Part shown: one piece after another, positions 1-64,000 of the stretch
Position numbering within the stretch: the first letter of the stretch is position 1
Layout: each line of letters starts with the position of its first letter
Origin: Candidatus Electrothrix communis
GTDB taxonomy: Bacteria; Desulfobacterota; Desulfobulbia; Desulfobulbales; Desulfobulbaceae
Assembly: GCA_030644725.1 (NCBI GenBank)
Contig: CP130629.1
Span: 4,417,501 to 4,481,500 of the forward strand
DNA: 64,000 nt
Direction of reading: 5' to 3'
Made by a program: the position numbers and the translations under genes
Notes under the pieces: model-generated
What the model was told of the DNA's origin: nothing
Seen by the model: the letters and a program-made list of their open reading frames with translations, nothing else
The model's database searches: none

Positions 1-5
1 TACCA

Positions 6-2063
6 ATGTCTCTGATGCCAACCTTTGCTGATTCTCTTTGGCTGCTGATCGGCGTAATTACCTGCCTCGCAGTCCTGCTGTTCATTCTTCTTAATAGCCT
101 GCGCAGAAAAAAGGAGCTGGAAAAATTTGCTGCTCCAAAACTCTTAACCGGATTGACCGGTAATGTATCGAGTTCTCGGAGGCATCTGAAAAACATTCTC
201 TTTGTTCTGGGAATAGCTTTTCTTTTTCTTGCCTTGGCCAGACCTCAATACGGTGAGCGCTGGATTGAAGTCCGGCGTAAGGGGATTGATATCCTTATCG
301 GGGTGGATGTGTCTAAGTCCATGCTTGTTCAGGATATCAAACCGAGCCGATTAGGACGGGCAAAATTAGCTATCCGGGATTTTACGGCTCAATTGGAAGG
401 CGACCGGGTGGGCTTGCTGCCTTTCGCCGGAACAGCTTTCCTCATGTGCCCGCTGACCACGGATTATGAGGCCTTTAACGCCTCTCTTGACACTTTGGAT
501 GTGAGCAGTATTCCCAAAGGGGGAACAGATATTGGCATGGCGATCAAGCAGGGGGGCGAAGTCTTGTCCAATGAGGCCAATCATAAGATTTTTGTTTTGG
601 TCACCGATGGTGAAGACCTGAGTGAAGATGCTTTGAAAGCCGCCGAGGAAGCCAAAGAGCAGAATATGACCGTATACACCATCGGAGTTGGGACACCTCA
701 AGGCGAGTTGATACCGATGTTGGAAGGGCAGGTCGGTCGATTTATAAAAGATAAGCAGGGGAAATTTATTACCTCCAAATTGGATGAACAAACCCTCACC
801 ACAGTTGCCGAGATCACTGGTGGTCTGTATGTCCCGCTGGGCACTATGGGGCAGGGCTTTGATACTATCTATGAACGAAAATTGGCCTTGGTTCCCCCAG
901 AGGAGCACGGGCAGCGGAGGCGGAAGATTCCCATAGAACGTTTTCCCTGGCCGCTGGGAGTTGCAGTGCTCCTGCTGAGTTTAGATTTTCTCTTCACCGG
1001 GCGGCGGAGTGGTTGGGCCTTACGGCGGCCTTTTGTCAAAACCGCAGGTAGACGAAAGAAGCGAGCTGTCTTATCAGTATTCGTGCTGGTAATCGGTGCA
1101 GTTGCCGGGTTCGTCCAGCCGCAGGCTCGGGCCTCTGAAGGAGAAGAGCTTTTCAAAGCCGGTGATTATGCCGGGGCAGAGGCTTATTATCATAAGGCCC
1201 TGGAAGAGGATAATGCCAGTGCTACCCTGCATTTTAATTTGGGGGGCAGCCTGTATCGTCAGCAAAAATATGACAAGGCCGCAGCCGCCTTTACTCAGGC
1301 CTTGGGCACGGATGATCTTTCCCTTCAGGCTCGGAGTTATTATAATCGTGGAAACAGTCAGTTCTTTCTGGGCGCCTCAGCTGCTGCAAAAGATAAGGAG
1401 CAGGCTCAGAAGCAGTGGAGCGCTGCCGAGAAATCCTTTGAAGCTGCCTTGAAGCTGGATCCGGAGGACAAGGCGGCTGGTCATAACCTGGAGATGGTTA
1501 AAAAGAAGCTGAAGCAACTGAAAGAAGAGATGCAACAATCCGAGAAGCAGTGCAATAATCCTCAAGACGGAAAAGACGGCGAGCAAAAAAAGGACGGGGA
1601 GCAGGATAAGCAGGGCAAACAGAACGAAAAGCAGCAGGAGCAGAAGCAGGACGGAGAAAAACAGCAACCTTCGCATCAGCAGGAAGGGCAGGAAAAAGAA
1701 CAAGATAAAAAGGATCAGCAGGGGCAACAAGAAAAACAGGAAGACCAGAGCGGCTCAGCAGAAGAAAAAGAATCCGGTGCTGATCAGGAGCAAGCAAAGG
1801 ACAAGGCTGTGCCGGAACCGGAGAAGAAAGAGGAAGCGCCCACAGCGGAAGATATTCAGAAAGCAGCAGCTGCCCAAGAAGAACCGCAGGACAAGGAAGA
1901 GGAACAGCAGATGAGTGCTGAGGATATGGAGCGGAGAATGATGGGTAAAATGACCGAGCAAGAGGCGAAAAATCTGCTCAACAGTCTGAAAGGGGAACAG
2001 GGCGAGTTGAATTTTATCCCGCAAGGAATAGGTGCTGAAGAATCAGTGGATAAAGATTGGTGA
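6..2063 (+). CDS. batB: BatB-type VWA membrane protein fused to TPR (BatB/BatC)
   Basis: Aerotolerance-type (Bat) von Willebrand A protein of the inner membrane with a periplasmic TPR tail. Two N-terminal membrane segments (about residues 9-29 and 62-80) precede a VWA domain with an intact MIDAS motif DVSKS at 101-105 and a later TDGED; another membrane segment lies near 315-330. TPR repeats follow (about 385-500), then a long Q/K/E-rich low-complexity stretch (about 510-650). In classical Bat operons BatB and BatC (TPR) are separate, so this is a fusion. The first visible ATG is at 6, but no in-frame stop is seen upstream in the window, so the true start could lie further left. The 3' end overlaps batD (TGATG). 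Bat proteins are linked to stress resistance and MoxR chaperones; the exact role is unproven. Confidence 0.85.
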   Translation: MSLMPTFADSLWLLIGVITCLAVLLFILLNSLRRKKELEKFAAPKLLTGLTGNVSSSRRHLKNILFVLGIAFLFLALARPQYGERWIEVRRKGIDILIGVDVSKSMLVQDIKPSRLGRAKLAIRDFTAQLEGDRVGLLPFAGTAFLMCPLTTDYEAFNASLDTLDVSSIPKGGTDIGMAIKQGGEVLSNEANHKIFVLVTDGEDLSEDALKAAEEAKEQNMTVYTIGVGTPQGELIPMLEGQVGRFIKDKQGKFITSKLDEQTLTTVAEITGGLYVPLGTMGQGFDTIYERKLALVPPEEHGQRRRKIPIERFPWPLGVAVLLLSLDFLFTGRRSGWALRRPFVKTAGRRKKRAVLSVFVLVIGAVAGFVQPQARASEGEELFKAGDYAGAEAYYHKALEEDNASATLHFNLGGSLYRQQKYDKAAAAFTQALGTDDLSLQARSYYNRGNSQFFLGASAAAKDKEQAQKQWSAAEKSFEAALKLDPEDKAAGHNLEMVKKKLKQLKEEMQQSEKQCNNPQDGKDGEQKKDGEQDKQGKQNEKQQEQKQDGEKQQPSHQQEGQEKEQDKKDQQGQQEKQEDQSGSAEEKESGADQEQAKDKAVPEPEKKEEAPTAEDIQKAAAAQEEPQDKEEEQQMSAEDMERRMMGKMTEQEAKNLLNSLKGEQGELNFIPQGIGAEESVDKDW

Positions 2064-3982
2064 TGAGACGAATAACAAATGGATTTTCTTTGGGATGTCA
2101 GAGGGGAATGCAGGCCTGGTTGCTGTCGACTCTGCTCGCTTGCTTTTTGTCTGCACTCGTTGCGACTGCGACTGCGGCAGGGGATATTCAGGTTACGGCA
2201 GAACTGGAACCTGCGAGATTCGCTGAGGATCAGGCCGCCCGATTTGTTCTTACCGTGACCGGGGCGAGATCAGCAGAGCCGGACATGCCCACTGCCGAAG
2301 GACTGCATTTTGTTTATCAAGGGCCGAGTAGTCAGGTCTCTTGGGTAAATGGCACGGTATCGGCTTCGATCTCGTATATTTTTTTGGTACAGGCTGAAAA
2401 AACGGGTACTCACACCATAGGGCCAGTCAACGTCACTGTTAAGGGCAAGGCCTATAGCAGCGAACCTGTGCAGTGTACGGTGCTGCCTGTGCAGAATACC
2501 CGCAGTCAGGCGAGAGGGAATCCTTCAGGGGCAGGTGGTGTGGCGGGTATCAGTCCTGATGCCGGTGAGGGAAAGGATTTCGGTTTTATGCGAATCATGC
2601 TGGAAACCGAGCGCATGTATTCGGGACAGGTGGTTCCCTTTACTCTGAAAGCTTATTTTCGATCAGGAAAACGGGTTACCCTCAAGTCAGCACCTCGGTT
2701 GAGCGGAGAAGATTTTCTGCTCCAATCTCTGGATGAGGAGCCCCGGCAGCAACAGGAACGGTTGAACGGCACTGTGTATACCTCCTTAACCTGGCAGGGA
2801 ACCCTGTCAGCGGTCAAGGAAGGAGAGGTGCCGTTAACCGTGGAAATGGATGCGGAGGTGCTGGTTCGTTCAAGAGGTCGTCTCCGGGGAAATCCCTTTG
2901 GTTCTTCCCTGCTGGATGACCCTTTTTTTTCTGATATCCTAAGCAACTATTCGCGACGTGATATCAAGATTACCAGCCAGGAAAAAAAGATCAGCGTACT
3001 GGATCTACCAACAGAGAAGCGGCCTGATGATTTTAGCGGAGCCATTGGCACCTTCAGTCTGGCTGTAGCCGCCTCGCCGCTGGACGGGAAGGTCGGTGAT
3101 CCTATAACCCTGAAGATGCAGCTTAACGGCAGCGGAAATTTTTCTCTGGTTAAAGCTCCGATCCTGACGGAAAACAAAGGGTGGAAGGTTTATCCGGCCT
3201 CGGGAACAGTGAAGGAGCTGGGCAGTGGCAAAGGTGAGAAGACCTTTGAGCAGGCCCTTATCCCCATTGAACAGAGGCTGACTGCCGTGCCTCCAGTTCG
3301 ATTTTCTTATTTTGATCCCAAGGCCGAGGAATATGTGACGCTGACCAGTGACCCCGTTTCTCTGAGCTTGCAGCCAGCAGGTGAACAGACAATATCTCCT
3401 GCAGGAATTCCGGCAACTCCGGCAAAACCGGTGCCACAGGCAGGCCAGCAGGGAGATAAAAAAGACGCTTCCCGAAAGAGTCCAGACTCTCATCCTGCCC
3501 TGCACCTTGCTCCGTTGAAACCTGAATTGGGACAACTGGCTCCCGCTCTTCGGCCCTTGTATCAGAAGCTTTGGTTTCAGTTTCTTATGGCCGCTGCGTT
3601 GTTCTGCCTGCTTGCGGCCTTGGTGCGCTACATTAGGCAGAGAAGATTGGCAAGGGATCCGAGCATCCTGCGGCGCAAAGAGGTAGCGGGACGCTTAGCT
3701 GAGCATTATGAGGGAATGCACAAGGCTCTGGCGATTCAGGACCATGAGGTCTTCCATCAGCATTGCCGGGCCGCGATTCAGGAACGGACAGGTGAGGTAT
3801 GGGGGCTTGCTCCGGAGACTGTCACCTTAGCAGACCTGGAACAACGGTTACCGGACGAGGCGCCGCTGCGGACAGTTTTTACCTGTCTGGAACAAAGCGG
3901 ATATGCCGGTGAGCAGCTGGCACAGGATGATTTAGAGGAGATTTTGCAAACCACGAGAAACGAATTGGATAAGCTGGCATGA
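2063..3982 (+). CDS. batD: BatD-like oxygen-tolerance protein
   Basis: 639-aa BatD family protein. It has a signal peptide (residues about 12-35, ending ATATAA before GDIQ), a long periplasmic beta-rich region made of BatD repeats, a C-terminal membrane helix (about 505-525) and a short cytoplasmic tail. I chose the ATG at 2063, which overlaps the upstream stop codon; the open frame also allows TTG at 2057 or GTG at 2060, but these add only two residues. The stop overlaps the start of the next gene by 4 nt (ATGA), so batB-batD-batE are translationally coupled. BatD is thought to join VWA proteins and MoxR in an envelope complex. Confidence 0.85.
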   Translation: MRRITNGFSLGCQRGMQAWLLSTLLACFLSALVATATAAGDIQVTAELEPARFAEDQAARFVLTVTGARSAEPDMPTAEGLHFVYQGPSSQVSWVNGTVSASISYIFLVQAEKTGTHTIGPVNVTVKGKAYSSEPVQCTVLPVQNTRSQARGNPSGAGGVAGISPDAGEGKDFGFMRIMLETERMYSGQVVPFTLKAYFRSGKRVTLKSAPRLSGEDFLLQSLDEEPRQQQERLNGTVYTSLTWQGTLSAVKEGEVPLTVEMDAEVLVRSRGRLRGNPFGSSLLDDPFFSDILSNYSRRDIKITSQEKKISVLDLPTEKRPDDFSGAIGTFSLAVAASPLDGKVGDPITLKMQLNGSGNFSLVKAPILTENKGWKVYPASGTVKELGSGKGEKTFEQALIPIEQRLTAVPPVRFSYFDPKAEEYVTLTSDPVSLSLQPAGEQTISPAGIPATPAKPVPQAGQQGDKKDASRKSPDSHPALHLAPLKPELGQLAPALRPLYQKLWFQFLMAAALFCLLAALVRYIRQRRLARDPSILRRKEVAGRLAEHYEGMHKALAIQDHEVFHQHCRAAIQERTGEVWGLAPETVTLADLEQRLPDEAPLRTVFTCLEQSGYAGEQLAQDDLEEILQTTRNELDKLA

Positions 3983-4785
3983 AGCGAAATGTTTTTTCCT
4001 TAGATTGTATGGATTGTATGCGGATGTTGAAGACGAGCATGCTGCCGTTGATGTTGTGTCTACTGGTGTCTTCTTGGGCAGTGGTAGCAGCAGGGGCAGA
4101 TGAAAAGAGCGCCGCTGTGTCCCTGTTTGAGCAGGCTAATATTCTTCATACCCAAGGTGAATTTCAGCAGGCTGCTGAGCAGTATTCGAGCATTATCAGC
4201 ACGTACGGCGTATCTGCTCCCTTGCTCTATAATTTGGCCAATAGTTATGCTGCGGTGGGGCAGGTCGGGCTGGCAGTGCTCAACTATGAGCGGGCCCTGC
4301 GGCTGGCCCCCGGCGATGCTGATATTCAGGGGAATGTAGCGCAGGTGCGCAAGGATGCTGGCTTGTACCGTGATGATCAACCTCTGCATAGGCGCTTGGC
4401 GGAAATGCTCGGGGTAGATCAATGGCTGATGATTGCCGGTTGTGCCTTCCTTTGTTTGGGGCTCAGTGCCTTGCTGGCAACAACGGGATTAGTAGGGCAG
4501 GGGGGGAAGTCCTTGTATTGGTTGATGATAGGATCTCTGGCAGTAGTCCTTTTGGCTCTGCCCCCAGCTGTCTTTCGCTATCAGGATTGGAAGATAGGGG
4601 TGGTGTTGGCCGAGGATGCGCACTTAGTTATTTCACCCTTTGCCGATGCAGCATCAGCAGGTGATATTAAGGCGGGTAGGTTGATCCGACCGGAGAGAGA
4701 GCACGGTGACTATGTGTTGGTTACGGCTGAAACCGGGAAGGCTGGTTGGTTGAACAAGGGTAGTTTTGCCTTGGTTACGGAATAG
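3979..4785 (+). CDS. batE: BatE-like TPR/SH3 membrane protein
   Basis: 268-aa protein and last gene of the Bat operon. A signal peptide (hydrophobic stretch about 20-38, cut after AAGA) is followed by two to three TPR units (about 45-125), two membrane helices (about 148-170 and 178-198) and a C-terminal SH3-like region (about 205-265). This order matches BatE of other Bat operons. The start overlaps the batD stop (ATGA). It converges with the next gene; no clear terminator is visible in the 82-bp gap. Confidence 0.8.
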   Translation: MKRNVFSLDCMDCMRMLKTSMLPLMLCLLVSSWAVVAAGADEKSAAVSLFEQANILHTQGEFQQAAEQYSSIISTYGVSAPLLYNLANSYAAVGQVGLAVLNYERALRLAPGDADIQGNVAQVRKDAGLYRDDQPLHRRLAEMLGVDQWLMIAGCAFLCLGLSALLATTGLVGQGGKSLYWLMIGSLAVVLLALPPAVFRYQDWKIGVVLAEDAHLVISPFADAASAGDIKAGRLIRPEREHGDYVLVTAETGKAGWLNKGSFALVTE

Positions 4786-4867
4786 TCCAGGAGATGGTGA
4801 GCACCCGTTGATCGGAACTGTCCGGCTCTCAGAAACAAGGCGGGGTAGGTCAGTTACGGGCCTGCTG

Positions 4868-5521
4868 TCAGTCCTTTTTCGGTGGTGGGGCTCCTCCTCC
4901 TCCTCCCGGTGGCCTCATGGGCGGCATCTTACGTTGAACAATATTTTCCTGCCGACGTTTTTCTTGCCAGTAGAGTTCCTTATCTTTTAAAAAAGCATAA
5001 ACCCGTCTCGCTTCCTCCTTATTTAATCTGTCCAGATGCCAGTTTTTGAAATCATCCTCTTGTACGGAACTGTTTTCCTTGTAAGGGTTATGATAAGAAA
5101 TAGAGTCGTGATAAGGGAAAAAACGAAGTCTTAAGGAGGAAGAGAATATCTTTTCCGTTAAATGGACCGAAACGAATTGCCGCCATATCTTATCGCTCAC
5201 ATCTTTGAGCCTTCCCAAAAAGCCTGCTTCAAACAAGATCGCCCTGTGGTAGGTTATCACTAAGATTTGACGGTGGGCACCACTGACTCTTTCTTCTATG
5301 ATAAGAGGACGATCACCTTCCTCAGCAGCAGTGAACCATTTTTTAATCTTCCCCTCTAATTTTGTTTCTGGGTCATGAGCTGAAGGCAGTTGATTTCTTT
5401 TTTGATTACTCTCTTCAAATTTTTTTTTCTGTTGCTCTGTTTGCTTAGATTTTCTCTGGTGTTGAGGAAGCCATTTCTCAAGCTTTTGCCCCATTTTTGA
5501 TTTGCCGTCAATCAGTTTCAT
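4868..5521 (-). CDS. Uncharacterised protein with bacterial PH-like domain
   Basis: 217 aa, no signal peptide. The first 70 residues are charged and Lys/Gln-rich. The central part (about 72-130) has the strand pattern of a bacterial PH domain, including the VITYHRAILFE and SSLRLRFFPY stretches. The C-terminus is a charged helix (about 165-190) and a Pro/Gly-rich tail. Function is unknown; bacterial PH domains commonly sit near membranes. It precedes the thioredoxin-fold gene product in the same direction as the two genes at 5550-6615, suggesting one small operon read right to left. Confidence 0.5.
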   Translation of the reverse strand: MKLIDGKSKMGQKLEKWLPQHQRKSKQTEQQKKKFEESNQKRNQLPSAHDPETKLEGKIKKWFTAAEEGDRPLIIEERVSGAHRQILVITYHRAILFEAGFLGRLKDVSDKIWRQFVSVHLTEKIFSSSLRLRFFPYHDSISYHNPYKENSSVQEDDFKNWHLDRLNKEEARRVYAFLKDKELYWQEKRRQENIVQRKMPPMRPPGGGGGAPPPKKD

Positions 5522-5549
5522 GACTGAATCTCCGGTGTCGTTTTCAGCT

Positions 5550-6005
5550 TCATCCTTTGAGAGCCGCTTTCAAATCCCTAATAAATGCTTTGACCTTCAA
5601 TGATCCGCCGTCCCGGAAAGGGTGGATTTTAATCGTACGACCGTCAGGGTGGACTATCCTGAAATCAGGATACCCATTGACGCCCTTTTCATTGGCCAAG
5701 GCTTTTTCTTCTTCGCCGTTATCAGGGTTAATTTTAATCCTGTAATGTTTGGATAAGATCTGTCTTATTTTGGCATTAGTGAGATACTTCTTGTTCATCT
5801 TTTTGCAGTATCCGCACCAGTCTGTATAGAAGAAGAGGATGTAGGGTTTATCCTTTTTCTGTGCTGCCTTCTCTATTTTTTCAAAGCTGGAGGCCTTGGT
5901 GTACCATTTGCTGGTTGTGACTGCCTCTGCGATGCGGATATTGCCGATCAAGATTGCACTGGCGATGGTTATAATTAGCAGGAGGGATTTGCTTGTATTT
6001 TTCAT
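5550..6005 (-). CDS. Secreted thioredoxin-fold protein (CGYC)
   Basis: 151-aa exported thioredoxin-like protein. The signal peptide is about residues 5-27 (SKSLLLIITIASAILI...AEA). The redox motif CGYC lies in FFYTDWCGYCKKM near residue 65, as in DUF255/DsbD-gamma-like domains, and a conserved GYPDFRI follows near 105. It probably reduces or isomerises thiols in the periplasm. I preferred the ATG at 6005, which gives a normal signal peptide; a TTG at 6044 in the same frame would add 13 polar residues and overlap the upstream gene. Confidence 0.7.
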   Translation of the reverse strand: MKNTSKSLLLIITIASAILIGNIRIAEAVTTSKWYTKASSFEKIEKAAQKKDKPYILFFYTDWCGYCKKMNKKYLTNAKIRQILSKHYRIKINPDNGEEEKALANEKGVNGYPDFRIVHPDGRTIKIHPFRDGGSLKVKAFIRDLKAALKG

Positions 6006-6024
6006 TTTTTTTAGTTTTAGATTG

Positions 6025-6615
6025 TTATGTTTCCGAAAGGTCAAATTGAGAGAACTCCTCCTCAGTGCATGGAATCACCAACGCCGCTTCTCCGTCGTTC
6101 TCTCTGATGCGATTCAGTTGCTGTAGGAATTCTGGTGTTGAGATATAGGACAACTGAAATCGTCTTCCTTTTTCCTTGAGAGGAAGCATTCCTATTCTCC
6201 CAAAAATTTCTGGGCGAGTGAAATCAGATCTACGCATCTCTAATGGTAGTTCTTTCTTCTTAGAGCCATGTACCAAGGTAACCGTTATCTTATCGAGAAA
6301 TTTACTTCCTCCTGCAATTGCGAAGTTCTGATAAGCTATAGAGTCTTGGTCTATTTTTCTAGGTAATGCATTAAGGTTAAAGTTTTCTTCATCCTTATAG
6401 TCAGATGGCGCATAAAGGACTTTATGATTGAAATTGAGCGTAAGAAAAAAAGTAACAACTAAAATAATTGGAAAGATCATGAGGAACCAAATGTACAAGC
6501 CCTGATGTTCAGCGTTAATAAACGGAAGAACGATTGTTCCACTTATCTCTGAAATTGCAGCAAAGATGGCTATTATGGTCAGAGGGTTTTTTATTGTCCC
6601 AACTTTTTCAGTCAT
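6025..6615 (-). CDS. Hypothetical two-helix membrane protein
   Basis: 196 aa. Two membrane helices lie near residues 9-30 and 40-62, followed by a soluble domain of about 125 residues with no motif I recognise. The ATG at 6615 has a GGAAAG ribosome site 5 nt upstream; a TTG at 6645 is possible. Its 3' end abuts the thioredoxin-fold gene on the same strand, so the two may be co-transcribed. Function unknown. Confidence 0.55.
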   Translation of the reverse strand: MTEKVGTIKNPLTIIAIFAAISEISGTIVLPFINAEHQGLYIWFLMIFPIILVVTFFLTLNFNHKVLYAPSDYKDEENFNLNALPRKIDQDSIAYQNFAIAGGSKFLDKITVTLVHGSKKKELPLEMRRSDFTRPEIFGRIGMLPLKEKGRRFQLSYISTPEFLQQLNRIRENDGEAALVIPCTEEEFSQFDLSET

Positions 6616-6658
6616 TACTTTCTTTCCATGTAATAGTTTTATCAACCTTTTTTTGATG

Positions 6659-8221
6659 CTAGACTTGAATTAAGCTGATTCCCTCCATCTCCACAGGTTG
6701 TTCCAACCCAAGCAGGTTCATCAGCGTCGGGGCAATATCCTTGAGCGCACCACCGTCCTTCAGCGTGCAGTCCTTATGCTCCTCACTGACCAGAATAAGC
6801 GGCACCGGATTCAGGGTGTGGGCTGTATGGGGCTGTCCGGTCTCCAGGTTGACCATAGTCTCGGCATTGCCATGATCCGCCGTGACCAACAGGGAACCGC
6901 CCATCTTCTGCACCTGTTCAGCAAGCCGACCCAGACAGAGATCCACGGTCTCACAGGCCTGCACCGCCGCCTCAATAACTCCGGTATGCCCGACCATATC
7001 ACCGTTGGCAAAGTTGAGGATGACCAGATCATAGGGCGTGCCTGCTGCCGCCTGATCCGTTAGCGTAGCCAATAAGCGGTCAGTGACCTCCACCGCACTC
7101 ATGGCCGGTTTGAGATCGTAGGTGGCTACATCCCGTGGGGATTCAATGAGGATACGGTCTTCGCCGGGAAAAGGTTCCTCTCCGCCGCCGTTGAAGAAAT
7201 AGGTAACATGGGCATACTTTTCTGTCTCCGCGATCCGTAGCTGATGCATACCCGCCTTACTCGCCTCTTCTCCGAGGATACGGGTCAGGCTCTGCGGAGG
7301 AAAGGCGATGGGAAAGGAAAAATCCGCTTCATATTCGGTCATGGTGACCAACTCCAACAGCTCAGGCCGGTTGCTGACATCAAAGCCTTGGAAGTTAGCA
7401 TCGGCAAAGGCATGGCAGAGTTCCCGCACCCGATCAGCCCGGAAGTTGAAAAAGACAACGGCATCGCCATCGTTGATCCTGCCCACTGGCTGTCCCTCAG
7501 CATCAAGGAGTACTGTGGGGTTGATGAACTCATCGGTTTCCTTGCGTGCGTAGGCATCCTTGACCGCTTGCAAAGGATCTTCAGCCGTTAGACCTTGCCC
7601 GTTGACCAGAGCCTGCCATGCTTTTTCTACCCGGTCCCAGCGGGTATCCCGATCCATAGCCCAGTAACGACCGGACACCGTTGCCACTTGGCCGCAGCCG
7701 ATCCGCTCAATAGCGGCAAGCAACTCTTCCATATAGCCTGCTCCGCTGGAGGGCGCAGTATCCCGACCGTCCATGAAGCAATGGATTTTGGCGTCAAGTC
7801 CTCTGGCTCCTGCCATTGCCAACAGGGCGGCCAGATGATTAAGGTGGGAATGGACCCCGCCGTCTGAAAGCAAACCGCAGAAATGAATTCGGCTGCCTGC
7901 GGCCTTGACCTGATCCATGACCTTGGTCAGGGCTGGGTTGTCGGCAAATTCACCCCGTTCCACAGCCCGGTTGATCCGAGTGTAGTCCTGATAGACAATT
8001 CGCCCAGACCCAATATTCAAATGCCCAACCTCAGAGTTACCCATCTGGCCTTCAGGCAAGCCGACCAGACCGTTATGGGCAACCAGGGTAGTCGAAGGAC
8101 AGTCCGCAGCCCAGCGATCCATATTCGGGGTGCGGGCCACGGAAACCGCATTGGTTGCTGATGCCGGGGCAAGCCCCCATCCGTCCAGGATTGCCAGGAC
8201 TACCGGCCTGTTGTCTGCCAT
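6659..8221 (-). CDS. gpmI: 2,3-bisphosphoglycerate-independent phosphoglycerate mutase
   Basis: 520-aa cytosolic enzyme interconverting 3- and 2-phosphoglycerate in glycolysis and gluconeogenesis. Metal-binding Asp13 lies in AILDGWG, the phospho-acceptor Ser63 in GQMGNSEVGHLNIG, and the C-terminal metal site in TADHGNAE. Length is normal for the family (about 510). The start ATG shares one base with the rsfS stop (ATGA on the minus strand), so rsfS and gpmI form a coupled pair. A second, distantly related mutase (ApgM type) lies at 51108-52370. Confidence 0.95.
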   Translation of the reverse strand: MADNRPVVLAILDGWGLAPASATNAVSVARTPNMDRWAADCPSTTLVAHNGLVGLPEGQMGNSEVGHLNIGSGRIVYQDYTRINRAVERGEFADNPALTKVMDQVKAAGSRIHFCGLLSDGGVHSHLNHLAALLAMAGARGLDAKIHCFMDGRDTAPSSGAGYMEELLAAIERIGCGQVATVSGRYWAMDRDTRWDRVEKAWQALVNGQGLTAEDPLQAVKDAYARKETDEFINPTVLLDAEGQPVGRINDGDAVVFFNFRADRVRELCHAFADANFQGFDVSNRPELLELVTMTEYEADFSFPIAFPPQSLTRILGEEASKAGMHQLRIAETEKYAHVTYFFNGGGEEPFPGEDRILIESPRDVATYDLKPAMSAVEVTDRLLATLTDQAAAGTPYDLVILNFANGDMVGHTGVIEAAVQACETVDLCLGRLAEQVQKMGGSLLVTADHGNAETMVNLETGQPHTAHTLNPVPLILVSEEHKDCTLKDGGALKDIAPTLMNLLGLEQPVEMEGISLIQV

Positions 8222-8622
8222 CAGTCTTCCTCCTGCTCCTCAATGCCCAGTTCTTTCAGATCCACTCGGGGGGCATCATGCCAGAGCCCTTCCAGATCAT
8301 AAAATTCCCGTTCATCCTTATAGAAGATATGGGCCACAATATCACCGAAATCCAGCAGGACCCATATACCTTCTTTCAGGCCCTCCGAGTGCGTACTGGA
8401 CACCCGCTTGGAGCGCAGTTCCGCCTCAAGCGCGTCAGCTAGCCCCTGGACATGGCGGCTGGAACGACCGCTCATGATGACAAAATAATCAGTAAAGGAG
8501 GAGGAGGCATGAACGTCCAGGATAACCAAGTCTTCAGCCTTGGTCTCCAGTGCGGTGCGGGCGCAGATCTCGGCCAGTTCCAGTGGGGTTCGTTCGCAGT
8601 GTTCTTTTTTCAGCTGTCGCAT
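8221..8622 (-). CDS. rsfS: Ribosomal silencing factor RsfS
   Basis: 133-aa RsfS/Iojap protein. It binds ribosomal protein L14 and blocks joining of the 30S and 50S subunits under starvation. Family signatures are visible: LVILDVHASSSFTDYFVIMSG, and VLLDFGDIVAHIFYKDEREFYDLEGLW. The usual partner nadD is absent upstream; gpmI follows with overlapping start and stop codons. An AGGAG lies upstream of the ATG with a slightly long spacer. Confidence 0.93.
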   Translation of the reverse strand: MRQLKKEHCERTPLELAEICARTALETKAEDLVILDVHASSSFTDYFVIMSGRSSRHVQGLADALEAELRSKRVSSTHSEGLKEGIWVLLDFGDIVAHIFYKDEREFYDLEGLWHDAPRVDLKELGIEEQEED

Positions 8623-8640
8623 CTTATGATATAACTCCTA

Positions 8641-8661
8641 TCCCGGCCCAGCGGGCCGGGA
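8641..8661. terminator. Perfect hairpin between topB and rsfS
   Basis: A 9-bp GC-rich perfect inverted repeat (tcccggccc / gggccggga) with a 3-nt loop lies between the topB stop and the rsfS start. There is no clear T-run on either side, so it may be a weak terminator or an RNA structure in the rsfS leader. Confidence 0.45.
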
Positions 8662-8759
8662 CAACAAAGAATGAAAATAGGTAGGATGAAGGAGTCACCC
8701 GACACTTTCATATAAAAAATAAGTTTATGAGGTTAAAAGGAGTACCCGGAATGGAGGGG

Positions 8760-11225
8760 TCAACTTTTCCCTTTTGCGGCCCTTGGCTTTCTTGGCGGGA
8801 ATTCAAAGGTGATTTTTCCTTTATTGTCCATGCAGAGATATGCGTCAAAGGGCCGTTTCCTTTTTGAGATAAATCCCTTGATCAGCTCGGTTTTCCCATC
8901 AGTCAAGAGTTGGGCGATATTCTCCCGAGCGATGGAGCGTTCCAGGATGGTTTTTCCTATGCGTAATCCTATTTTCCGATCCCCTTCAAGAGCGGATTCA
9001 GACATATAGGCCATAGGGGTTTCAAAAACCTTGGTTTGATCCACAGGTGAGATGCCTATGGGCTCCTGCTGTTTAATGGCCTCCATATCAAGGTCATCAG
9101 TGGAGTCGGCAAATTGAAAAGAGACCTTGGAATCTTTGATGGAGACAGAGGCGGTAAAGGGCTTCCCTTTTTTGGAGCGAAAATCCGTGTACGGTCCAAC
9201 GGTTTCTCCGCGAATCAGGAGGACGATCTCGTTGTCCTCCATAATTCTGCCGCCAAGAATCTTGCGGATCATCAATTTGCCGTCTTCTGACTGGTAGGCT
9301 GTTGCATTCTCAAAGAATACAACACCGTCAACCGGAGAAAACGGTGCCTCCTTGCGAACAGCTTCCTCGCCAGCTTTTACCTGTTCGACAATTTTGGCGG
9401 TTTGGTCGCGAATTTCCTGCATGAATTGCTCGCGGGTCATCTTGCCACGGAGAATTTGACTGAGCTTGTACTCCCATTCGCCGGTCAGTTCCGGTGAGGC
9501 AAGCACATCAATATCCCGTGCCTCCAGAAGGGCGAGTAGCTCAATGGCCTTGCCCGTGGGAATGAGTTCCTTTTGTTCCCGAACAACATATTTTTCATTG
9601 AGCAGCTTTTCAATTATAGCGGCACGGGTGGCAGGAGTGCCCAGACCTCGCTCTTTCATGGCCTCGGCCAGTTCTTCGTCATCCACCAGCTTACCGGAAT
9701 GCTCCATAGCCGAGAGCAGGGTTGCCTCGGAAAAACGAGCAGGCGGTTTAGTGACAAGCTTTTTCTGTTCTATTTCCTTGCAAAGCACTGACTTGTCTTT
9801 TGGTAGGGCCACAAGGGTCTTTGCGTCACCGGCCCCGGGCTTGGACCCGTACACGGCCTTCCAACCCGGTTCCACCAGGATTTTTCCCTCGGTGAGAAAG
9901 GTCTCCTGCTCCACAATGGAAACCCGTCGGGTGTTATGAAAGATCGCCGCAGGAAAGAGGATCGCCAGGAAACGCTGCACGATCATCTGGTAGATCTTCA
10001 GTTCCGGTTCACTGAGGGTGCCGGGAAGGCCCGAGGTCGGAATGATCGCAAAATGATCACTTATTTTTTTATTATTAAAGAGCCGTTTATTCTTTTGGTT
10101 CTTTTTCAGATATCCTTTACTGAGAGCCTCAGCGGCAAATTCGCCGTATTGCCATCCTTGCTGGCGTTCCAGTACGTTATGGACAGACTCGGAATAATCT
10201 TCCGGCAAACAGCGACTGTCTGTTCTGGGATAGGTTATCAGTTTATGGCGCTCATACAGGGCCTGGGCAAGGCCCAAGGTGTTTTTGGCTGAGAAACCGA
10301 ACCTGGAGTTGGCCTCCCGCTGCAGAGTGGTCAGATCGTAAAGCTGAGGCGGGGTCTGGCTGGAATCTTTATGGGTTTCCTCAACCGCTGCTTCTTTACC
10401 AAGGCATTTCTCCGCGATCGCTACAGCCTGCTTTTCTTCCCAAATGCGTTTTTTATTGGCATGGGGATTGTCCGGATCTTTTTTAAAGTCTGTGTCAATC
10501 CAGATTCCCTGATAGACAGCACCTTCGCAGTGAAAATCAGCATGCAGCTCCCAATAATCAGATGGGACAAAGGCGCGTCGTTCCGCTTCTCGCTTGACCA
10601 GTAAAGACAGGGTAGGGGTCTGAACTCGTCCGCAGGGGGTTTTTCGGAATCCCCCGTGGCGGGAGTTATAGCAGGTCAGAGCACGGGTTGCGTTAATACC
10701 GATGAGCCAGTCCGCCTCGGAGCGACAAAGAGCCGTGTCTTCAAGGCTCTGCATTTCTTCGTTTTCACGCAGATTTTGCAATCCTGTCTGGATGGAATTC
10801 AAGGTCATGGATTGGAGCCAGAGCCTGCGGATGGATTTTCCGGCCACAGATCTGGTATAGGCGTGCTTGAGGATGTATTTGAAGATGAGCTCACCTTCGC
10901 GACCGGCATCACAACCGTTGACAATAGTATCCACGTCCTTGCGCCGAATTAACTTGCTCAGGGCGTTGTACTGGGTCTTGGTATTGGGCAGAACGCTCAA
11001 GGGAAATTCTTCCGGCAGAATGGGGAGGTTGTCCAGGGTCCATTTCTGAAATTTCGGGTCAATCTCTTCGGGGAAACCGATAGAGACAAGATGTCCGACC
11101 GCATAGGAGACGATATAATCACCGCCCTCGAAATGGGTTTTGGATTTTGTGAATTTGCCGGGCAGGGCCTTGACAATGTCAGCGGCCACGCTGGGCTTTT
11201 CTGCTATGATGAGTGTTTTTCCCAT
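8760..11225 (-). CDS. topB: DNA topoisomerase III
   Basis: 821-aa type IA topoisomerase that relaxes negative supercoils and decatenates DNA. Toprim motif near residue 8 (AEKPSVA) and acidic motif DAGREGE at 106-112; catalytic Tyr332 in ITYPRTDSR. The C-terminal part (about 600-800) carries two Toprim_Crpt-like repeats (each with GxxI...R.. and FKGFISKRKRPFDAYL-type ends) instead of Cys4 zinc ribbons, as in Bacteroides/plasmid-type TopB. The ORF stands alone between rsfS and a DUF456 gene. Confidence 0.93.
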   Translation of the reverse strand: MGKTLIIAEKPSVAADIVKALPGKFTKSKTHFEGGDYIVSYAVGHLVSIGFPEEIDPKFQKWTLDNLPILPEEFPLSVLPNTKTQYNALSKLIRRKDVDTIVNGCDAGREGELIFKYILKHAYTRSVAGKSIRRLWLQSMTLNSIQTGLQNLRENEEMQSLEDTALCRSEADWLIGINATRALTCYNSRHGGFRKTPCGRVQTPTLSLLVKREAERRAFVPSDYWELHADFHCEGAVYQGIWIDTDFKKDPDNPHANKKRIWEEKQAVAIAEKCLGKEAAVEETHKDSSQTPPQLYDLTTLQREANSRFGFSAKNTLGLAQALYERHKLITYPRTDSRCLPEDYSESVHNVLERQQGWQYGEFAAEALSKGYLKKNQKNKRLFNNKKISDHFAIIPTSGLPGTLSEPELKIYQMIVQRFLAILFPAAIFHNTRRVSIVEQETFLTEGKILVEPGWKAVYGSKPGAGDAKTLVALPKDKSVLCKEIEQKKLVTKPPARFSEATLLSAMEHSGKLVDDEELAEAMKERGLGTPATRAAIIEKLLNEKYVVREQKELIPTGKAIELLALLEARDIDVLASPELTGEWEYKLSQILRGKMTREQFMQEIRDQTAKIVEQVKAGEEAVRKEAPFSPVDGVVFFENATAYQSEDGKLMIRKILGGRIMEDNEIVLLIRGETVGPYTDFRSKKGKPFTASVSIKDSKVSFQFADSTDDLDMEAIKQQEPIGISPVDQTKVFETPMAYMSESALEGDRKIGLRIGKTILERSIARENIAQLLTDGKTELIKGFISKRKRPFDAYLCMDNKGKITFEFPPRKPRAAKGKS

Positions 11226-11310
11226 GGTGAGTTTTGTCTGTGGCCAAGGGAGCTTGAATTCTTGGCTAAACGGTTCAGTTTTTTTGTTATTTTTGAGAGT
11301 TCGACGATTG

Positions 11311-11898
11311 TTACAGTATTTCTAAAACAAACCAGGCAATCATCAGCCCGGAAATAATCAGATTGGCAATGACCCCTCCCATGAAACCGAGAAAGGAGCC
11401 GAACCCGGAATGCAGAGCCTGTTTGATCTGCTCGCCCATGATCAGTTCACCGACGATAGCTCCGAGTAAGGGGCCGACAATAATGCCGATAGGTCCGAGG
11501 ACAAAGACCAGCAAGGAGCCGAGCACCGCACCCCAGGCAGCCGCTTTTGAGCCACCGAACATTTTCACCCCAAAAGCTGTGGCGAGAAACTCGATCAGGT
11601 AGCTCAGGGCGACCAACACGGTTTGTCCGACAAAGAACCAGGCGGGTAAGCTGTCGAATCCTGTAATCAATCCGTAGACCACAAAGCCGACGAGGATCAA
11701 CACCGTCCCTGGGAGAGCGGGGAAAATTGTCCCTACCAACCCTCCAATAATAAAGGGGATGCTTGCCAGGAAACCCCAAACATGAGGGTTGGCAAGGGTG
11801 ACTGTATAGCATGAAGAGAACCAGTCTGCTATTGCCTGCATATACGCCTGCACAACGTCTCCGAGGTACAAAAAATGAATTAACGAAAGTAACTTCAC
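11311..11898 (-). CDS. DUF456 family membrane protein
   Basis: 195-aa integral membrane protein with about five helices and glycine-rich small-residue stretches (GGLVGTIFPALPGTVLI; GPIGIIVGPLLGAIVGE) typical of DUF456. Biochemical role is unknown in the family. It is separated from the upstream coiled-coil gene by a strong hairpin. Confidence 0.75.
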   Translation of the reverse strand: MKLLSLIHFLYLGDVVQAYMQAIADWFSSCYTVTLANPHVWGFLASIPFIIGGLVGTIFPALPGTVLILVGFVVYGLITGFDSLPAWFFVGQTVLVALSYLIEFLATAFGVKMFGGSKAAAWGAVLGSLLVFVLGPIGIIVGPLLGAIVGELIMGEQIKQALHSGFGSFLGFMGGVIANLIISGLMIAWFVLEIL

Positions 11899-11950
11899 GT
11901 GACTTTACACGACTTATGCCCGCTTCAGATAAAGCAGGGTAACAACAAAG

Positions 11951-11994
11951 AGGCTCAGACTGTGCAGGTTCTTCTTTCTGCACAGTCTGAGCCT
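11951..11994 (-). terminator. Strong hairpin terminator downstream of coiled-coil gene
   Basis: A 16-bp perfect stem (11952-11967 with 11978-11993, extended by one A-T pair) with a 10-nt loop, followed on the minus strand by a T-rich stretch (ctttgttgtt). It lies 62 nt after the stop of the coiled-coil gene and before the DUF456 gene. Confidence 0.75.
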
Positions 11995-12055
11995 TGAGCC
12001 TTCATATCAGTCGGGCTGAGATCAGCTTTATTGGTCAGGTGTAACCAAGTCGTCG

Positions 12056-12874
12056 TTATTTCGTTTGAGCAGGCTGTTCTTCCTGCACCGAAGCTGTGTC
12101 CTTATGCGCAGCTTCTTCTGACAGATCCTGCACCATGAGATGCATCTTTTCTTCCATACCCTGTTGTGCATTTTCCTGCTCGGTAATTTTAGAGAGCAGC
12201 ACTTTTGTGTTGACCTTACAGGCCTGCAAATCACTACCTACCTCTGCAAGGTTCGCATTTCTTTCTTCAACAACCTTTTCAAAGCCGATGACCTGGGCGC
12301 GGAGAGATTCAGTTTCTGTTGAGGTTTCATTCTGTTTTTTCTGAAGTTGGGCAATCTGGGCTTCAGCCTGCGCTCTCAGTTCTGTCTGCTCTTTTTCGAG
12401 CTGGGCAATTCGAGCTTCAGCTTTCTTTAATTTTGCCAGTGCTTCATTGTACGCAGCATGTGTTTCTTGGACGTTTTGCTCATGCTTAGATCCGGTCTGC
12501 ACCTGTTTAGCTTTCGCATTTTTCAGGGCAAGTTCGAGCTCATTGATTTTATCAAGCAGGACTCTCACATCTTTATTAAGGGCAGTCAGTGCCGATTTTT
12601 TCTCAGAGAATTCTTTTGCCAAGCGTTGGATTGTTGTCTCTGCCTTGGCCAATTTTTCTTCAGCATCGGTCAGTGCTGTTGTTTTTTCCTGCAATGCCTG
12701 ACGAATATTGGCAGACTCTGTTTCTACAGCGGCAAGCTGCGTTTCAGCGTCTTTTTTCTCCTGAATGAGCTGCTTGTTGGTACCAGTTGCGCTCTGTCCC
12801 CACCAGGAGGTCAACAGTAAAAGAATAATCAGGGCTCCGATAAGAGAACTCTTGTTTAAAAAATTGTTCATCAT
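12056..12874 (-). CDS. Membrane-anchored coiled-coil protein
   Basis: 272 aa. One N-terminal hydrophobic segment (about 10-25) is followed by almost uninterrupted heptad-type coiled coil (about 35-245) rich in Ala, Glu, Lys and Gln, and a polar tail. This is a periplasmic rod or a membrane-tethered coiled-coil; function unknown. The upstream lipoprotein gene lies about 100 bp away on the same strand and could be co-transcribed; a strong terminator follows. Confidence 0.6.
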   Translation of the reverse strand: MMNNFLNKSSLIGALIILLLLTSWWGQSATGTNKQLIQEKKDAETQLAAVETESANIRQALQEKTTALTDAEEKLAKAETTIQRLAKEFSEKKSALTALNKDVRVLLDKINELELALKNAKAKQVQTGSKHEQNVQETHAAYNEALAKLKKAEARIAQLEKEQTELRAQAEAQIAQLQKKQNETSTETESLRAQVIGFEKVVEERNANLAEVGSDLQACKVNTKVLLSKITEQENAQQGMEEKMHLMVQDLSEEAAHKDTASVQEEQPAQTK

Positions 12875-12976
12875 GACCTAACTCCTATTAGTTATAAAAA
12901 GTTGTTCATTGAATTTCCGCGTTATCTGTCGTGAGTGTCAGAGCAGTCTGGAGGCGGTTGAAATTATGCCTAAAAC

Positions 12977-14968
12977 TCACTCAAATGGTGTGTGGTCAAG
13001 AGCGGCTAATTCCTTGTCAACACGACTAAGGTTTCGTTTTACCTTCGTATCCAATCCGGCAAGAGGATATTTTTGCAGGATATCTTCTAAAAGCGTTTTG
13101 GAAGAAAGGAGATGCTGCTTTCTAACTTTGGGGTCTGTTGCGCTGTTGGCACGTTGAAAAAAGTTTGCAGCTTTTCTGCGTGCCTCCTGTCCGGCTGCTA
13201 ATGAGGCTTTTTCCATTTTTTTGCGTGCCCGGGCATCCAGAGAAGTGTTCAGTAAGTCGGAGAACAGAGCGATAGCCTTATCATACGCTGTTGCCTGCAA
13301 GGCCTTCTCAGCCTTGGTCCATTTTTTTTGTAACGCCGTATCTGCAGGCTGTTTAGGGGGACTTGAAGCTTTTTTTCTGCTCTCGGATGAACGGCTTGTT
13401 TCTTTTTGTGCGGACAGCTCAGGCTGCGTAGCTTGAGCTTGCTCCCGGTCAACAGCATTAACAGTATTCGGTTGATTTTGTACTTCCTGTTGGATAGTTC
13501 CGGTCACCGTAACATCAGGGGCTACTGCCGTCGGGGACGGTAGAATATCCGTTTGCATAGGGGCAGGCATGGTGAGAGAATTTTTTCTCTGTTGTACGAT
13601 ATCCTGTTTATCAAGAGGAAGGATATTGAGCGGCACTTTTTCCAGTAAGGCCAGCGCCTCCTTGCGTTGGTGATTTGCTGCTAAAAAATCAAATTGTTGC
13701 AAGAGTCCCCGGAACCATTGCTCAGCCTCTTGCTCGGCCTTTTTTGCCAACCCCTCGACATTGGCACGAAGTGGTGAGCCGGGATAGCTGTGGGTAAAGG
13801 CACGGGCCTGCTGAACAACGGTGAACCCGTCCTGTTCAGGATTAGATGTCATCGAACTCAGGAGTAAAGATGCGTAGGCATCAACCTTTTCTCTCTGGGA
13901 GTCGACTGATTGTAAGGCAACCAGATGCTGTTTGTCAAAAGTTACGTTTAATTGCTGTAATTCTTCGTACAGTATCCTTGCAGGAAGGTAGTTTCTCAGG
14001 GCAAACTCAAGCTCTGATATCTTTTTTAATATTTTTACCTGAAGGGTTCCGTTACCTGTCTGACGGACACTGGCCAGCAGATCACTGAGAAGGCTCCGGG
14101 CCTCTTGTTCTCTTCCTTGCTTAAGTAAGGATTGAGCGTGTTGATATCTTTCCTCGTAATCTGGTGTCGGGTCAATTAAGGCGAGTGGGTCGGCCTCTGG
14201 ACTATTTATGTATTGTCCGTACGGAGTTCGGTTTTGTGGATAGTTACTGAAATTAGGTTTGCTCAAGTCAGGCCGTCCCGGTTGGAAAATACCATTGCCG
14301 GGGATTGCTATTGGATTGGTAAATCCACCGGATGTAACGGGCGTAACGATATGTTCAGGCTGTGCTGATAATTGTTTGAATAAAGCCGGGCATTCTCTTT
14401 CAAGATAGGCAAAATCTCTATTCTGGAGATGTTGCAGCGTCATGATGGTTTTTTCACGGGAATCTGCGATATTACGGTCATTGAAGAGTTGGATCTGCAA
14501 TGCCGTGTATGCGTCATGCAACGCTGCCACCTTGCTTTGGCAGGAAATAAGTTTTCTAGACTGCTCCGGCGTACGATACCGAGATTTTTTCTGCTCCAGC
14601 TCTTGCCAGGATTTTGTACGCTGCGCGTAGAATGAAACTCGGTCGCGTACAGTTGCGCGTATGGGCTGTAATACCTGTCTATTATAGGAAAGTTGTTCAG
14701 CTGAAGGCAGGTCTTTGTGCCTTGTCTGCGTTGGGTAAGGAGTTGTACGCTGAGAGAGTTGTTGCGCTGCCTGCACAGGTTCTTGTTGTTGCTGTGGTCT
14801 TGTGACCTTTCTCTGCGCTGTTTTAGGTATTATTGGCAATGTCGGCCTTTCTCTGTACGGTTGTACCCTCGGTCTGCTGGCTGTGCATCCAGAAAGGATA
14901 AATGCTGACACCATTCCTACTAGCAGCAGTTTGAGATTGAGACTCAAGGAGATAGACGAAATATACAT
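12977..14968 (-). CDS. TPR-containing lipoprotein, unknown function
   Basis: 663-aa lipoprotein with a lipobox LSGC near residues 25-28. A Pro/Arg/Gln-rich linker follows, then helical repeats resembling TPRs (about 270-460, for example the segment containing YQHAQSLLKQGREQEA), a low-complexity linker (about 470-545) and a second helical-repeat region to the end (AEKALQATAYDKAIALFSDL). It is likely attached to the outer membrane or its inner leaflet and acts as an interaction scaffold. Next upstream on the same strand is the large PBP. Confidence 0.6.
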   Translation of the reverse strand: MYISSISLSLNLKLLLVGMVSAFILSGCTASRPRVQPYRERPTLPIIPKTAQRKVTRPQQQQEPVQAAQQLSQRTTPYPTQTRHKDLPSAEQLSYNRQVLQPIRATVRDRVSFYAQRTKSWQELEQKKSRYRTPEQSRKLISCQSKVAALHDAYTALQIQLFNDRNIADSREKTIMTLQHLQNRDFAYLERECPALFKQLSAQPEHIVTPVTSGGFTNPIAIPGNGIFQPGRPDLSKPNFSNYPQNRTPYGQYINSPEADPLALIDPTPDYEERYQHAQSLLKQGREQEARSLLSDLLASVRQTGNGTLQVKILKKISELEFALRNYLPARILYEELQQLNVTFDKQHLVALQSVDSQREKVDAYASLLLSSMTSNPEQDGFTVVQQARAFTHSYPGSPLRANVEGLAKKAEQEAEQWFRGLLQQFDFLAANHQRKEALALLEKVPLNILPLDKQDIVQQRKNSLTMPAPMQTDILPSPTAVAPDVTVTGTIQQEVQNQPNTVNAVDREQAQATQPELSAQKETSRSSESRKKASSPPKQPADTALQKKWTKAEKALQATAYDKAIALFSDLLNTSLDARARKKMEKASLAAGQEARRKAANFFQRANSATDPKVRKQHLLSSKTLLEDILQKYPLAGLDTKVKRNLSRVDKELAALDHTPFE

Positions 14969-15304
14969 TTTTTTTTCGTTGTAATAGGGGGTTAAGCTGC
15001 TGTAGATTGGAAGATTCTTTGTAGTCCTATCCTGTTACCTGCTGTCGCCGACCTTGTTTCTTGTCGAGGATGCGAGGGGAAGGCAGGGCTGTTATTGCTG
15101 ATTCCTGACGCTGAATGCTGAAGACGTGTTGCCACTGGGAAAGCTATCAGAAAACGGGACTCTGTACAATTCCTTTTTTACTCGGCACTGAAAAAAATGT
15201 AACCGCCTCACCACCCCGCCCCTAGTGCTAGGACTGATCCTGCTGGCACACTGATGACATGAGTTCTTTGGGCAGGGTGGGTGATGCAAGATTTTTTTTC
15301 TTTC
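14969..15304. other. 336-bp spacer, no gene recognised
   Basis: Lies between the PBP stop (minus strand) and the lipoprotein start. It contains short weak inverted repeats such as cctag/ctagg near 15219-15230 but no convincing ORF. It may hold the lipoprotein promoter; no clear -35/-10 pair was found. Confidence 0.4.
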
Positions 15305-18300
15305 TTACGGCTGTTGATTGAGCCAGAAAGGGATGAATCGACGTTTCATTGTGAAACCACCGTTTTTATCCACAGCCCCGTGTCCTAAGACAACAGGGCT
15401 GTTCGGTGTAATGACGGTTCGTTCTCCAGCGCTTCTTCCGCTTCTGATTCCCCCGTTTTTATGCTGTACCGGGAAAAAATATTGACCGGTGTCTGGATAT
15501 TTCAGGGCAATGCCATCGAACGCGAGATCAACTGGGTCTAAACTGTCTGCAACGCCTTCAAGAGAGTACAGGGCTTCGGCTATTTTACTCCAGGTTGGAA
15601 GGGTGCCTTGGGAACCACTGATACGAGTAGTATCCTTTTTCATGGGATCGTTGTTGTCAAAGCCGACATACACGCCTACGGTGTAACCGCCTTCAGTAAG
15701 GAGTAATCCTCCTTCCTGTTCGGTTTTGGTCGGAACGTATCCGAGAAAAGCGGCATTGCGGAAATCATTTGCCGTACCTGTTTTTCCCATAAGCGGCAGA
15801 GAAAGGTCCAGTTGCTGCAATTTGGCATTTCGTTCATCATCCTTACTCGCCAAGCGGACATTCTTCAGGGCATAGCGTCCTGTTCCGTAACGGACGACAT
15901 TATGGAGAATACTGTTGATCTCGTTGCTGGTTTTTTGATCTACCACAGGGGTGGCGGCTGTTTCTCTTGCATAAATAATTTCGCCATCTGCACCTACAAT
16001 CTGTTCGATAATGGCTAACCCGTCTTGTTTGTTAAGGTTTTCCTTGTCTGTTTCCTGCTCGTTTTCGTGAGTAGGCAGATGAACGGAATAATTCTTGCCG
16101 GTCACCAGCGTTTCGTACATGCCTACAGCCTCTAGCAGGGAGATAACGTTCGAACCCAGAGGGAAAGAAAGTACCGGATCAAGTCGACTGGAAATGCCGC
16201 ATTCACCGGCAAGGCGTATCAGGTATTGCAGACCGAGCATAACTCTGTAATCAGAGATAGCAGGGAGTACCTGCATCGAATATTTTTTATGCCCAGTCAA
16301 GGCATTTCGTTCTACCTGCATTTGCAGTTCGATCATTTTGAGACCGGCTGAGCTGACTTTGTTGTCCAGGAGAATATTATCCCATAAGGCCTCTTTTTCC
16401 GATGAAAAGAGTCTGGCCAATCGTTGCCGTAGGGCAAAATCGTTGATCGGTTGCCAGTTTTCCGGCAATTTGCTGTTCATTGTATAGATCAACTGTCCTT
16501 GTTGGTTTTCAACTATGGTTCCGGCAGGACGCTCGCTCTGGAGTTCATCAGGTGCCTGCTGGTTGAAGAAGGCAAAAGGATTACCGAACCATGAGGGGAG
16601 CTGCTCAATGTATTGACGATATTTCTGTAATGCCTGAGCAACCTCTTTTAATTGGAGATAGCTTCCATGCAACATTGAGATGCGGCTCCAATTTTCGGAT
16701 CGCTGGCGGGCTGTGATATTTTTCTTTTTGAGATCCTTATAGATTGCTGATCGAAATTTTGAGAAGTCAAGCCCGTAAAGGATCCTTTTCCATTGGCGAT
16801 ACTCTTGGGCCCGACCGTCAAATAAGAAGTCGGCCTCCAATTTTTGAACGGCCAGTTCATAGGCAGCACGATCTAGCGTACCAGAGGTGATGCGGATGCC
16901 GAACGTATCACGCATGCGGCTGCTGAATTGTTGGTAGTCTTCCCTTTTTTCTTGGTTGACCCTGGGAGCCATGTCAAGAAAAGTCGCCAGTTCCTGAAGT
17001 TGTGCCGGATTGAGTCGGTCTGTGAGATGGTACAACAACCAGACTGCGGCTACGTTTTCCGATTTTACCCCGGCCCAGCTCAGAGAGACGTGGTGAAAGG
17101 GGCTTTTATGGTCTGGTCGAGGGAAATACGGTTCTCCCTGGAAGAGAAAAACGTTTCTCTGGTTATCAAGCTCATCCAAGGGAGTCCAGCCTAATTGGAG
17201 AGCTGCGGTAAATAAGAAGGGTTTCAATGTTGAGCCCATAAGGCGTTTTGCGGCAACGGCCCGGTTGAAAAAACGATTTTCCATACCACCTGCCATAGAG
17301 CGAATCATGCCTCGTTGCATGACCAGGGCTGCACCTTGCAGCTTGGGATAACGCTCAAGATCCAAGGTCGGCGTGCCGTCAAAGAAGTCAACGTCTCTAA
17401 CGCTGACGTAAATTTTGTCATCAGGCTGTAGGCGTGCGAGTAGGTCTACGAGGTCTTTTTTCTCCGGTTTTGCCCCACGATGTTTGCGATACTTAACAAG
17501 AGCCACGAGCATTCGTTCCAGCCCTTGGCGATCAATAAAACCTTCTGGACGCTTGGGGCCAAAGTTTACATAAAGAATCGGTTGCTCTGGATCAGTTTGG
17601 TCGATTTTTTTAATGGTCCCAAAAAGAAATCCTTTTTTGATGATTTCTCTGTCTCCCGTCTGGTCCTTATATTCCTGCTGAACTTCTTTTCTATTATAGC
17701 CGCGTAGGCGGACATCAAGGCGGGAAAGGTCGCGACGAAGACTGTATAAGGTTTCTGTCTGTAAGGCATGATCAACCGTGCTGATAATTCGGGCACCGGA
17801 GGTGGAAATGTTGTTAATCCCATGCTGTGCCAGGGCATTGGTAATCACTTCAGACTCCAGCCCCTCTTTGACCAGATCCATAATCGTATTCAGGGCAAAG
17901 CGGGTTTTGCCGCGATTAAACATAATATCTTCTTTAATTGCGTCATTATATTCAGTCTGGCTGACCATGCCCAGTTTCAGCATGTTCCCCAGGACATATT
18001 CTGCTCGTTCCTCGGCCCGTAATCTGGCTTTTAAAGTGGATACCTTGTCTTTTTTAATAAACGGATTATAAAAATTCGGCTGCTTGACCGAACCGGCAAT
18101 AAATGCCGCTTCCAGTAGGGTTAGTTCGTTCGGTTCTTTGTTGAAGTAGTATCGGGCCGCAACCCCTAAGCCATGCCCATTGCCGCTGACATAAAATTGG
18201 TTGCAATAGAATTCGAGGATTTGCTCTTTTGAAAAACGATACTCCAGGCGGAGAGCAAAGAGCATTTCCTTAAGTTTTGCCTCATAGCTGCGTGATTCAC

Positions 18301-18721
18301 GTTTGAAAAGGTTTTTTGCAGTTTGCTGGGTGATAGTGCTGCCGCCCTGGACAATGCGACCTGCTTTAAAGTTTGCGACCATGGCTCGGGCAATGCCGTA
18401 AAAATCAATGCCGTAATGATTGAAGAACTGGTCATCTTCCGCCGCAACAATGGCATTGACGAATTTTTCCGGCAGTTGATCGTATTTGAGATATTGACGA
18501 TGGATATCTTCAAACAGTACACCGAGTTTTTCTTTGCCGTCTCGATAATAAACAGGGCTTTCTCGACCGAGAATAGAGGATATGTTTTCCGGGGCCATTT
18601 CTGGGCAGGGGACCTCGGTTACTAAATAATATACCCAGCCTAAGGATCCCGCAGCTGTAAGTAGTCCCAAGAAAGAAAAGAAAAAAAAGAGCTTGAGAAG
18701 AAATCTGAAAAAACGACGCAT
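15305..18721 (-). CDS. Bifunctional penicillin-binding protein (GT51 + transpeptidase), extended
   Basis: 1138-aa class A PBP that polymerises and crosslinks peptidoglycan in the periplasm. One N-terminal membrane helix (about 10-33). The GT51 domain has catalytic Glu95 in AAEDDQFFNHYG and the GGSTITQQTAKN motif at 126-137. The transpeptidase domain has Ser497 (STLK), SEN at 554-556 and KTGT at 980-983. SxN to KTG spacing is about 425 residues, against roughly 190 in E. coli PBP1a, so there is an insertion of about 230 residues (about 565-825), largely charged and helical. Length is far above the usual 750-850. It is transcribed divergently from the mltD-like gene. Confidence 0.9.
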   Translation of the reverse strand: MRRFFRFLLKLFFFFSFLGLLTAAGSLGWVYYLVTEVPCPEMAPENISSILGRESPVYYRDGKEKLGVLFEDIHRQYLKYDQLPEKFVNAIVAAEDDQFFNHYGIDFYGIARAMVANFKAGRIVQGGSTITQQTAKNLFKRESRSYEAKLKEMLFALRLEYRFSKEQILEFYCNQFYVSGNGHGLGVAARYYFNKEPNELTLLEAAFIAGSVKQPNFYNPFIKKDKVSTLKARLRAEERAEYVLGNMLKLGMVSQTEYNDAIKEDIMFNRGKTRFALNTIMDLVKEGLESEVITNALAQHGINNISTSGARIISTVDHALQTETLYSLRRDLSRLDVRLRGYNRKEVQQEYKDQTGDREIIKKGFLFGTIKKIDQTDPEQPILYVNFGPKRPEGFIDRQGLERMLVALVKYRKHRGAKPEKKDLVDLLARLQPDDKIYVSVRDVDFFDGTPTLDLERYPKLQGAALVMQRGMIRSMAGGMENRFFNRAVAAKRLMGSTLKPFLFTAALQLGWTPLDELDNQRNVFLFQGEPYFPRPDHKSPFHHVSLSWAGVKSENVAAVWLLYHLTDRLNPAQLQELATFLDMAPRVNQEKREDYQQFSSRMRDTFGIRITSGTLDRAAYELAVQKLEADFLFDGRAQEYRQWKRILYGLDFSKFRSAIYKDLKKKNITARQRSENWSRISMLHGSYLQLKEVAQALQKYRQYIEQLPSWFGNPFAFFNQQAPDELQSERPAGTIVENQQGQLIYTMNSKLPENWQPINDFALRQRLARLFSSEKEALWDNILLDNKVSSAGLKMIELQMQVERNALTGHKKYSMQVLPAISDYRVMLGLQYLIRLAGECGISSRLDPVLSFPLGSNVISLLEAVGMYETLVTGKNYSVHLPTHENEQETDKENLNKQDGLAIIEQIVGADGEIIYARETAATPVVDQKTSNEINSILHNVVRYGTGRYALKNVRLASKDDERNAKLQQLDLSLPLMGKTGTANDFRNAAFLGYVPTKTEQEGGLLLTEGGYTVGVYVGFDNNDPMKKDTTRISGSQGTLPTWSKIAEALYSLEGVADSLDPVDLAFDGIALKYPDTGQYFFPVQHKNGGIRSGRSAGERTVITPNSPVVLGHGAVDKNGGFTMKRRFIPFWLNQQP

Positions 18722-19133
18722 GGATTAATTAGAGTTTGGAAAAATGTGATTTGAGTTTTCGACGTCAATGTCAAGAGAAGGTATCTTTCAATACCTGTCT
18801 TTCTGTTTTTTATACGGAGAAAGAGATTTTGAACGAGCTGCGAGAATGGTTGGCTCCCACCCTCGGATCGTCTTGAAACGCAAATAAAACGAGAAGTTTT
18901 TTCCTTGCTACGGAAAAGGGACCGGATCCGGTTGTTAACATAGTATATTTGTAAATCAAAATCAGAACAATTGTCAACAATATGTTTTTTATTGTAAAAT
19001 ATTCTTTGTCTATGGTACTCTTTTCTCTATGGTGTTTTTTCGGTTTGGCGTTATGTTATCTGATCGTTAAAATAAAAAAGCAGTCGGATTACGGCTGAAA
19101 AGTTTTTGTTATGATACGACAGTGAGAGAAAGA
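18722..19133. other. Divergent intergenic region PBP / mltD
   Basis: 412 bp, AT-rich, with no ORF. Holds promoters for both flanking genes; the only candidate I can place is at 18971-19000 (listed separately). Confidence 0.5.
18971..19000 (+). promoter_or_regulatory. Candidate sigma70 promoter for mltD-like gene
   Basis: ttgtca (18971-18976), 18-bp spacer, taaaat (18995-19000), about 130 nt before the start codon. The match is moderate. Confidence 0.35.
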
Positions 19134-21110
19134 ATGAAAGTATCCTTGTTAGTCCCCCTTGTGTCACTTCCTTTTTTTGCTGCTTGTTCCCCTGCTATTC
19201 ATAATACTGATCCCCTCAAGAATATCAATCAGGAAGAAGTTACTGATCGTTCTTTTTCGGCTGATAAAAACAGTGAAGAATTCGAAGATGTCAAGCTGAA
19301 AAAAGTTTCCGGTTCTCCTCCATTGACAAAAAATACAACAGCAGGAAGAACAGTTGCAAAGAGTATGCAGCGGAAGGGTGCAGGTGTTCAACAGGCCGTT
19401 GTTGTTTATAGTTCCGAGTTAGTTCCTATAGTTGAAGCTGAAGAAGAGGAAATAGAAACCGATATTTCGGAGGCTGAGGAGATCAAGGCGACAGGGAAAG
19501 AGCCGCCTTCGCTTCCTTTATTGACCGCATTGAAACAGAGGGGCAGTAGCTTCAGTAGCTCGGGGGAACCGATATTTGCTCCCCTCGGTGTTACGATAAG
19601 GGACTCCCCCAAAAATAATACCCCTATTGTGAGTGCAGGCTCCTTGCATTTAGAAACTAAAGGGAGGCACAGTGTCGGTAAGATATTTCTTAGTAGTTCC
19701 CTGAGCAAAAAGAAATGGGAGCTTGAGGATGTGCCCCCCCTTTATATTCCTGTACAATCTGAGCAGGAGTTGAAAGAAGAATTGACGGCCTTGGAGAAAA
19801 CGGGCGATTGGGGTGATAGCGGGCAAGGAAAGCAGGATGCACTTTCTTCCTATGGAATACAGTGCGATCTTCCCAAATCTTTCGTTCCTGTTCAGATTAA
19901 CTTAGATGTAGATTTTCTTTCTTCTATCGCCAAAAGGAAAGATCAGGTGCCACCGGTAGAACTGGAGCAGCCGAAGAAGGCTGTGTGCGACTTTCCGGTG
20001 ATTATAAATAAGCAGGTAGAATTTTATCTGGATCAGTTTCAGAATCGACAACGAACGAGCTTCAGGCATTGGCTGAAACGCTCAGCCCTTTATTTGCCGT
20101 TGATTGATAAAGAATTGAAAAAGGCCGATCTTCCGAGATCTTTGGCATATCTTGCTATGATTGAATCCGGTTTTAACCCAGCTGCCTATTCTCCGGCCCA
20201 TGCCTCCGGTTTATGGCAGTTTATGCCTGCTACAGCTCGTCATTATGGCTTACGTATTGATTCCTGGGTAGATGAACGTCGAGATCCTGAAAAGGCGACT
20301 CAAGCAGCTGTGTCTTACCTTGGTGCTTTATATAACCGGTTTGGTGATTGGCAACTTGCTGTTGCAGCCTATAATGCAGGTGAGGGAAAAATTCACCGAG
20401 GCCTGGAAAAGTACAAGGTAAAGAATTTCTGGGACCTCGCAGCCAAAGATTATTTACCGCTTGAGACAAAGCGCTATGTGCCGAAATTGATTGCAGCCAT
20501 TATTATTGCCGATGATCTGGAACGCTATGGTTTTCAACCTGTTCGTGAAAAGAAGGCGCAATATGATGTTCTTGATGTCCCGTCTCAGACGTCGTTATCG
20601 GCAATAGCAGCAGCTGGAGGCTGTTCGGTTAAAAAAATCCGTCAATTGAATAATGAGCTATTAAAAAATCAGGTTCCCCCAACAAAGGGCATGTACTCGA
20701 TAAAAGTACCTGTTGGGACCAGTACGCAGATCGCAGCGAATCTTGAGCAGGTCCGTGTTGATGAAAAAAGAAAAATTATCCACAGGCTCCGCCGGGGCGA
20801 GACCTTGTCCGGAATCGGTAAGCGATATAATATTTCTGTCGATATGATTATGCGATGGAATGATATTGATGATGTTCGGCGGGTTCGGGCCGGCCGTAAG
20901 CTTGCGCTTTACCCGGCTAGAAAATTCGATACAGGTTCTGATAAGAGCGAAGAGGAAATTATTGTCAGTTATTACAAAGTGCGTAACGGCGATTCCCTTT
21001 GGTCCATAGCTCGTAAGCATCAGGTCTCCACCCAGGAAATTAAACGATGGAATAGTCTGAGTAATAACTTGCTACATCCAGGGAAAAAGTTGGTTATTAA
21101 AAAGAGTTGA
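19134..21110 (+). CDS. mltD: MltD-like LysM lytic transglycosylase lipoprotein
   Basis: 658-aa outer-membrane lipoprotein that cleaves peptidoglycan to 1,6-anhydro-muropeptides. Signal peptide with lipobox FAAC near residue 18; a long unordered linker (about 25-270); an SLT domain with catalytic Glu344 in AMIESGFNP and the family motifs SGLWQFMPATAR and AAYNAGEGK; then three LysM-like modules near the C-terminus, the last two clear (RGETLSGIGKRYNIS and NGDSLWSIARKHQVS). I prefer ATG 19134, with GAGAG upstream, over GTG 19122. The N-terminal linker of some 250 residues is longer than in E. coli MltD. Confidence 0.88.
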   Translation: MKVSLLVPLVSLPFFAACSPAIHNTDPLKNINQEEVTDRSFSADKNSEEFEDVKLKKVSGSPPLTKNTTAGRTVAKSMQRKGAGVQQAVVVYSSELVPIVEAEEEEIETDISEAEEIKATGKEPPSLPLLTALKQRGSSFSSSGEPIFAPLGVTIRDSPKNNTPIVSAGSLHLETKGRHSVGKIFLSSSLSKKKWELEDVPPLYIPVQSEQELKEELTALEKTGDWGDSGQGKQDALSSYGIQCDLPKSFVPVQINLDVDFLSSIAKRKDQVPPVELEQPKKAVCDFPVIINKQVEFYLDQFQNRQRTSFRHWLKRSALYLPLIDKELKKADLPRSLAYLAMIESGFNPAAYSPAHASGLWQFMPATARHYGLRIDSWVDERRDPEKATQAAVSYLGALYNRFGDWQLAVAAYNAGEGKIHRGLEKYKVKNFWDLAAKDYLPLETKRYVPKLIAAIIIADDLERYGFQPVREKKAQYDVLDVPSQTSLSAIAAAGGCSVKKIRQLNNELLKNQVPPTKGMYSIKVPVGTSTQIAANLEQVRVDEKRKIIHRLRRGETLSGIGKRYNISVDMIMRWNDIDDVRRVRAGRKLALYPARKFDTGSDKSEEEIIVSYYKVRNGDSLWSIARKHQVSTQEIKRWNSLSNNLLHPGKKLVIKKS

Positions 21111-21196
21111 TTCGTCGTATCGATTGTCCTGTGACGATTGCTTAATATTCTTGATGTGTTATTTGTATCGGTAACAGTCAAATAAAGTAGTCAGTA

Positions 21197-21739
21197 ATGA
21201 ATAGAATAAGGTGGCGTAAGGTTCATCGTTGGGCCGGACTCTTTCTGCTCGGCTTTGTTTTGTTTTACAGTTTGACGGGTTTGCTGCTCAATCATAGGAA
21301 GTCATTCGGCTATTTTCAAACACGCCATGAGGCGGTTTCAGAAATTGAAATTCAGCAGCAGGATGCGCTGAATCACGTGATTGATAACTATAAGCAGCAG
21401 ATCGGGCGCGATGATGATCCGACCGTCATTCGTCTGAAGAAGGGAGGGGTTATTGAATTTCTCTATGGCTCTCACGGCCGCACAACCTATGTTGTTGATT
21501 CGATGAAAGGAATTATGACCCGCATCGACAAGAAAGATCAGCAGCCCTGGCATTTTTTGAATAGTTTGCATAAGTCCTACAAAGTTTCAGATGCTTGGAT
21601 ATGGTTGACGGATTGTATCGCGGTCCTTATCATTGTCCTTGCCTTGAGCGGGTTGGTTGTTTTTCGTTATACGTGGTTGGACGTTCTGCTGCTTGTCTTC
21701 GGAGGGCTGATGATGGTGGTCGGTACGATATTGGCGTGA
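21197..21739 (+). CDS. PepSY-associated membrane protein
   Basis: 180 aa. An N-terminal helix starts with the RKVHRWAGLFLLGF motif, characteristic of PepSY-associated transmembrane (iron-uptake reductase-like) proteins, with SLTGLLLNHR following. A periplasmic segment (about 40-125) with a WHFLNSLHKS motif precedes two C-terminal helices. It could take part in transmembrane electron transfer or peptidase inhibition; the role is unproven. It lies 18 bp before sbcB on the same strand. Confidence 0.7.
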   Translation: MNRIRWRKVHRWAGLFLLGFVLFYSLTGLLLNHRKSFGYFQTRHEAVSEIEIQQQDALNHVIDNYKQQIGRDDDPTVIRLKKGGVIEFLYGSHGRTTYVVDSMKGIMTRIDKKDQQPWHFLNSLHKSYKVSDAWIWLTDCIAVLIIVLALSGLVVFRYTWLDVLLLVFGGLMMVVGTILA

Positions 21740-21757
21740 TTCTTTAATAAGTAATGT

Positions 21758-23176
21758 GTGGCTGATATGACGTTGTTATGGCATGATTATGAGACCTGGG
21801 GGATTGATCCCCGCAGGGATAGACCTGCCCAGTTTGCAGCTCTTCGAACAGACAGTGAACTGGAGGAGGTGGGTGAGCCGATCATGCTGTACTGTCGTCC
21901 GACTGATGATTTTCTTCCTCATCCTGAGGCGGCAATGCTGACCGGTATTTCACCGCAGGAAGCAGCAGTAAAAGGTTTGAACGAAGCAAGTTTTTTCGGG
22001 CGAATCAATACCGTTTTTTCCGAACCCGGAACCTGTGGAGTCGGCTATAATTCCATTCGTTTTGACGACGAAGTAACGCGCTTTGGTTTTTATCGTAATT
22101 TCATTGATCCGTATGCCCGTGAATGGCAGAACGGTAATAGTCGTTGGGATATTATTGATTTGGTGCGGCTTGCCTATGCTTTACGGCCTGAAGATATCAA
22201 CTGGCCCCAAAAGAAAGACGGTCGCGTGAGTTTTAGGCTAGAGGATCTGACCGCAGCAAACGGGATAGAGCATGACGGTGCTCATGATGCTTTGTCCGAT
22301 GTTCGAGCCACCATTGCCTTGGCGCGGCTCATCAAGGAGCTCAAGCCCCGTCTCTATGCCTATTATTTCAATTTACGCAGTAAGCATGAGGCTGCTCGGA
22401 TTCTGGACCTCTGTGAACATGGAGTCGTCCTTCATGTCAGCGGTATGTATTCTGCCGAACAGGGATGCATAGCCCCAGTTGTTCCTCTGCTGCAACATCC
22501 CCGCAATAAAAATGAGATTGTCGTCTATGATCTGCGTCGAGATCCGCAAAACCTCTTGTGCATGACAGTGGATGAGATGGAGGCTAATCTCTACACCCGT
22601 AACGATAATTTGCCTGAAGGTGTGGAGCGGATTGCCCTTAAAGGCGTGCATCTGAATAAATCTCCTGCCTTGGCCCCGATCAACACCCTGACTCCAGAGT
22701 TGACTGAGCAATGGCAGATTGATTGGCAACAAGCCGAGCAACACCGTCAGCAGCTGTTGGCGGATCCCACCCTGAAGACTCGTCTTACCGAGTTGTATCT
22801 TCGAGTACCGGATAGCAGTATACTTGATGTCGATACCGCCTTGTATACAGGTTTTATTTCCAATAATGATCGCAGGACTTGTGACGCTCTGTTGCGCAAG
22901 TCACCTGAGCAACTGGCGGAATGGATGCCTGATTTTGAGGACGAACGTTTGCGCCCTCTGTACTTCCGCTATCGGGCCAGAAACTGGCCTGAAACGCTGA
23001 ATGAAAAGGAGACTGATCAATGGCGGCAGTTCCGCGAGGCTCGCCTGCTTGCAGGTGAATTCGGTAACGAACTCACGCTGCATAAGTATCAGCATATTTT
23101 AGAGGAGATGTTGCAAAAGGGAATACCAGAGGACCGGCAGGAGGTGTTTAAGCGGCTGGTGGAATGGGTACAGTGA
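21758..23176 (+). CDS. sbcB: Exodeoxyribonuclease I
   Basis: 472-aa single-strand 3'-5' DNA exonuclease of the DEDDh family, used in recombination and mismatch repair. First acidic motif HDYETWG (Asp10, Glu12), the second acidic motif near FDDEVTRF, and the DEDDh motif HDALSDV near residue 174. The C-terminal half matches the ExoI SH3-like and helical extension. Length equals E. coli SbcB (475). The start is GTG at 21758; ATG at 21767 would also keep all motifs. Confidence 0.92.
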   Translation: MADMTLLWHDYETWGIDPRRDRPAQFAALRTDSELEEVGEPIMLYCRPTDDFLPHPEAAMLTGISPQEAAVKGLNEASFFGRINTVFSEPGTCGVGYNSIRFDDEVTRFGFYRNFIDPYAREWQNGNSRWDIIDLVRLAYALRPEDINWPQKKDGRVSFRLEDLTAANGIEHDGAHDALSDVRATIALARLIKELKPRLYAYYFNLRSKHEAARILDLCEHGVVLHVSGMYSAEQGCIAPVVPLLQHPRNKNEIVVYDLRRDPQNLLCMTVDEMEANLYTRNDNLPEGVERIALKGVHLNKSPALAPINTLTPELTEQWQIDWQQAEQHRQQLLADPTLKTRLTELYLRVPDSSILDVDTALYTGFISNNDRRTCDALLRKSPEQLAEWMPDFEDERLRPLYFRYRARNWPETLNEKETDQWRQFREARLLAGEFGNELTLHKYQHILEEMLQKGIPEDRQEVFKRLVEWVQ

Positions 23177-23285
23177 CTGTGCAGTGAGTGAGGGTGTCTC
23201 TCTTGCCAGAGCTGGTTACTGAGCTCAATCATTGAAAGATCTCCGTTCTTTGGGGCGAGGATATTGAGAAGGTTTTATCGGGGCG

Positions 23286-23711
23286 ATGGTAAAGACAATA
23301 CAAGAAGAAAAACGGCGTTATACCAGGGTTATTTTTAATGAACGTAATAGAGTGCAGGCTGTTGTTGCGTTACCGGAGAAACAGGATCCTGCTTGGCAGA
23401 TACCGGCTGCTGTCCTGAATATGAGTGAAGGAGGTATGCAGGTTACCATTGAGCGAAAAAAGTTTCAGGAAATGCAGCAGGGTGATACGGTTCTGTTGTC
23501 CCGTATCACGGGAATTCAAGATCTCGAATCATTGAGGGATGTTCCGATTCAGCTTATCTGGATTATGGATAACGAGTATCTGGAACATGTTTTGTTAGGG
23601 ATGTCTTTTTCCGCTCTGTCTGAGAGACAGCTTGGCATCCTGCGTTTATTTGTTACAAATCGCCTTGCCTTGACTGTGGAGAGAGGGGGAGAAAGCACGT
23701 TCTGCTCCTGA
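23286..23711 (+). CDS. PilZ domain c-di-GMP receptor
   Basis: 141 aa, single-domain. The c-di-GMP binding motifs are visible: RRYTR near residues 10-14 and NMSEGG near 49. It is probably a c-di-GMP effector. An EAL-domain c-di-GMP phosphodiesterase lies 3.6 kb downstream on the same strand. Confidence 0.8.
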   Translation: MVKTIQEEKRRYTRVIFNERNRVQAVVALPEKQDPAWQIPAAVLNMSEGGMQVTIERKKFQEMQQGDTVLLSRITGIQDLESLRDVPIQLIWIMDNEYLEHVLLGMSFSALSERQLGILRLFVTNRLALTVERGGESTFCS

Positions 23712-23921
23712 TTTTTTTACCGAGGTTTTTCTAATCGCCATTTTTTTTGAGCTGTAAATCTTTCGTTTTTTTTCTTGGATTGCCCCACCAAATTGATATA
23801 GCTCTTCTGTATGAGGAACTTGCTTTGTCTTGTCCGAAGAAAACCCGCCCTTGTCTCTTGCACCCTATTTTTTTGAATACTCTGCGAATGTTCCGGTTAA
23901 ATATTATGTCAAGGTGTCGTC

Positions 23922-26537
23922 ATGAAAAAGCTGATCAGTCTGGTTATTATGCTTGTGCTCCGTGTTCGCTATCGTATCACGGTGAACGGGCTCAAAGAAC
24001 TCAAAAGCCGCACGCAAGATAACCGTCCTGTTCTCTTCCTGCCCAATCATCAGGCCTTGATTGATCCGGTCATTGTCATGAGCCTGCTCTATAATACCTT
24101 TACTCCAAGACCTCTGGCAGATGAGAAACAGGCAGGTCATCCTCTTGCGAAGTACCTCATGGATATGGTGAACGCCATTTTTATCCCGGATTTGAATGTC
24201 AGTAGTCGGGATGTCAAGGAACAGGTTTTTGCCGGGATTGAGGAAGTTGTGGCAAGCCTGAAGCGCGGTGAGAACGTGCTCATGTATCCGGCCGGGCGCA
24301 TATCCCGAGGCCACTTGGAGGTTATCGGTGCCAATAGTGGGGCAGTCTCTGTTATTCACGGGGTGCCGGAAGTCAGGGTTGTTCTCTTACGCATTCGAGG
24401 GTTATGGGGAAGTCGGTTCAGCAGAGCCCGTGGTCTTCCCTCGTTGCTGGGGGATGTGGGGAAACTGCTTTTCAGAGTGCTCGCCAACGGTCTTCTCTTT
24501 ATGCCGCGACGACCTGTATATATTGATATTATTGAGCCGGATGATTTTCCGTTAGGCGGGGATAAAAAAATAATGAACCGCTATCTTGAAGATTTTTATA
24601 ATACAGATCCGGACAGAAATACAGAAATCCCCCCATACTGGTGGAAGGGGTATCAATCAATCTATCATGACGAGGACCAATCGGAATTTGTTAATCAGGA
24701 TACGGGTAACATTCCTGAGAGTATTCGAGCTCTTGTGCTTTCTCGGTTGACCGATCTTTCCGGTGTGGATAAGATTCAGGAGGGCGATAAGTTGGCCGCA
24801 GATCTTGGTATGGACAGCTTAGTCCTGACGGAGTTCGGCTCTTGGATGCATGAGGAATTTGGCATCGCTGCTGAAAATTTAGAGGTACTGCAAACGGTTT
24901 CGGACTGTATTCTTGCTGCTGGTGGGATTATGCCGGTTTTATCCGGCGTGCAGTTAAAGCCTGTTTCCTCCAAATGGTTTGCACAGGTTGAAGAGCGGGA
25001 GCTGCGCTTTCCCGAGGGAAAGACCATTGCCGACCTCTTTCTTTATCAGGCTCGACAGAACCCGGATCAGGTTATTTTATCCGACCAACTCAGCGGTGAC
25101 AAAACCTGGCGGCAGTTGATTATGGCGGTGTACGCGCTTTTGCCGGAAATCGAGAGGATCCCCGAAAAAAGGGTCGGTATCATGATGCCAGCCTCTGTCA
25201 GTGCCGTTGTCAGCTGGCTGGTTGTGATGTTCAGCGGCAAAGAGCCGGTAATGGTCAACTGGACCAGCGGAACGGCAAATATGCGCTACTCTTTGCAGAG
25301 TGTCGGGGTGCGTCAAGTGATCACGGCCAAGGCTCTGACTGGTCAACTAGAGCAACGGGGAACTGAACTAGATAAGGTCGGTGTGACCTGGTTGTATCTG
25401 GAAGAGCTGGCTGCCCGGATACATGCTGGGCGGAAAATTACGGCGTTGCTGAAAAGCCGACTGCCCTGGAGGGCATTGCATCAGGCGGATATTGCTGAAA
25501 ACGCCGCTGTTCTTTTCACCTCTGGTTCAGAGGCCCGACCGAAATCCGTTCCCCTGACGCATGCCAATTTTTTGGCTAATGCCTTGGATTTTGCGAAAAT
25601 ATTATCTTTGTCCTCCAATGATCGCCTGTTGGGTATTCTGCCTGTTTTTCATTCTCTCGGTTTGGCCGGTACTGTTATCCTCCCCCTCTGTACCGGTCTG
25701 CGCACCGTGTATTGGCCCAATCCGACCGAGGGTGCTCAGCTTGCCCGCATGATAGGGGCCTACGGTGCAACCTCCTTGATAACCACCCCTACTTTTCTCC
25801 ACGGAATTCTTCGGGCCGGGAAGCCGGATCTGCTCCATTCGCTGCGTTTGATTTTTTCCGGGGCTGAGAAATGCCCGGATCATGTTTTTTCCGCCTTGGA
25901 GGAAAAATGTCCGCAGGCGGTGCTGTGTGAGGGGTACGGCGTGACCGAGTGTTCGCCTGTAATTACGGTTAATTCCCCTGATGCCCCGCAAGTAGGGACT
26001 ATCGGGAGGATATTGGCCTCGATGGAGTATGTTCTGTTAGATCCGGAAACCAATGAACTTGTTTCTGTCGGAGAAAATGGCCGCTTGTTGGTACGAGGGC
26101 CTAATGTTTTTTCTGGATATCTTGGAGACGCACCGTCACCCTTTGTCGACTTTGACGGAAAATCTTGGTATGATACCGGAGACCTGATGTTTGAGCGGGA
26201 CGGGGTGCTTGTTTTTGCAGGACGCCTGAAGCGATTTGTTAAAATGGGTGGCGAGATGATTTCGTTGCCCGCGATTGAGCAGGTCCTGGAGGCCCATTAT
26301 CCGATCGGGGAAGGGCCGGTTCTGGCAGTAGCTGCCGTTGCTAATGAGCATCATTCGGAGCTGGTTATGCTGACTGTTTTAGGAACGGACAGGCAGGAGG
26401 CGAATCAGGCGATTCGGGACGCAGGTCTTTCGCCCCTGCATAATATTCGATTCGTCCGCCAAGTTGAGGAAATACCCCTCCTCGGAACCGGTAAAACTGA
26501 TTATACCAGTATCAGTAAAATCGTTAACGAACAGTGA
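23922..26537 (+). CDS. Acyltransferase-ACP-acyl ligase fusion (Aas-like)
   Basis: 871-aa three-domain protein. Residues 1-215: PlsC-type acyltransferase with NHQALID (His43, Asp48) and YPAGRISRG near 122. Residues about 262-335: acyl-carrier-like domain with phosphopantetheine Ser299 in LGMDSL. Residues about 355-871: AMP-forming ligase with the P-loop-like FTSGSEARPKS near 532, GYGVTECSP, and YDTGDL. E. coli Aas has the acyltransferase and ligase but no carrier domain between them. Likely job: activation of a fatty acid, loading onto the built-in carrier and transfer to a lysophospholipid. An AAGGTG lies just upstream of the ATG. Confidence 0.85.
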   Translation: MKKLISLVIMLVLRVRYRITVNGLKELKSRTQDNRPVLFLPNHQALIDPVIVMSLLYNTFTPRPLADEKQAGHPLAKYLMDMVNAIFIPDLNVSSRDVKEQVFAGIEEVVASLKRGENVLMYPAGRISRGHLEVIGANSGAVSVIHGVPEVRVVLLRIRGLWGSRFSRARGLPSLLGDVGKLLFRVLANGLLFMPRRPVYIDIIEPDDFPLGGDKKIMNRYLEDFYNTDPDRNTEIPPYWWKGYQSIYHDEDQSEFVNQDTGNIPESIRALVLSRLTDLSGVDKIQEGDKLAADLGMDSLVLTEFGSWMHEEFGIAAENLEVLQTVSDCILAAGGIMPVLSGVQLKPVSSKWFAQVEERELRFPEGKTIADLFLYQARQNPDQVILSDQLSGDKTWRQLIMAVYALLPEIERIPEKRVGIMMPASVSAVVSWLVVMFSGKEPVMVNWTSGTANMRYSLQSVGVRQVITAKALTGQLEQRGTELDKVGVTWLYLEELAARIHAGRKITALLKSRLPWRALHQADIAENAAVLFTSGSEARPKSVPLTHANFLANALDFAKILSLSSNDRLLGILPVFHSLGLAGTVILPLCTGLRTVYWPNPTEGAQLARMIGAYGATSLITTPTFLHGILRAGKPDLLHSLRLIFSGAEKCPDHVFSALEEKCPQAVLCEGYGVTECSPVITVNSPDAPQVGTIGRILASMEYVLLDPETNELVSVGENGRLLVRGPNVFSGYLGDAPSPFVDFDGKSWYDTGDLMFERDGVLVFAGRLKRFVKMGGEMISLPAIEQVLEAHYPIGEGPVLAVAAVANEHHSELVMLTVLGTDRQEANQAIRDAGLSPLHNIRFVRQVEEIPLLGTGKTDYTSISKIVNEQ

Positions 26538-26639
26538 GATTATTTTTCGTTTCTGTTCTCTGTGATACGTTGAGCTTTGTAGTGTTTTTGATACCCGATA
26601 GCTTGCTTGTATCTTTCGCTTCTCGGGGCATGGAAAGGC

Positions 26640-26669
26640 TTGACAGTGTTTCTATAAATACGGTATATC
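26640..26669 (+). promoter_or_regulatory. Candidate sigma70 promoter
   Basis: ttgaca (26640-26645), 18-bp spacer, tatatc (26664-26669), about 110 nt before the 137-aa hypothetical gene. Confidence 0.45.
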
Positions 26670-26779
26670 TTTAATGCTTTTTAAGAAAAATAATAGGGAT
26701 AGGCTTGGCTGGAAATATCATTCTTGCATGGGAAAATGATGCTGGAAGCGTATAGAAATAAAAATAAAATGGAGTAATA

Positions 26780-27193
26780 ATGACGAGCTGGAGCTACGAG
26801 GCATTTGAATCAACGGGTTCAGGAAGAGATGGGGTTACAGAAATGGAGCTTCGAGTAACGGAAAAATTGGAACAATTAGGGCTACGGGCTGAATATGCAA
26901 AGGTTGTTATGACAAATATTGTGGAAGGCGCAGCTCGGGCGGTTGTCTACTTTCCAGACGAGACCCTTTCCTTACCTGTGATCAATAAGGTTGGGAAATG
27001 GACCAAGGGGGATGTGAATACCATTGCTCATGACCGGGATACGGAGAGATATAAAGAGGAAATGTATCAGGAGATTAATGTGTTGCTTAACTCGTTGGCA
27101 GATATGCAAGCAGCGCGGAGCAAGATTTCCGCCACTGCCTATAAAAATGGATATTCCACCATCAGTATCTGGTATCCAGCTGAAATTTCTTGA
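26780..27193 (+). CDS. Hypothetical protein
   Basis: 137 aa, soluble, no signal peptide. N-terminal acidic segment, then a mixed helical region; no recognised motif. A GGAG lies 6 nt before the ATG and a fair promoter is upstream, so it is likely a real gene. The following haem-sensor/EAL gene lies 130 bp downstream on the same strand. Confidence 0.55.
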   Translation: MTSWSYEAFESTGSGRDGVTEMELRVTEKLEQLGLRAEYAKVVMTNIVEGAARAVVYFPDETLSLPVINKVGKWTKGDVNTIAHDRDTERYKEEMYQEINVLLNSLADMQAARSKISATAYKNGYSTISIWYPAEIS

Positions 27194-27323
27194 GGTATCT
27201 TTTAGTAATTTGCTGATTGAGTCGTTCGTTGCCAAGAAAAAGGCATTCAGTTGTAATTTGTTCGAATAATGAGATCCCCGACGAAGAATACAGGAAGAAA
27301 ACAAATACGCTCTGCAAACTGAA

Positions 27324-29696
27324 ATGATAAAGTTGATAAAAGAAAATAGTCTGTTTGTATGTATCGTTACATTTTTCTGTATTTTTATCTCCTTAAAGGT
27401 GATTGACGAGTACAGAAATCTTTCACAGCTAGAAACAAAGATTTATTACGAAGATTCTAAAGTCCTGAAAAATTTTATTGAGGCATACAGTTCTGTTTAT
27501 CAGCGGGCTTTTGTTGAAAAACATATTTCACTGGATGAAGGTAATATGTATCTTCTTCCGGTCATGGCCATCCCAAAAATTGCAGAAGGATTTGCCGAAG
27601 TAACAGAAGGCAGGGTTACAGTTAACGCTGTGACTGACAGGCCGAGGAACCTGAATAACAAGGCTGACCCTGTTGAGGAGAAAGCCATACAGTTTTTTAA
27701 AGTCAATCCCACGGAACAGGAATATTTTCAAGAGGTGGTATCGGACAAAGAACAGTTCTACTTTTACGCTTCGCCGTTTTACATTCAAAAAATGTGTTTG
27801 CAATGTCACGGTACCAGAGAAGAGGTACTTCCCGATGTTGCTGAGAAATATTCGGACGGCTTTGATTATCAGGAGGGAGAGTTACGCGGAGTCATCAGTA
27901 TAAAGATGAAAAAAGCTAATGTCAGAAATGAGCTGATTAATTTCTTTCTTGTGAAGACGACTCTTGTTACTCTTGCGGGAAGTATTCTTTTTCTGACGGT
28001 TATCTTTTTTCTGATACGTAAACTTAAGAGACAGGATGCTCAATATACACATGATCTGGAACGAACTGTGCGGAACCAGACAAGTGAGTTGCAGGAGCAG
28101 GTTAACCTGCTGCGGGAGTATTCAAAAGTGCTTGATGCGAGCCTGATCGTTTCCAAAGGAGATCTCGAAGGAAATATCACCTATGTTAATGACAAGATGT
28201 GCCAAATTTTCGGCTATGGACCGAGTGAGCTTATTGGAAGGCCGCATTCGTTCCTGCAGTATTCTGATATGGAAGATCGTGTCTTTCTCGATTTATGGAA
28301 GAGTATCCAGGCGAAAAAAATCTGGCAGGGCTTGTTGAAGAATCGCAAGAAAGACGGAACCCATTGTTGGGCTCAGACAACTGTTTGCCCGATTTTGGAT
28401 AATACCGGAGAAATTGTTGAGTATATTTCCGCCAGAGCAGACGTAACAGAACTTGTTGAAAATCGACAGGAGATGCAGGCCCTGTTAACAACTGACAACC
28501 TGACCGGACTGCCCAATCGTTATCAAATGCTGATGGATCTCAGTGGGCAAGAGCTGATGACAGTTATTCTTTTTGATATCCATGCATTTTCCGATATTAA
28601 TGATTATTTTGGGATAGAGACGGGTGACAGTATTCTTGTTGAGTTTGTTCGACGTCTCCAGCAGGAATGCGAAGGGAAACCATGCAAACTGTATAAATTG
28701 CCGGGGGATCAGAGCGCCCTGCTGGTGAAGGAAAAATGGCCGTTACCTGAAGTTGAAGCGACCGTGGAGCAGCTCACAGATTGTATTACACGGAGGCCTT
28801 TCTATGTAAATGATAGCGAGATAGCTGTCCATGTGACCTGTGGTATTGCTTGGAATGTGGAGAAAAATGGTCTTCTTGAGGCTGATATCGCCTTGAAGCA
28901 AGCCAAGAAGAATCGGCAGGAGTATGTTGTCAATAACGAGAGTGGCAATATCATGCTGGAGCTGGAGAAGAATCACTCTATCGCCGTTGATATTAAAAAT
29001 GCCTTGCGCGAAGGAAGGGTTGTTACCTTTTTTCAACCTATTATCCGAGCAGCAACAGGAGAAATTGATAAATATGAATGCTTGGTTCGGATTATTGATG
29101 AAGACGGAACCGTCATTCCCCCTTGCCGATTTCTTGACGCAGCGAAGAAAGCGCGAATATATACCAAGATAACGATAGCTGTCATTGATCGGGCTTGCGC
29201 CGCTTTTGCAGATTCGACGATGGAGTTTTCAGTGAATTTATCCACCCAGGATATTCTTGATCTGGCTGTTGTTAAGCATTTGAAGAGTAAGTTGGGGAAG
29301 TCGTCAATAGGCGAAAGGGCTATTCTCGAGATTGTTGAAACAGAAGGTTTTGAGAATTACGATGAGGTAGCCCAGTTTATCAAAGAGATGAAGGAAATGG
29401 GCTGCAAGATAGCTATTGATGATTTTGGGAGCGGGCATTCTAATTATGAGCGACTCTTGAAGCTTCAGGTGGATTATTTAAAGATAGATGGGTCGATTTT
29501 AAAGAAATTGACCTCAGATGAGATTTCTCAAACTATCGTGGAAACCATTGTCGCGGTAGCGAAAAAACTTAAGATTGAAACCGTTGCGGAATTTGTCTAC
29601 GATAAGGAGACTGCCGAGTTGGCCACCTCGTTGGGAGTGGATTTTCTTCAAGGATATTATTTTTCCGAGCCATTACAGGAGCTTAAGAAAGGGTAA
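27324..29696 (+). CDS. Haem-sensing PAS-GGDEF-EAL c-di-GMP phosphodiesterase
   Basis: 790-aa inner-membrane signalling protein. TM1 about 9-27; a periplasmic Tll0287/DUF3365-like domain with a c-type haem motif CLQCH at 158-162; TM2 about 207-231; PAS about 265-385; GGDEF-like about 390-545 whose signature reads PGDQS (460-464), so cyclase activity is doubtful; EAL domain about 555-790 with ECL (585-587) in place of EAL, but the metal and catalytic residues NLS, IVETE, DDFGSG (699-704), YLKID and QGYYFSEP retained. I infer a redox- or ligand-controlled c-di-GMP hydrolase. A second protein with the same sensor type is at 54940-57330. Confidence 0.85.
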   Translation: MIKLIKENSLFVCIVTFFCIFISLKVIDEYRNLSQLETKIYYEDSKVLKNFIEAYSSVYQRAFVEKHISLDEGNMYLLPVMAIPKIAEGFAEVTEGRVTVNAVTDRPRNLNNKADPVEEKAIQFFKVNPTEQEYFQEVVSDKEQFYFYASPFYIQKMCLQCHGTREEVLPDVAEKYSDGFDYQEGELRGVISIKMKKANVRNELINFFLVKTTLVTLAGSILFLTVIFFLIRKLKRQDAQYTHDLERTVRNQTSELQEQVNLLREYSKVLDASLIVSKGDLEGNITYVNDKMCQIFGYGPSELIGRPHSFLQYSDMEDRVFLDLWKSIQAKKIWQGLLKNRKKDGTHCWAQTTVCPILDNTGEIVEYISARADVTELVENRQEMQALLTTDNLTGLPNRYQMLMDLSGQELMTVILFDIHAFSDINDYFGIETGDSILVEFVRRLQQECEGKPCKLYKLPGDQSALLVKEKWPLPEVEATVEQLTDCITRRPFYVNDSEIAVHVTCGIAWNVEKNGLLEADIALKQAKKNRQEYVVNNESGNIMLELEKNHSIAVDIKNALREGRVVTFFQPIIRAATGEIDKYECLVRIIDEDGTVIPPCRFLDAAKKARIYTKITIAVIDRACAAFADSTMEFSVNLSTQDILDLAVVKHLKSKLGKSSIGERAILEIVETEGFENYDEVAQFIKEMKEMGCKIAIDDFGSGHSNYERLLKLQVDYLKIDGSILKKLTSDEISQTIVETIVAVAKKLKIETVAEFVYDKETAELATSLGVDFLQGYYFSEPLQELKKG

Positions 29697-29851
29697 GGGC
29701 TGAGTCGGACCTGAAGGGAAGGGGGGCACGGGCAACCTTCTTGAAAAAAATGACTTACCTGTTCTACCATGCTTTTCTTTGGGTAGAGGACGTGGTGGGC
29801 ATGTCAGGGACTAACGAATAGTTTTTTATAAAATTATATATTTGGTTTGAT

Positions 29852-30637
29852 ATGGTGCGCTATAAAACTTTGAGCTGTGTTTCTGTTTTCCTTTGGATTT
29901 TTTCTGTTCAAACTGCCTTTTCCATTGGGGTGGATCCGGCCAGCAAAAGATCGTTACGGAAAACGTTGAACAATTATTCTGCATCCAAAAAAAGCAGTTC
30001 AAAAAACAACAGCTCATCAAGCTCAGGGAAAAAGGGAACATCACGTACTGGTGAAAGCAGTTCCGGTTCAGCAGGTCGAGGGAAAAAAGAAAAGAATAAA
30101 ATTTTGTACACCTTGCCGGACCCTAAGGAGTTTCAGGCCGCAACAATGGTCGACATCGAAGATGGCGATACTCTACGTGTTATTTTGGATGACTCGCAGG
30201 TTACAGTGAGTCTCTATGGAATTGATAGTCCAGAACGAACGCAGCCTCACGGCATGAAAGCTGTCCAAGCTCTTACGAAATTGCTCAACAGAAAGAAAAT
30301 TAGCCTGCAGATCTATGATAAAGACGGGGGAGCTCGTCGATGTCTGGCCGTTGTTTCTGTCGGAGACAAAAACGTTAACGAATTGCTGGTGAAGGGCGGT
30401 CATGCCTGGGTGCAGAGAGAATATTGCTATGAGTCCTTTTGCACGGACTGGCTTTCCTCTCAAGCTCAAGCGAAAGCAGCGAAGAAGGGTTTATGGTCTG
30501 ATCCTGAGCCGATAGCACCGAGGGTGTGGCGAGCAATGCCCCCGGAAAGGAGGGATGTTCTTCAGCGTGGGTATAGCCCTGTTGATAATGGATTACGTTC
30601 CAGGTACGGTAAGGATACCACTATTATCGGGCGCTAA
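29852..30637 (+). CDS. Secreted staphylococcal-nuclease-like protein
   Basis: 261 aa. Signal peptide about 8-25, then a Ser/Lys/Gly-rich linker (about 35-82), and an SNase (thermonuclease) domain about 92-220 with DIEDGDTLRV, YGIDSPERTQ and RRCLAV. By alignment from memory to staphylococcal nuclease, Asp21, Asp40, Glu43 and Arg87 have counterparts, whereas Arg35 appears as Ser (VSLYGID), so activity may be altered. The domain ends with AKKGLWSD, as usual. Likely periplasmic or extracellular. Terminator hairpin immediately follows. Confidence 0.78.
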   Translation: MVRYKTLSCVSVFLWIFSVQTAFSIGVDPASKRSLRKTLNNYSASKKSSSKNNSSSSSGKKGTSRTGESSSGSAGRGKKEKNKILYTLPDPKEFQAATMVDIEDGDTLRVILDDSQVTVSLYGIDSPERTQPHGMKAVQALTKLLNRKKISLQIYDKDGGARRCLAVVSVGDKNVNELLVKGGHAWVQREYCYESFCTDWLSSQAQAKAAKKGLWSDPEPIAPRVWRAMPPERRDVLQRGYSPVDNGLRSRYGKDTTIIGR

Positions 30638-30638
30638 G

Positions 30639-30667
30639 GCGCGAAGCACAGTCCCCTGGCTTCGCGC
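30639..30667. terminator. Hairpin at end of SNase gene
   Basis: 9-bp perfect stem (gcgcgaagc / gcttcgcgc) with an 11-nt loop; it starts 2 nt after the SNase stop codon. Before the IS insertion it would have separated the two convergent genes and could have acted on both strands. Confidence 0.55.
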
Positions 30668-30693
30668 TATTCTCCACCTCTCGCTTCTCGTCC

Positions 30694-30699
30694 TTCTAT
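30694..30699. repeat. Target-site duplication, left copy
   Basis: ttctat, identical to 32795-32800, directly flanking the IS element. Confidence 0.6.
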
Positions 30700-30714
30700 G
30701 AGCCTGTTGATTAA
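30700..30714 (+). repeat. IS left terminal inverted repeat
   Basis: gagcctgttgattaa; 14 of 15 bases pair with the right end at 32780-32794. Confidence 0.65.
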
Positions 30715-30866
30715 ATGCGGTCAGCAAAACCAACTATAATCGACTATAGTCAGTAGTGATTCTCAGACAGTAATGATTTCGTGGCCTATTCCGAAAAAAA
30801 ATTCTCGTAAAACAATATTTCCAGCATTTTTTACCCAAAACAGGAGAAAACAAGGCCAAAGCCCTC

Positions 30867-32201
30867 CTATGCGACCACATTTGATGGATTTTGGACGGAG
30901 TTCTGCGTAAAACGGATAAATCGCTTCACATTACAACTTATTCCAGCCATCACTAACTGTAGCCGGGATCCTTTTTCATTTCGATGACGTGATTGCCTGC
31001 CGTCGTGTGCATTGGCAATTTCGTTTACAAGACTTTCGGCTCCTGCACGGATACCACATTTCCTGCGGTATTCTGGATCACCCATATACTGATGATGGCG
31101 AGCGGCTCCAGCATATTGTGCCTCGTCCACAGTTAATGTTGCTATTTTAACACCAATTTTAACCGGACAACGGTCACAGACGCCACAAGCTCTACAAACA
31201 TCACTGTTGAAATGAACCAGGAGTTTGCCGGTTTTCTCACTGCGAGGCTGATCGATCGGAACTTGATTTTTCGGGCAGGACAAAACAGAAAGCTCTTTCG
31301 TCTCATCATTAATTTGAACCTTAAAGTCAGCAATATCAAGAGGGCGGTCTATGTCAGCAAACCCTTCTATACTCTGTGATCGTCCTGAACTGGGACCTGC
31401 CAAGTCTATACCCCTTGCTGCCGCTTCCAGGATTGACTGTCCATTGACAAAACCAGCATCCGCATTCAGTTCTTTTGGTTTCAGATTGTTCTCTTCAAGT
31501 CGTTGTTCTATAAAAGATATTTCTGTTGCATCAGCATGAGTTGCGGCTTCAAGGTTTACATCAGTAATAAATTGAACTTTGTTATCAGGATCGCAAGTTT
31601 CGGTAACAAATCCTTTATGACCAACAACCGTTTGGTTCCTTTTACGCGTATATTCAGCATCGGTATTATGCGGAGTGGATATGATTTTATCACCCACCGG
31701 CTTCGCCCGCATTTCTATCTCAGGTTCAGCAGGAACAATATTTTTTGTACTGTCAGCTGATTCATCAGCAGGTGTCATGTTGCCAGACGATATTTCCTCT
31801 TCAGAGTCAACCGGAGCGGTATTCCTTGCAGCTTCAACGAGTTCTTTGTCAGAGTCAACATCAGCAGGAGAAGAAGAAAGGTCATTTTCAGATTTAACAG
31901 CACACTGCTGATCAAACACTTGGGCTAATGTCTTAAATGTCTGGTAATGGCCCACTTGATGATGATGTTCAAAAGATGTTTTCAGCAGGTAAAGATCCTT
32001 GGCCATTTCCTTGATTCGACCTCTGGCCTTATCTTTATCCTTTTCTGTTAAATCAAAATTATCCTGTAGGTAATCAAGGGAAAGTTCGTCTTTTACCTCT
32101 GCATACAGTCCGGGCTTATGCTTTCGTAGTGCTTGAAGAAACCCCCTGATGGTTTCCTTGAATAATCCATAACGGGAAAGTGTCGCGAGCCATCCAAGCA
32201 T
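30867..32201 (-). pseudogene. IS transposase, C-terminal part (frameshifted)
   Basis: Open frame of 444 aa for the catalytic part of an IS1182-like transposase. Acidic residues of the DDE triad can be placed in STPHNTDAEYTRK, LNADAGFVNG and GIRAGAESLVNE; a Cys-rich segment (CRACGVCDRCP) and YRRKCGIRAGAES match family C-termini. A Ser/Glu/Pro-rich variable spacer lies at about 115-180. The frame joins the N-terminal part at 32203-32207, where a run of five A (T on the coding strand) would need one more base to restore one reading frame. Either inactivated, or made by -1 slippage, or a sequence error. Confidence 0.75.
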
Positions 32202-32644
32202 GAAAAAGAATCAACGCGCTGTTTCTTCTTTGAAACCCCACAGCTTTTGATAAAGTTATTGGTGAGGTCGACAAAGAGTTGGTAAGTGGCTTTATCATCT
32301 TCGATTTGCTGATAAAACTTGAATAACGTGGTATGGTCGATAAAGGCTTGTCCAAATTCTGAATATGTCGCATTGATCCAATCGATCCTGCGCATAAACA
32401 TAAACTCAACCTGCCGCCAGTTGAGTTGTTCCAGAACCATAAAAATGAGCAGGGATACTTTCAGCTTGATTGAAATATTCGGTGCCCCGGCCTCTTTCGA
32501 ATAAAGATGCTTGAACTGGTTTTCGTCTATGAGAGGCCAAATTTTATCTTTGTAGATAAACGACCAGTCGTCTTTTGGCAAAATACCCGCCATCTGAAAA
32601 GCTGGTTCTGTGAGAGTTAATTGGGGACTTGTTTTTTTGAACAT
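32196..32644 (-). pseudogene. IS transposase, N-terminal part
   Basis: N-terminal DUF772-type DNA-binding region of the same transposase (about 150 residues), with LIDENQFKHLYS and the LLIFMVLEQLNWRQVEFMF helix typical of IS1182-like enzymes. Sequence stays family-like up to QRVDSF, where the reading frame is lost; the frame itself runs on out of phase to 32093. Read together with 30867-32201 it would form one normal-length transposase. Confidence 0.75.
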
Positions 32645-32779
32645 GTTGACTTTACCTGATTATGAATTAATCATCTGATATCAATCGTATATAACATGTC
32701 ACCAGTTGGGTTGTCAAGAGTTTTTCATAAGCAAATAGCATTATTTCAGACAGTTAAGGCGGGGCAGCGCCTTGGTGGC

Positions 32780-32794
32780 TTAATCAACAGACTC
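32780..32794 (-). repeat. IS right terminal inverted repeat
   Basis: Plus-strand reading ttaatcaacagactc, inverted match of 30700-30714 with one mismatch. Confidence 0.65.
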
Positions 32795-32800
32795 TTCTAT
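32795..32800. repeat. Target-site duplication, right copy
   Basis: ttctat; it contains the stop codon (TAG on the minus strand, 32797-32799) of the VCBS-repeat gene. Confidence 0.6.
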
Positions 32801-34515
32801 GGGGTACCGGGATTCTCTTTTTCTTGACCCCCAAGGATATAGGAGTGAACAAGAGATTTTTTTGCACGCCATAGTGACATCAGGTTACTCGTGTATTCCT
32901 GCTCTATAGAAACAAGGCGAAATTTACCAGGTTGGTTTGTATCTCGAAGCAGTTGAAAATCAACAGTATAGCCTGGAAGTCTTGGCGTTTCCCATATTGT
33001 TTTCATTGTGCCGTCGGTCCAGCTCAAAGCACTGACCGAGGAGCCTTCAAAGGATCTCAGTCGTTTTAAAAAAGTAATAGCAGCTAAACGGTTACGCCCT
33101 ATGATGATTTCCGGTGTACCGTCTCTATTCAGATCCTGAGCAATAATTCGACTATGCAGGTAAATGGGCTCCGGATTATTGGTTGGATTGCGATCACCAT
33201 CGAGAGTGCTTGTTAGAGTTCCAAGAATTTCCTTACTTGCTCCATGATTTTTTTCGCTTTTCCATAATGTTCTTCCACTGTTGTCGATAACTGCCAGCTT
33301 GTTTCCGCGAGTAATCCCGATAAATTCTAAGGCCCCATCCAGGTTCAGATCCACAGTAATAAAGTCATAGATATTAAATCCTGGAGGAAAAGTAAGTCGT
33401 TTTATTTTCCTCAATGAGCCGTCAGATTCTCTTTTTAAGCTGTAAAAAACGTTGTTTCCAGTTTCTTGAAGAGCGTTTTCCTGACCAAGAAGAAGAGAGC
33501 GGCCCTCTGCATCAACAGTGGGGCGGAGGTAGTAGGGAGCATTTTGATAAAGAACATGGAATGCCCTACCATCCCATTCCAAAATCTGTGATGCAGGTTT
33601 GCTCCCGTTACTAGCTCCTATGTAGATCTCCAATAAGCCGTTGTTGTCAAGATCAGCAAGGTGGACTGTATGGAGACCGAGATGACGGGCGAGAGGCTGA
33701 AAAGCGATGCGCTGAAAAGAAGAATTTGGACTTCTGTGATAGAGGGCCACGCTTGCTTTTTCCAGAAGAACGAATTCTTCTTTCCCGTCATTGTTCAGGT
33801 CACCCGCAGTCATGGCTAGGGCTGTTGAGGAAGGTAAAATATCCCTCCTTGAAGATTGAATACCGAAAGAAGTATTTTTTATTTCCGGCCCCGTGGTGAT
33901 TTCATCAGCGCTATGCTTTTTTTCTTTAAAAAGTCGTTCTGGATGAGCGGTATGGAACCCTTTGAGTCTGCCATTTTCAGCTATAACCTCATCTTTTTTC
34001 GGGCGGGGCACGGAAAATATTTTCTCCGCAATATCCAGAGAAAGCTCGTCCAGGGCGGATAAAGCGCGGTCAAGTTGATTGAATGTTTGCGATAAAGAAA
34101 TCTGAGCTGTTGGTCGATGGCTAAAGACGTGTATTGTGATTTCATAGCCTTCTTCTTTTTCTTTGAGGGTACCTGCCAAAAGGGAGGTATTGGCCATTTT
34201 TTGTATTATTTTTTGTACGGCAACGTTATCTTGTTGGAGAAGCAGATTTGTGATTCTGTCTATTTCGGCGCTGTGCGGTGCGACAATATGGTTGGTTCTT
34301 TTGGTGATACGGGTCGCCAATATATTGGCAAGTCCAGTTTGGAGATGAGGACGTGGTGCTTTCGTTTCAACTTCAAAAGGAGGGATGATAATTATTTGCT
34401 CGTTCTCTCTGCCCTGGTTGTCACTGGTGGTTTCCGCTGTACTTGCAGTGACTGGTATTGTTAGAAAAATGAGAGTAAGAAGTGTATAAAAAAGAATGAG
34501 GAGGGATTGTGGCAT
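32797..34515 (-). CDS. Secreted VCBS/FG-GAP repeat protein
   Basis: 572 aa. Signal peptide about residues 3-25 (SLLILFYTLLTLIFLTIPV). An N-terminal alpha/beta domain (about 40-175) with an IIIIPPFEV start resembles periplasmic nucleotide- or glycan-assembly factors of the TolB-N/CsgG type, but I cannot name it. FG-GAP/VCBS beta-propeller repeats follow, each with an Asp-rich loop such as DLNNDGKEE, DLDNNGLLE, DLNLDGALE and DLNRDGTPE. Start ATG 34515 gives a standard signal peptide; ATG 34560 would add 15 residues. The stop codon lies inside the IS target duplication. Confidence 0.7.
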   Translation of the reverse strand: MPQSLLILFYTLLTLIFLTIPVTASTAETTSDNQGRENEQIIIIPPFEVETKAPRPHLQTGLANILATRITKRTNHIVAPHSAEIDRITNLLLQQDNVAVQKIIQKMANTSLLAGTLKEKEEGYEITIHVFSHRPTAQISLSQTFNQLDRALSALDELSLDIAEKIFSVPRPKKDEVIAENGRLKGFHTAHPERLFKEKKHSADEITTGPEIKNTSFGIQSSRRDILPSSTALAMTAGDLNNDGKEEFVLLEKASVALYHRSPNSSFQRIAFQPLARHLGLHTVHLADLDNNGLLEIYIGASNGSKPASQILEWDGRAFHVLYQNAPYYLRPTVDAEGRSLLLGQENALQETGNNVFYSLKRESDGSLRKIKRLTFPPGFNIYDFITVDLNLDGALEFIGITRGNKLAVIDNSGRTLWKSEKNHGASKEILGTLTSTLDGDRNPTNNPEPIYLHSRIIAQDLNRDGTPEIIIGRNRLAAITFLKRLRSFEGSSVSALSWTDGTMKTIWETPRLPGYTVDFQLLRDTNQPGKFRLVSIEQEYTSNLMSLWRAKKSLVHSYILGGQEKENPGTP

Positions 34516-34902
34516 AATCCGCAGCCTGGCAGCAAAGTGATGACAGTGATATGAATTCATAGCTGGTTAATATTCTGATATTGAAGAGGTTGTGCGGTAC
34601 TTCAAATTGTACCCACAGGAATGATCTTTTTCGCAAGGACGTTACTGAACTCATTAGGATAAAAGGCCTGATGTTCAGCATAGTTATTTACAGGGCCGCT
34701 GAGGAGGCAAACATTTAGTGGACCCCTTAACGACATAGCATCCTTTGATTATAACGCAAGAGATAATTCTTGTCGACAAGTAGGACTATTCTGTGGGGAT
34801 TTCAGCTGTGGTTTTTATTGGGAGGGGAGGTGAGCGTATCTCCTGCAGCGACGGTACGGTATCGCTGCAAGAGAGTAAGCGGAAAGGAAGGTATTCGGTT
34901 TT
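34516..34902. other. Intergenic region with one short stem
   Basis: About 390 bp between the VCBS gene and the outer-membrane protein gene. No ORF. It has an 8-bp inverted repeat (34844-34851 with 34862-34869, tgcagcga / tcgctgca) about 35 nt past the outer-membrane protein stop, without a T-run. The VCBS promoter should lie here but is not obvious. Confidence 0.4.
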
Positions 34903-35631
34903 TTAATAAGAGAAACTGATGGACATACCACCGTAAAAGGCATTTTGTCCGTCCTCTGGGTCAAAGAAATTCTCAATGTCGTTTCGTGCCCCCTGGTCGC
35001 CTTCGGTGAGTAGGGCGCGTGACCATTGGAACTCCGGAGTAACTGTCACGAATCCCTTGTAGGAGACCGGAAGGTACAGTGACATAGAGGCAGCCTTGTT
35101 GGTGCTGTTTTCTTCATCAGGATTATTGGCGAGCAATACGGCTTTTGAGCCGAGGCCGACTGCTAAATCAGTGTTGAGTTGAAACGATCGTGAAAGATCA
35201 AGAGTTACGTACCAAGGCCTTTCTTGTATATTGTTCAACGTATTTTTGCTGTAATTATCCAGACCAAGCAGAACAGAGCCTTTGTTCTGATCTTTGTCGC
35301 CCGTGGTATAGATGTACCCGGCAGAAAAACCGAGACGACCTTCCGAGCCTCCATAAGAGAGCGTGATATCCTGGCCGTCAAACTGTCCTTGTTCGACAAA
35401 TAATCCTTTCATCATGTTTTTTGATTGACCAAGGGACAGGCTTACTCCTGGTGAACTCTCATTATTGAGGCCGCCATACATCCCAGCGGCCATTAAAAGG
35501 CTGCTCACCGCACTTTCGTCATAAGTGCCGCTGATGATGTTCTGCTTGGCATCTTCAGCACGTGCGGACTCATTGCCGATCAATAATGCTGTTAGTGCAA
35601 TACACAGATATGGAATTTTTTTGCTGACCAT
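34903..35631 (-). CDS. Small outer-membrane beta-barrel protein
   Basis: 242 aa. Signal peptide about 4-25 (ending ARAEDA). Alternating hydrophobic strands rich in Gly, Ser and Tyr and a C-terminal SFSY ending in an aromatic residue indicate an outer-membrane barrel, perhaps of 8-10 strands. No specific family assigned. The start ATG 35631 is supported by the good promoter whose -10 lies just upstream; a longer frame to 35703 would begin inside that promoter. Confidence 0.65.
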   Translation of the reverse strand: MVSKKIPYLCIALTALLIGNESARAEDAKQNIISGTYDESAVSSLLMAAGMYGGLNNESSPGVSLSLGQSKNMMKGLFVEQGQFDGQDITLSYGGSEGRLGFSAGYIYTTGDKDQNKGSVLLGLDNYSKNTLNNIQERPWYVTLDLSRSFQLNTDLAVGLGSKAVLLANNPDEENSTNKAASMSLYLPVSYKGFVTVTPEFQWSRALLTEGDQGARNDIENFFDPEDGQNAFYGGMSISFSY

Positions 35632-35674
35632 TTTTTTTCTCTGTAATGTAATTATTCTCATCAATCTATACTTT

Positions 35675-35703
35675 AGTATAATTCCTGCAAAGTAAAATAG
35701 CAA
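35675..35703 (-). promoter_or_regulatory. Sigma70-type promoter of outer-membrane protein gene
   Basis: On the minus strand TTGCTA (35703-35698), 17-bp spacer, TATACT (35680-35675). Predicted start of transcription about 35668, leaving a leader of about 37 nt before ATG 35631. Confidence 0.6.
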
Positions 35704-35751
35704 TACAAAAAACTGTACAAAGTGGTACTCGTAAAAAAATAAAACTGATAA

Positions 35752-37305
35752 TCAGGTTGCGTTAGGACGGTAATGGTCCATAATGGCAGCCACCATATCT
35801 GGAATGGTATAGTTGTCCGGTTGAATATCGACGGTCAGTCCGTTTTTACGTACCGTTTCTGCCGTGACAGGACCTATGGCAGCAATCTTGACCCCATCCA
35901 GGAGTTGATGCAAGTCCTGCTCATTTTCTGCATCAATCATGGTTAGGAAATTGGTCACGGTTGAGGAACTGGTAAAGGTCACCAATTCGATATTACCATC
36001 AACCAGTTCTTTCCGCAGCTCGTCCTTTCGTCCTTGCGGGGGCACGTTGCGATAGACCGGGGCCACTGTAACAGTTGCGCCTGCATCTTCCAGCATCTCC
36101 GGCAGGGTTTCCATGGCCTTTTCTGCTCTTGGCAGGAGGATGTTTTTCTCCGCCATATCACCTGCAAGCAGGGATTCTGCCAATCCGGCACCTGTAAATT
36201 TTTCCGGGATCAGATCAGCCCGGATACCATGTTTGAGCAGTTCATCCGCTGTTGCCCTCCCCACAGCACCGATGCAGCAACCGGCTAGGATACGGCTGTC
36301 CTGACCGATCGCCTCCAGACGTTTGAAAAAATAAGTGATGGCGTTCAGGCTGGTAAAGAGAACCCAGTCATAGCTGCTCATGTTCTGCACAGCATGGTCC
36401 AGCAGGCTGTAGTCGTCTACCGGTTCGATATGAATGGTGGAGTATTCCAGGCAATCAGCCCCGTTTTCTTCCAGCAGGGAGACCAATTCACTGGCCTGTT
36501 CCCTGGTTCGGGTAACGACCATGCGTTTGCCGAACAGAGGGCGTCGTTCAAACCAGTCAACGGTGTCACGCAGGTTGACCACTTCGCCGACGATAACCAG
36601 GGCCGGAGGAGTAATGTTCGCCTCACGAACCACGTCGGTAATCGTAGCCAGGGTGCCGACCACAGAGCGTTGTATCGGGGTTGAGGCCCAGCGAACCACC
36701 GCTACAGGAGTCTCTGGGGCACGCCCGTACTTTATAAGCTTGGAGGTAATACTGGGCAGGTTCTTGATCCCCATATAGATAACAATGGTGCCTGCACCGG
36801 TGGCCAGCTTATCCCAGGCCACTGTGGACTCCTGTTTGCCGGTGGCTTCGTGGCCGGTAACAAAGGCCACTGAAGTGGTGTAGCCCCGATGGGTGATGGG
36901 AATACCAGCATAGGTTGCAGCAGCTGTAGCCGAGGTTACGCCGGGAACCACCTCGAAATCAACTCCTTCTTTGACCAACTCCTGGATCTCTTCAGCTCCT
37001 CGCCCGAAGATAAAGGGATCACCGCCCTTCAGTCGGACGACCCGTTTGCCGGAGTTACCGTATTCCGCCAGCATCTGGTTGATGCCTTCCTGGGTGTAGG
37101 CATGGAGTCCGCCACCTTTTTTGCCAACATAGATCAGCTCAGCCGTGTCAGGTACATGTTTCAGCAGTTTCTTGTTGACCAGATAATCGTAAAACACGAC
37201 TTCTGCCCGCTGAAGGAGATATTTTCCCCGTAGGGTGAGCAGGCCCGGATCACCGGGACCGGCACCGACGAGGTAGACTTTGCCTTTTATGTTCTTTTCG
37301 CTCAT
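35752..37305 (-). CDS. cobA-hemD: Uroporphyrinogen-III methyltransferase / uroporphyrinogen-III synthase fusion
   Basis: 517-aa bifunctional tetrapyrrole enzyme. Residues about 5-245: SAM-dependent uroporphyrinogen-III C-methyltransferase with VGAGPGDPGLLT, VRLKGGDPFIFGRG and the conserved EVVPGVTSA and ITHRG motifs; forms precorrin-2 for sirohaem and B12. Residues about 255-510: HemD (uroporphyrinogen-III synthase) with TFTSSSTVTNF. Such fusions are common in Desulfobacterota and Firmicutes. hemC lies upstream on the same strand, separated by a REP-like palindrome. Confidence 0.93.
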   Translation of the reverse strand: MSEKNIKGKVYLVGAGPGDPGLLTLRGKYLLQRAEVVFYDYLVNKKLLKHVPDTAELIYVGKKGGGLHAYTQEGINQMLAEYGNSGKRVVRLKGGDPFIFGRGAEEIQELVKEGVDFEVVPGVTSATAAATYAGIPITHRGYTTSVAFVTGHEATGKQESTVAWDKLATGAGTIVIYMGIKNLPSITSKLIKYGRAPETPVAVVRWASTPIQRSVVGTLATITDVVREANITPPALVIVGEVVNLRDTVDWFERRPLFGKRMVVTRTREQASELVSLLEENGADCLEYSTIHIEPVDDYSLLDHAVQNMSSYDWVLFTSLNAITYFFKRLEAIGQDSRILAGCCIGAVGRATADELLKHGIRADLIPEKFTGAGLAESLLAGDMAEKNILLPRAEKAMETLPEMLEDAGATVTVAPVYRNVPPQGRKDELRKELVDGNIELVTFTSSSTVTNFLTMIDAENEQDLHQLLDGVKIAAIGPVTAETVRKNGLTVDIQPDNYTIPDMVAAIMDHYRPNAT

Positions 37306-37387
37306 GAGTATGGTTCCTTTCGTCGTTCATATATGGGGCGGTGAAAATGAAAAGAAGATAGGAATGCCACCTGTCGTTAAACGTGTA

Positions 37388-37409
37388 GGGGCGGTTCGCG
37401 AACCGCCCC
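37388..37409. repeat. REP-like perfect 22-bp palindrome
   Basis: GC-rich perfect palindrome centred at 37398/37399 (arms ggggcggttcg / cgaaccgcccc), preceded by gtagggg-type sequence. Such gggcggttcgcgaaccgccc units are known to me as dispersed repeats in several bacterial genomes. It lies between hemC and cobA-hemD and may act as an mRNA structure. Confidence 0.6.
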
Positions 37410-37444
37410 CATAAATCCGCCCCGACCTATCTTCCATGCGGGAA

Positions 37445-38371
37445 TTAACCTGCATAAACCTCATCAAGAATTGCCTTGCCACCCCTGGCCAGCAGGGTCT
37501 CAGCGAGGCTGACACCAATTTTTTCTGCGTCAGACGCTTTTCCGCTGAGTTGTTCTCTCAGGATGGTCTTTCCGTCCAAAGAGGCGATGAGGCCGGTAAG
37601 GGTGATGGTCTCCTTCTCAATAGTGGCAAAACCACCGATGGGTACCTGGCAGCCGCCTTCCAGGCGGAGGAGAAAGGCCCGTTCTGCCGAAACCGTTTCT
37701 GCTGTGTCGTGGTGATGGAGGAATTGAAGCCCGTCGAGCAGCTCTGTGTCTGCTATACGTAACTCGATACCCAGTGAGCCTTGACCGATGGCAGGCAGCA
37801 TCTGTTCTGAGGTGAACAGGGCCGTAATGCGTTTCTGCATGCCTAAGCGATTTAGGCCAGCCCCTGCCAGGATGATGGCGTCATATTCGCCTTCATCCAA
37901 TTTTCGCAGGCGGGTGTCCAGATTGCCACGGAGATCTTTGATTTCCAGATCAGGGCGTAGGCAGGCTAACTGCGATTTTCTACGTAGACTGGAGGTGCCG
38001 ATGACAGCTCCTTGCGGCAATGCCTCCACTGTTTCGTATTTCCCAGAAACAAAGGCATCCTGAGGGATTTCCCGTTTCGGAATAATAGCGACCTGCAAGC
38101 CTTCGGGCAACTCGGCAGGTACGTCCTTCATGGAATGCACGGCCAGATCCACTTGCCCATCCAGCAAGGCATCCTCAATCTCTTTAACAAACAGGCCCTT
38201 GCCACCGACTTTCGCCAGAGGGACATCCAAGATTTTATCGCCCTTGGTGAGGATTTTCACCAGCTCCACTGTGGTGCCAGGGTACTGCTGTTCAATCTGG
38301 TTTTTTACCCAGGTGGACTGGGTCACGGCCAGCAGGCTGGCCCGGGTTCCGATGCGTAGTATCTTTTTCAT
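37445..38371 (-). CDS. hemC: Porphobilinogen deaminase (hydroxymethylbilane synthase)
   Basis: 308-aa enzyme joining four porphobilinogens to hydroxymethylbilane for haem, sirohaem and B12. Conserved IGTRAS start, VHSMKDVP, GTSSLRR and the dipyrromethane cofactor Cys in LEGGCQVPIG. Start ATG 38371 has AGGGA 5 nt upstream; a longer frame from 38395 lacks support. Precedes cobA-hemD, the next step of the pathway. Confidence 0.95.
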   Translation of the reverse strand: MKKILRIGTRASLLAVTQSTWVKNQIEQQYPGTTVELVKILTKGDKILDVPLAKVGGKGLFVKEIEDALLDGQVDLAVHSMKDVPAELPEGLQVAIIPKREIPQDAFVSGKYETVEALPQGAVIGTSSLRRKSQLACLRPDLEIKDLRGNLDTRLRKLDEGEYDAIILAGAGLNRLGMQKRITALFTSEQMLPAIGQGSLGIELRIADTELLDGLQFLHHHDTAETVSAERAFLLRLEGGCQVPIGGFATIEKETITLTGLIASLDGKTILREQLSGKASDAEKIGVSLAETLLARGGKAILDEVYAG

Positions 38372-38420
38372 GCTTTCCCTGAAGTTGTACTGCACGTTTT
38401 ACTGGTTTTTCGTTTAAATC

Positions 38421-39074
38421 CTACCCGACCCAGCGGATAAAATGTTCTATCTCTCGTTTGCGTGTTCCTGTCCCTTTGGGTAGATGCTTCGGCATCCCGA
38501 TCATGCAGCCATTGAGTGCCCATTTCTTGGGTGGCAGGTCGAGGAGCTGCATAAACTGCGCATTTTTTGTCAGGCCGTTGGTGACTGAGAGCATCTGGAA
38601 TCCGACCCCATGCGCTGTTGCGGTCAGCCACATATTCTCCATGACATGTGCTAAGGCCTGCTCCGCAATGGGGGGGAAACCTTTTTTCTCTGCGGCCACA
38701 ATATAAAATGATCCCTCAGTGAGGCCGGGGATTCCTTTCTCTGCTGTGGTGCTGATTCGGTCGGCAAAGAATCCCATTTTTTTGCGGAGAAAAGGAAGAA
38801 ACTGAACAGCCATGCCGATCTTTGATGCTCCACTGCGGAGTTGGGCCTCAATGATCTGTCGGGCTTGATCCATTGGTTCTGTCCCTTGGCGGAAGATGAA
38901 GATTCGTCGACCCTCTTTGAGGGGAATTCCGGCCCCGGCTGCAAAGGGGGCGTACACCGCAGACTCGACGATTTTTTGCAGTACCTCATCTGGCACTTGA
39001 CCCGAAAAGCTGCGGCACGAACGGCGGGAGCGGATGACCTCCTCAAGGGCGGTAATCTGTTGCGAATCAGCCAT
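38421..39074 (-). CDS. Nitroreductase family protein
   Basis: 217-aa FMN-binding oxidoreductase. N-terminal EVIRSRRSCRSF is the family signature (RRSxRxF), with the VESAVYAPFA helix following and TATAHGVGFQMLS near the C-terminus. It reduces nitro, quinone or thiol-type substrates using NAD(P)H; the substrate is unknown. It lies 49 bp upstream of hemC and 3 bp after the pRiA4b-like gene, so probably one transcript. Confidence 0.82.
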   Translation of the reverse strand: MADSQQITALEEVIRSRRSCRSFSGQVPDEVLQKIVESAVYAPFAAGAGIPLKEGRRIFIFRQGTEPMDQARQIIEAQLRSGASKIGMAVQFLPFLRKKMGFFADRISTTAEKGIPGLTEGSFYIVAAEKKGFPPIAEQALAHVMENMWLTATAHGVGFQMLSVTNGLTKNAQFMQLLDLPPKKWALNGCMIGMPKHLPKGTGTRKREIEHFIRWVG

Positions 39075-39077
39075 TAT

Positions 39078-39758
39078 TTAATACGGGGGCTCTGCCGGTC
39101 CGGCATAACCACATCTTCCCGTTCTCGGGGAGTTGATGATGGGCATGAGGCTATGGTCCTGATGCTGTTCGTCTTTTGCATGTTTTTCACACAAAAGAGC
39201 AACCTCATCCTCACTTTCTGTGCAGTCCATGCATAGCCATGCCCCAGGTTTGCCGCATGCGCAGGTTTCTACTTCCGGCAGCTCGTTCCGGGCCATCAGG
39301 TAGATGGGATGCTCGTTCAGGGGTGTACCTTCTCTTTCGTTGACGACCTTGATCAGTGTCTCTGAGGAGTCTCCGAAATCATAGATATGCGTCAGTTCGA
39401 GCCCTGGATGGAAAACAGCGCTGACTTCCGAGTCCATTGCGATTTCTTCACCGAGGTGCCCTTTGGTTGAAAATTGGCTGAGGTGGCCGCAGCATTCCAG
39501 CCAGATTGAACGCAGATAGCTGTCCAGATCCTTTAAGGTCGCTGAACTGCATATTTCTAGGTGGAGCCAGAAATCGTTCAACCAAGCATCTTGGACTTTG
39601 AGATGATAGATTTTTTGTTCTTTTCCGGCTTTTGGGTCGCTTTTGCCGAGGGTGTCTTTGCGTTTGGGGCAGGCGGACAGATGTTTCACCATGCCGTTTC
39701 CTGTCATCTGTCGACCGCAGAAGGCGCAGGCACCACGAGTTTGTTTTGTTTGAGCCAT
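39078..39758 (-). CDS. pRiA4b ORF-3-like protein with flanking zinc-binding motifs
   Basis: 226 aa. An N-terminal C-x2-C...H-x4-C finger (CAFCGRQM...HLSAC) is followed by a pRiA4b ORF-3-like fold (about 50-160), including KDLDSYLRSIWLECCGHLS and LTHIYDFGDSSETLIKV. A second Cys-rich cluster (CACGKPGAWLCMDC, then CEKH) lies near 180-205. The family is poorly characterised and frequent on mobile elements. Start ATG 39758 has GAGGA upstream. Confidence 0.7.
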   Translation of the reverse strand: MAQTKQTRGACAFCGRQMTGNGMVKHLSACPKRKDTLGKSDPKAGKEQKIYHLKVQDAWLNDFWLHLEICSSATLKDLDSYLRSIWLECCGHLSQFSTKGHLGEEIAMDSEVSAVFHPGLELTHIYDFGDSSETLIKVVNEREGTPLNEHPIYLMARNELPEVETCACGKPGAWLCMDCTESEDEVALLCEKHAKDEQHQDHSLMPIINSPRTGRCGYAGPAEPPY

Positions 39759-39778
39759 ATTTTCCTCAATATTCCTGA

Positions 39779-40030
39779 TTAGGTGCGGGAGCCGCATCCA
39801 GCCTGCTTAGTGTTGGTTGTCCGGACCGAATCCTGTGTACGGTCTTTTGTACGGGGATGGTAGGCCAGAATTATATCTTCTTTGGGAACGTCGAGTTCCG
39901 CGAGTTCATCAGTAATCCCGGTTTTAGCTCTGTCCAGATAAGTAGGCGCATTGGTTGCGATTAGGAAGCATAATTCCGCATTCAGGAGAGCCAGAGCATT
40001 GATTGACTGTACATGCAGAGAGGACGTCAA
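39779..40030 (-). other. Doubtful ORF or decayed gene fragment
   Basis: An 83-residue frame with plausible codon pattern in the first part but no recognised domain; a second overlapping frame (39924-40160) begins with a plausible start. Together they could be one small gene broken by a shift near 40030. No homologue recognised. Confidence 0.25.
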
Positions 40031-40160
40031 GCGCCTGTCCTGCTGTCCCTTTCCTTCTACTTATTATTGAAGATGACTTATGTTCGATAAGCAGGTTTTC
40101 TCTTTTTCCGCTGTTAGGACACAGGAAGTCCTCTTGCGAATGATTTATTTCAGTAGTCAT

Positions 40161-40281
40161 ATCAATCTGTTTGAATATTTTTTTACTGTATCAGCTCCAA
40201 AATTTATATTCACTCCTAGTGAAGCTGAACCATCGGACGCGCTCGACTATAATGCAAAATCATTACAAAAAGCTAACTATA
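40161..40281. other. AT-rich spacer before gene fragment
   Basis: No ORF recognised. It lies on the left side of the decayed 3' end of the deoxyhypusine-synthase-like gene. Confidence 0.3.
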
Positions 40282-40403
40282 TCAAACCTCACCCAGCCTG
40301 TCCACAATCGCCGCTGCCAGCAGTGGGATCATCAGCTCGTGGTGGCCGGTGAAGTTGAAGCTCTTGCCGCCTTCCAGCGTGGGGCCGATGCACCACGTTG
40401 GTG
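40282..40403 (-). pseudogene. Decayed 3' fragment of deoxyhypusine-synthase-like gene
   Basis: About 107 bp (40297-40403) match the 3' end of the intact gene at 41665-41770, with weaker similarity down to the shared stop codon (TGA at 40282-40284). The fragment encodes the same protein tail (LEGGKSFNFTGHHELMIPL) apart from one extra base near 40383 that shifts the frame, and has many third-position differences, so the duplication is old. It ends abruptly at 40403, next to the 3' end of the AlbA_2 gene. Confidence 0.8.
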
Positions 40404-40416
40404 AAAAATAGGTTTT

Positions 40417-41580
40417 TCAATCCTGCTTCACTCCTGCCGCCCAAAGCGTCACCCTGAACGAGGCATGCTCCACATCAAAAACGGGCGGGCGTAGGTCACG
40501 TTCTTGATAATAATTGACCACTTTCTGCAACCCGCGCCCCACTCGGTCAGCCATTCTGTAATCTTTGAGCATCTGTGAAATAATCGGATTACGGTAATAG
40601 GAAATACCGGCCAGTGCCCGTGTTAAATTTAATGTATTCGGCAGGCTGCCCGGAGAAAACACCTCCAGGCGGTCGGCAAAGACGTTGAGGCGTATTCTCT
40701 GTCCGAAAATCGACCAGTCGCGGTGCATAAAAGCATTGACGATCAGCTCCCGAATAATGCCTGTATCATAGTTCGGGAGTTCTATCCTGTGGCCTGTTGC
40801 CGGATCAAAGGCAAGCTGAACACGACTGTGTCGCTTGATGAATCCGATGGCGTATTCAATGCACTGGACAATGCCGCAGTCTTTCGCCTGATAGTCTGTA
40901 ATCTCGCTGCCTGTATCCGGTCCCTCGAAACAGTTGCACTCAATGCCGCTTTGCGGAAGAAAACGCGAAGGCGTCCTGGTAAAGAAGAGAGCGCCAAGCA
41001 CGCTCACACGATTTTCTTCATCAATGCAGTGCAGATTGTACAGGAGCCGGTCAAGATCTGTCTCGTCGCAGTCTATACCCCGATAGGTTTCCACATAATC
41101 ACGAAAGCGCAGTATGTCGAACTGTTTGCGTTGATAGGGAAAGACCGAGGATACTTCGAAATGAAGGTGCTCGCCGTCCTGAAAAAGACGTACAAACTCC
41201 TCATTACTCGGTTCGATAGAAACTGAGCCAGCTCGAATATAGAACTTGTTTGATTTTTTTACCTTATAGGGTTTATGTCGGCCTCTGTCTATATGAATGC
41301 AGAGTATTCGTCTGTCGTCAATCAGTAAGGTTTCTATATCAGGGATGATGGATGGAAGAATATTGTTTCTGCATATGTTTACGATGCGTTCTTCGATTTT
41401 TTGTTCAATGTCTTCAAGCTCTCCGTTATCGCGTACACCGATATAGATTCTTCCGCCTTTCATATTGGCAAAGGCGACTATCTCTTTTGCTAAGGAATCA
41501 TTATGAAAGTCACATGATTTGAACTCGACACGGGAGCTTTCGCCTGCTCTTACCAATCTCTTGAATTCGTTGAGCTGCAT
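40417..41580 (-). CDS. AlbA_2 (Schlafen-type) ATP-binding protein
   Basis: 387 aa. N-terminal AlbA_2 domain (about 10-130) with the ESSRVEFKS start and AFANMKGGRIYIGV motif. C-terminal HATPase_c_4-type module (about 255-380) with IRELIVNAFMHRDW (N-box-like) and a GRGLQ glycine motif. Such proteins are annotated as transcriptional regulators or ATP-dependent helicases and are frequent in accessory regions. It lies between the intact deoxyhypusine-synthase-like gene and a decayed copy of its 3' end, which suggests arrival by integration or allele exchange. Confidence 0.8.
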   Translation of the reverse strand: MQLNEFKRLVRAGESSRVEFKSCDFHNDSLAKEIVAFANMKGGRIYIGVRDNGELEDIEQKIEERIVNICRNNILPSIIPDIETLLIDDRRILCIHIDRGRHKPYKVKKSNKFYIRAGSVSIEPSNEEFVRLFQDGEHLHFEVSSVFPYQRKQFDILRFRDYVETYRGIDCDETDLDRLLYNLHCIDEENRVSVLGALFFTRTPSRFLPQSGIECNCFEGPDTGSEITDYQAKDCGIVQCIEYAIGFIKRHSRVQLAFDPATGHRIELPNYDTGIIRELIVNAFMHRDWSIFGQRIRLNVFADRLEVFSPGSLPNTLNLTRALAGISYYRNPIISQMLKDYRMADRVGRGLQKVVNYYQERDLRPPVFDVEHASFRVTLWAAGVKQD

Positions 41581-41649
41581 CGAATATTTTCCGCTAAAAA
41601 AGTTGACGGGAAATTGTATGGAACGAGTCGCCAGAGTATACAGAGTATA

Positions 41650-42606
41650 TCAAGCCGTTTCCAACCTGTCCACAAGAGCCGCTGCCAGCAAAGGTATCAT
41701 CAACTCATGATGCCCTGTGAAATTAAACCCCTTACCCCCTTCCAGCGTAGGCCGATGCACCACATTGGTGGCAGGCCGATAGGCCCGGATAAAATCGAAA
41801 TTTGCTGTGGTGAATCGTTTCACCTCATGGCCCAGATTACGCACCACGGTCAGGGCCTTGAGAAAGACTTCCGGCAGCAGCACTGCTGAGCCGACATTCA
41901 GGTAGGCCCCGCCTTCCAGCTCGCTGACCAAGCTACAGAAGACCCGGAAATCATGATGGCTACATTGGCCGATGGCAGCACCATTGGCATCAGGATGAAT
42001 ATGGATAATGTCTGTTCCCACTGCCACATGCACGGTTACCGGGATATTCATCCGCCGGGCCTGAGCTAACAGGCTGTGCTCGTTAAAAGGAAAGCTTTCG
42101 CGGAGCAGCATATTGCCCACAGCTTCGCCCAAGCCGATACCTTCTTCCGCACCTTGGTTGATAGCCCGATTAAGCACCTCGCCGGTCTCTTTGGCCGCGC
42201 CGAAAGCACCGGCTCCTAGCACGCAGGCCACATCCTCGGAGGTTCGACCCACCATGGCAATCTCGGTGTCGTGAATAATCCCGGCCCCGTTCAGGGCAAT
42301 GGCCGAGATAACCCCTCGTTCCATCAGGTCAATCAGGATTGGATTCAGGCCCACCTTGATGACATGGGCCCCCATTCCTAACAGCACAGGTCGTTCCTTC
42401 TTGATTGAGGTAGTTAGCCGGTCGATGAACTCTGGAAAGTCCACGCCAGCAAACTGGTTTGGCAGGCCGCTGATAAGCTCGGCAACGCTCATGTCGGGCC
42501 GAACCGGGCGGGCAAAATCGTCCACCGTCACTTTGGAATGGCGGCCATGGACGGAGTAGGTATTCAATCCGCTGAAATCAAGAGGGGAGGGCGCTTTTTT
42601 TTTCAT
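41650..42606 (-). CDS. Deoxyhypusine-synthase-like protein
   Basis: 318 aa. NAD-binding Rossmann-type core with VLLGMGAHVIKVGLNPILIDLMERG and ALNGAGIIHDTEIA, resembling the deoxyhypusine synthase family. The canonical catalytic EAVSWGK lysine motif is not visible; the end reads GGKGFNFTGHHE. Bacteria lack eIF5A, so the substrate is unknown; some bacterial relatives are homospermidine synthases. Start ATG 42606. It overlaps no gene; gmhA lies 65 bp upstream on the same strand. Confidence 0.6.
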   Translation of the reverse strand: MKKKAPSPLDFSGLNTYSVHGRHSKVTVDDFARPVRPDMSVAELISGLPNQFAGVDFPEFIDRLTTSIKKERPVLLGMGAHVIKVGLNPILIDLMERGVISAIALNGAGIIHDTEIAMVGRTSEDVACVLGAGAFGAAKETGEVLNRAINQGAEEGIGLGEAVGNMLLRESFPFNEHSLLAQARRMNIPVTVHVAVGTDIIHIHPDANGAAIGQCSHHDFRVFCSLVSELEGGAYLNVGSAVLLPEVFLKALTVVRNLGHEVKRFTTANFDFIRAYRPATNVVHRPTLEGGKGFNFTGHHELMIPLLAAALVDRLETA

Positions 42607-42671
42607 CTTATGTGCCGTGGTTAATCCTGTACTTCTGTTGCAAGTCTTCAAGTACCGAAAGGGTTGCAGGG

Positions 42672-43265
42672 TTACTCATCTCCCCAGCGTCCGAACATCA
42701 TCTTTTCCACAATTTCGCAGACCAGATGCTCAATCCAAAGATGGGCCTCCTGGATACGGGGTGTGTAATTGGACGGTACATTGAGAACCATGTCACAATG
42801 GGGATGTACTCCGTCTTTGGGGGTAATCGTGCCACCGGTCAGGGCCACGGTTGTTAGCCCTATTTTTTTTGCTTCGGCAAGGGCCTGCACCACATTGGGT
42901 GAGGTGCCCGAGGTGGTCAGCCCCCAAGCCAGATCTTCGGGTTTTCCCAAGGCCTGGATCTGTTTGGTAAACACCATCTCATAAGAGAAATCATTGCCGA
43001 TAGCGGTCAGGATTGAACTGTCGGTGCTCAGAGCAATAGCAGGGAGAGGGCGCCGATTAAGGAGAAAGCGGTTAACAAATTCCGCCGCTACGTGCTGGGC
43101 ATCGGCTGCGCTTCCACCGTTTCCGAAAATGAGCACCTTGCCCCCGTTATTAAAGGTGGCAACGATTTCCTCTGCGAGCTGAATGACTTTGTCCGACGAT
43201 TCTTTGGCAAATGCTTCTTTTGCCAGAGTGGATTGACTCAGGCGGGTATAAATAAATTCGTTCAT
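42672..43265 (-). CDS. gmhA: Phosphoheptose isomerase
   Basis: 197-aa SIS-fold enzyme converting sedoheptulose 7-phosphate to D-glycero-manno-heptose 7-phosphate, the first step to LPS core heptose. Conserved GNGGSAADAQHVAAEFVNRF, LTTSGTSPNVV and the metal-binding HxxxH/E near HLWIEHLVCE. Length is normal (about 190-195). It implies a heptose-containing envelope polysaccharide. Confidence 0.93.
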   Translation of the reverse strand: MNEFIYTRLSQSTLAKEAFAKESSDKVIQLAEEIVATFNNGGKVLIFGNGGSAADAQHVAAEFVNRFLLNRRPLPAIALSTDSSILTAIGNDFSYEMVFTKQIQALGKPEDLAWGLTTSGTSPNVVQALAEAKKIGLTTVALTGGTITPKDGVHPHCDMVLNVPSNYTPRIQEAHLWIEHLVCEIVEKMMFGRWGDE

Positions 43266-43309
43266 CGCTGCTATGGTATGTTTTGCTTTTCCTGTGAAGG
43301 AAAATGAAA

Positions 43310-43343
43310 AAGCGTTTCCGCACCCGGACGCACGAAAACGCTT
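43310..43343 (-). terminator. Rho-independent terminator of adk
   Basis: 8-bp stem (aagcgttt / aaacgctt) with further pairing possible, followed on the minus strand by TTTTTC; lies 28 nt after the adk stop. Confidence 0.7.
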
Positions 43344-43370
43344 CTGATGATCAAAGAAATGATCGAAGAG

Positions 43371-44045
43371 TTACGCCAGTTGGCTTATAATTTCTTCAGA
43401 AATTTCATTGATCGCCTTGGAACCGTCCACAGAGATCATTTTGGCGCTGCCGGTGTTCTTGAAGTAGTTGACCGCAGCCATGGTGCCAGAGTTGTCGTCA
43501 TAATAGATGTCATGCCGTTTGCCGATAGCCACTTCGTCCTGATCATCGTCCCGCATGCTCAGTTCGCCGCCGCAGACCCGGCAGACCAGCTTGCCGTCTT
43601 TTTCTACTGGCTTGATAGCATCAAAAGCGATGTGGTTGGGATGGTTGTTGTCGTTGGCACAGAGGCGACGTCCCATGATTCGTTCTTTGGCAATTTCGCG
43701 GTCGAGCTTAATCTCAATAACCTCGTCAAGGGCCATGCCGGATTCGGTCAGAGCCTTATCCAGGGCCTCGGCTTGGGCCAGCGAACGGGGGAAACCGTCC
43801 AGCAGCCAGCCTTTTTCTTTGGATTTGCCCAGGGTCTCCAGTACCATAGGAATGGTGATATCATCGGGAACCAGATCGCCCTTGTCAATGTACTCTTTTG
43901 CCTTCTTGCCAAGTTCGGTGCCGCCCTTGATGTGCTCGCGGAAAATAGCTCCAGATTCAATATGATCCATGCCGTATTTTTCTTTAACAATGGCACCCTG
44001 GGTACCCTTACCACTGCCATTTGGTCCGAAAGTAAGAATGTTCAT
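43371..44045 (-). CDS. adk: Adenylate kinase
   Basis: 224-aa enzyme for AMP + ATP = 2 ADP. P-loop GPNGSGKGTQ at residues 7-16, DGFPRS near 88, and a LID with C-ANDN... then CRVC. The first Cys pair of the zinc LID is reduced to one Cys followed by Asp (C-x2-D), so zinc binding is uncertain. Start ATG 44045 has AAGGAG 7 nt upstream; a longer frame to 44222 has no support. It ends with a clear terminator. Confidence 0.93.
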   Translation of the reverse strand: MNILTFGPNGSGKGTQGAIVKEKYGMDHIESGAIFREHIKGGTELGKKAKEYIDKGDLVPDDITIPMVLETLGKSKEKGWLLDGFPRSLAQAEALDKALTESGMALDEVIEIKLDREIAKERIMGRRLCANDNNHPNHIAFDAIKPVEKDGKLVCRVCGGELSMRDDDQDEVAIGKRHDIYYDDNSGTMAAVNYFKNTGSAKMISVDGSKAINEISEEIISQLA

Positions 44046-44318
44046 AACTGACTCCTTTGAAAGTAAGATGAAAGAACAGTACATCAACCTGTTCTGTTGG
44101 TAACAGAGGATAATCGTCCGCAGAAAACATCCGGGACAGCGAGAAGCCCCGCTCATTGAAACACGACTATACAGCAACTGAAAGGCTTCTGCCATGAAAA
44201 ATATGGGCGTATATTTTGACAACTGCGTACAAAGAGAGTAAGAATGAGCCCGAAATATGCCTGCCTCGCAGGGGAAACTTCATGCGCTAACAAAATACTT
44301 TTACAATATAAATTTACC

Positions 44319-45623
44319 ATGAAACACGTGAATGTAGGGCTTATCGGATTCGGTACAGTGGGCAGCGGTCTGGCCGAGGTGCTTCTTTCTCAGCAGGAAC
44401 GTCTTCAGCAGCGCAGCGGCCTCACTATTCGCCTAGCCAAGGTTGCTGCTCCCTCAGCAAAGGAGTTGCCAGCCCAGTTTGCTGATACCGCCTTGGTCAA
44501 TGATGCTGCCGAACTGATCAATGATCCAGATATTGACATTGTTGTGGAGCTGATCGGCGGCATTCAGCCTGCCAAGACCTTTGTTATGGAGGCTATTGCT
44601 GCTGGCAAGCATGTGGTGACCGCCAATAAGGCCCTACTTTCCCAGGAGGGCAAGGAAATCTTTGCCGCTGCGGCAGCCAAGGGTGTTGAGGTGGGATTCG
44701 AAGCCAGTGTGGGCGGCGGTATTCCGTTGATCAAGGGATTGAAGGAAGGTTTGGTGGCCAATAATATCCTTTCTATTATGGGGATCCTTAACGGGACAGC
44801 CAACTACATCCTTACCCGGATGACCGACGAGGGCAGCGCTTTTGCCGATGTGCTCAAGGATGCCCAGGATTTGGGTTTTGCTGAGGCCGATCCCACCTAT
44901 GATGTGGAGGGTATTGACACAGCCCATAAGCTGGCCATCCTCATGACTATGGCCTATGGCATGAATATTACCCATGACGAGATTGCCACTGAAGGCATCA
45001 GTGGCATTGAGCCCATCGACATAGAGTTTGCTCGTGAGTTTGGCTGCCGGATCAAGCTGCTGGCCATTAGCCGTAATCATGGTGACCATGTGGAGGCACG
45101 GGTGCATCCGACCATGGTGCCGAATTCCCATCTGCTGGCCTCTATCAGTGGGGCCTATAATGCGGTCCATTTTAATGGTGATATGGTGGGTAATGTCTTG
45201 CTTTACGGTCAGGGTGCGGGCAAGATGCCCACTGGTTCTGCGGTTGCTGCGGATGTGGTGGATATAGCTCGCGACATCGCTGCCGGTTCCGTGGGCCGGG
45301 TGCCTTCGCTCTCCTATCTGCCGGAGAACATCAAGGATCGGGCCGTGACCCCGCTGGATCAGCTGTCCTGTCCCTATTACTTCCGTATCACGGCGTTGGA
45401 TCAGCCGGGTGTGCTGGCTGCTGTGTCCACGGTGCTCAGTCGGCATGAAATCAGTATTGAGTCGGTGATCCAAAAGGGGCGTGAGGAGGGCGAGCCGGTC
45501 TCTATTGTTATGCAGACGCATACTGCTGCCGAATCAGCAGTTGCCTCGGCCTTGGCAGAGATTGATGCTCTGGAGGCTATCACCGCGCCTACGGTGCGGA
45601 TTAGGATGTTGGAGGGGGAGTAA
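44319..45623 (+). CDS. hom: Homoserine dehydrogenase
   Basis: 434-aa NAD(P)-dependent enzyme of Thr/Met synthesis. N-terminal VGLIGFGTVGSG Rossmann motif; catalytic region with GILNGTANYI and the family signature region DPTYDVEGIDTAHKLAIL; a C-terminal ACT domain (about 350-430) for feedback control by threonine. Start ATG 44319 fits the family; ATG 44244 with a GAGAG site would add 25 unusual residues. The length is typical (about 435). Confidence 0.92.
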   Translation: MKHVNVGLIGFGTVGSGLAEVLLSQQERLQQRSGLTIRLAKVAAPSAKELPAQFADTALVNDAAELINDPDIDIVVELIGGIQPAKTFVMEAIAAGKHVVTANKALLSQEGKEIFAAAAAKGVEVGFEASVGGGIPLIKGLKEGLVANNILSIMGILNGTANYILTRMTDEGSAFADVLKDAQDLGFAEADPTYDVEGIDTAHKLAILMTMAYGMNITHDEIATEGISGIEPIDIEFAREFGCRIKLLAISRNHGDHVEARVHPTMVPNSHLLASISGAYNAVHFNGDMVGNVLLYGQGAGKMPTGSAVAADVVDIARDIAAGSVGRVPSLSYLPENIKDRAVTPLDQLSCPYYFRITALDQPGVLAAVSTVLSRHEISIESVIQKGREEGEPVSIVMQTHTAAESAVASALAEIDALEAITAPTVRIRMLEGE

Positions 45624-45644
45624 CTCAAGCCCGAGGAGTACACC

Positions 45645-45758
45645 ATGACCCTCTTGAAGGCTGCTCAGGAGGTGCTGGAAGCGGTTCCTGGAACGATGGC
45701 GGTGGGTGAGCTGCTGGGTATGGCCTTGGTTTGGTGTGACACGGCGGGGGGGATGTAG
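45645..45758 (+). CDS. Short ORF, possible HARE-HTH fragment
   Basis: 37 residues with GAGGAG 5 nt before the ATG, starting 22 nt after hom. The start (MTLLKAAQEVLEAVPGT) resembles the first helices of HARE-HTH/winged-helix domains, but the rest is missing. It may be a decayed or a real small protein. Confidence 0.35.
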   Translation: MTLLKAAQEVLEAVPGTMAVGELLGMALVWCDTAGGM

Positions 45759-45776
45759 ATTGTACATCCTGATCCG

Positions 45777-45891
45777 GGAGAAAAATAGCCTGCCCCGCGC
45801 CCCGCAGGCAAACCGCAGGATTCCTGCAAGGAGGACAACATGAGGGCACAATTGAAAATGGTACTTTTCTTGAGCACATTGTTGGTATTGA
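45777..45891 (+). repeat. Leader and signal-peptide region, copy 1 of duplication
   Basis: Matches 47923-48030 at most positions over the untranslated leader, the ribosome site (caaggaggacaa), the start codon and the first about 17 codons. A short inverted repeat gcagg/cctgc (45815-45819 with 45823-45827) precedes the ribosome site. Copy 1 has 7 extra bases near 45796. Confidence 0.75.
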
Positions 45892-47711
45892 TATCAGGCC
45901 AGGCGCAGGGGGCGGATATCATCGTGGATGCGGGCGGAATCTGTACCTTGGCCGATGCGATCACTGCGGTCAATAATGATGCGGACACCGGAGGCTGTGT
46001 CGCCAGCGGGATTTATGGCGATGACACTATCACCTTGGCGGCTGATGTCTTCCTTAGTGTCGCCCTTCCGCAAGTCACCACCACGATCACCCTTGAGGGC
46101 GATGGGCATAAGATTGACGGCCAGAACAACAGTGCAGTAGGCTCTGTGCTGACAATCGGCAACGAGGGCGACCTAGTCCTGAACGGGGCTACGGTCACCG
46201 GCGGGAACACGTCTGGCGACGGCGGAGGGATTAACAATTGGTTAGGCGGTGCAGTTACGCTGACCGATTCCACAGTCAGCGGAAATTCAGCGCGGTGGGG
46301 CGGAGGGATTTACAATTACAGCGGCACAGTCACGTTGACCAACTCCACAGTTAGCGAGAACTCGGCAGACGAAGGCGGGGGGATTGTAAATTACGACGGG
46401 ACAGTCACGCTGACCAGCTCCACAGTCAGCGTGAACTCGGCAGTAGGCGCCAGCGGCGGGATTGAGAATTGGTTAGGTGGTGCAGTCACGCTGACCGATT
46501 CCACAGTCAGCGGAAACATAGCGGGGGGCGACGGCGGCGGGATCAGTAATTTTTGGGAAGGAGGGCCTGGCTATTGGAACAATTCAGTCACGCTGACCAA
46601 CTCCACAGTCAGCGGCAACACAGCGGGGGGCTCGGGCGGAGGGATTAATAATCTATGGGAAGACGGGTTTGAAGGCGGCGGCATAGTCACATTAACCAAC
46701 TCCGCAGTCAGCGAGAACTCGGCATCCGACGGCGGAGGGATTTGCAATTGGGGCGACGGCACAGTCACGCTGATCAACTCCACGGTCAACGGAAACACAG
46801 CAAATGGCTTTGGCGGGGGGGTTGGGAATCTGTGGAAAGACGGGTTTGAAGGCGGCGGCATGGTTACGCTGACCAACTCCACAGTCAGCGAGAACTCGGC
46901 AGACTACGGCGGAGGGATTTGCAATTACGAGGGCACAGTCGCGCTGACCAATTCCACAGTCAACGGAAATTTAGCAAATGACTTTGGCGGGGGAGTTGAA
47001 AATTTCTACGGCACAGTCACGTTGACCAATTCCACAGTCAACGAAAACACAGCGGCAGGCTATGACGGTGGGGGAGTTCATAATTACAACGGCGGTATAG
47101 CCACCCTGGTTAACTCCACAGTTAGCGGAAATACAGCAGCGAGCCACGGCGGGGGGATTGAAAATTACAACTCTGGCTATTTGAGCAATTCAGTCACGCT
47201 GACCAACTCCACGGTCAGCAATAACTCAGCATCCTACGGCGGAGGGATTGACAATTACGATGGCACAGTCACGCTGGGCAGCTCAATCGTCAGCGGGAAT
47301 ACAGCTACAGCTGTTTCCGTTGGCGATGAAGTCTATACCGAAAGCGGCGATATCACCGCAGACAACCATAATCTCTTTGGCCACAGCAGCGAGACGAATG
47401 CCGAGGCCTTCTATAATTTCACGCCCGGCGGCAGCGATGTCAATGCTACCAGCGACAGCACGAACATGCCTCTGAGCTCCATTCTTGAAACGACCTTGGC
47501 TGACAACGGTGGCCCCACTCAAACCCATGCCCTGGTTGCAGGCAGCCCGGCTGTTGATCTGGACGCATCATGCAGCACGGGGTTGACCATAGACCAACGC
47601 GGCTCCCCCCGCCCGCTCGGCAGAGGCTGCGATGCGGGTTCCTTTGAATCTACCTACAGCGCAAAATTAGAGGCCATGCCGTGGGTGTACCTCTTGCTTC
47701 TGAAGAAGTGA
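45840..47711 (+). CDS. Secreted CSLREA/choice-of-anchor-Q beta-helix protein
   Basis: 623 aa. Signal peptide about residues 5-24. An N-terminal CSLREA-like domain (CTLADAITAVN near 35) is followed by 13 repeats of the type (A/T)VTLTNSTVSxNxAxxxGG with GGGI.N spacers, giving a right-handed beta-helix (about 70-490). A choice-of-anchor-Q domain follows (LADNGGPTQTHALVAGSPAVD near 560). It ends with MPWVYLLLLKK, also found in modified form in the neighbour at 48098. Likely cell-surface or secreted; function unknown. Near-identical repeats suggest recent expansion. ATG 45840 has AGGAGG 5 nt upstream. Confidence 0.8.
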   Translation: MRAQLKMVLFLSTLLVLISGQAQGADIIVDAGGICTLADAITAVNNDADTGGCVASGIYGDDTITLAADVFLSVALPQVTTTITLEGDGHKIDGQNNSAVGSVLTIGNEGDLVLNGATVTGGNTSGDGGGINNWLGGAVTLTDSTVSGNSARWGGGIYNYSGTVTLTNSTVSENSADEGGGIVNYDGTVTLTSSTVSVNSAVGASGGIENWLGGAVTLTDSTVSGNIAGGDGGGISNFWEGGPGYWNNSVTLTNSTVSGNTAGGSGGGINNLWEDGFEGGGIVTLTNSAVSENSASDGGGICNWGDGTVTLINSTVNGNTANGFGGGVGNLWKDGFEGGGMVTLTNSTVSENSADYGGGICNYEGTVALTNSTVNGNLANDFGGGVENFYGTVTLTNSTVNENTAAGYDGGGVHNYNGGIATLVNSTVSGNTAASHGGGIENYNSGYLSNSVTLTNSTVSNNSASYGGGIDNYDGTVTLGSSIVSGNTATAVSVGDEVYTESGDITADNHNLFGHSSETNAEAFYNFTPGGSDVNATSDSTNMPLSSILETTLADNGGPTQTHALVAGSPAVDLDASCSTGLTIDQRGSPRPLGRGCDAGSFESTYSAKLEAMPWVYLLLLKK

Positions 47712-47922
47712 ACGGAGTGATTGGGGGTGCAAAAGGGCTTCTCGACTGAACGCGGTAAGCCGATGCAAAGCAAGAGTGGAGAGAAGGACTTGAATGTTGT
47801 ATCGCAAAGGAGAAAGCAGGACACCTCATTGCTCAAGGCATCAAATTTTTTTATTCTCAATAAGATCTATGCAACGATGTTTGATCGCCCCGAAGAAATC
47901 CTTTCCCCTTTTTTCACAATGC

Positions 47923-48030
47923 GGAGAAAAATAGCCTGTCCCGCAGGCAAGCCGCAAGATTCCTGCAAGGAGGACAATATGAGGGCACAACTGAAGGATC
48001 TACTTTTCTTGAGCACAATGTTGGTACTGA
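47923..48030 (+). repeat. Leader and signal-peptide region, copy 2 of duplication
   Basis: Second copy of the 45777-45891 leader. It opens a truncated reading frame (47979-48086) rather than a full gene. Confidence 0.75.
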
Positions 48031-48086
48031 TGGATATTGGAGGAGGAGGTTCTGATGGTGCTATGGCCCAACCCAATGGCAGGTAG
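47979..48086 (+). pseudogene. Truncated signal-peptide remnant of beta-helix gene
   Basis: Starts with MRAQLKDLLFLSTMLVL, matching the start of the 45840 protein, then becomes a Gly-rich unrelated stretch and stops after 35 residues. Its ribosome site is intact. It may be the head of a deleted paralogue. Confidence 0.7.
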
Positions 48087-48097
48087 GGCCGGATTCC

Positions 48098-49786
48098 TCA
48101 GTTGTTCAACAATAGAAGATAGAGGGTTGGCAGGAAGGCTGTGCTGTTGCTCAGGCTGATGCTACCCTCAAAGGCACCTGCATCACATCCTGTATCTGGT
48201 CGGGGCTCACCACGTTGATCCTCAGTCAAGTTGCCGCTGCATGCTGTATCCAGATCGACTGCTGGGCTGTCGGTAACTAGGGCATGGGTCTGGGTCGGGC
48301 CGCCGTTGTCGGCAAGGGGGAGGAGAATGGCATCCGGGGCAGTCGGAGTTGTGCCGTCGCTGGTGGCGGTGACATCCTTGGTGCTGGGTGTGAAGTTGAA
48401 GAAGGCTTGAGTATTGGTCTCGTTACTGTGGCCGAAAAGATTATAATTATAGCCAGTAATGTCTCCGTTTAAATCGCTTATTTCATTCCCATTGTTAGCT
48501 GTGTTGCCGCTGATAATCGATCCGGTCAATGCTATATGTCCTATATTGTTATAAATGCCTCCGCCATGATCGCCAGCCTCATTTTTGCTGACCGTTGAGT
48601 TGGTCAGCATAAGGAAGCCGCCGTCACTATAGATTCCCCCTCCATCATGGGCCGCCTCATTCCCGCTGATCGTGGAGTTAGTCAGCATGGCGGTGGAAGC
48701 AAAAACACAAATCCCGCCGCCGTAACTATAGATCCATCCGCCATGATCGCTTGCCAAGTTTCCGCTGGCTGTGGAATTGATTAGTTTGAGATTGGAATCA
48801 AAAACAAAAATCCCGCCGCCTAACCAACTCTCATTTCTGCTAACTGTAGAGTTGGTCAGTGTGATGGTGTCTCCGGTGTCATTAAGAAATTCAGCGTAAA
48901 TTCCACCGCCGAAAAAACCCTTATTTTCGCTGACCGTGGAGTCTGTCAAGCTGAGGGTGGAGGAATTAGCATAAATCCCTCCACCATTGTCATAAAATGT
49001 CGAATTTCCGCTGACTGTGGAGTTGGTCAGCGTAAGGGTGCTGCCGTTACTGTAAATCCCCCCACCGCTAGACCAAGCCTCATTTCTGTTGACCGTGGAA
49101 TTGATCAGTGTGACGATGGAGTCGTCAATGAAAATACCCCCGCCATAGTTAATTCCAGTGCCATAGGGATATGCCGAATTCGAATTTTCGCTGACCGTGG
49201 AATTGGTCATCGTAAGGAAGCCACCGTTGCTATAAATCCCTCCACCGTTACCAGCAGCCAAATTTCCGCTGACCGTGGAGTTGTTCAGCGTAAGGGAGCC
49301 GCCATTACTATAAATCCCGCCGCCATGACGGTGCCCATCTTCACCTATGTATCCTGTCCCACCAGTGATAGTGATCTCGTTTAAGGTCAGGATGCCGCTG
49401 CTGGCGACGTGTAGTAGGCTGCCTACAGCCAAATTATTGTTGCCATTAAGGGTGTTGTCATTGCCGTTAATGGCTATCTCTGTTGTGATCTGCGGTAGCA
49501 TTTTTTCATTAATAGGCGTTATAGGTGGGGTTATTATTATTGCTTCTGTAGGCAATGAAAGTTGCTCTTCAGGAAGGAGTGGGCTGTAGGTTAACTCAAT
49601 GGTGTCCTTGCCAGCATCACCGCTAATGCAGTTGCCTGTTGCAGTATCTGTGTTGGCCGCAGTGATGGCATCGGCCAAAGTGCAGTTCCCATCGGCAGTG
49701 ATAGTTGCAGCCTGCACTTGACCTGCTGCAAGGCAGAGCAGTAAGGGGGCCTTGAGCCATGCCTGTTTCCAAAAATACATTTTCAT
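48098..49786 (-). CDS. Secreted CSLREA/choice-of-anchor-Q beta-helix protein 2
   Basis: 562 aa paralogue on the opposite strand. Signal peptide about 8-25, CSLREA-like CTLADAITAAN near residue 36, 10 beta-helix repeats (xLTNSTVSxN with GGGIY spacers, about 125-430), a choice-of-anchor-Q domain (LADNGGPTQTHALVTDSPAVD near 500) and a C-terminal LPTLYLLLLNN. It converges with the truncated copy at 48086. Confidence 0.8.
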   Translation of the reverse strand: MKMYFWKQAWLKAPLLLCLAAGQVQAATITADGNCTLADAITAANTDTATGNCISGDAGKDTIELTYSPLLPEEQLSLPTEAIIITPPITPINEKMLPQITTEIAINGNDNTLNGNNNLAVGSLLHVASSGILTLNEITITGGTGYIGEDGHRHGGGIYSNGGSLTLNNSTVSGNLAAGNGGGIYSNGGFLTMTNSTVSENSNSAYPYGTGINYGGGIFIDDSIVTLINSTVNRNEAWSSGGGIYSNGSTLTLTNSTVSGNSTFYDNGGGIYANSSTLSLTDSTVSENKGFFGGGIYAEFLNDTGDTITLTNSTVSRNESWLGGGIFVFDSNLKLINSTASGNLASDHGGWIYSYGGGICVFASTAMLTNSTISGNEAAHDGGGIYSDGGFLMLTNSTVSKNEAGDHGGGIYNNIGHIALTGSIISGNTANNGNEISDLNGDITGYNYNLFGHSNETNTQAFFNFTPSTKDVTATSDGTTPTAPDAILLPLADNGGPTQTHALVTDSPAVDLDTACSGNLTEDQRGEPRPDTGCDAGAFEGSISLSNSTAFLPTLYLLLLNN

Positions 49787-50222
49787 ATTCCTCCTCCTTT
49801 TGTATCAAATCGTGATTCAGGTAAAAAGTATTTATCTTCGCAAGGTCTGCCATTTATTCAAGGAGAAAGCAAGTAATTTTGTGGGGAGTGACGAGCGGCC
49901 TTGCCGGGTTGCACCTTCTCTTGCATTGATGACAGGGGCTCGTTATCCAACCCTAAGGATAAATCTCATTTACCGAGAAGACCCCCTGTCGTCCGACTTG
50001 TCTTCTCTTTCTGATTCCTGTTAACCCCCGAAGAATCCCTTGACAAACCCCAAGCCTCGTCGTAGGATCGAATGGTTATGGTTTTTAGTTATCTCAATAG
50101 GTTGAATGGAAAAAGGAAAATACGGTTCGTTCATAGGAGCCTGTCCCTGTTTTTTCGGCGGTCGGTTTCCGTACGCATGCTTTTTCTGGAAAACCTTTCC
50201 CATTATTTTAAGGAGAAAAAGA
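49787..50222. other. 436-bp divergent spacer, no gene seen
   Basis: Between the start of the minus-strand beta-helix gene and the plus-strand Cys-rich gene. Should hold both promoters. A strong ribosome site (AAGGAGAAAA) is at its right end. Confidence 0.4.
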
Positions 50223-51041
50223 ATGAAAACACTCATTGGGAAATTCTCACCGGCGAAATTGGTTATCTTGTTTGCCGCACTGCTCTGTCTACTGCCGCTC
50301 AGTATGACCCAGGCTGCCTCAGGCACCTGTCAGGCCCGCTATGAAGTGGTGGTCACCCATGTGAACGGCAGGCCCATGAACAAGGTTATCCAGTTCGGCG
50401 AGTTTCAGAGCCACGGTAGAGGGAGGATTCAGCCCCGAGCTGCTATGCGTGCCAAGCAGAACGCTGAACGTTGTATGCAGACCCAATGGTACGGCAGGCA
50501 GAGCGGGATGGTCCCCCATGGATGTATGGATCAGCAGCGTATTACCGGGTATAATGTACAGGACTTTGAAAAAACGCTGAAGCAGGAGGTCTGTAAATCC
50601 CTCAAACCTCTGCCCTGTGATCGAGGGGCAGCTGAGATTCGTTATTCCATCTTTGCTGTGGTTGATGGAGGTCCGGGATGCGGCACCCGTATGAGTCCGG
50701 TTTCCAGAACTCTGCTCGACAGCAATATTTTAACTCAATGCAAGTGCCGGAAGCCGTTGCCTGCGCCGCAGCAGGTTTCCCCAGCCCGGGGCACGGTATT
50801 TCATCATGTCCCACGCCGCACCTTGGTGGCTTGGCAGCCTGTTCCTAAGGCCCGGAGCTATGTGGTTGAGATCAAATATAACGGTAGGGTATGGACGACC
50901 CTTAATGCCACCGGTGAGGCCACCTTTGCGACCTTTGATTTTCCCGGTGCGGGTCAGGGAGAGTGGCGGGTGGTTGCTCAAAACCGACGCGGAAGACAGG
51001 GGACACCAAGCCCGTGGCACAGCTTTCAATACCAACGCTGA
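50223..51041 (+). CDS. Secreted Cys-rich protein with C-terminal Fn3-like domain
   Basis: 272 aa. Signal peptide about 5-32 (AKLVILFAALLCLLPL...TQAA). The N-terminal region (about 35-165) has seven to eight Cys, probably disulfide-bonded; family unknown. The C-terminal about 95 residues look like a fibronectin-III/sandwich domain (LVAWQPVPKARSYVVEIKYNG...). The start ATG 50223 is chosen from the AAGGAG site 7 nt upstream; a frame from 50106 has no site. Function unknown. Confidence 0.6.
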   Translation: MKTLIGKFSPAKLVILFAALLCLLPLSMTQAASGTCQARYEVVVTHVNGRPMNKVIQFGEFQSHGRGRIQPRAAMRAKQNAERCMQTQWYGRQSGMVPHGCMDQQRITGYNVQDFEKTLKQEVCKSLKPLPCDRGAAEIRYSIFAVVDGGPGCGTRMSPVSRTLLDSNILTQCKCRKPLPAPQQVSPARGTVFHHVPRRTLVAWQPVPKARSYVVEIKYNGRVWTTLNATGEATFATFDFPGAGQGEWRVVAQNRRGRQGTPSPWHSFQYQR

Positions 51042-51107
51042 TGCATTTTCTGTAATGAACTTTCCCGTCCTTTGCTTGAGCGGGGGCGGGGAGCAAACTG
51101 AACGCTT

Positions 51108-52370
51108 ATGAAATACATTCTTCTTATTGGCGACGGCATGGGTGATACCCCTGTGCCGGAACTCGGGGACAAGACCCCGCTGGAAGCCGCCCATAAACCC
51201 GCCATTGACCGACTTTGTGCAGCTGCGGAGCCACTTCTTGTTCGCACCGTCCCGGAGGGTTATCCGCCGGGCAGTGATGTGGCCAATCTCTCCCTGCTCG
51301 GTTATGAGCCGGAGAAATACTACACTGGTCGGGCACCTTTGGAAGCGGCCAGTATAGGAGTAGAAATTCCAGAGGGAGCTCTGGCCTTTCGCTGCAATCT
51401 GGTCACGGTACTCTTTGAGGGCAATGAACGTCTGACTATGCTGGACCATAGTGCCGGTCATATCACCACTCCCGAGGCAACCGAGCTGATCACAGCGGTG
51501 CAGGCGGCCTGTGGCACAGATCAACTACGATTCTATCCGGGAGTGAGTTATCGGCATCTGCTTATCCATCAGGGGGAGGCCCCGGTCTCTCTCGGTACAG
51601 TTCCGCCCCATGATTATCTTGATCAGGATGTGACCGAGTTCTATGGGCAGTACCTCGGGATTGATTATCTTGCCGAGCTGATGCAAACCTCGGCCCGAGT
51701 ACTGGCCGAGCATCCGGTTAACCAGCAGCGGGCAGCGGAAGGTAAGGGGGTGGCCAATAGCCTCTGGATTTGGGGTGAGGGGAAAAAGCCTGCCATGAAT
51801 ACTTTGCAGGAGCGGCACGGGATTACCGGCAGTTTGATTTCTGCGGTGGATCTGCTCAAGGGGCTTGGCGTGTGCAGCGGCTTGGAGGTGCCGGAAGTCG
51901 AGGGGGCAACCGGCTGGCTGGACACCAATTATCAGGGCAAAGTGGATGCTGCTCTTGACGCGTTGACAAGGCAGGATTTTGCTCTGGTGCATGTGGAAGC
52001 TCCAGACGAGGCTGGGCACCAAGGGTCGGCAACCAACAAGGTGCGGGCGATTGAGGATTTTGATGCCAAGGTCGTGGCCCCGATTGTTGCCGAGATGGAT
52101 CGCCGGGGAGAGCCTTATCGGCTGGTGGTTACTATGGATCATTACACGCCCATTGCCCGTCGCACCCACGAGGATTGGCCTGTGCCCATGTTCATCTACG
52201 ATTCGCAGGGTGTTGATCAACCTGCCGGAACCAGTTACACCGAGGCGAACATCATTGCGGCAGCAGAGCAAAACGACCTCTGTCTTGAGAGCGGGGCTGC
52301 CTTCTTTACCCGCTTTGTCACGCCTAAGATCGCTTCTGACGCGTCTCAGGATGGAGAAGATCATGGTTGA
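51108..52370 (+). CDS. apgM: Cofactor-independent phosphoglycerate mutase, archaeal type
   Basis: 420-aa alkaline-phosphatase-superfamily enzyme. IGDGMGD start (Asp9), Ser56 in PGSDVANLSLLGY, and a C-terminal metal motif TMDHYTPIARRTH. ApgM members include bacterial enzymes (some annotated as homoserine-kinase-like ThrH/phosphonopyruvate family). The stop overlaps the next start. With gpmI at 6659 this makes two mutases in one window. Confidence 0.88.
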   Translation: MKYILLIGDGMGDTPVPELGDKTPLEAAHKPAIDRLCAAAEPLLVRTVPEGYPPGSDVANLSLLGYEPEKYYTGRAPLEAASIGVEIPEGALAFRCNLVTVLFEGNERLTMLDHSAGHITTPEATELITAVQAACGTDQLRFYPGVSYRHLLIHQGEAPVSLGTVPPHDYLDQDVTEFYGQYLGIDYLAELMQTSARVLAEHPVNQQRAAEGKGVANSLWIWGEGKKPAMNTLQERHGITGSLISAVDLLKGLGVCSGLEVPEVEGATGWLDTNYQGKVDAALDALTRQDFALVHVEAPDEAGHQGSATNKVRAIEDFDAKVVAPIVAEMDRRGEPYRLVVTMDHYTPIARRTHEDWPVPMFIYDSQGVDQPAGTSYTEANIIAAAEQNDLCLESGAAFFTRFVTPKIASDASQDGEDHG

Positions 52371-52821
52371 TCTGCATATGCGGATGATAGATCCTGTCTT
52401 TCGGGTGCAGTATCGGGTGATCTACGGCGATACCGACTCCGGCGGGGTGATGTATAATGCGAATTATCTCCGTTTGGTGGAAATAGGGCGCACCGAGCTG
52501 ATGCGTAACTGGGCCATTCCCTATAGCGAGATGGAGCGGCAGGGGCTTGTCCTACCGGTGACGGAGAGTTATCTTCGCTACAAGGCCCCGGCCAGATATG
52601 ATGATCTGATCACTATCGCCACCTCTCTTGCCGAGGTCAAATTTGTTTCTTGTCGCTTCCATTACAAGATCACCAGGGCGGAAGAGGGTCGGGAGCAGCT
52701 CTTGGTTAAGGGGTTTACCAATCATGCCTGTATTAATCGGCAGGGAAAATTGATGTCCTTTCCAGATAATATTCGGGAGACTATTCAGGGCGTATGGCAG
52801 CAGAAAGAACAGAGGGCGTAG
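52363..52821 (+). CDS. Acyl-CoA thioesterase (YbgC/4HBT hotdog family)
   Basis: 152-aa hotdog thioesterase. YGDTDSGGVMYNANYLRLVEIGR is the YbgC-type active-site segment (catalytic Asp in GDTD). Hydrolyses acyl-CoA; substrate unknown. Start ATG 52363 overlaps the apgM stop by 8 nt and has GGAG 6-7 nt upstream; an in-frame ATG at 52351 is possible. Confidence 0.85.
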   Translation: MVDLHMRMIDPVFRVQYRVIYGDTDSGGVMYNANYLRLVEIGRTELMRNWAIPYSEMERQGLVLPVTESYLRYKAPARYDDLITIATSLAEVKFVSCRFHYKITRAEEGREQLLVKGFTNHACINRQGKLMSFPDNIRETIQGVWQQKEQRA

Positions 52822-52925
52822 GGGATACCAACAGAAGAATGGTGGCTTGCACGTTTTTGGCAGGTTGGCTAATGATCTTTTTGGCCGAATTTGTATAAAA
52901 AAGAATGATAGAGAGAAAAAAGATG

Positions 52926-52954
52926 TTGACGGAATCTTAATACTCATGTATAGT
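52926..52954 (+). promoter_or_regulatory. Promoter of initiator tRNA
   Basis: TTGACG (52926-52931), 17-bp spacer, TATAGT (52949-52954); predicted start about 52961, 7 nt before the mature tRNA. Confidence 0.75.
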
Positions 52955-52967
52955 GTTCATCAAGTGA

Positions 52968-53044
<77 letters not shown>

Positions 53045-53054
53045 CAGAAAATTC

Positions 53055-53090
53055 AACGGGTTGGACTTTTTTAGTCTAACCCGTTTTTTT
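53055..53090 (+). terminator. Rho-independent terminator 1 after tRNA-fMet
   Basis: 13-bp stem (aacgggttggact / agtctaacccgtt, one G-T) with 5-nt loop, followed by a run of T. Confidence 0.85.
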
Positions 53091-53099
53091 ATTGGTTTT

Positions 53100-53137
53100 A
53101 ACCCTGAACTGTTTTTTTACGGTTCAGGGTTTTTTTA
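53100..53137 (+). terminator. Rho-independent terminator 2
   Basis: 13-nt arms (aaccctgaactgt / acggttcagggtt) followed by a run of T, immediately behind the first terminator. Confidence 0.8.
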
Positions 53138-53140
53138 TTG

Positions 53141-53212
53141 CCAGCGCATAAGGCCAGATTCTCAGGGGCCGAAGAACTTTTTGACAGCCTTGAAGAAGAC
53201 AGCGGCAAGTAA
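53141..53212 (+). pseudogene. Antitoxin remnant (RelB/DinJ-like C-terminus)
   Basis: A short frame ends ...HKARFSGAEELFDSLEED and stops 7 nt before the toxin-like frame. This resembles the C-terminal end of RelB/DinJ antitoxins (SxEELxxDL). The N-terminal part is missing. Confidence 0.4.
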
Positions 53213-53219
53213 ACGGGCG

Positions 53220-53342
53220 GTGCTGCTCCGTGCAGCGGATTACACCCGGCAGTTTCTCAAGGACTGGAAATGGCTTTCACGTTCGGGGAGGTATGATCAG
53301 AACCGGCTGAAAGAGGCTATGTTGCTGCTGGTTGCTTTGTGA
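53220..53342 (+). pseudogene. Truncated YafQ/RelE-like toxin
   Basis: 40-residue frame starting at GTG 53220: VLLRAADYTRQFLKDWKW..., with FLKDWKWLSRSGRYDQNRL resembling the F-kkD-k-l-kkxGrdlxkL start of YafQ/RelE toxins. It stops early (after ALLLVAL-like end). The pair therefore looks like a decayed toxin-antitoxin locus. Confidence 0.45.
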
Positions 53343-53406
53343 TGGTGTGGTGTATGATGGTTAGCAGGGAGAGGGGGTAATATAAAATTCATTATCCGAC
53401 ATTTAT

Positions 53407-53628
53407 TCAGACAGCTTTGCCACATTTATGGATATGTCTATTTTTATTAATATATGTATTTAAATCATCCTCTTCTTCTGCGAAAATTTTCATTTGAGCT
53501 AAATGCTCTGCACCTACGCAAGATTCATCGTAACGATATATTTTTGTTCCTTTAAATTGGATCAGCATGTAGTCATTAGCAATGTCATATGCTGTTATGC
53601 CTGATTCTGGATTTCGATATGGTTTCAT
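53407..53628 (-). CDS. KTSC-like small protein A
   Basis: 73 aa. The pattern SGITAYDIANDYMLIQFKG and later KIYRYDE resembles the KTSC domain. It is a paralogue of the gene at 53662-53901 (shared SG(I/V)T.Y.I.ND....I.FK and a related C-terminal helix). Start ATG 53628 has AGAGAAAG upstream. AT-rich compared with neighbours. Function unknown. Confidence 0.5.
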   Translation of the reverse strand: MKPYRNPESGITAYDIANDYMLIQFKGTKIYRYDESCVGAEHLAQMKIFAEEEDDLNTYINKNRHIHKCGKAV

Positions 53629-53661
53629 TTCTTTCTCTGATTTAAAGTTAGAGTATTCTGC

Positions 53662-53901
53662 TTAACGTGATTGATGTTTTAATTGATGTTTGCTGTGAGC
53701 AATGTATGTAGCCAAGCCCATTCCAGATTTTGCCATACTCTTCATCGCATCAACCTTTTCTTTTCCTGTTATTCTATCATTATAGATATAAATTTTACTG
53801 CTATTTTTGAATTTTATTTCTATTGCATCATTTAAGATTGAGTAATGAGTAACACCAGAATCTTTGCCATTTTTTTTGTTGCGGTTCGTGTATCTTTCCA
53901 T
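53662..53901 (-). CDS. KTSC-like small protein B
   Basis: 79 aa. Lys/Asn-rich N-terminus, then SGVTHYSILNDAIEIKFKN and KIYIYND, then a helix. Paralogue of the small protein at 53407. AGGGACC lies 4 nt before the ATG. Transcribed first in this pair. Function unknown; KTSC domains are often linked to phage- or defence-type loci. Confidence 0.5.
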   Translation of the reverse strand: MERYTNRNKKNGKDSGVTHYSILNDAIEIKFKNSSKIYIYNDRITGKEKVDAMKSMAKSGMGLATYIAHSKHQLKHQSR

Positions 53902-54111
53902 AATGGTCCCTGTAGATGCTGAAATAATCAGTGTAACGTTTTTATTGATTTGTTCACGACTTAAGAAGCCGGTAGCCGGTTTTGTTTACAGTTCTATTTT
54001 TATTCGGTTCGTGCGGTATCCTGATTTTCGTTCCCCACAGTATTCCCCATATGCAACATGAAATATATTATGCGACATACGCTTGCCTGATGGATTATGC
54101 CGTATGTTTTA
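53902..54111. other. AT-rich spacer
   Basis: Upstream of the KTSC-like pair; low GC. Only weak open frames. Confidence 0.3.
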
Positions 54112-54273
54112 TCATGCTTTTTCTTTTTCCATAAGCCAGTCGTAACAACGTTCTAATCTGCTTACGTGATAACTATAATCATTATGATTTACTCCCTTGC
54201 TAATTTTACCTTGTTCCATTTTCTCAACCTTTTCTTTGTGAATGTAATAAAATTGTAAGGGCATCCATCCCAT
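54112..54273 (-). CDS. Small ORF, 53 aa
   Basis: Starts MGWMPLQFYYIHKEKVEKME and ends YDWLMEKEKA; amphipathic, Lys/Glu-rich, codon use plausible. No family recognised. The ribosome site is weak. Its direction and base composition match the KTSC-like pair. Confidence 0.4.
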   Translation of the reverse strand: MGWMPLQFYYIHKEKVEKMEQGKISKGVNHNDYSYHVSRLERCYDWLMEKEKA

Positions 54274-54445
54274 TTTGAATCATTCATTTGTAATCCTTTT
54301 AAATCAAAAATTTTTCAGTTGGAAGTAAAAAGTAACCATACTGAATCTAAAAGTAAATAAAAATTCGATCTTGTAATGGTAAGGAGTGCCCACACAGGTA
54401 TCACAGAGTAAAATCAGACCGCGCAGCCATGCGGGTTACAGGCCG

Positions 54446-54464
54446 GGGTCGCGGGTTCGAATGC
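54446..54464 (+). other. tRNA T-arm-like sequence
   Basis: gggtcgcgggttcgaatgc looks like the T-stem and loop of a tRNA (GGTTCGAAT), but no complete cloverleaf could be folded around it. Possibly a relic of an integration site. Confidence 0.25.
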
Positions 54465-54477
54465 TAAAAGCAAGTTA

Positions 54478-54620
54478 CCGGCCTTCCGCTCGCCGCGCCT
54501 CCTTAATCTCCTACCACTGCCGCCAATCCTCCGGGCTGCTGACCGGCCCTATCCGCTTCAATCTCCCTGTTTTTTTGTCGGCTCAAGTCCTGAAAAGCAG
54601 CTTCCTAAGGCACATAGACC
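54478..54620 (-). pseudogene. Decayed small gene, unknown
   Basis: On the minus strand one frame reads ...KKTGRLKRIGPVSSPEDW RQW-stop-EIKEARRAEGR, i.e. coding-like sequence broken by stop codons. No family identified. Confidence 0.25.
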
Positions 54621-54687
54621 CTCCTCTACTTAACACTTAAATAACAATATAATATTAATTAGATATGGAGTGTTGAAGTAAGGCGTT

Positions 54688-54738
54688 CTATCTTTCCCGT
54701 GTATACCACCCTTCTTCTCCTCCTTTTTTATTCGGCAT
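54688..54738 (-). other. Tiny ORF with strong ribosome site (16 aa)
   Basis: AGGAGGT 5 nt before ATG; peptide MPNKKGGEEGWYTRER then stop. It lies about 40 bp from an FNR-type box, divergent from the kinase gene. It could be a leader peptide or the head of a decayed gene. Confidence 0.3.
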
Positions 54739-54778
54739 GATATACCTCCTAGAGGTTCCGTTTTTTTGCTCAGCTGTA

Positions 54779-54792
54779 TTGATTTATATCAA
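54779..54792. promoter_or_regulatory. FNR-type box TTGATTTATATCAA
   Basis: Perfect palindrome TTGAT-N4-ATCAA, the FNR/CRP-family consensus. It lies about 150 bp upstream of the haem-sensing kinase (54940) and 40 bp upstream of the tiny ORF on the other strand. Confidence 0.6.
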
Positions 54793-54939
54793 TGTGGTCG
54801 GGGGGATTCTTTGCTAAAATACATGCGAGGTGAGCAGAATCGAATCGTAAGCGGATTTTTTTTTACATACCGAAAGAGATGCTTGTTGAGAGGTTAGGCT
54901 CGGGCAGTTACCCATTTGAAATTTAAAAGAGCCAGGAAA

Positions 54940-57330
54940 ATGACATCCGAGCCAAGGGATAAAATACAGAGTTTTGAAGAGCAGGAATGCAAGCTGCAGC
55001 GGAGGTATGGCTGGGTGCTTGCTTTTTTATGGCTGGCAACGGTCATGGTTTCCCTTACATGGAATATGCACAGGATTAAGGAGAGTACTCTGGAAACTGC
55101 CCGGACCCATGCTCGCTCCTCTTTTAAAAAAGACATTATTTACCGCCGATGGAATGCAATGCACGGCGGCGTCTATGTGCCGGTGACCGATACGACGCCA
55201 AGCAATCATTATCTGCCCGTTGAGCAACGTGATATTGTTACATCGACCGGAATGAGATTGACCCTGCTTAATCCAGCTTATATGACTCGGCAAGCCTTGG
55301 AGTTGCAGAGGCAAGAAAGCGGAGTACAAGGGCATATCACCAGTCTCAATCCAATTCGTCCTGAAAACAAAGCTGATCCATGGGAAAGTGCCGCCCTGCA
55401 CCAATTCGCTCAGGGGGGGAAGGAGGTCAGCTCTGTTGAGATCATGAAAGGAATACCTTACATGCGTCTCATGAAGCCCCTCATGGTAAAGGCGGAATGT
55501 CTGCAATGTCATGCTGAGCAGGGGTACCGAGTCGGTAATGTGCGTGGGGGGATATCCGTTTCAGTACCGCTGGTTCCGTTGCAGGAAATTGCTGATCATA
55601 ACAGATTGATACTCTTTTCATGGCATATGGTGCTTCTGTTTATCGGGCTCAGTGGTGTCTATTGCGGTAACAAGAAAATCCTCAAGAATATTGAGCAGCG
55701 TAAACAGGTGGAGCATGAACTGGAGCAGGCATACGGAGAACTGGAACAACGTGTTGAGGCTCGGACCTTGGAGCTTAAACAGGAAATAGAAGAACGTAAA
55801 AAGGCGCAGCAGGAAACCTTGCAAGCTCAAAGAGAGTGGGAACGGACCTTTGATTCCGTGCCTGACCTGATCACTATCCTCAATGATCGGCATGAGGTCA
55901 TACACGCCAATAAAGCTATGTCCAAAATGCTGGATATGCCGCTGGATCAGATGCTCAAGAGTAAATGTTATCGCCTCATGCATGATATAGACTCGCCGCC
56001 GTCCTTTTGTCCTCACAGTAAACTGCTCAAGGATTATCAACCCTGTTCTACGGAAGTTTTTGACGAGCATTCAGATTCTTATTTTCATGTTATGGTTACA
56101 CCGTTATATGACGATAACAGTTCTTTTGTCGGATCGGTGCGTGTGGCTCGTGATATTACTGCACAGAAAGAGGCAGAGGCGAATTTACGCAAAGCGGAAA
56201 AGATGGAGGCCTTCGGTCTGATGGCCGGTGGGGTGGCCCATGACCTCAATAATATCCTCGCCGCCATAGTTGGTTACCCCGACTTGTTGCTCATGGAACT
56301 TCCTGATGACAGTAGCCTTAGACAACCGATCGAAATTATACGACAATCAGGAGAAAGGGCTGCCGAGGTTGTGGCGGATCTGCTGACCGTTGCTCGTGGT
56401 GTCGTGGCGGAGCGGAAACCTGCCAATCTCAATACGCTCATTCGTGAGTATCTTGTTTCGCCGGAAGGAAAAGAATTGCAGAAATGGCATGCGGAAGTCT
56501 CCTTTACTGCCAAATTTGAACCCGACCTGATGAATATAAGCTGCTCTTCTATTCATTTGAAAAAATGTATTATGAATCTGGTTGGTAATGCTGCCGAGGC
56601 TATCAATGCGAGTGGCATTGTCACCATAACAACCCGCAATCAGGTTGTTGACGCGTCGATGACAACAACAGACGGTCTGACTATTCAGGCCGGGACATAT
56701 GCTGTTGTCGGTATCAGAGACACCGGTTCCGGCATTGAAGAAAAAGACCTGCAACATATTTTTGAGCCTTTCTACAGTAAAAAAGTGATGGGTAGAAGCG
56801 GGACCGGATTGGGGCTGGCAGTTGTTTGGAACAGCGTGCAGGATCACGAGGGTGGTATCATTGTTGACTCAGGACCTCAGGGAACACTGTTCGAGCTTTT
56901 TTTTCCGGCAATCACTGATGAGCTGATCCAGGAGGACGAGGATGTGACGCTGGATAGCTTGAAAGGGCATGGAGAGAGGGTGCTGGTGGTTGATGATGAT
57001 GCACAACAGCGAGAGATTGCAGAGAGAATGTTGAATCTTTTAGGATACACCGTCCATACGGTTACCTCTGGAGAGGAGGCTGTCCGCTATATGCAAGAAA
57101 ATGAGGCGGCCCTGCTGGTGTTGGATATGGTTATGGGGCCTGGCATCAACGGTCGTGAAACCTACGAGGAGATCATTGCAATCCATCCCGACCAGAAGAC
57201 CATTGTTATCAGCGGATTCTCGGCAAGTGAAGAGATAGAAAAGATGAAGGAACTCGGTGTTGATCTCCTGGTCAAAAAACCGTTTCGGTTTGAAATTTTG
57301 GCCAAGGCGGTAAGGCAGGCGTTGCAATGA
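54940..57330 (+). CDS. Haem-sensing PAS hybrid histidine kinase with REC
   Basis: 796 aa. TM1 about 24-42; periplasmic Tll0287/DUF3365-like domain with CLQCH (187-191); TM2 about 222-242; coiled linker (about 245-300); PAS (about 300-405); HisKA with His435 in GGVAHDLNN; HATPase (about 535-655) with NLVGNAAEA, DTGSGIEEKD and GRSGTGLGLA; receiver domain (about 680-795) with phospho-acceptor Asp729 and KKPF. The start ATG 54940 has AGGA upstream; TTG 54916 would add 8 residues. Followed by metal-efflux genes on the same strand. Confidence 0.88.
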   Translation: MTSEPRDKIQSFEEQECKLQRRYGWVLAFLWLATVMVSLTWNMHRIKESTLETARTHARSSFKKDIIYRRWNAMHGGVYVPVTDTTPSNHYLPVEQRDIVTSTGMRLTLLNPAYMTRQALELQRQESGVQGHITSLNPIRPENKADPWESAALHQFAQGGKEVSSVEIMKGIPYMRLMKPLMVKAECLQCHAEQGYRVGNVRGGISVSVPLVPLQEIADHNRLILFSWHMVLLFIGLSGVYCGNKKILKNIEQRKQVEHELEQAYGELEQRVEARTLELKQEIEERKKAQQETLQAQREWERTFDSVPDLITILNDRHEVIHANKAMSKMLDMPLDQMLKSKCYRLMHDIDSPPSFCPHSKLLKDYQPCSTEVFDEHSDSYFHVMVTPLYDDNSSFVGSVRVARDITAQKEAEANLRKAEKMEAFGLMAGGVAHDLNNILAAIVGYPDLLLMELPDDSSLRQPIEIIRQSGERAAEVVADLLTVARGVVAERKPANLNTLIREYLVSPEGKELQKWHAEVSFTAKFEPDLMNISCSSIHLKKCIMNLVGNAAEAINASGIVTITTRNQVVDASMTTTDGLTIQAGTYAVVGIRDTGSGIEEKDLQHIFEPFYSKKVMGRSGTGLGLAVVWNSVQDHEGGIIVDSGPQGTLFELFFPAITDELIQEDEDVTLDSLKGHGERVLVVDDDAQQREIAERMLNLLGYTVHTVTSGEEAVRYMQENEAALLVLDMVMGPGINGRETYEEIIAIHPDQKTIVISGFSASEEIEKMKELGVDLLVKKPFRFEILAKAVRQALQ

Positions 57331-57446
57331 GAGCCTGACGGTAAATATTTTTTGAATTCCATCAGATAAAGTGCTTTTATTGTATGTAGAGTTTCTTTTT
57401 TTGTTCCAAACAACTCAAGCAATATAACTGCGGAAAAGTCTCAACA

Positions 57447-58790
57447 ATGAAGCGACATATCTTCATCTGCCTCCTCTGTCTGATCCCGATCATACTGCCC
57501 TGTTCCTCTGTTTTCTCCGCTGAAAAAGAGGAGAAGGCCCTGTCCGCCTATCTTGAACAGGCCCTTATCGGCAATGATGCTCTGCTGGCAGCGCGTGCAC
57601 AATTTCGAGCTGCCTCGGCAAAGGTACGCCAGGCTGGAGTGCTGCCGGACCCGAAACTTGAAATCCAGTATTATCTTGAGCCTATTGAGACGAGAACCGG
57701 TCCGCAGCAGGCCGCTCTGGGGATTGGCCAGGGGCTACCCTGGTTTGGCAAACTTCCCCTGATGCGTAAACTGAGCAGTCATGACGAAGCCATTGCAGGG
57801 GCAAGAATCGCGGTGGTGGAGCTGGATGTGGCACGACAAATCAAAACAGCCTATATTGAATATTGCTTTCTTGGTCGCTCCCAACAGGTTGTGGCGGATA
57901 ACCTTGAACTGCTTCGTTATCTTGAAGGGGTCGCCCGCAGCCGTTATACAGGAGGAAAAGCGACCTATTTTGATGTGCTCAAAATTCAGGCGGAACTGGC
58001 CCGGACCCAGGACAAAGCCCGGACCCTGGAAGATCAGGCATCTCCTCTCCGAATCCGCATCAATAACCTGCTGGGTACTGAACCGGGGCAGGCTCGTGCC
58101 GTGCCGAAGCATCTGCCCAAGGTTGTCCTGAAAAAAAAGGAGCGTGCCATCTACACCCTTGCTCTTGAAAATGCTCCCCTGCTCCAGGCAGCACAGGAGC
58201 GTATTGCCAAGGCGCGGACCGGCAAAGATCTGGCGGAAAAGGATTTTTTTCCTGATTTCCAGGTGTCGTTAAAAACTATCCTGACCGGGTCTGCCGAATA
58301 CGGCGACCCACCCGACAGTGGCTCAGACCCGGTGATTGCCGGAGTCAGCATGAACCTGCCCATTTTCCGTGACCGTCGCCGTGCAAAGGTGGCTGAACAG
58401 AATGCAGGTATCAAGGCGGCCCGATCATTAGAAGAGGAACAGAAGCGAGGCCTGAAAAACAGGATTGAGCAGGGCCTGTACGCCTATCGGGATGCAGAGC
58501 GCAGAGTTGCCCTGTACAGGGATGAGTTACTTCCCAATGCCCAACAGCAGATTGAGGTTGCGGTCAGTGGATTTCAGAGTGGAAAAAACTCCATCCTGGA
58601 AATGATTGATGCGGAACAGAGCCTGCTGACCTTTTCTCTGGCTGCAAGTCGTGCCCTGGCTGACAGGGCCTTGGCCGTAGCCGGATTAGAGGCCCAGGCC
58701 GGGGTTGTTCTGGCGACCTGGGAAGAGCCGGACCTCGCAGAACCGAACGACACCGAAGATATAAAAGAAGTTGAACCAGAAAAAAAATAA
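57447..58790 (+). CDS. TolC/CusC-type outer-membrane efflux protein
   Basis: 447 aa. Signal peptide about 5-25, and two repeated outer-membrane-efflux regions with long helical segments (coiled-coil barrel), including QARGAEYxxDV-like and the QAGVLPDPKLEIQYY start. It forms the outer-membrane channel of a tripartite efflux system. The order channel-YHS protein-adaptor matches Cus-type metal exporters. Confidence 0.85.
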   Translation: MKRHIFICLLCLIPIILPCSSVFSAEKEEKALSAYLEQALIGNDALLAARAQFRAASAKVRQAGVLPDPKLEIQYYLEPIETRTGPQQAALGIGQGLPWFGKLPLMRKLSSHDEAIAGARIAVVELDVARQIKTAYIEYCFLGRSQQVVADNLELLRYLEGVARSRYTGGKATYFDVLKIQAELARTQDKARTLEDQASPLRIRINNLLGTEPGQARAVPKHLPKVVLKKKERAIYTLALENAPLLQAAQERIAKARTGKDLAEKDFFPDFQVSLKTILTGSAEYGDPPDSGSDPVIAGVSMNLPIFRDRRRAKVAEQNAGIKAARSLEEEQKRGLKNRIEQGLYAYRDAERRVALYRDELLPNAQQQIEVAVSGFQSGKNSILEMIDAEQSLLTFSLAASRALADRALAVAGLEAQAGVVLATWEEPDLAEPNDTEDIKEVEPEKK

Positions 58791-58868
58791 AGCTGTCCAG
58801 GCAGTCGAAACGTCGAAACAGTTCCGACGGCCTGTTATTCAACCAACATAAACATAAAGGAGTTCATC

Positions 58869-59192
58869 ATGCGTATTCTTAAAACATTCAGCCTTGCCAG
58901 TCTGTGTCTTCTCATGCTGCTGAGTTTCGCAGGCAACGTTTTCGCTGTCCCGCAGACCAAATGTCCGGTCATGGGCGGTGATATCAACAAAGAAATCTAT
59001 GCTGATCATGAGGGAAAACGAGTCTATTTCTGCTGTGCAGCCTGTCTTCCCCAATTCCAAGAGAACCCGGAAGAATACCTGGCCAAGATGGAAAAAGCTG
59101 GCGTAGAGCCAGGGGCTGTCCCGGCGGAGACCGGTGATGTAGCCCCGGACCAACCTGCCGATAATGAAGGCCATTCCGGACACACAAAATAA
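58869..59192 (+). CDS. Secreted YHS-domain metal-binding protein
   Basis: 107 aa. Signal peptide about 5-26. YHS domain about 32-75 with CPVMGGDINKE and YFCCAACLPQF (Cys and Met ligands typical of heavy-metal YHS proteins), then an acidic/His tail (GHSGH). Probably a periplasmic metal carrier. An AAGGAG lies 7 nt before ATG. Confidence 0.85.
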   Translation: MRILKTFSLASLCLLMLLSFAGNVFAVPQTKCPVMGGDINKEIYADHEGKRVYFCCAACLPQFQENPEEYLAKMEKAGVEPGAVPAETGDVAPDQPADNEGHSGHTK

Positions 59193-59211
59193 AACCACGA
59201 GGAATCATATC

Positions 59212-61299
59212 ATGCAGGATCTGTTTTTTCGACTGAGTACTGTTCTCTTGTGTTGCTGCTTCCTGCTCCTGCCGGGAGCTCTGCACGCGGAAACAGATCC
59301 TGCTGCCGAACATGAGCACGACCCGGAAACCGTCTGGACCTGCTCCATGCATCCGCAGATCCAGCTCCCAGAATCCGGGCAATGCCCTCTCTGCTTTATG
59401 GATCTGATCGAGATCGAAAAACAGAGCAATGAGGAACGACAGAGCCTGCGCCAGATATCCCTGGACAGCAGGCAGAGGAAATTAGCCGAGGTAGAGGTAC
59501 GGAGCGTCATTCGAGGGCATAATGATACGGCTGCTGAAATTCAGATCTTCGGGAGAATTGACTACGACGAGACTAGGGGCAGCACTATCACCTCTTGGGT
59601 GGACGGTCGGATCGACAAGCTTTTTATTGACTACACCGGCTCCCCGGTCCGGCGCGGGCAGGCCGTGGCCAAGGTCTACAGCCCGGATTTATTTACTGCC
59701 CAGGCCGAGCTTATCCAGGCTGCCAAGGAGTTTGAACGGACCAGGAAATCCGGCAACGCGCTGGTCAAAAAAATAGCTGCCCGAACCCTTGATGCTGCTC
59801 AAGAGAAATTGCGTCTGCTGGGTATCGGCAAAAAGCAACTCCAGACCATGGAACAGCAGCAGAAGCCTGCCGATCATATCACCCTGACCGCCCCTTTATC
59901 CGGTATTGTCATTGAAAAACATGTCAATGAAGGCATGTATGTCAAAACTGGCAAGCCCATTTATACCCTGGCAGACCTGACCAAGGTCTGGGTGATTCTT
60001 GAGGTCTACGAGACAGATCTTCAGGCGGTCAGTATGGGGCAGAAGGTCGGTTTCACGGTTGAGGCCTATCCAGGCACCGAATTCCAGGGCAAGGTCGTCT
60101 ATATTGATCCGTTGGTGGATGAGAAAAACAGGACGGTGCGTGTGCGCCTCAATGCTGATAATACAACAGGTACGTTAAAACCCGGCATGTTTGTTCGGGC
60201 CGAACTCTCCGCCGCAGCAGACACGAGCGGGGCATCCCGCTTGCTGGTTCCATCCTCTGCCCCCCTGCTTACCGGTAAGCGGGCCTTGGTCTACGTACAG
60301 GTACCGGACAAACCAGGTACGTATATAGGCCGGGAGGTGGTGCTCGGTTCAAAACGGGGCGAGTATTACGAGGTGAAAGACGGGCTCAAGGAGGGGGAAC
60401 TGGTTGTTGTGCGAGGTAATTTTAAAATTGACTCGGCCATTCAGCTCCAGGCTCGTCCCTCTATGATGAATCCCTATAGCGAAAGCACCAACAAAGCCAA
60501 GGACTCCCTGCCGCAACTTTTTGTTTCCAGGCTGGATCTCCTCAATCAAGGCTTTGTTGCCCTGTCCAGAGAGGTCCATAAAAAAGGGGCTGAGCAATAT
60601 GCCACCGCCTTAAAGAGCTTCAGCAAGGCCCTGCGGGCTATAGGAGGACCTGGCGCTGATGGGCTTGATGAAGAGACCACCCTGAGTTGGCAGGAGCTTT
60701 CCATGCTCATCAAAAATGATATCGTTCTGTTGCAGGAAGCAGAAGGAGATAAGGAAATACGGACCCTCTATACTGAGCTTGCAGAACATTTCCATCAGCT
60801 CAGACAACGTTTTTCCATTAAGGACCTGCCGCCTTCCCATGCTGCTTCCCCGGAATTACAGGCAAAGGTGGGCAAACTCCTCAAAAAATACCTGCTCCTC
60901 GAACAGAACCTTGCAGCTGATAATGAAGAGGTTGCCAAGGATTCTGCGGCGGCCCTTGCCCCACTGACTGAGGCCTTAGTCACTGCTCTTGGAAAAAATG
61001 GGACTGAGGATGCCACAGGGCTGGCCAAACGCTTGACTGAAGGCATGAAGAGGCTTGCCGGAGCTGAAACGCTGGCGGATATCCGAACCGCTTTTTATCC
61101 TTACAGTCAGGCCGTGGTCGAGACCGTGGAAGCCTATGGCAGCAATGATCATACCTCCTGGTTTGTCCATTTCTGTCCCATGGCCTTTGGTAACACCGGT
61201 GCAACTTGGCTTGCCCCTTCAGAAGAGATTAATAATCCTTATTTCGGTTCAATGATGCTGCGGTGCGGTGAGGTTCGGGAGCAGTTGACGCAGGAATGA
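59212..61299 (+). CDS. CusB-type efflux adaptor with heavy-metal-binding N-terminus
   Basis: 695 aa. Signal peptide about 5-26; an N-terminal heavy-metal-binding domain (about 38-70) with CSMHPQIQLPESGQCPLCFMDL; membrane-fusion core (about 80-410) with lipoyl/biotinyl half-motifs and the beta-barrel; then a DUF3347-like C-terminal domain (about 430-695) ending VHFCPMAFGNTGATWL...NPYFGSMMLRCGEV. Such a domain is often a separate copper-binding periplasmic protein. Start ATG 59212 has GAGGAA upstream. No RND pump gene follows. Confidence 0.88.
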   Translation: MQDLFFRLSTVLLCCCFLLLPGALHAETDPAAEHEHDPETVWTCSMHPQIQLPESGQCPLCFMDLIEIEKQSNEERQSLRQISLDSRQRKLAEVEVRSVIRGHNDTAAEIQIFGRIDYDETRGSTITSWVDGRIDKLFIDYTGSPVRRGQAVAKVYSPDLFTAQAELIQAAKEFERTRKSGNALVKKIAARTLDAAQEKLRLLGIGKKQLQTMEQQQKPADHITLTAPLSGIVIEKHVNEGMYVKTGKPIYTLADLTKVWVILEVYETDLQAVSMGQKVGFTVEAYPGTEFQGKVVYIDPLVDEKNRTVRVRLNADNTTGTLKPGMFVRAELSAAADTSGASRLLVPSSAPLLTGKRALVYVQVPDKPGTYIGREVVLGSKRGEYYEVKDGLKEGELVVVRGNFKIDSAIQLQARPSMMNPYSESTNKAKDSLPQLFVSRLDLLNQGFVALSREVHKKGAEQYATALKSFSKALRAIGGPGADGLDEETTLSWQELSMLIKNDIVLLQEAEGDKEIRTLYTELAEHFHQLRQRFSIKDLPPSHAASPELQAKVGKLLKKYLLLEQNLAADNEEVAKDSAAALAPLTEALVTALGKNGTEDATGLAKRLTEGMKRLAGAETLADIRTAFYPYSQAVVETVEAYGSNDHTSWFVHFCPMAFGNTGATWLAPSEEINNPYFGSMMLRCGEVREQLTQE

Positions 61300-61337
61300 C
61301 ACACAGGAGTAAGGTAGCGGAGTTATCCGCCTTCGCT

Positions 61338-62102
61338 TCACTCAAGCAAATCCACCTGGGGCTGGTCAGTAAAGAAGCGGACAGCGTTCAGCAGCTCAGG
61401 AAAACTATAAATAATATAGTCTGGCTCAGTGCCTTCATACTTTTGCTGGCCTTGATTGGATTTGAAAAAGACGGTTTTCAGGCCAAACTGTTGTGCGCCA
61501 AAGACATCGCGGTACATATCATTACCGACAAAGAGCACCTCTTCCGGCTGGAGCTGCATAGCCTCCAAGGTCATGGCAAAAAGCCGTTGGTCTGGCTTGC
61601 GGAAACCGTGATCGCCAGACACAATCACCGGAGTGAAATAGTTAAGCAGACCAACGGCCCGCAGCTCCGGTACAGCCCAAGCAGTTTGGCCGTCAGAGAG
61701 AGCTGCCAGCTGATACTGCTCATGTAGTGTTTTGATCGTATCTGTCACTCCCCGGTAGCGTTTCAAACGAAAGAGTGCGGCCGCCCGAAAGGTTTCTGCC
61801 AGGAAGAGCGGCAGTTGCTCCAATTTTGCTTCAGGTAACTCGCGGGTAAACTCTGTCGCGTGCAGGTCGATCATCTCTCGAAAGATGCCGGTCGCGTTAA
61901 ACTCAGGATACTCTTCTCCCCCTGCCTTGCGTTGACTCTTCAGCAAACGATAATAGAGGTCACGCACCTCCTGCTCGCTTAAGGAAATACCCTGATACAG
62001 GAGCAAGTTGCTGAGGGTACGGTAAATCTCGCTATGCCCTTCATTGGTATTAATGTCCGTGACCGTACCGTTAATATCAAAAATCAGCCCCTTGATGATC
62101 AT
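61338..62102 (-). CDS. HAD-like hydrolase with altered motif I
   Basis: 254-aa HAD-superfamily protein (subclass IA). Motif I reads FDINGTVTD, so the second Asp of DxD (general acid/base) is Asn; nucleophile Asp is kept. Later motifs: LSDGQTAWA, KPDQRLF, VGNDMYRDVFGA. Start ATG 62102 has GGAGG upstream and overlaps the preceding stop (ATGA). Substrate unknown; catalysis could be reduced. Confidence 0.8.
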   Translation of the reverse strand: MIIKGLIFDINGTVTDINTNEGHSEIYRTLSNLLLYQGISLSEQEVRDLYYRLLKSQRKAGGEEYPEFNATGIFREMIDLHATEFTRELPEAKLEQLPLFLAETFRAAALFRLKRYRGVTDTIKTLHEQYQLAALSDGQTAWAVPELRAVGLLNYFTPVIVSGDHGFRKPDQRLFAMTLEAMQLQPEEVLFVGNDMYRDVFGAQQFGLKTVFFKSNQGQQKYEGTEPDYIIYSFPELLNAVRFFTDQPQVDLLE

Positions 62103-63115
62103 GCAAACCTCCGTAGACATTCTTTTGCCTCGTTGATCAAACAGCGGCGGTACCCCCCAGCAATCCAGCTGTTGCGGGCAATACGCAGCAGAGTAATCCC
62201 CATGTAAAACGGTACTCTCGCAGTAATAGAACGGAACGCCTTATCTCTGTCGGGAAAATGGCAGGCATATTCCCAGAGGAAGTGACCGATAAAGGGTTCT
62301 GCGGCCTCTTTGCTGCCTGTATCACGCAGGAAAAAATGCTTCAGCTCGCCAGCAATGCGGCCTATATCAAAGACTCTGTCGTCCCGATGCGCTCGTTCCA
62401 GATCAAAGGTACTGACGTTCAGGCCGCCGGTAAATTTAAAATTTTCCGGGGTGGCATCGCCATGCACCAGCACCTGCCGATCTTCCCACATCCGCTGTTG
62501 TCGGTGCCACTGATCGCGCAGCCAGCGCAGTTCATCCGCTTCTTTTTCCTTAATGCCATGAATCCGCAGCAGTTTCTTGATCAGGTGCTCTGTATAGTCG
62601 CAGCTCGGCTGGAAGTTGACTTGGCGGCCGTTCGCTGTTCGGTTATGGAGTTTCGCGAAAAAATAAGCCAAGGCCGTCAATCGACGGAAGAGTTTTTCCT
62701 GCTCGCCATTATGGATTGCTGCGAGAATCACCTTGCTCAACAGCTCGCCTTCACAAATCTCTGTGACCAAGAGAGCATTGAGGTCGTAGTTGCGTCCCAA
62801 AGGTCGGGCCACATGATGAGGCGCACCGGTCAGGCCGCAACCGCGCATGGCTTGAAGATTATCAAACTCATGGGTCAGCCGGGCAGCAGCTTTGTCTGCA
62901 TCCTTGGTACGGTCGCAGCGAAAGAATTTACCAATGAACTTTGCACCACTGTACTTTTCTTCATAGAGAAAAACGTCATTGGAGGCGTTGAGACGAAAGA
63001 CCCGATATTTTGCCCGTTCAGGTGGTCTGCCGGTTTGCGGATGAATTTCATGTCGCAGGTAGCCGTAAAGCGGGTCATCCCTGCGGACATGGCCAAGATA
63101 TTGTCCATTGTTCAT
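62099..63115 (-). CDS. APH/choline-kinase-like phosphotransferase
   Basis: 338 aa. Kinase-like fold with VLVHGDATPENF (catalytic HGD) and FDLERAHRDDRVFD (metal-binding) motifs, an AKFIGKFF lysine-type segment and helical C-terminus. Substrate unknown; could be a sugar or protein kinase. It forms a coupled pair with the HAD gene. Start ATG 63115; an in-frame TTG at 63157 is possible. Confidence 0.75.
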   Translation of the reverse strand: MNNGQYLGHVRRDDPLYGYLRHEIHPQTGRPPERAKYRVFRLNASNDVFLYEEKYSGAKFIGKFFRCDRTKDADKAAARLTHEFDNLQAMRGCGLTGAPHHVARPLGRNYDLNALLVTEICEGELLSKVILAAIHNGEQEKLFRRLTALAYFFAKLHNRTANGRQVNFQPSCDYTEHLIKKLLRIHGIKEKEADELRWLRDQWHRQQRMWEDRQVLVHGDATPENFKFTGGLNVSTFDLERAHRDDRVFDIGRIAGELKHFFLRDTGSKEAAEPFIGHFLWEYACHFPDRDKAFRSITARVPFYMGITLLRIARNSWIAGGYRRCLINEAKECLRRFA

Positions 63116-63324
63116 GATGTTCAGCCCGTTTGCACGATTAGTAGAGAAATTTACCAAGTTATAACATCATATATAATGTTTTCATAACATTTTTTTGTAC
63201 TGGAGATGCTGCGTACTCCCTTGACCATGTCGATACCGCACTATGGGGGGAATCCGTCACAATTACGGCGGCAGACTGGTGGATATACTGGAGCTGAAAT
63301 CCTATTGACTTTTCTCTCCGTTTT

Positions 63325-63356
63325 CCCTGACAATGTACTATTAGCCATTGTCAGGG
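63325..63356. repeat. 11-bp inverted repeat upstream of Yip1-like gene
   Basis: ccctgacaatg / cattgtcaggg with a 10-nt loop, 46 nt before the start codon. No T-run follows, so it is more likely an operator or RNA structure than a terminator. Confidence 0.45.
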
Positions 63357-63401
63357 AGTGTTGCCTGCGCCCTGATCAACACCATATAACGGAGGCAAAA
63401 G

Positions 63402-64000
63402 ATGGAAGACACCAGCAAGCAGCACCTGAATCCTTGGTTTTCGATGTGGACGCAGCCGCGCGCCACAATCCAGCAGATAATTGATGACGACCCGGAACAC
63501 ATGGTACTGCTACTGGCAGCTCTAGCAGGGTTTGTTCAAGCATTAGAGATGACCACCGTCAATACGGGCAGCAGTTACGATTGGCTTTTTCGCTTGCTTC
63601 TTATCGTGATAGCTGGGCCAATTGGCGGCATAATATGGTTATACATAAACAGTGCCCTGATTCATTGGACAGGAGAGGGAAGCGGAGGGCAAGCCTCAAC
63701 AGAGGATATTCGAGCCGCAATAGCCTGGGCCTTTATTCCGATACTATGGACATCCCTGTTCCTACAGCCTTTGCTTGCCTTGTTCGGCGGCCAGCAGCCG
63801 TCACCGGAAGGTAATCCAAGCACTCCTATCCTTGTTGGGTTGGGCCTGATTCAAAATATAGCAGAGGTATGGGCCTTTGTCGTCTTTCTAAAGAGTTTGG
63901 CTCAAGTGCAGAGATTCTCTGTCTGGGACGCTTTGTGTAATTCTTTCAAGGCCTTGTTTGTTATCGGAATTGCGGGGATGGTACTATACAAACTCATCTT
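63402..64000 (+). CDS. Yip1-family membrane protein (truncated by window end)
   Basis: Open from ATG 63402 to the window end (199 codons seen). GGAGG lies 6 nt before the ATG. N-terminal NPWFSMWTQPRATIQQI (Yip1-type NPW...P...), then about four to five membrane helices with PIGGIIWLYINSALIHW and IQNIAEVWAFVVFLKSL. Bacterial Yip1 proteins are poorly characterised. Confidence 0.75.
   Translation, partial: MEDTSKQHLNPWFSMWTQPRATIQQIIDDDPEHMVLLLAALAGFVQALEMTTVNTGSSYDWLFRLLLIVIAGPIGGIIWLYINSALIHWTGEGSGGQASTEDIRAAIAWAFIPILWTSLFLQPLLALFGGQQPSPEGNPSTPILVGLGLIQNIAEVWAFVVFLKSLAQVQRFSVWDALCNSFKALFVIGIAGMVLYKLI

What the first reader, a model, noticed from the sequence alone, without database searches (positions are those of the whole stretch)
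40282..42606. AlbA_2 gene between an intact gene and a diverged copy of that gene's 3' end
The last about 107 bp of the deoxyhypusine-synthase-like gene (41665-41770) recur at 40297-40403 in the same orientation, with a one-base insertion and many third-position changes. Everything between is essentially one gene (AlbA_2/HATPase, 40417-41580). An element that integrates at a gene's 3' end and supplies a replacement tail would leave exactly this layout, as would allele exchange with a relative. No integrase is visible, so this could be a compact, non-autonomous cargo unit that uses a protein-coding gene as its site.
Basis: partly seen in the sequence, partly recalled or inferred. Interest (0 to 1): 0.62.

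Follow-up and report, generated by a model that had tools for sequence, protein, structure and literature searches.

The report
Single-gene insert at a gene's end
A single accessory gene has been slotted into the very end of a conserved bacterial gene, bringing a replacement gene ending (with a likely built-in promoter) and pushing the old ending aside, and related bacteria carry other inserts at the same spot, with no recombinase gene found beside them.

Summary
The repeat is real: 40278-40403 matches 41646-41770 at 80% over 126 bp (E about 1e-24). Sister genomes show more. The left copy is a chimera: its first 80-90 nt are a diverged, frameshifted, foreign-looking piece of the gene, while its gene end matches the relative G004 at 36 of 36 columns. 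The intact gene is the mirror image, native up to a 13-bp block (41678-41690 / 40310-40322) and foreign after it. Joining the native halves in silico rebuilds the G004 empty site (121 of 126). So a ~1.37-kb unit carrying only the SLFN_AlbA_2/HATPase gene entered by one reciprocal crossover in that block.

Of 7 genus genomes with the gene (own included), 3 have AlbA_2 there, others have other cargo, 4 have displaced tails, and two have stacked inserts. Both window tails hold a promoter-like sequence (TGGACA-17-TATAGT/TATACT) that recurs in relatives.

No tyrosine recombinase lies at the site in seven genomes searched. Best reading: CIME-like, non-autonomous accretion at a protein-gene 3' end. 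Whether an unlinked site-specific enzyme or RecA-type crossover made it is nearly even. The target gene is GSU2086-family, not true deoxyhypusine synthase.

The parts
41650..42606 (-). Target gene, GSU2086-family (deoxyhypusine-synthase-like); native up to the block at 41678-41690, its last 28-41 nt supplied by the insert
41678..41690 (-). 13-bp block TGCTGGCAGCGGC in the intact gene where native sequence changes to insert sequence (crossover interval, gene-proximal copy)
41644..41677 (-). Replacement gene end (B'): codes ..LVDRLETA* and holds promoter-like TGGACA-17-TATACT (41672-41644, 10 of 12, TG before -10)
40417..41580 (-). SLFN_AlbA_2 + HATPase_c_4 protein, 387 aa, the only gene of the inserted unit
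   Evidence: relatives at the same site in G003 (95% aa) and G001 (92% aa)
40323..40403 (-). Insert-derived arm (A'): diverged, frameshifted fragment of the target gene, closest among the loci held to other genera (G016 89%, G023 87%)
40310..40322 (-). 13-bp block TGCTGGCAGCGGC in the displaced copy (crossover interval, distal copy)
40255..40309 (-). Displaced native gene end plus native downstream flank; alignment columns 90-126 (window 40278-40313) identical to G004, 36 of 36; promoter-like TGGACA-17-TATAGT (40304-40276)
39779..40030 (-). Remnant of an xisI-like gene downstream of the displaced end (XisI match below Pfam cut-off; 94% DNA match to the G004 region that encodes a full XisI)
39078..39797 (-). 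Conserved downstream flank gene (PRiA4_ORF3-like, below cut-off) that marks the far side of the site in the genus

Best explanation
The 3' end of the GSU2086-family gene is an integration and accretion site. A non-autonomous unit of about 1.37 kb, circular or circle-equivalent, carries its own copy of the gene's tail plus the AlbA_2 gene. It entered by a single reciprocal (Campbell-type) crossover inside a 13-bp block that lies 26-38 bp before the stop codon. Shown: the reciprocal chimeric junctions, the uninterrupted site in a relative, different cargoes at the same gene end, and stacked inserts with gene tails between them. Inferred: each insert completes the reading frame and restores a promoter at the gene end, so the host gene stays intact, the new cargo can be transcribed, and the displaced native end keeps driving the older downstream genes. 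Also inferred, and the weakest step: the crossover was made by a site-specific recombinase supplied from elsewhere (CIME-like, integrase lost or never carried).
For: Mosaic: among sites where the two window tails differ and G004 matches one of them, columns 6-80 give 14 intact-like and 2 displaced-like, columns 94-126 give 0 and 9 (permutation p = 5e-4 over all 41 sites, noisy flank included; Fisher 2.7e-5 on the 25 sites up to column 126). Joined native halves match G004 at 121 of 126 and encode the G004 C-terminus. AlbA_2 is absent next to the gene in G002, G004, G005 and G007. Displaced tails: G000 one, G001 two, G003 two (one decayed), G005 one. Stacking: in G003 the sequence after AlbA_2 resumes as the gene end and ORF206 flank seen directly at the gene in G005; in G001 it resumes as the gene end and the leader of the repeat array seen directly at the gene in G016/G077/G080. 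Transfer: AlbA_2 4-fold-site divergence G000-G003 is 18/153 against 233/752 pooled over five neighbour genes (p = 3e-7), G000-G001 43/146 against 397/884 over seven (p = 4e-4). Promoter: both window tails score 10 of 12; the block is identical at 52 of 53 columns between the displaced tails of G003 and G005, against 31 of 60 just upstream; gene ends in three other genera score 9-10 too.
Against: PF00589 matches: none lies at the site in G000-G005 or G016, and G002 and G004 have only two each, so a shared dedicated tyrosine recombinase in trans is not apparent; serine recombinases were not searched. The insert's arm has 80-90 nt of gene-like sequence upstream of the block, what homologous recombination would use. 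Crossover position is resolved for the window only. The promoter is a consensus match (7 found in the region, 4.3 +/- 2.2 expected), and some intact ends are weak (G005 7 of 12, G007 5 of 12). The AlbA_2-adjacent tail in G003 is weak on its own (E 0.17, 0.02; missed). For G000-G001 the lower AlbA_2 divergence is not seen against adk alone (20/57, p = 0.5).
Confidence: 0.48

Rival explanations
1. RecA-type homologous integration: donor DNA from a relative (gene tail + AlbA_2), circularised or taken up as a tail-flanked fragment, integrated by a single crossover in the shared tail. No site-specific enzyme is needed; after the first event the tails themselves allow spread and precise loss.
For: The window's foreign arm is 80-90 nt of coding-type gene sequence (differences 3/0/14 by codon position), nearest among the loci held to other genera. 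The older displaced tail of G003 also matches the gene's protein well upstream of the block, and that of G005 aligns with it. No PF00589 recombinase at the site in seven genomes. AlbA_2/arm junctions differ in G000, G001 and G003.
Against: All tail copies seen are short (at most 126 nt of a 957-nt gene) and the cargoes are unrelated. In the G001, G005 and g10 copies and the AlbA_2-adjacent G003 copy the tail model's match begins only 0-14 nt upstream of the block, little for RecA, though later decay could explain that.
Confidence: 0.4
2. Local tandem duplication of the gene's 3' end around AlbA_2, followed by decay of the distal copy.
For: Same orientation and short distance; a frameshift in the copy.
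Against: Decay would hit all codon positions and both halves; instead the first part differs mainly at third positions and the gene end is identical to G004 while the intact gene's end is not. AlbA_2 is less diverged between species than most neighbours.
Confidence: 0.06
3. The similarity of the tails mostly reflects a dispersed promoter module and not recombination of the gene end.
For: A tail-like promoter block sits beside a restriction-modification pair at a different place in G001 (C175:14663-14692).
Against: Similarity extends 80-90 nt into the coding region upstream of the promoter in the window, and the 30-nt module gave only 3 matches in 8 genomes, two of them at this locus.
Confidence: 0.04

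Closest known systems
Prophage e14 at icd (E. coli K-12)
   Same: Integrates at the 3' end of a protein gene, supplies the end of the reading frame and leaves a displaced 163-bp icd' copy (passages of PMC6379469)
   Different: A 15-kb prophage; here one gene and no recombinase; in the window the foreign piece of the displaced copy lies upstream of the crossover block
CIMEs (cis-mobilizable elements) and tandem accretion of ICE/IME/CIME at gene 3' ends
   Same: Elements lacking integration and transfer genes but keeping the att ends, with later elements accreting at the same gene end (passages of PMC5704250)
   Different: No ICE/IME and no PF00589 integrase seen at the occupied sites searched; cargo down to one gene or a non-coding repeat array
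Integron gene cassettes
   Same: Single-gene units stacked next to a fixed site with a promoter reading into them (analogy, recalled)
   Different: No intI or attC was identified (no dedicated search); each unit re-creates a protein-gene end and its promoter
SLFN_AlbA_2 / HATPase_c_4 proteins (PF04326, PF13749)
   Same: The cargo scores well over both Pfam cut-offs
   Different: Relatives elsewhere (63% in L058 with full flanks; 64% in L057, upstream flank only 134 bp) showed no flanking repeat

Membership tests
CIME (cis-mobilizable element) | Flanked by attL and attR derived from a gene end | tested here: met
   Reciprocal chimeric tails at 41678-41690 and 40310-40322; att function itself not shown
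CIME (cis-mobilizable element) | Integration and transfer genes absent | tested here: met
   Only the AlbA_2 gene lies between the tails
CIME (cis-mobilizable element) | Descends from an ICE/IME whose integrase used the same site | tested here: inconclusive
   No PF00589 match at the site in G000-G005 or G016; none of the insert ORFs given to Pfam is a recombinase; tail peptide not matched in plasmid or phage records, exact tail DNA pattern not in viral contigs
CIME (cis-mobilizable element) | Tandem accretion at the site | tested here: met
   G003 and G001 stacks; order of events ambiguous; the G003 tail is weak by sequence alone
CIME (cis-mobilizable element) | Excision and mobilisation by a helper | not testable with these tools
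   needs cells or population reads
Autonomous IME/ICE/prophage at a protein gene | Encodes its own integrase | tested here: not met
   none in the 1.37-kb unit
Integron cassette array | intI beside attI, attC in each cassette | not tested
   no dedicated intI/attC search was run; no Rfam match at gathering score in 38000-44500 and no PF00589 match at the site
SLFN_AlbA_2 protein | Pfam PF04326 over its cut-off | tested here: met
   88.8 bits against 25.3
Deoxyhypusine synthase (host gene) | TIGR00321/PF01916 over cut-off | tested here: not met
   24.7 against 304 bits; 19.4 against 27; belongs to NF052581 GSU2086

The most novel reading that the evidence does not exclude
A promoter-and-gene-tail cassette system: the end of one conserved gene serves these bacteria as a fixed landing site at which single-gene or even non-coding units insert and stack. 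Each brings a new gene end plus promoter, so host gene, new cargo and older cargo all stay expressed, driven by an unlinked recombinase. It would work like an integron without an integrase beside it and with a protein-gene tail as the recombination site.
Probability: 0.18. Interest if true: 0.75.

Novelty: new variant of a known kind. Interest (0 to 1): 0.48.

Why it matters
Gene-end integration is known for phages and conjugative elements that carry an integrase. Here a unit as small as one gene shows the same geometry, its junctions are resolved to 13 bp, and the site appears to double as the promoter for what is inserted. If the crossover is site-specific, an unlinked recombinase acting on a protein-gene tail should exist in these Desulfobulbaceae; if it is RecA-type, the locus shows how a gene tail can become a self-perpetuating hot-spot for accessory and defence-type genes.

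Tried and rejected
Simple diverged-allele reading (either copy as a whole): rejected by the mosaic. Local duplication: disfavoured (see rivals). AlbA_2 as the part that carries the tail everywhere: of 43 rows (tblastn E up to 1e-20; several rows are the same place fetched more than once), 10 are the gene-end locus; of the other 33, one (L061) could not be tested and 3 (L060, L062, L073) show some same-strand repeat across the gene, but the exact tail motif was absent from those loci. L057 and L059 had flanks of only 134 and 143 bp on one side. Mobile carriers: the unit had no DNA match in plasmids or phages, AlbA_2 none in viral contigs, the tail peptide none in plasmids or phages, the exact tail DNA pattern none in viral contigs. 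Wider spread: by tail peptide, 132 of 193 genomes of the order have the gene end and only 3 (G000, G003 and a weak one, G161, not followed) a second copy. The DNA model over 73 family genomes (strict filters, list truncated) also gave second copies 372-470 bp downstream in G016, G077, G078 and G080, all weak (E 2e-4 to 0.03). The 21-bp repeat array is a dispersed satellite in several of these genomes, so its presence at the site may have another cause; in the six genomes its leader was matched only at this site and at G016:C2. A recombinase next to the site: PF00589 matches number 38 in G000, 3, 3 and 7 in G001, G003 and G005, 2, 2 and 4 in G002, G004 and G016; none is on the site's contig within 300 kb. 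G007 and serine recombinases were not searched. Literature: (653 papers held two of three terms) lists 12, none holding 'deoxyhypusine synthase'; GSU2086 occurs in one paper (listing only). Papers seen: passages of PMC6379469 and PMC5704250; all others as search listings. Structure prediction and fold search were not used; by sequence one solved structure matches AlbA_2 (3lmm, E 8e-7).

Full report
Observation. The window lies in a one-contig genome of 4.85 Mb (G000). A record with the same locus as the sister genome G001 is titled Desulfobulbaceae bacterium S24.Bin023. The repeat is real: 40278-40403 against 41646-41770, 80% over 126 bp, E about 1e-24. Between the copies lies one substantial gene of 387 codons, SLFN_AlbA_2 plus HATPase_c_4. 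The gene whose tail is repeated is a GSU2086-family gene; deoxyhypusine-synthase models fall well short of their cut-offs. I call it 'the gene' below.

Relatives. Of 37 genomes searched, own included, 32 have the gene; in the genus 7 of 8 do (G006, 69% complete, does not). AlbA_2 follows the gene in 3 of these 7: G000, G003, G001. The other four have different content before the conserved downstream gene (39078-39797 in the window): G007 almost nothing (116 bp), G004 small ORFs and an XisI gene, G002 a DNA methyltransferase and an EcoO109I-type endonuclease, G005 an ORF206 and a piece of a large gene. G003 carries, besides AlbA_2, ORF206, a 2069-aa LamG-domain protein and further ORFs. In 6 of 7 genomes of other genera that I opened (G009, G010, G011, G018, G020, G023) DNA like the window's hemC or cobA/hemD genes (names recalled) follows the gene closely; in G016 the repeat array does.

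Chimeric junctions. G004 serves as the uninterrupted reference; it is the closest relative at three of five neighbour genes (G003 is closer at hemD/cobA and about equal at the nitroreductase). Against it the window's two tails are reciprocal chimeras. Among sites where they differ and G004 matches one, columns 6-80 favour the intact copy 14 to 2, columns 94-126 favour the displaced copy 9 to 0. The change lies in a 13-bp block shared by both, TGCTGGCAGCGGC, at 41678-41690 and 40310-40322, 26-38 bp before the stop codon. The displaced copy therefore consists of a foreign, frameshifted arm (nearest among the loci held to other genera: G016 89%, G023 87%) and the native gene end, identical to G004 at 36 of 36 columns. 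The intact gene has a native body and a foreign end. Joining the two native halves gives 121 of 126 matches to G004 and its exact C-terminus. One reciprocal crossover with a circle-like unit of 1368 bp explains all of this. The two columns that go the other way (34, 37) and the noisy flank beyond column 126 are included in the permutation test (p = 5e-4); up to column 126 alone Fisher's test gives 2.7e-5.

Accretion. Displaced gene ends were found in 4 of the 7 genus genomes: G000 one, G001 two, G003 two, G005 one. In G003 the DNA just after AlbA_2 resumes as a decayed gene end and the flank of ORF206, which in G005 directly follows the gene. In G001 it resumes as the gene end and the leader of a 21-bp repeat array, which in G016, G077 and G080 directly follows the gene. 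So inserts are stacked with gene ends between them; which came first is not fixed, because a new unit could enter either tail. The G003 copy next to AlbA_2 is weak by sequence alone (E 0.17, 0.02; missed) and rests on this synteny. Four g10 genomes have a weak second gene end 372-470 bp downstream (sequences of three of them). The repeat array is also a dispersed satellite elsewhere.

Transfer. AlbA_2 is less diverged between species at 4-fold sites than its neighbours: 18/153 against 233/752 for G000-G003 (five genes pooled, p = 3e-7; each gene alone p below 0.003), 43/146 against 397/884 for G000-G001 (seven genes, p = 4e-4, but not against adk alone, 20/57) and 43/148 against 229/464 for G003-G001 (four genes, p = 2e-5). 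The junctions between AlbA_2 and the following tail differ in all three genomes, and the DNA between gene and AlbA_2 is only partly alignable. This leaves room for repeated insertion, later deletion or allele exchange.

Promoter at the gene end. Both window tails contain TGGACA, 17 bp, TATACT or TATAGT with TG before the -10, the two best promoter-like sites of the 5-kb region, although the region's total (7) is not in clear excess of shuffles (4.3 +/- 2.2). Of the 34 gene ends scored (35 loci listed, G015 cut off), 11 reach 9-10 of 12: G000-G004 and G010, G011, G020, G023, G069, G071 (three other genera). The rest score 3-8, among them G005 (7) and G007 (5). The displaced tails of G003 and G005 agree at 52 of 53 columns over this block against 31 of 60 just upstream. 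I read this as a retained promoter. The crossover block lies just upstream of the -35, so a unit replaces gene end and promoter together, and the displaced end keeps the old promoter for the old downstream genes. This is inference; nothing was measured. ORF206 reads the other way, so not every cargo would use it.

Enzyme. None of the insert ORFs given to Pfam is a recombinase, and no PF00589 match lies at the site in G000-G005 or G016. G002 and G004 have only two such matches each, so a shared dedicated tyrosine recombinase is not apparent; G007 and serine recombinases were not searched. The narrow crossover and unrelated cargoes favour a site-specific enzyme in trans. The long gene-like arm and the absence of an evident enzyme favour RecA-type integration. 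I put the first only slightly ahead (after I lowered it); the Campbell-type geometry itself is much firmer than the choice of enzyme.

Comparison. The geometry is that of e14 at icd, where a 163-bp displaced icd' copy remains (passages of PMC6379469), and the accretion resembles CIMEs, defined as elements that lost integration and transfer genes but kept attL and attR (passages of PMC5704250). It differs in its size (one gene), the lack of any related integrase element found, and the promoter. I file it as a new variant of a known kind that works like a CIME; membership is not proven because descent from an ICE or IME and mobilisation were not shown.

Noticed in passing
G000:C1 (e.g. L116, L117, L118, L115, L119, L123, L125): A multi-copy element with a tyrosine-recombinase gene matched in two overlapping frames; the seven copies compared share about 2.3 kb at 98.5-100% identity, and 12 places give the identical match score. 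G001-G005 and G016 have only 2-7 PF00589 matches against 38 here.
   Followed up: partly
L093 (G001:C175) 5943-7521, tail-like block near 7660-7710: A methyltransferase/EcoO109I-type endonuclease pair sits behind a gene-end-like promoter block at a place other than the GSU2086-family gene; a pair of the same families follows the gene in G002.
   Followed up: partly
L092 (G016:C2) about 1600-2250: A partial gene tail, 21-bp repeat array and second tail stand away from the gene, near an ORF that by eye resembles the PD-DExK-type ORF found after displaced tails in G003 and, as a remnant, G005.
   Followed up: partly
L038 4330-4566, L041 10130-10480 and elsewhere: Arrays of 21-bp imperfect repeats dispersed in several family genomes but not matched in the window's genome.
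   Followed up: partly
window 40417-41580: The AlbA_2 protein matches a pAgo model of PADLOC over almost its whole length (E 3e-18), as if that model held a fused AlbA_2 part.
   Followed up: no
window 45777-45892 and 47923-48031; 46201-47305: A same-strand 84% repeat on either side of a strongly repetitive coding region (ORF 45840-47711).
   Followed up: no
L060 and L062: AlbA_2 relatives (53-54%) in Desulfobacteraceae records lie between same-strand repeats (longest 329 and 79 bp); the exact tail motif studied here is absent from these loci.
   Followed up: no
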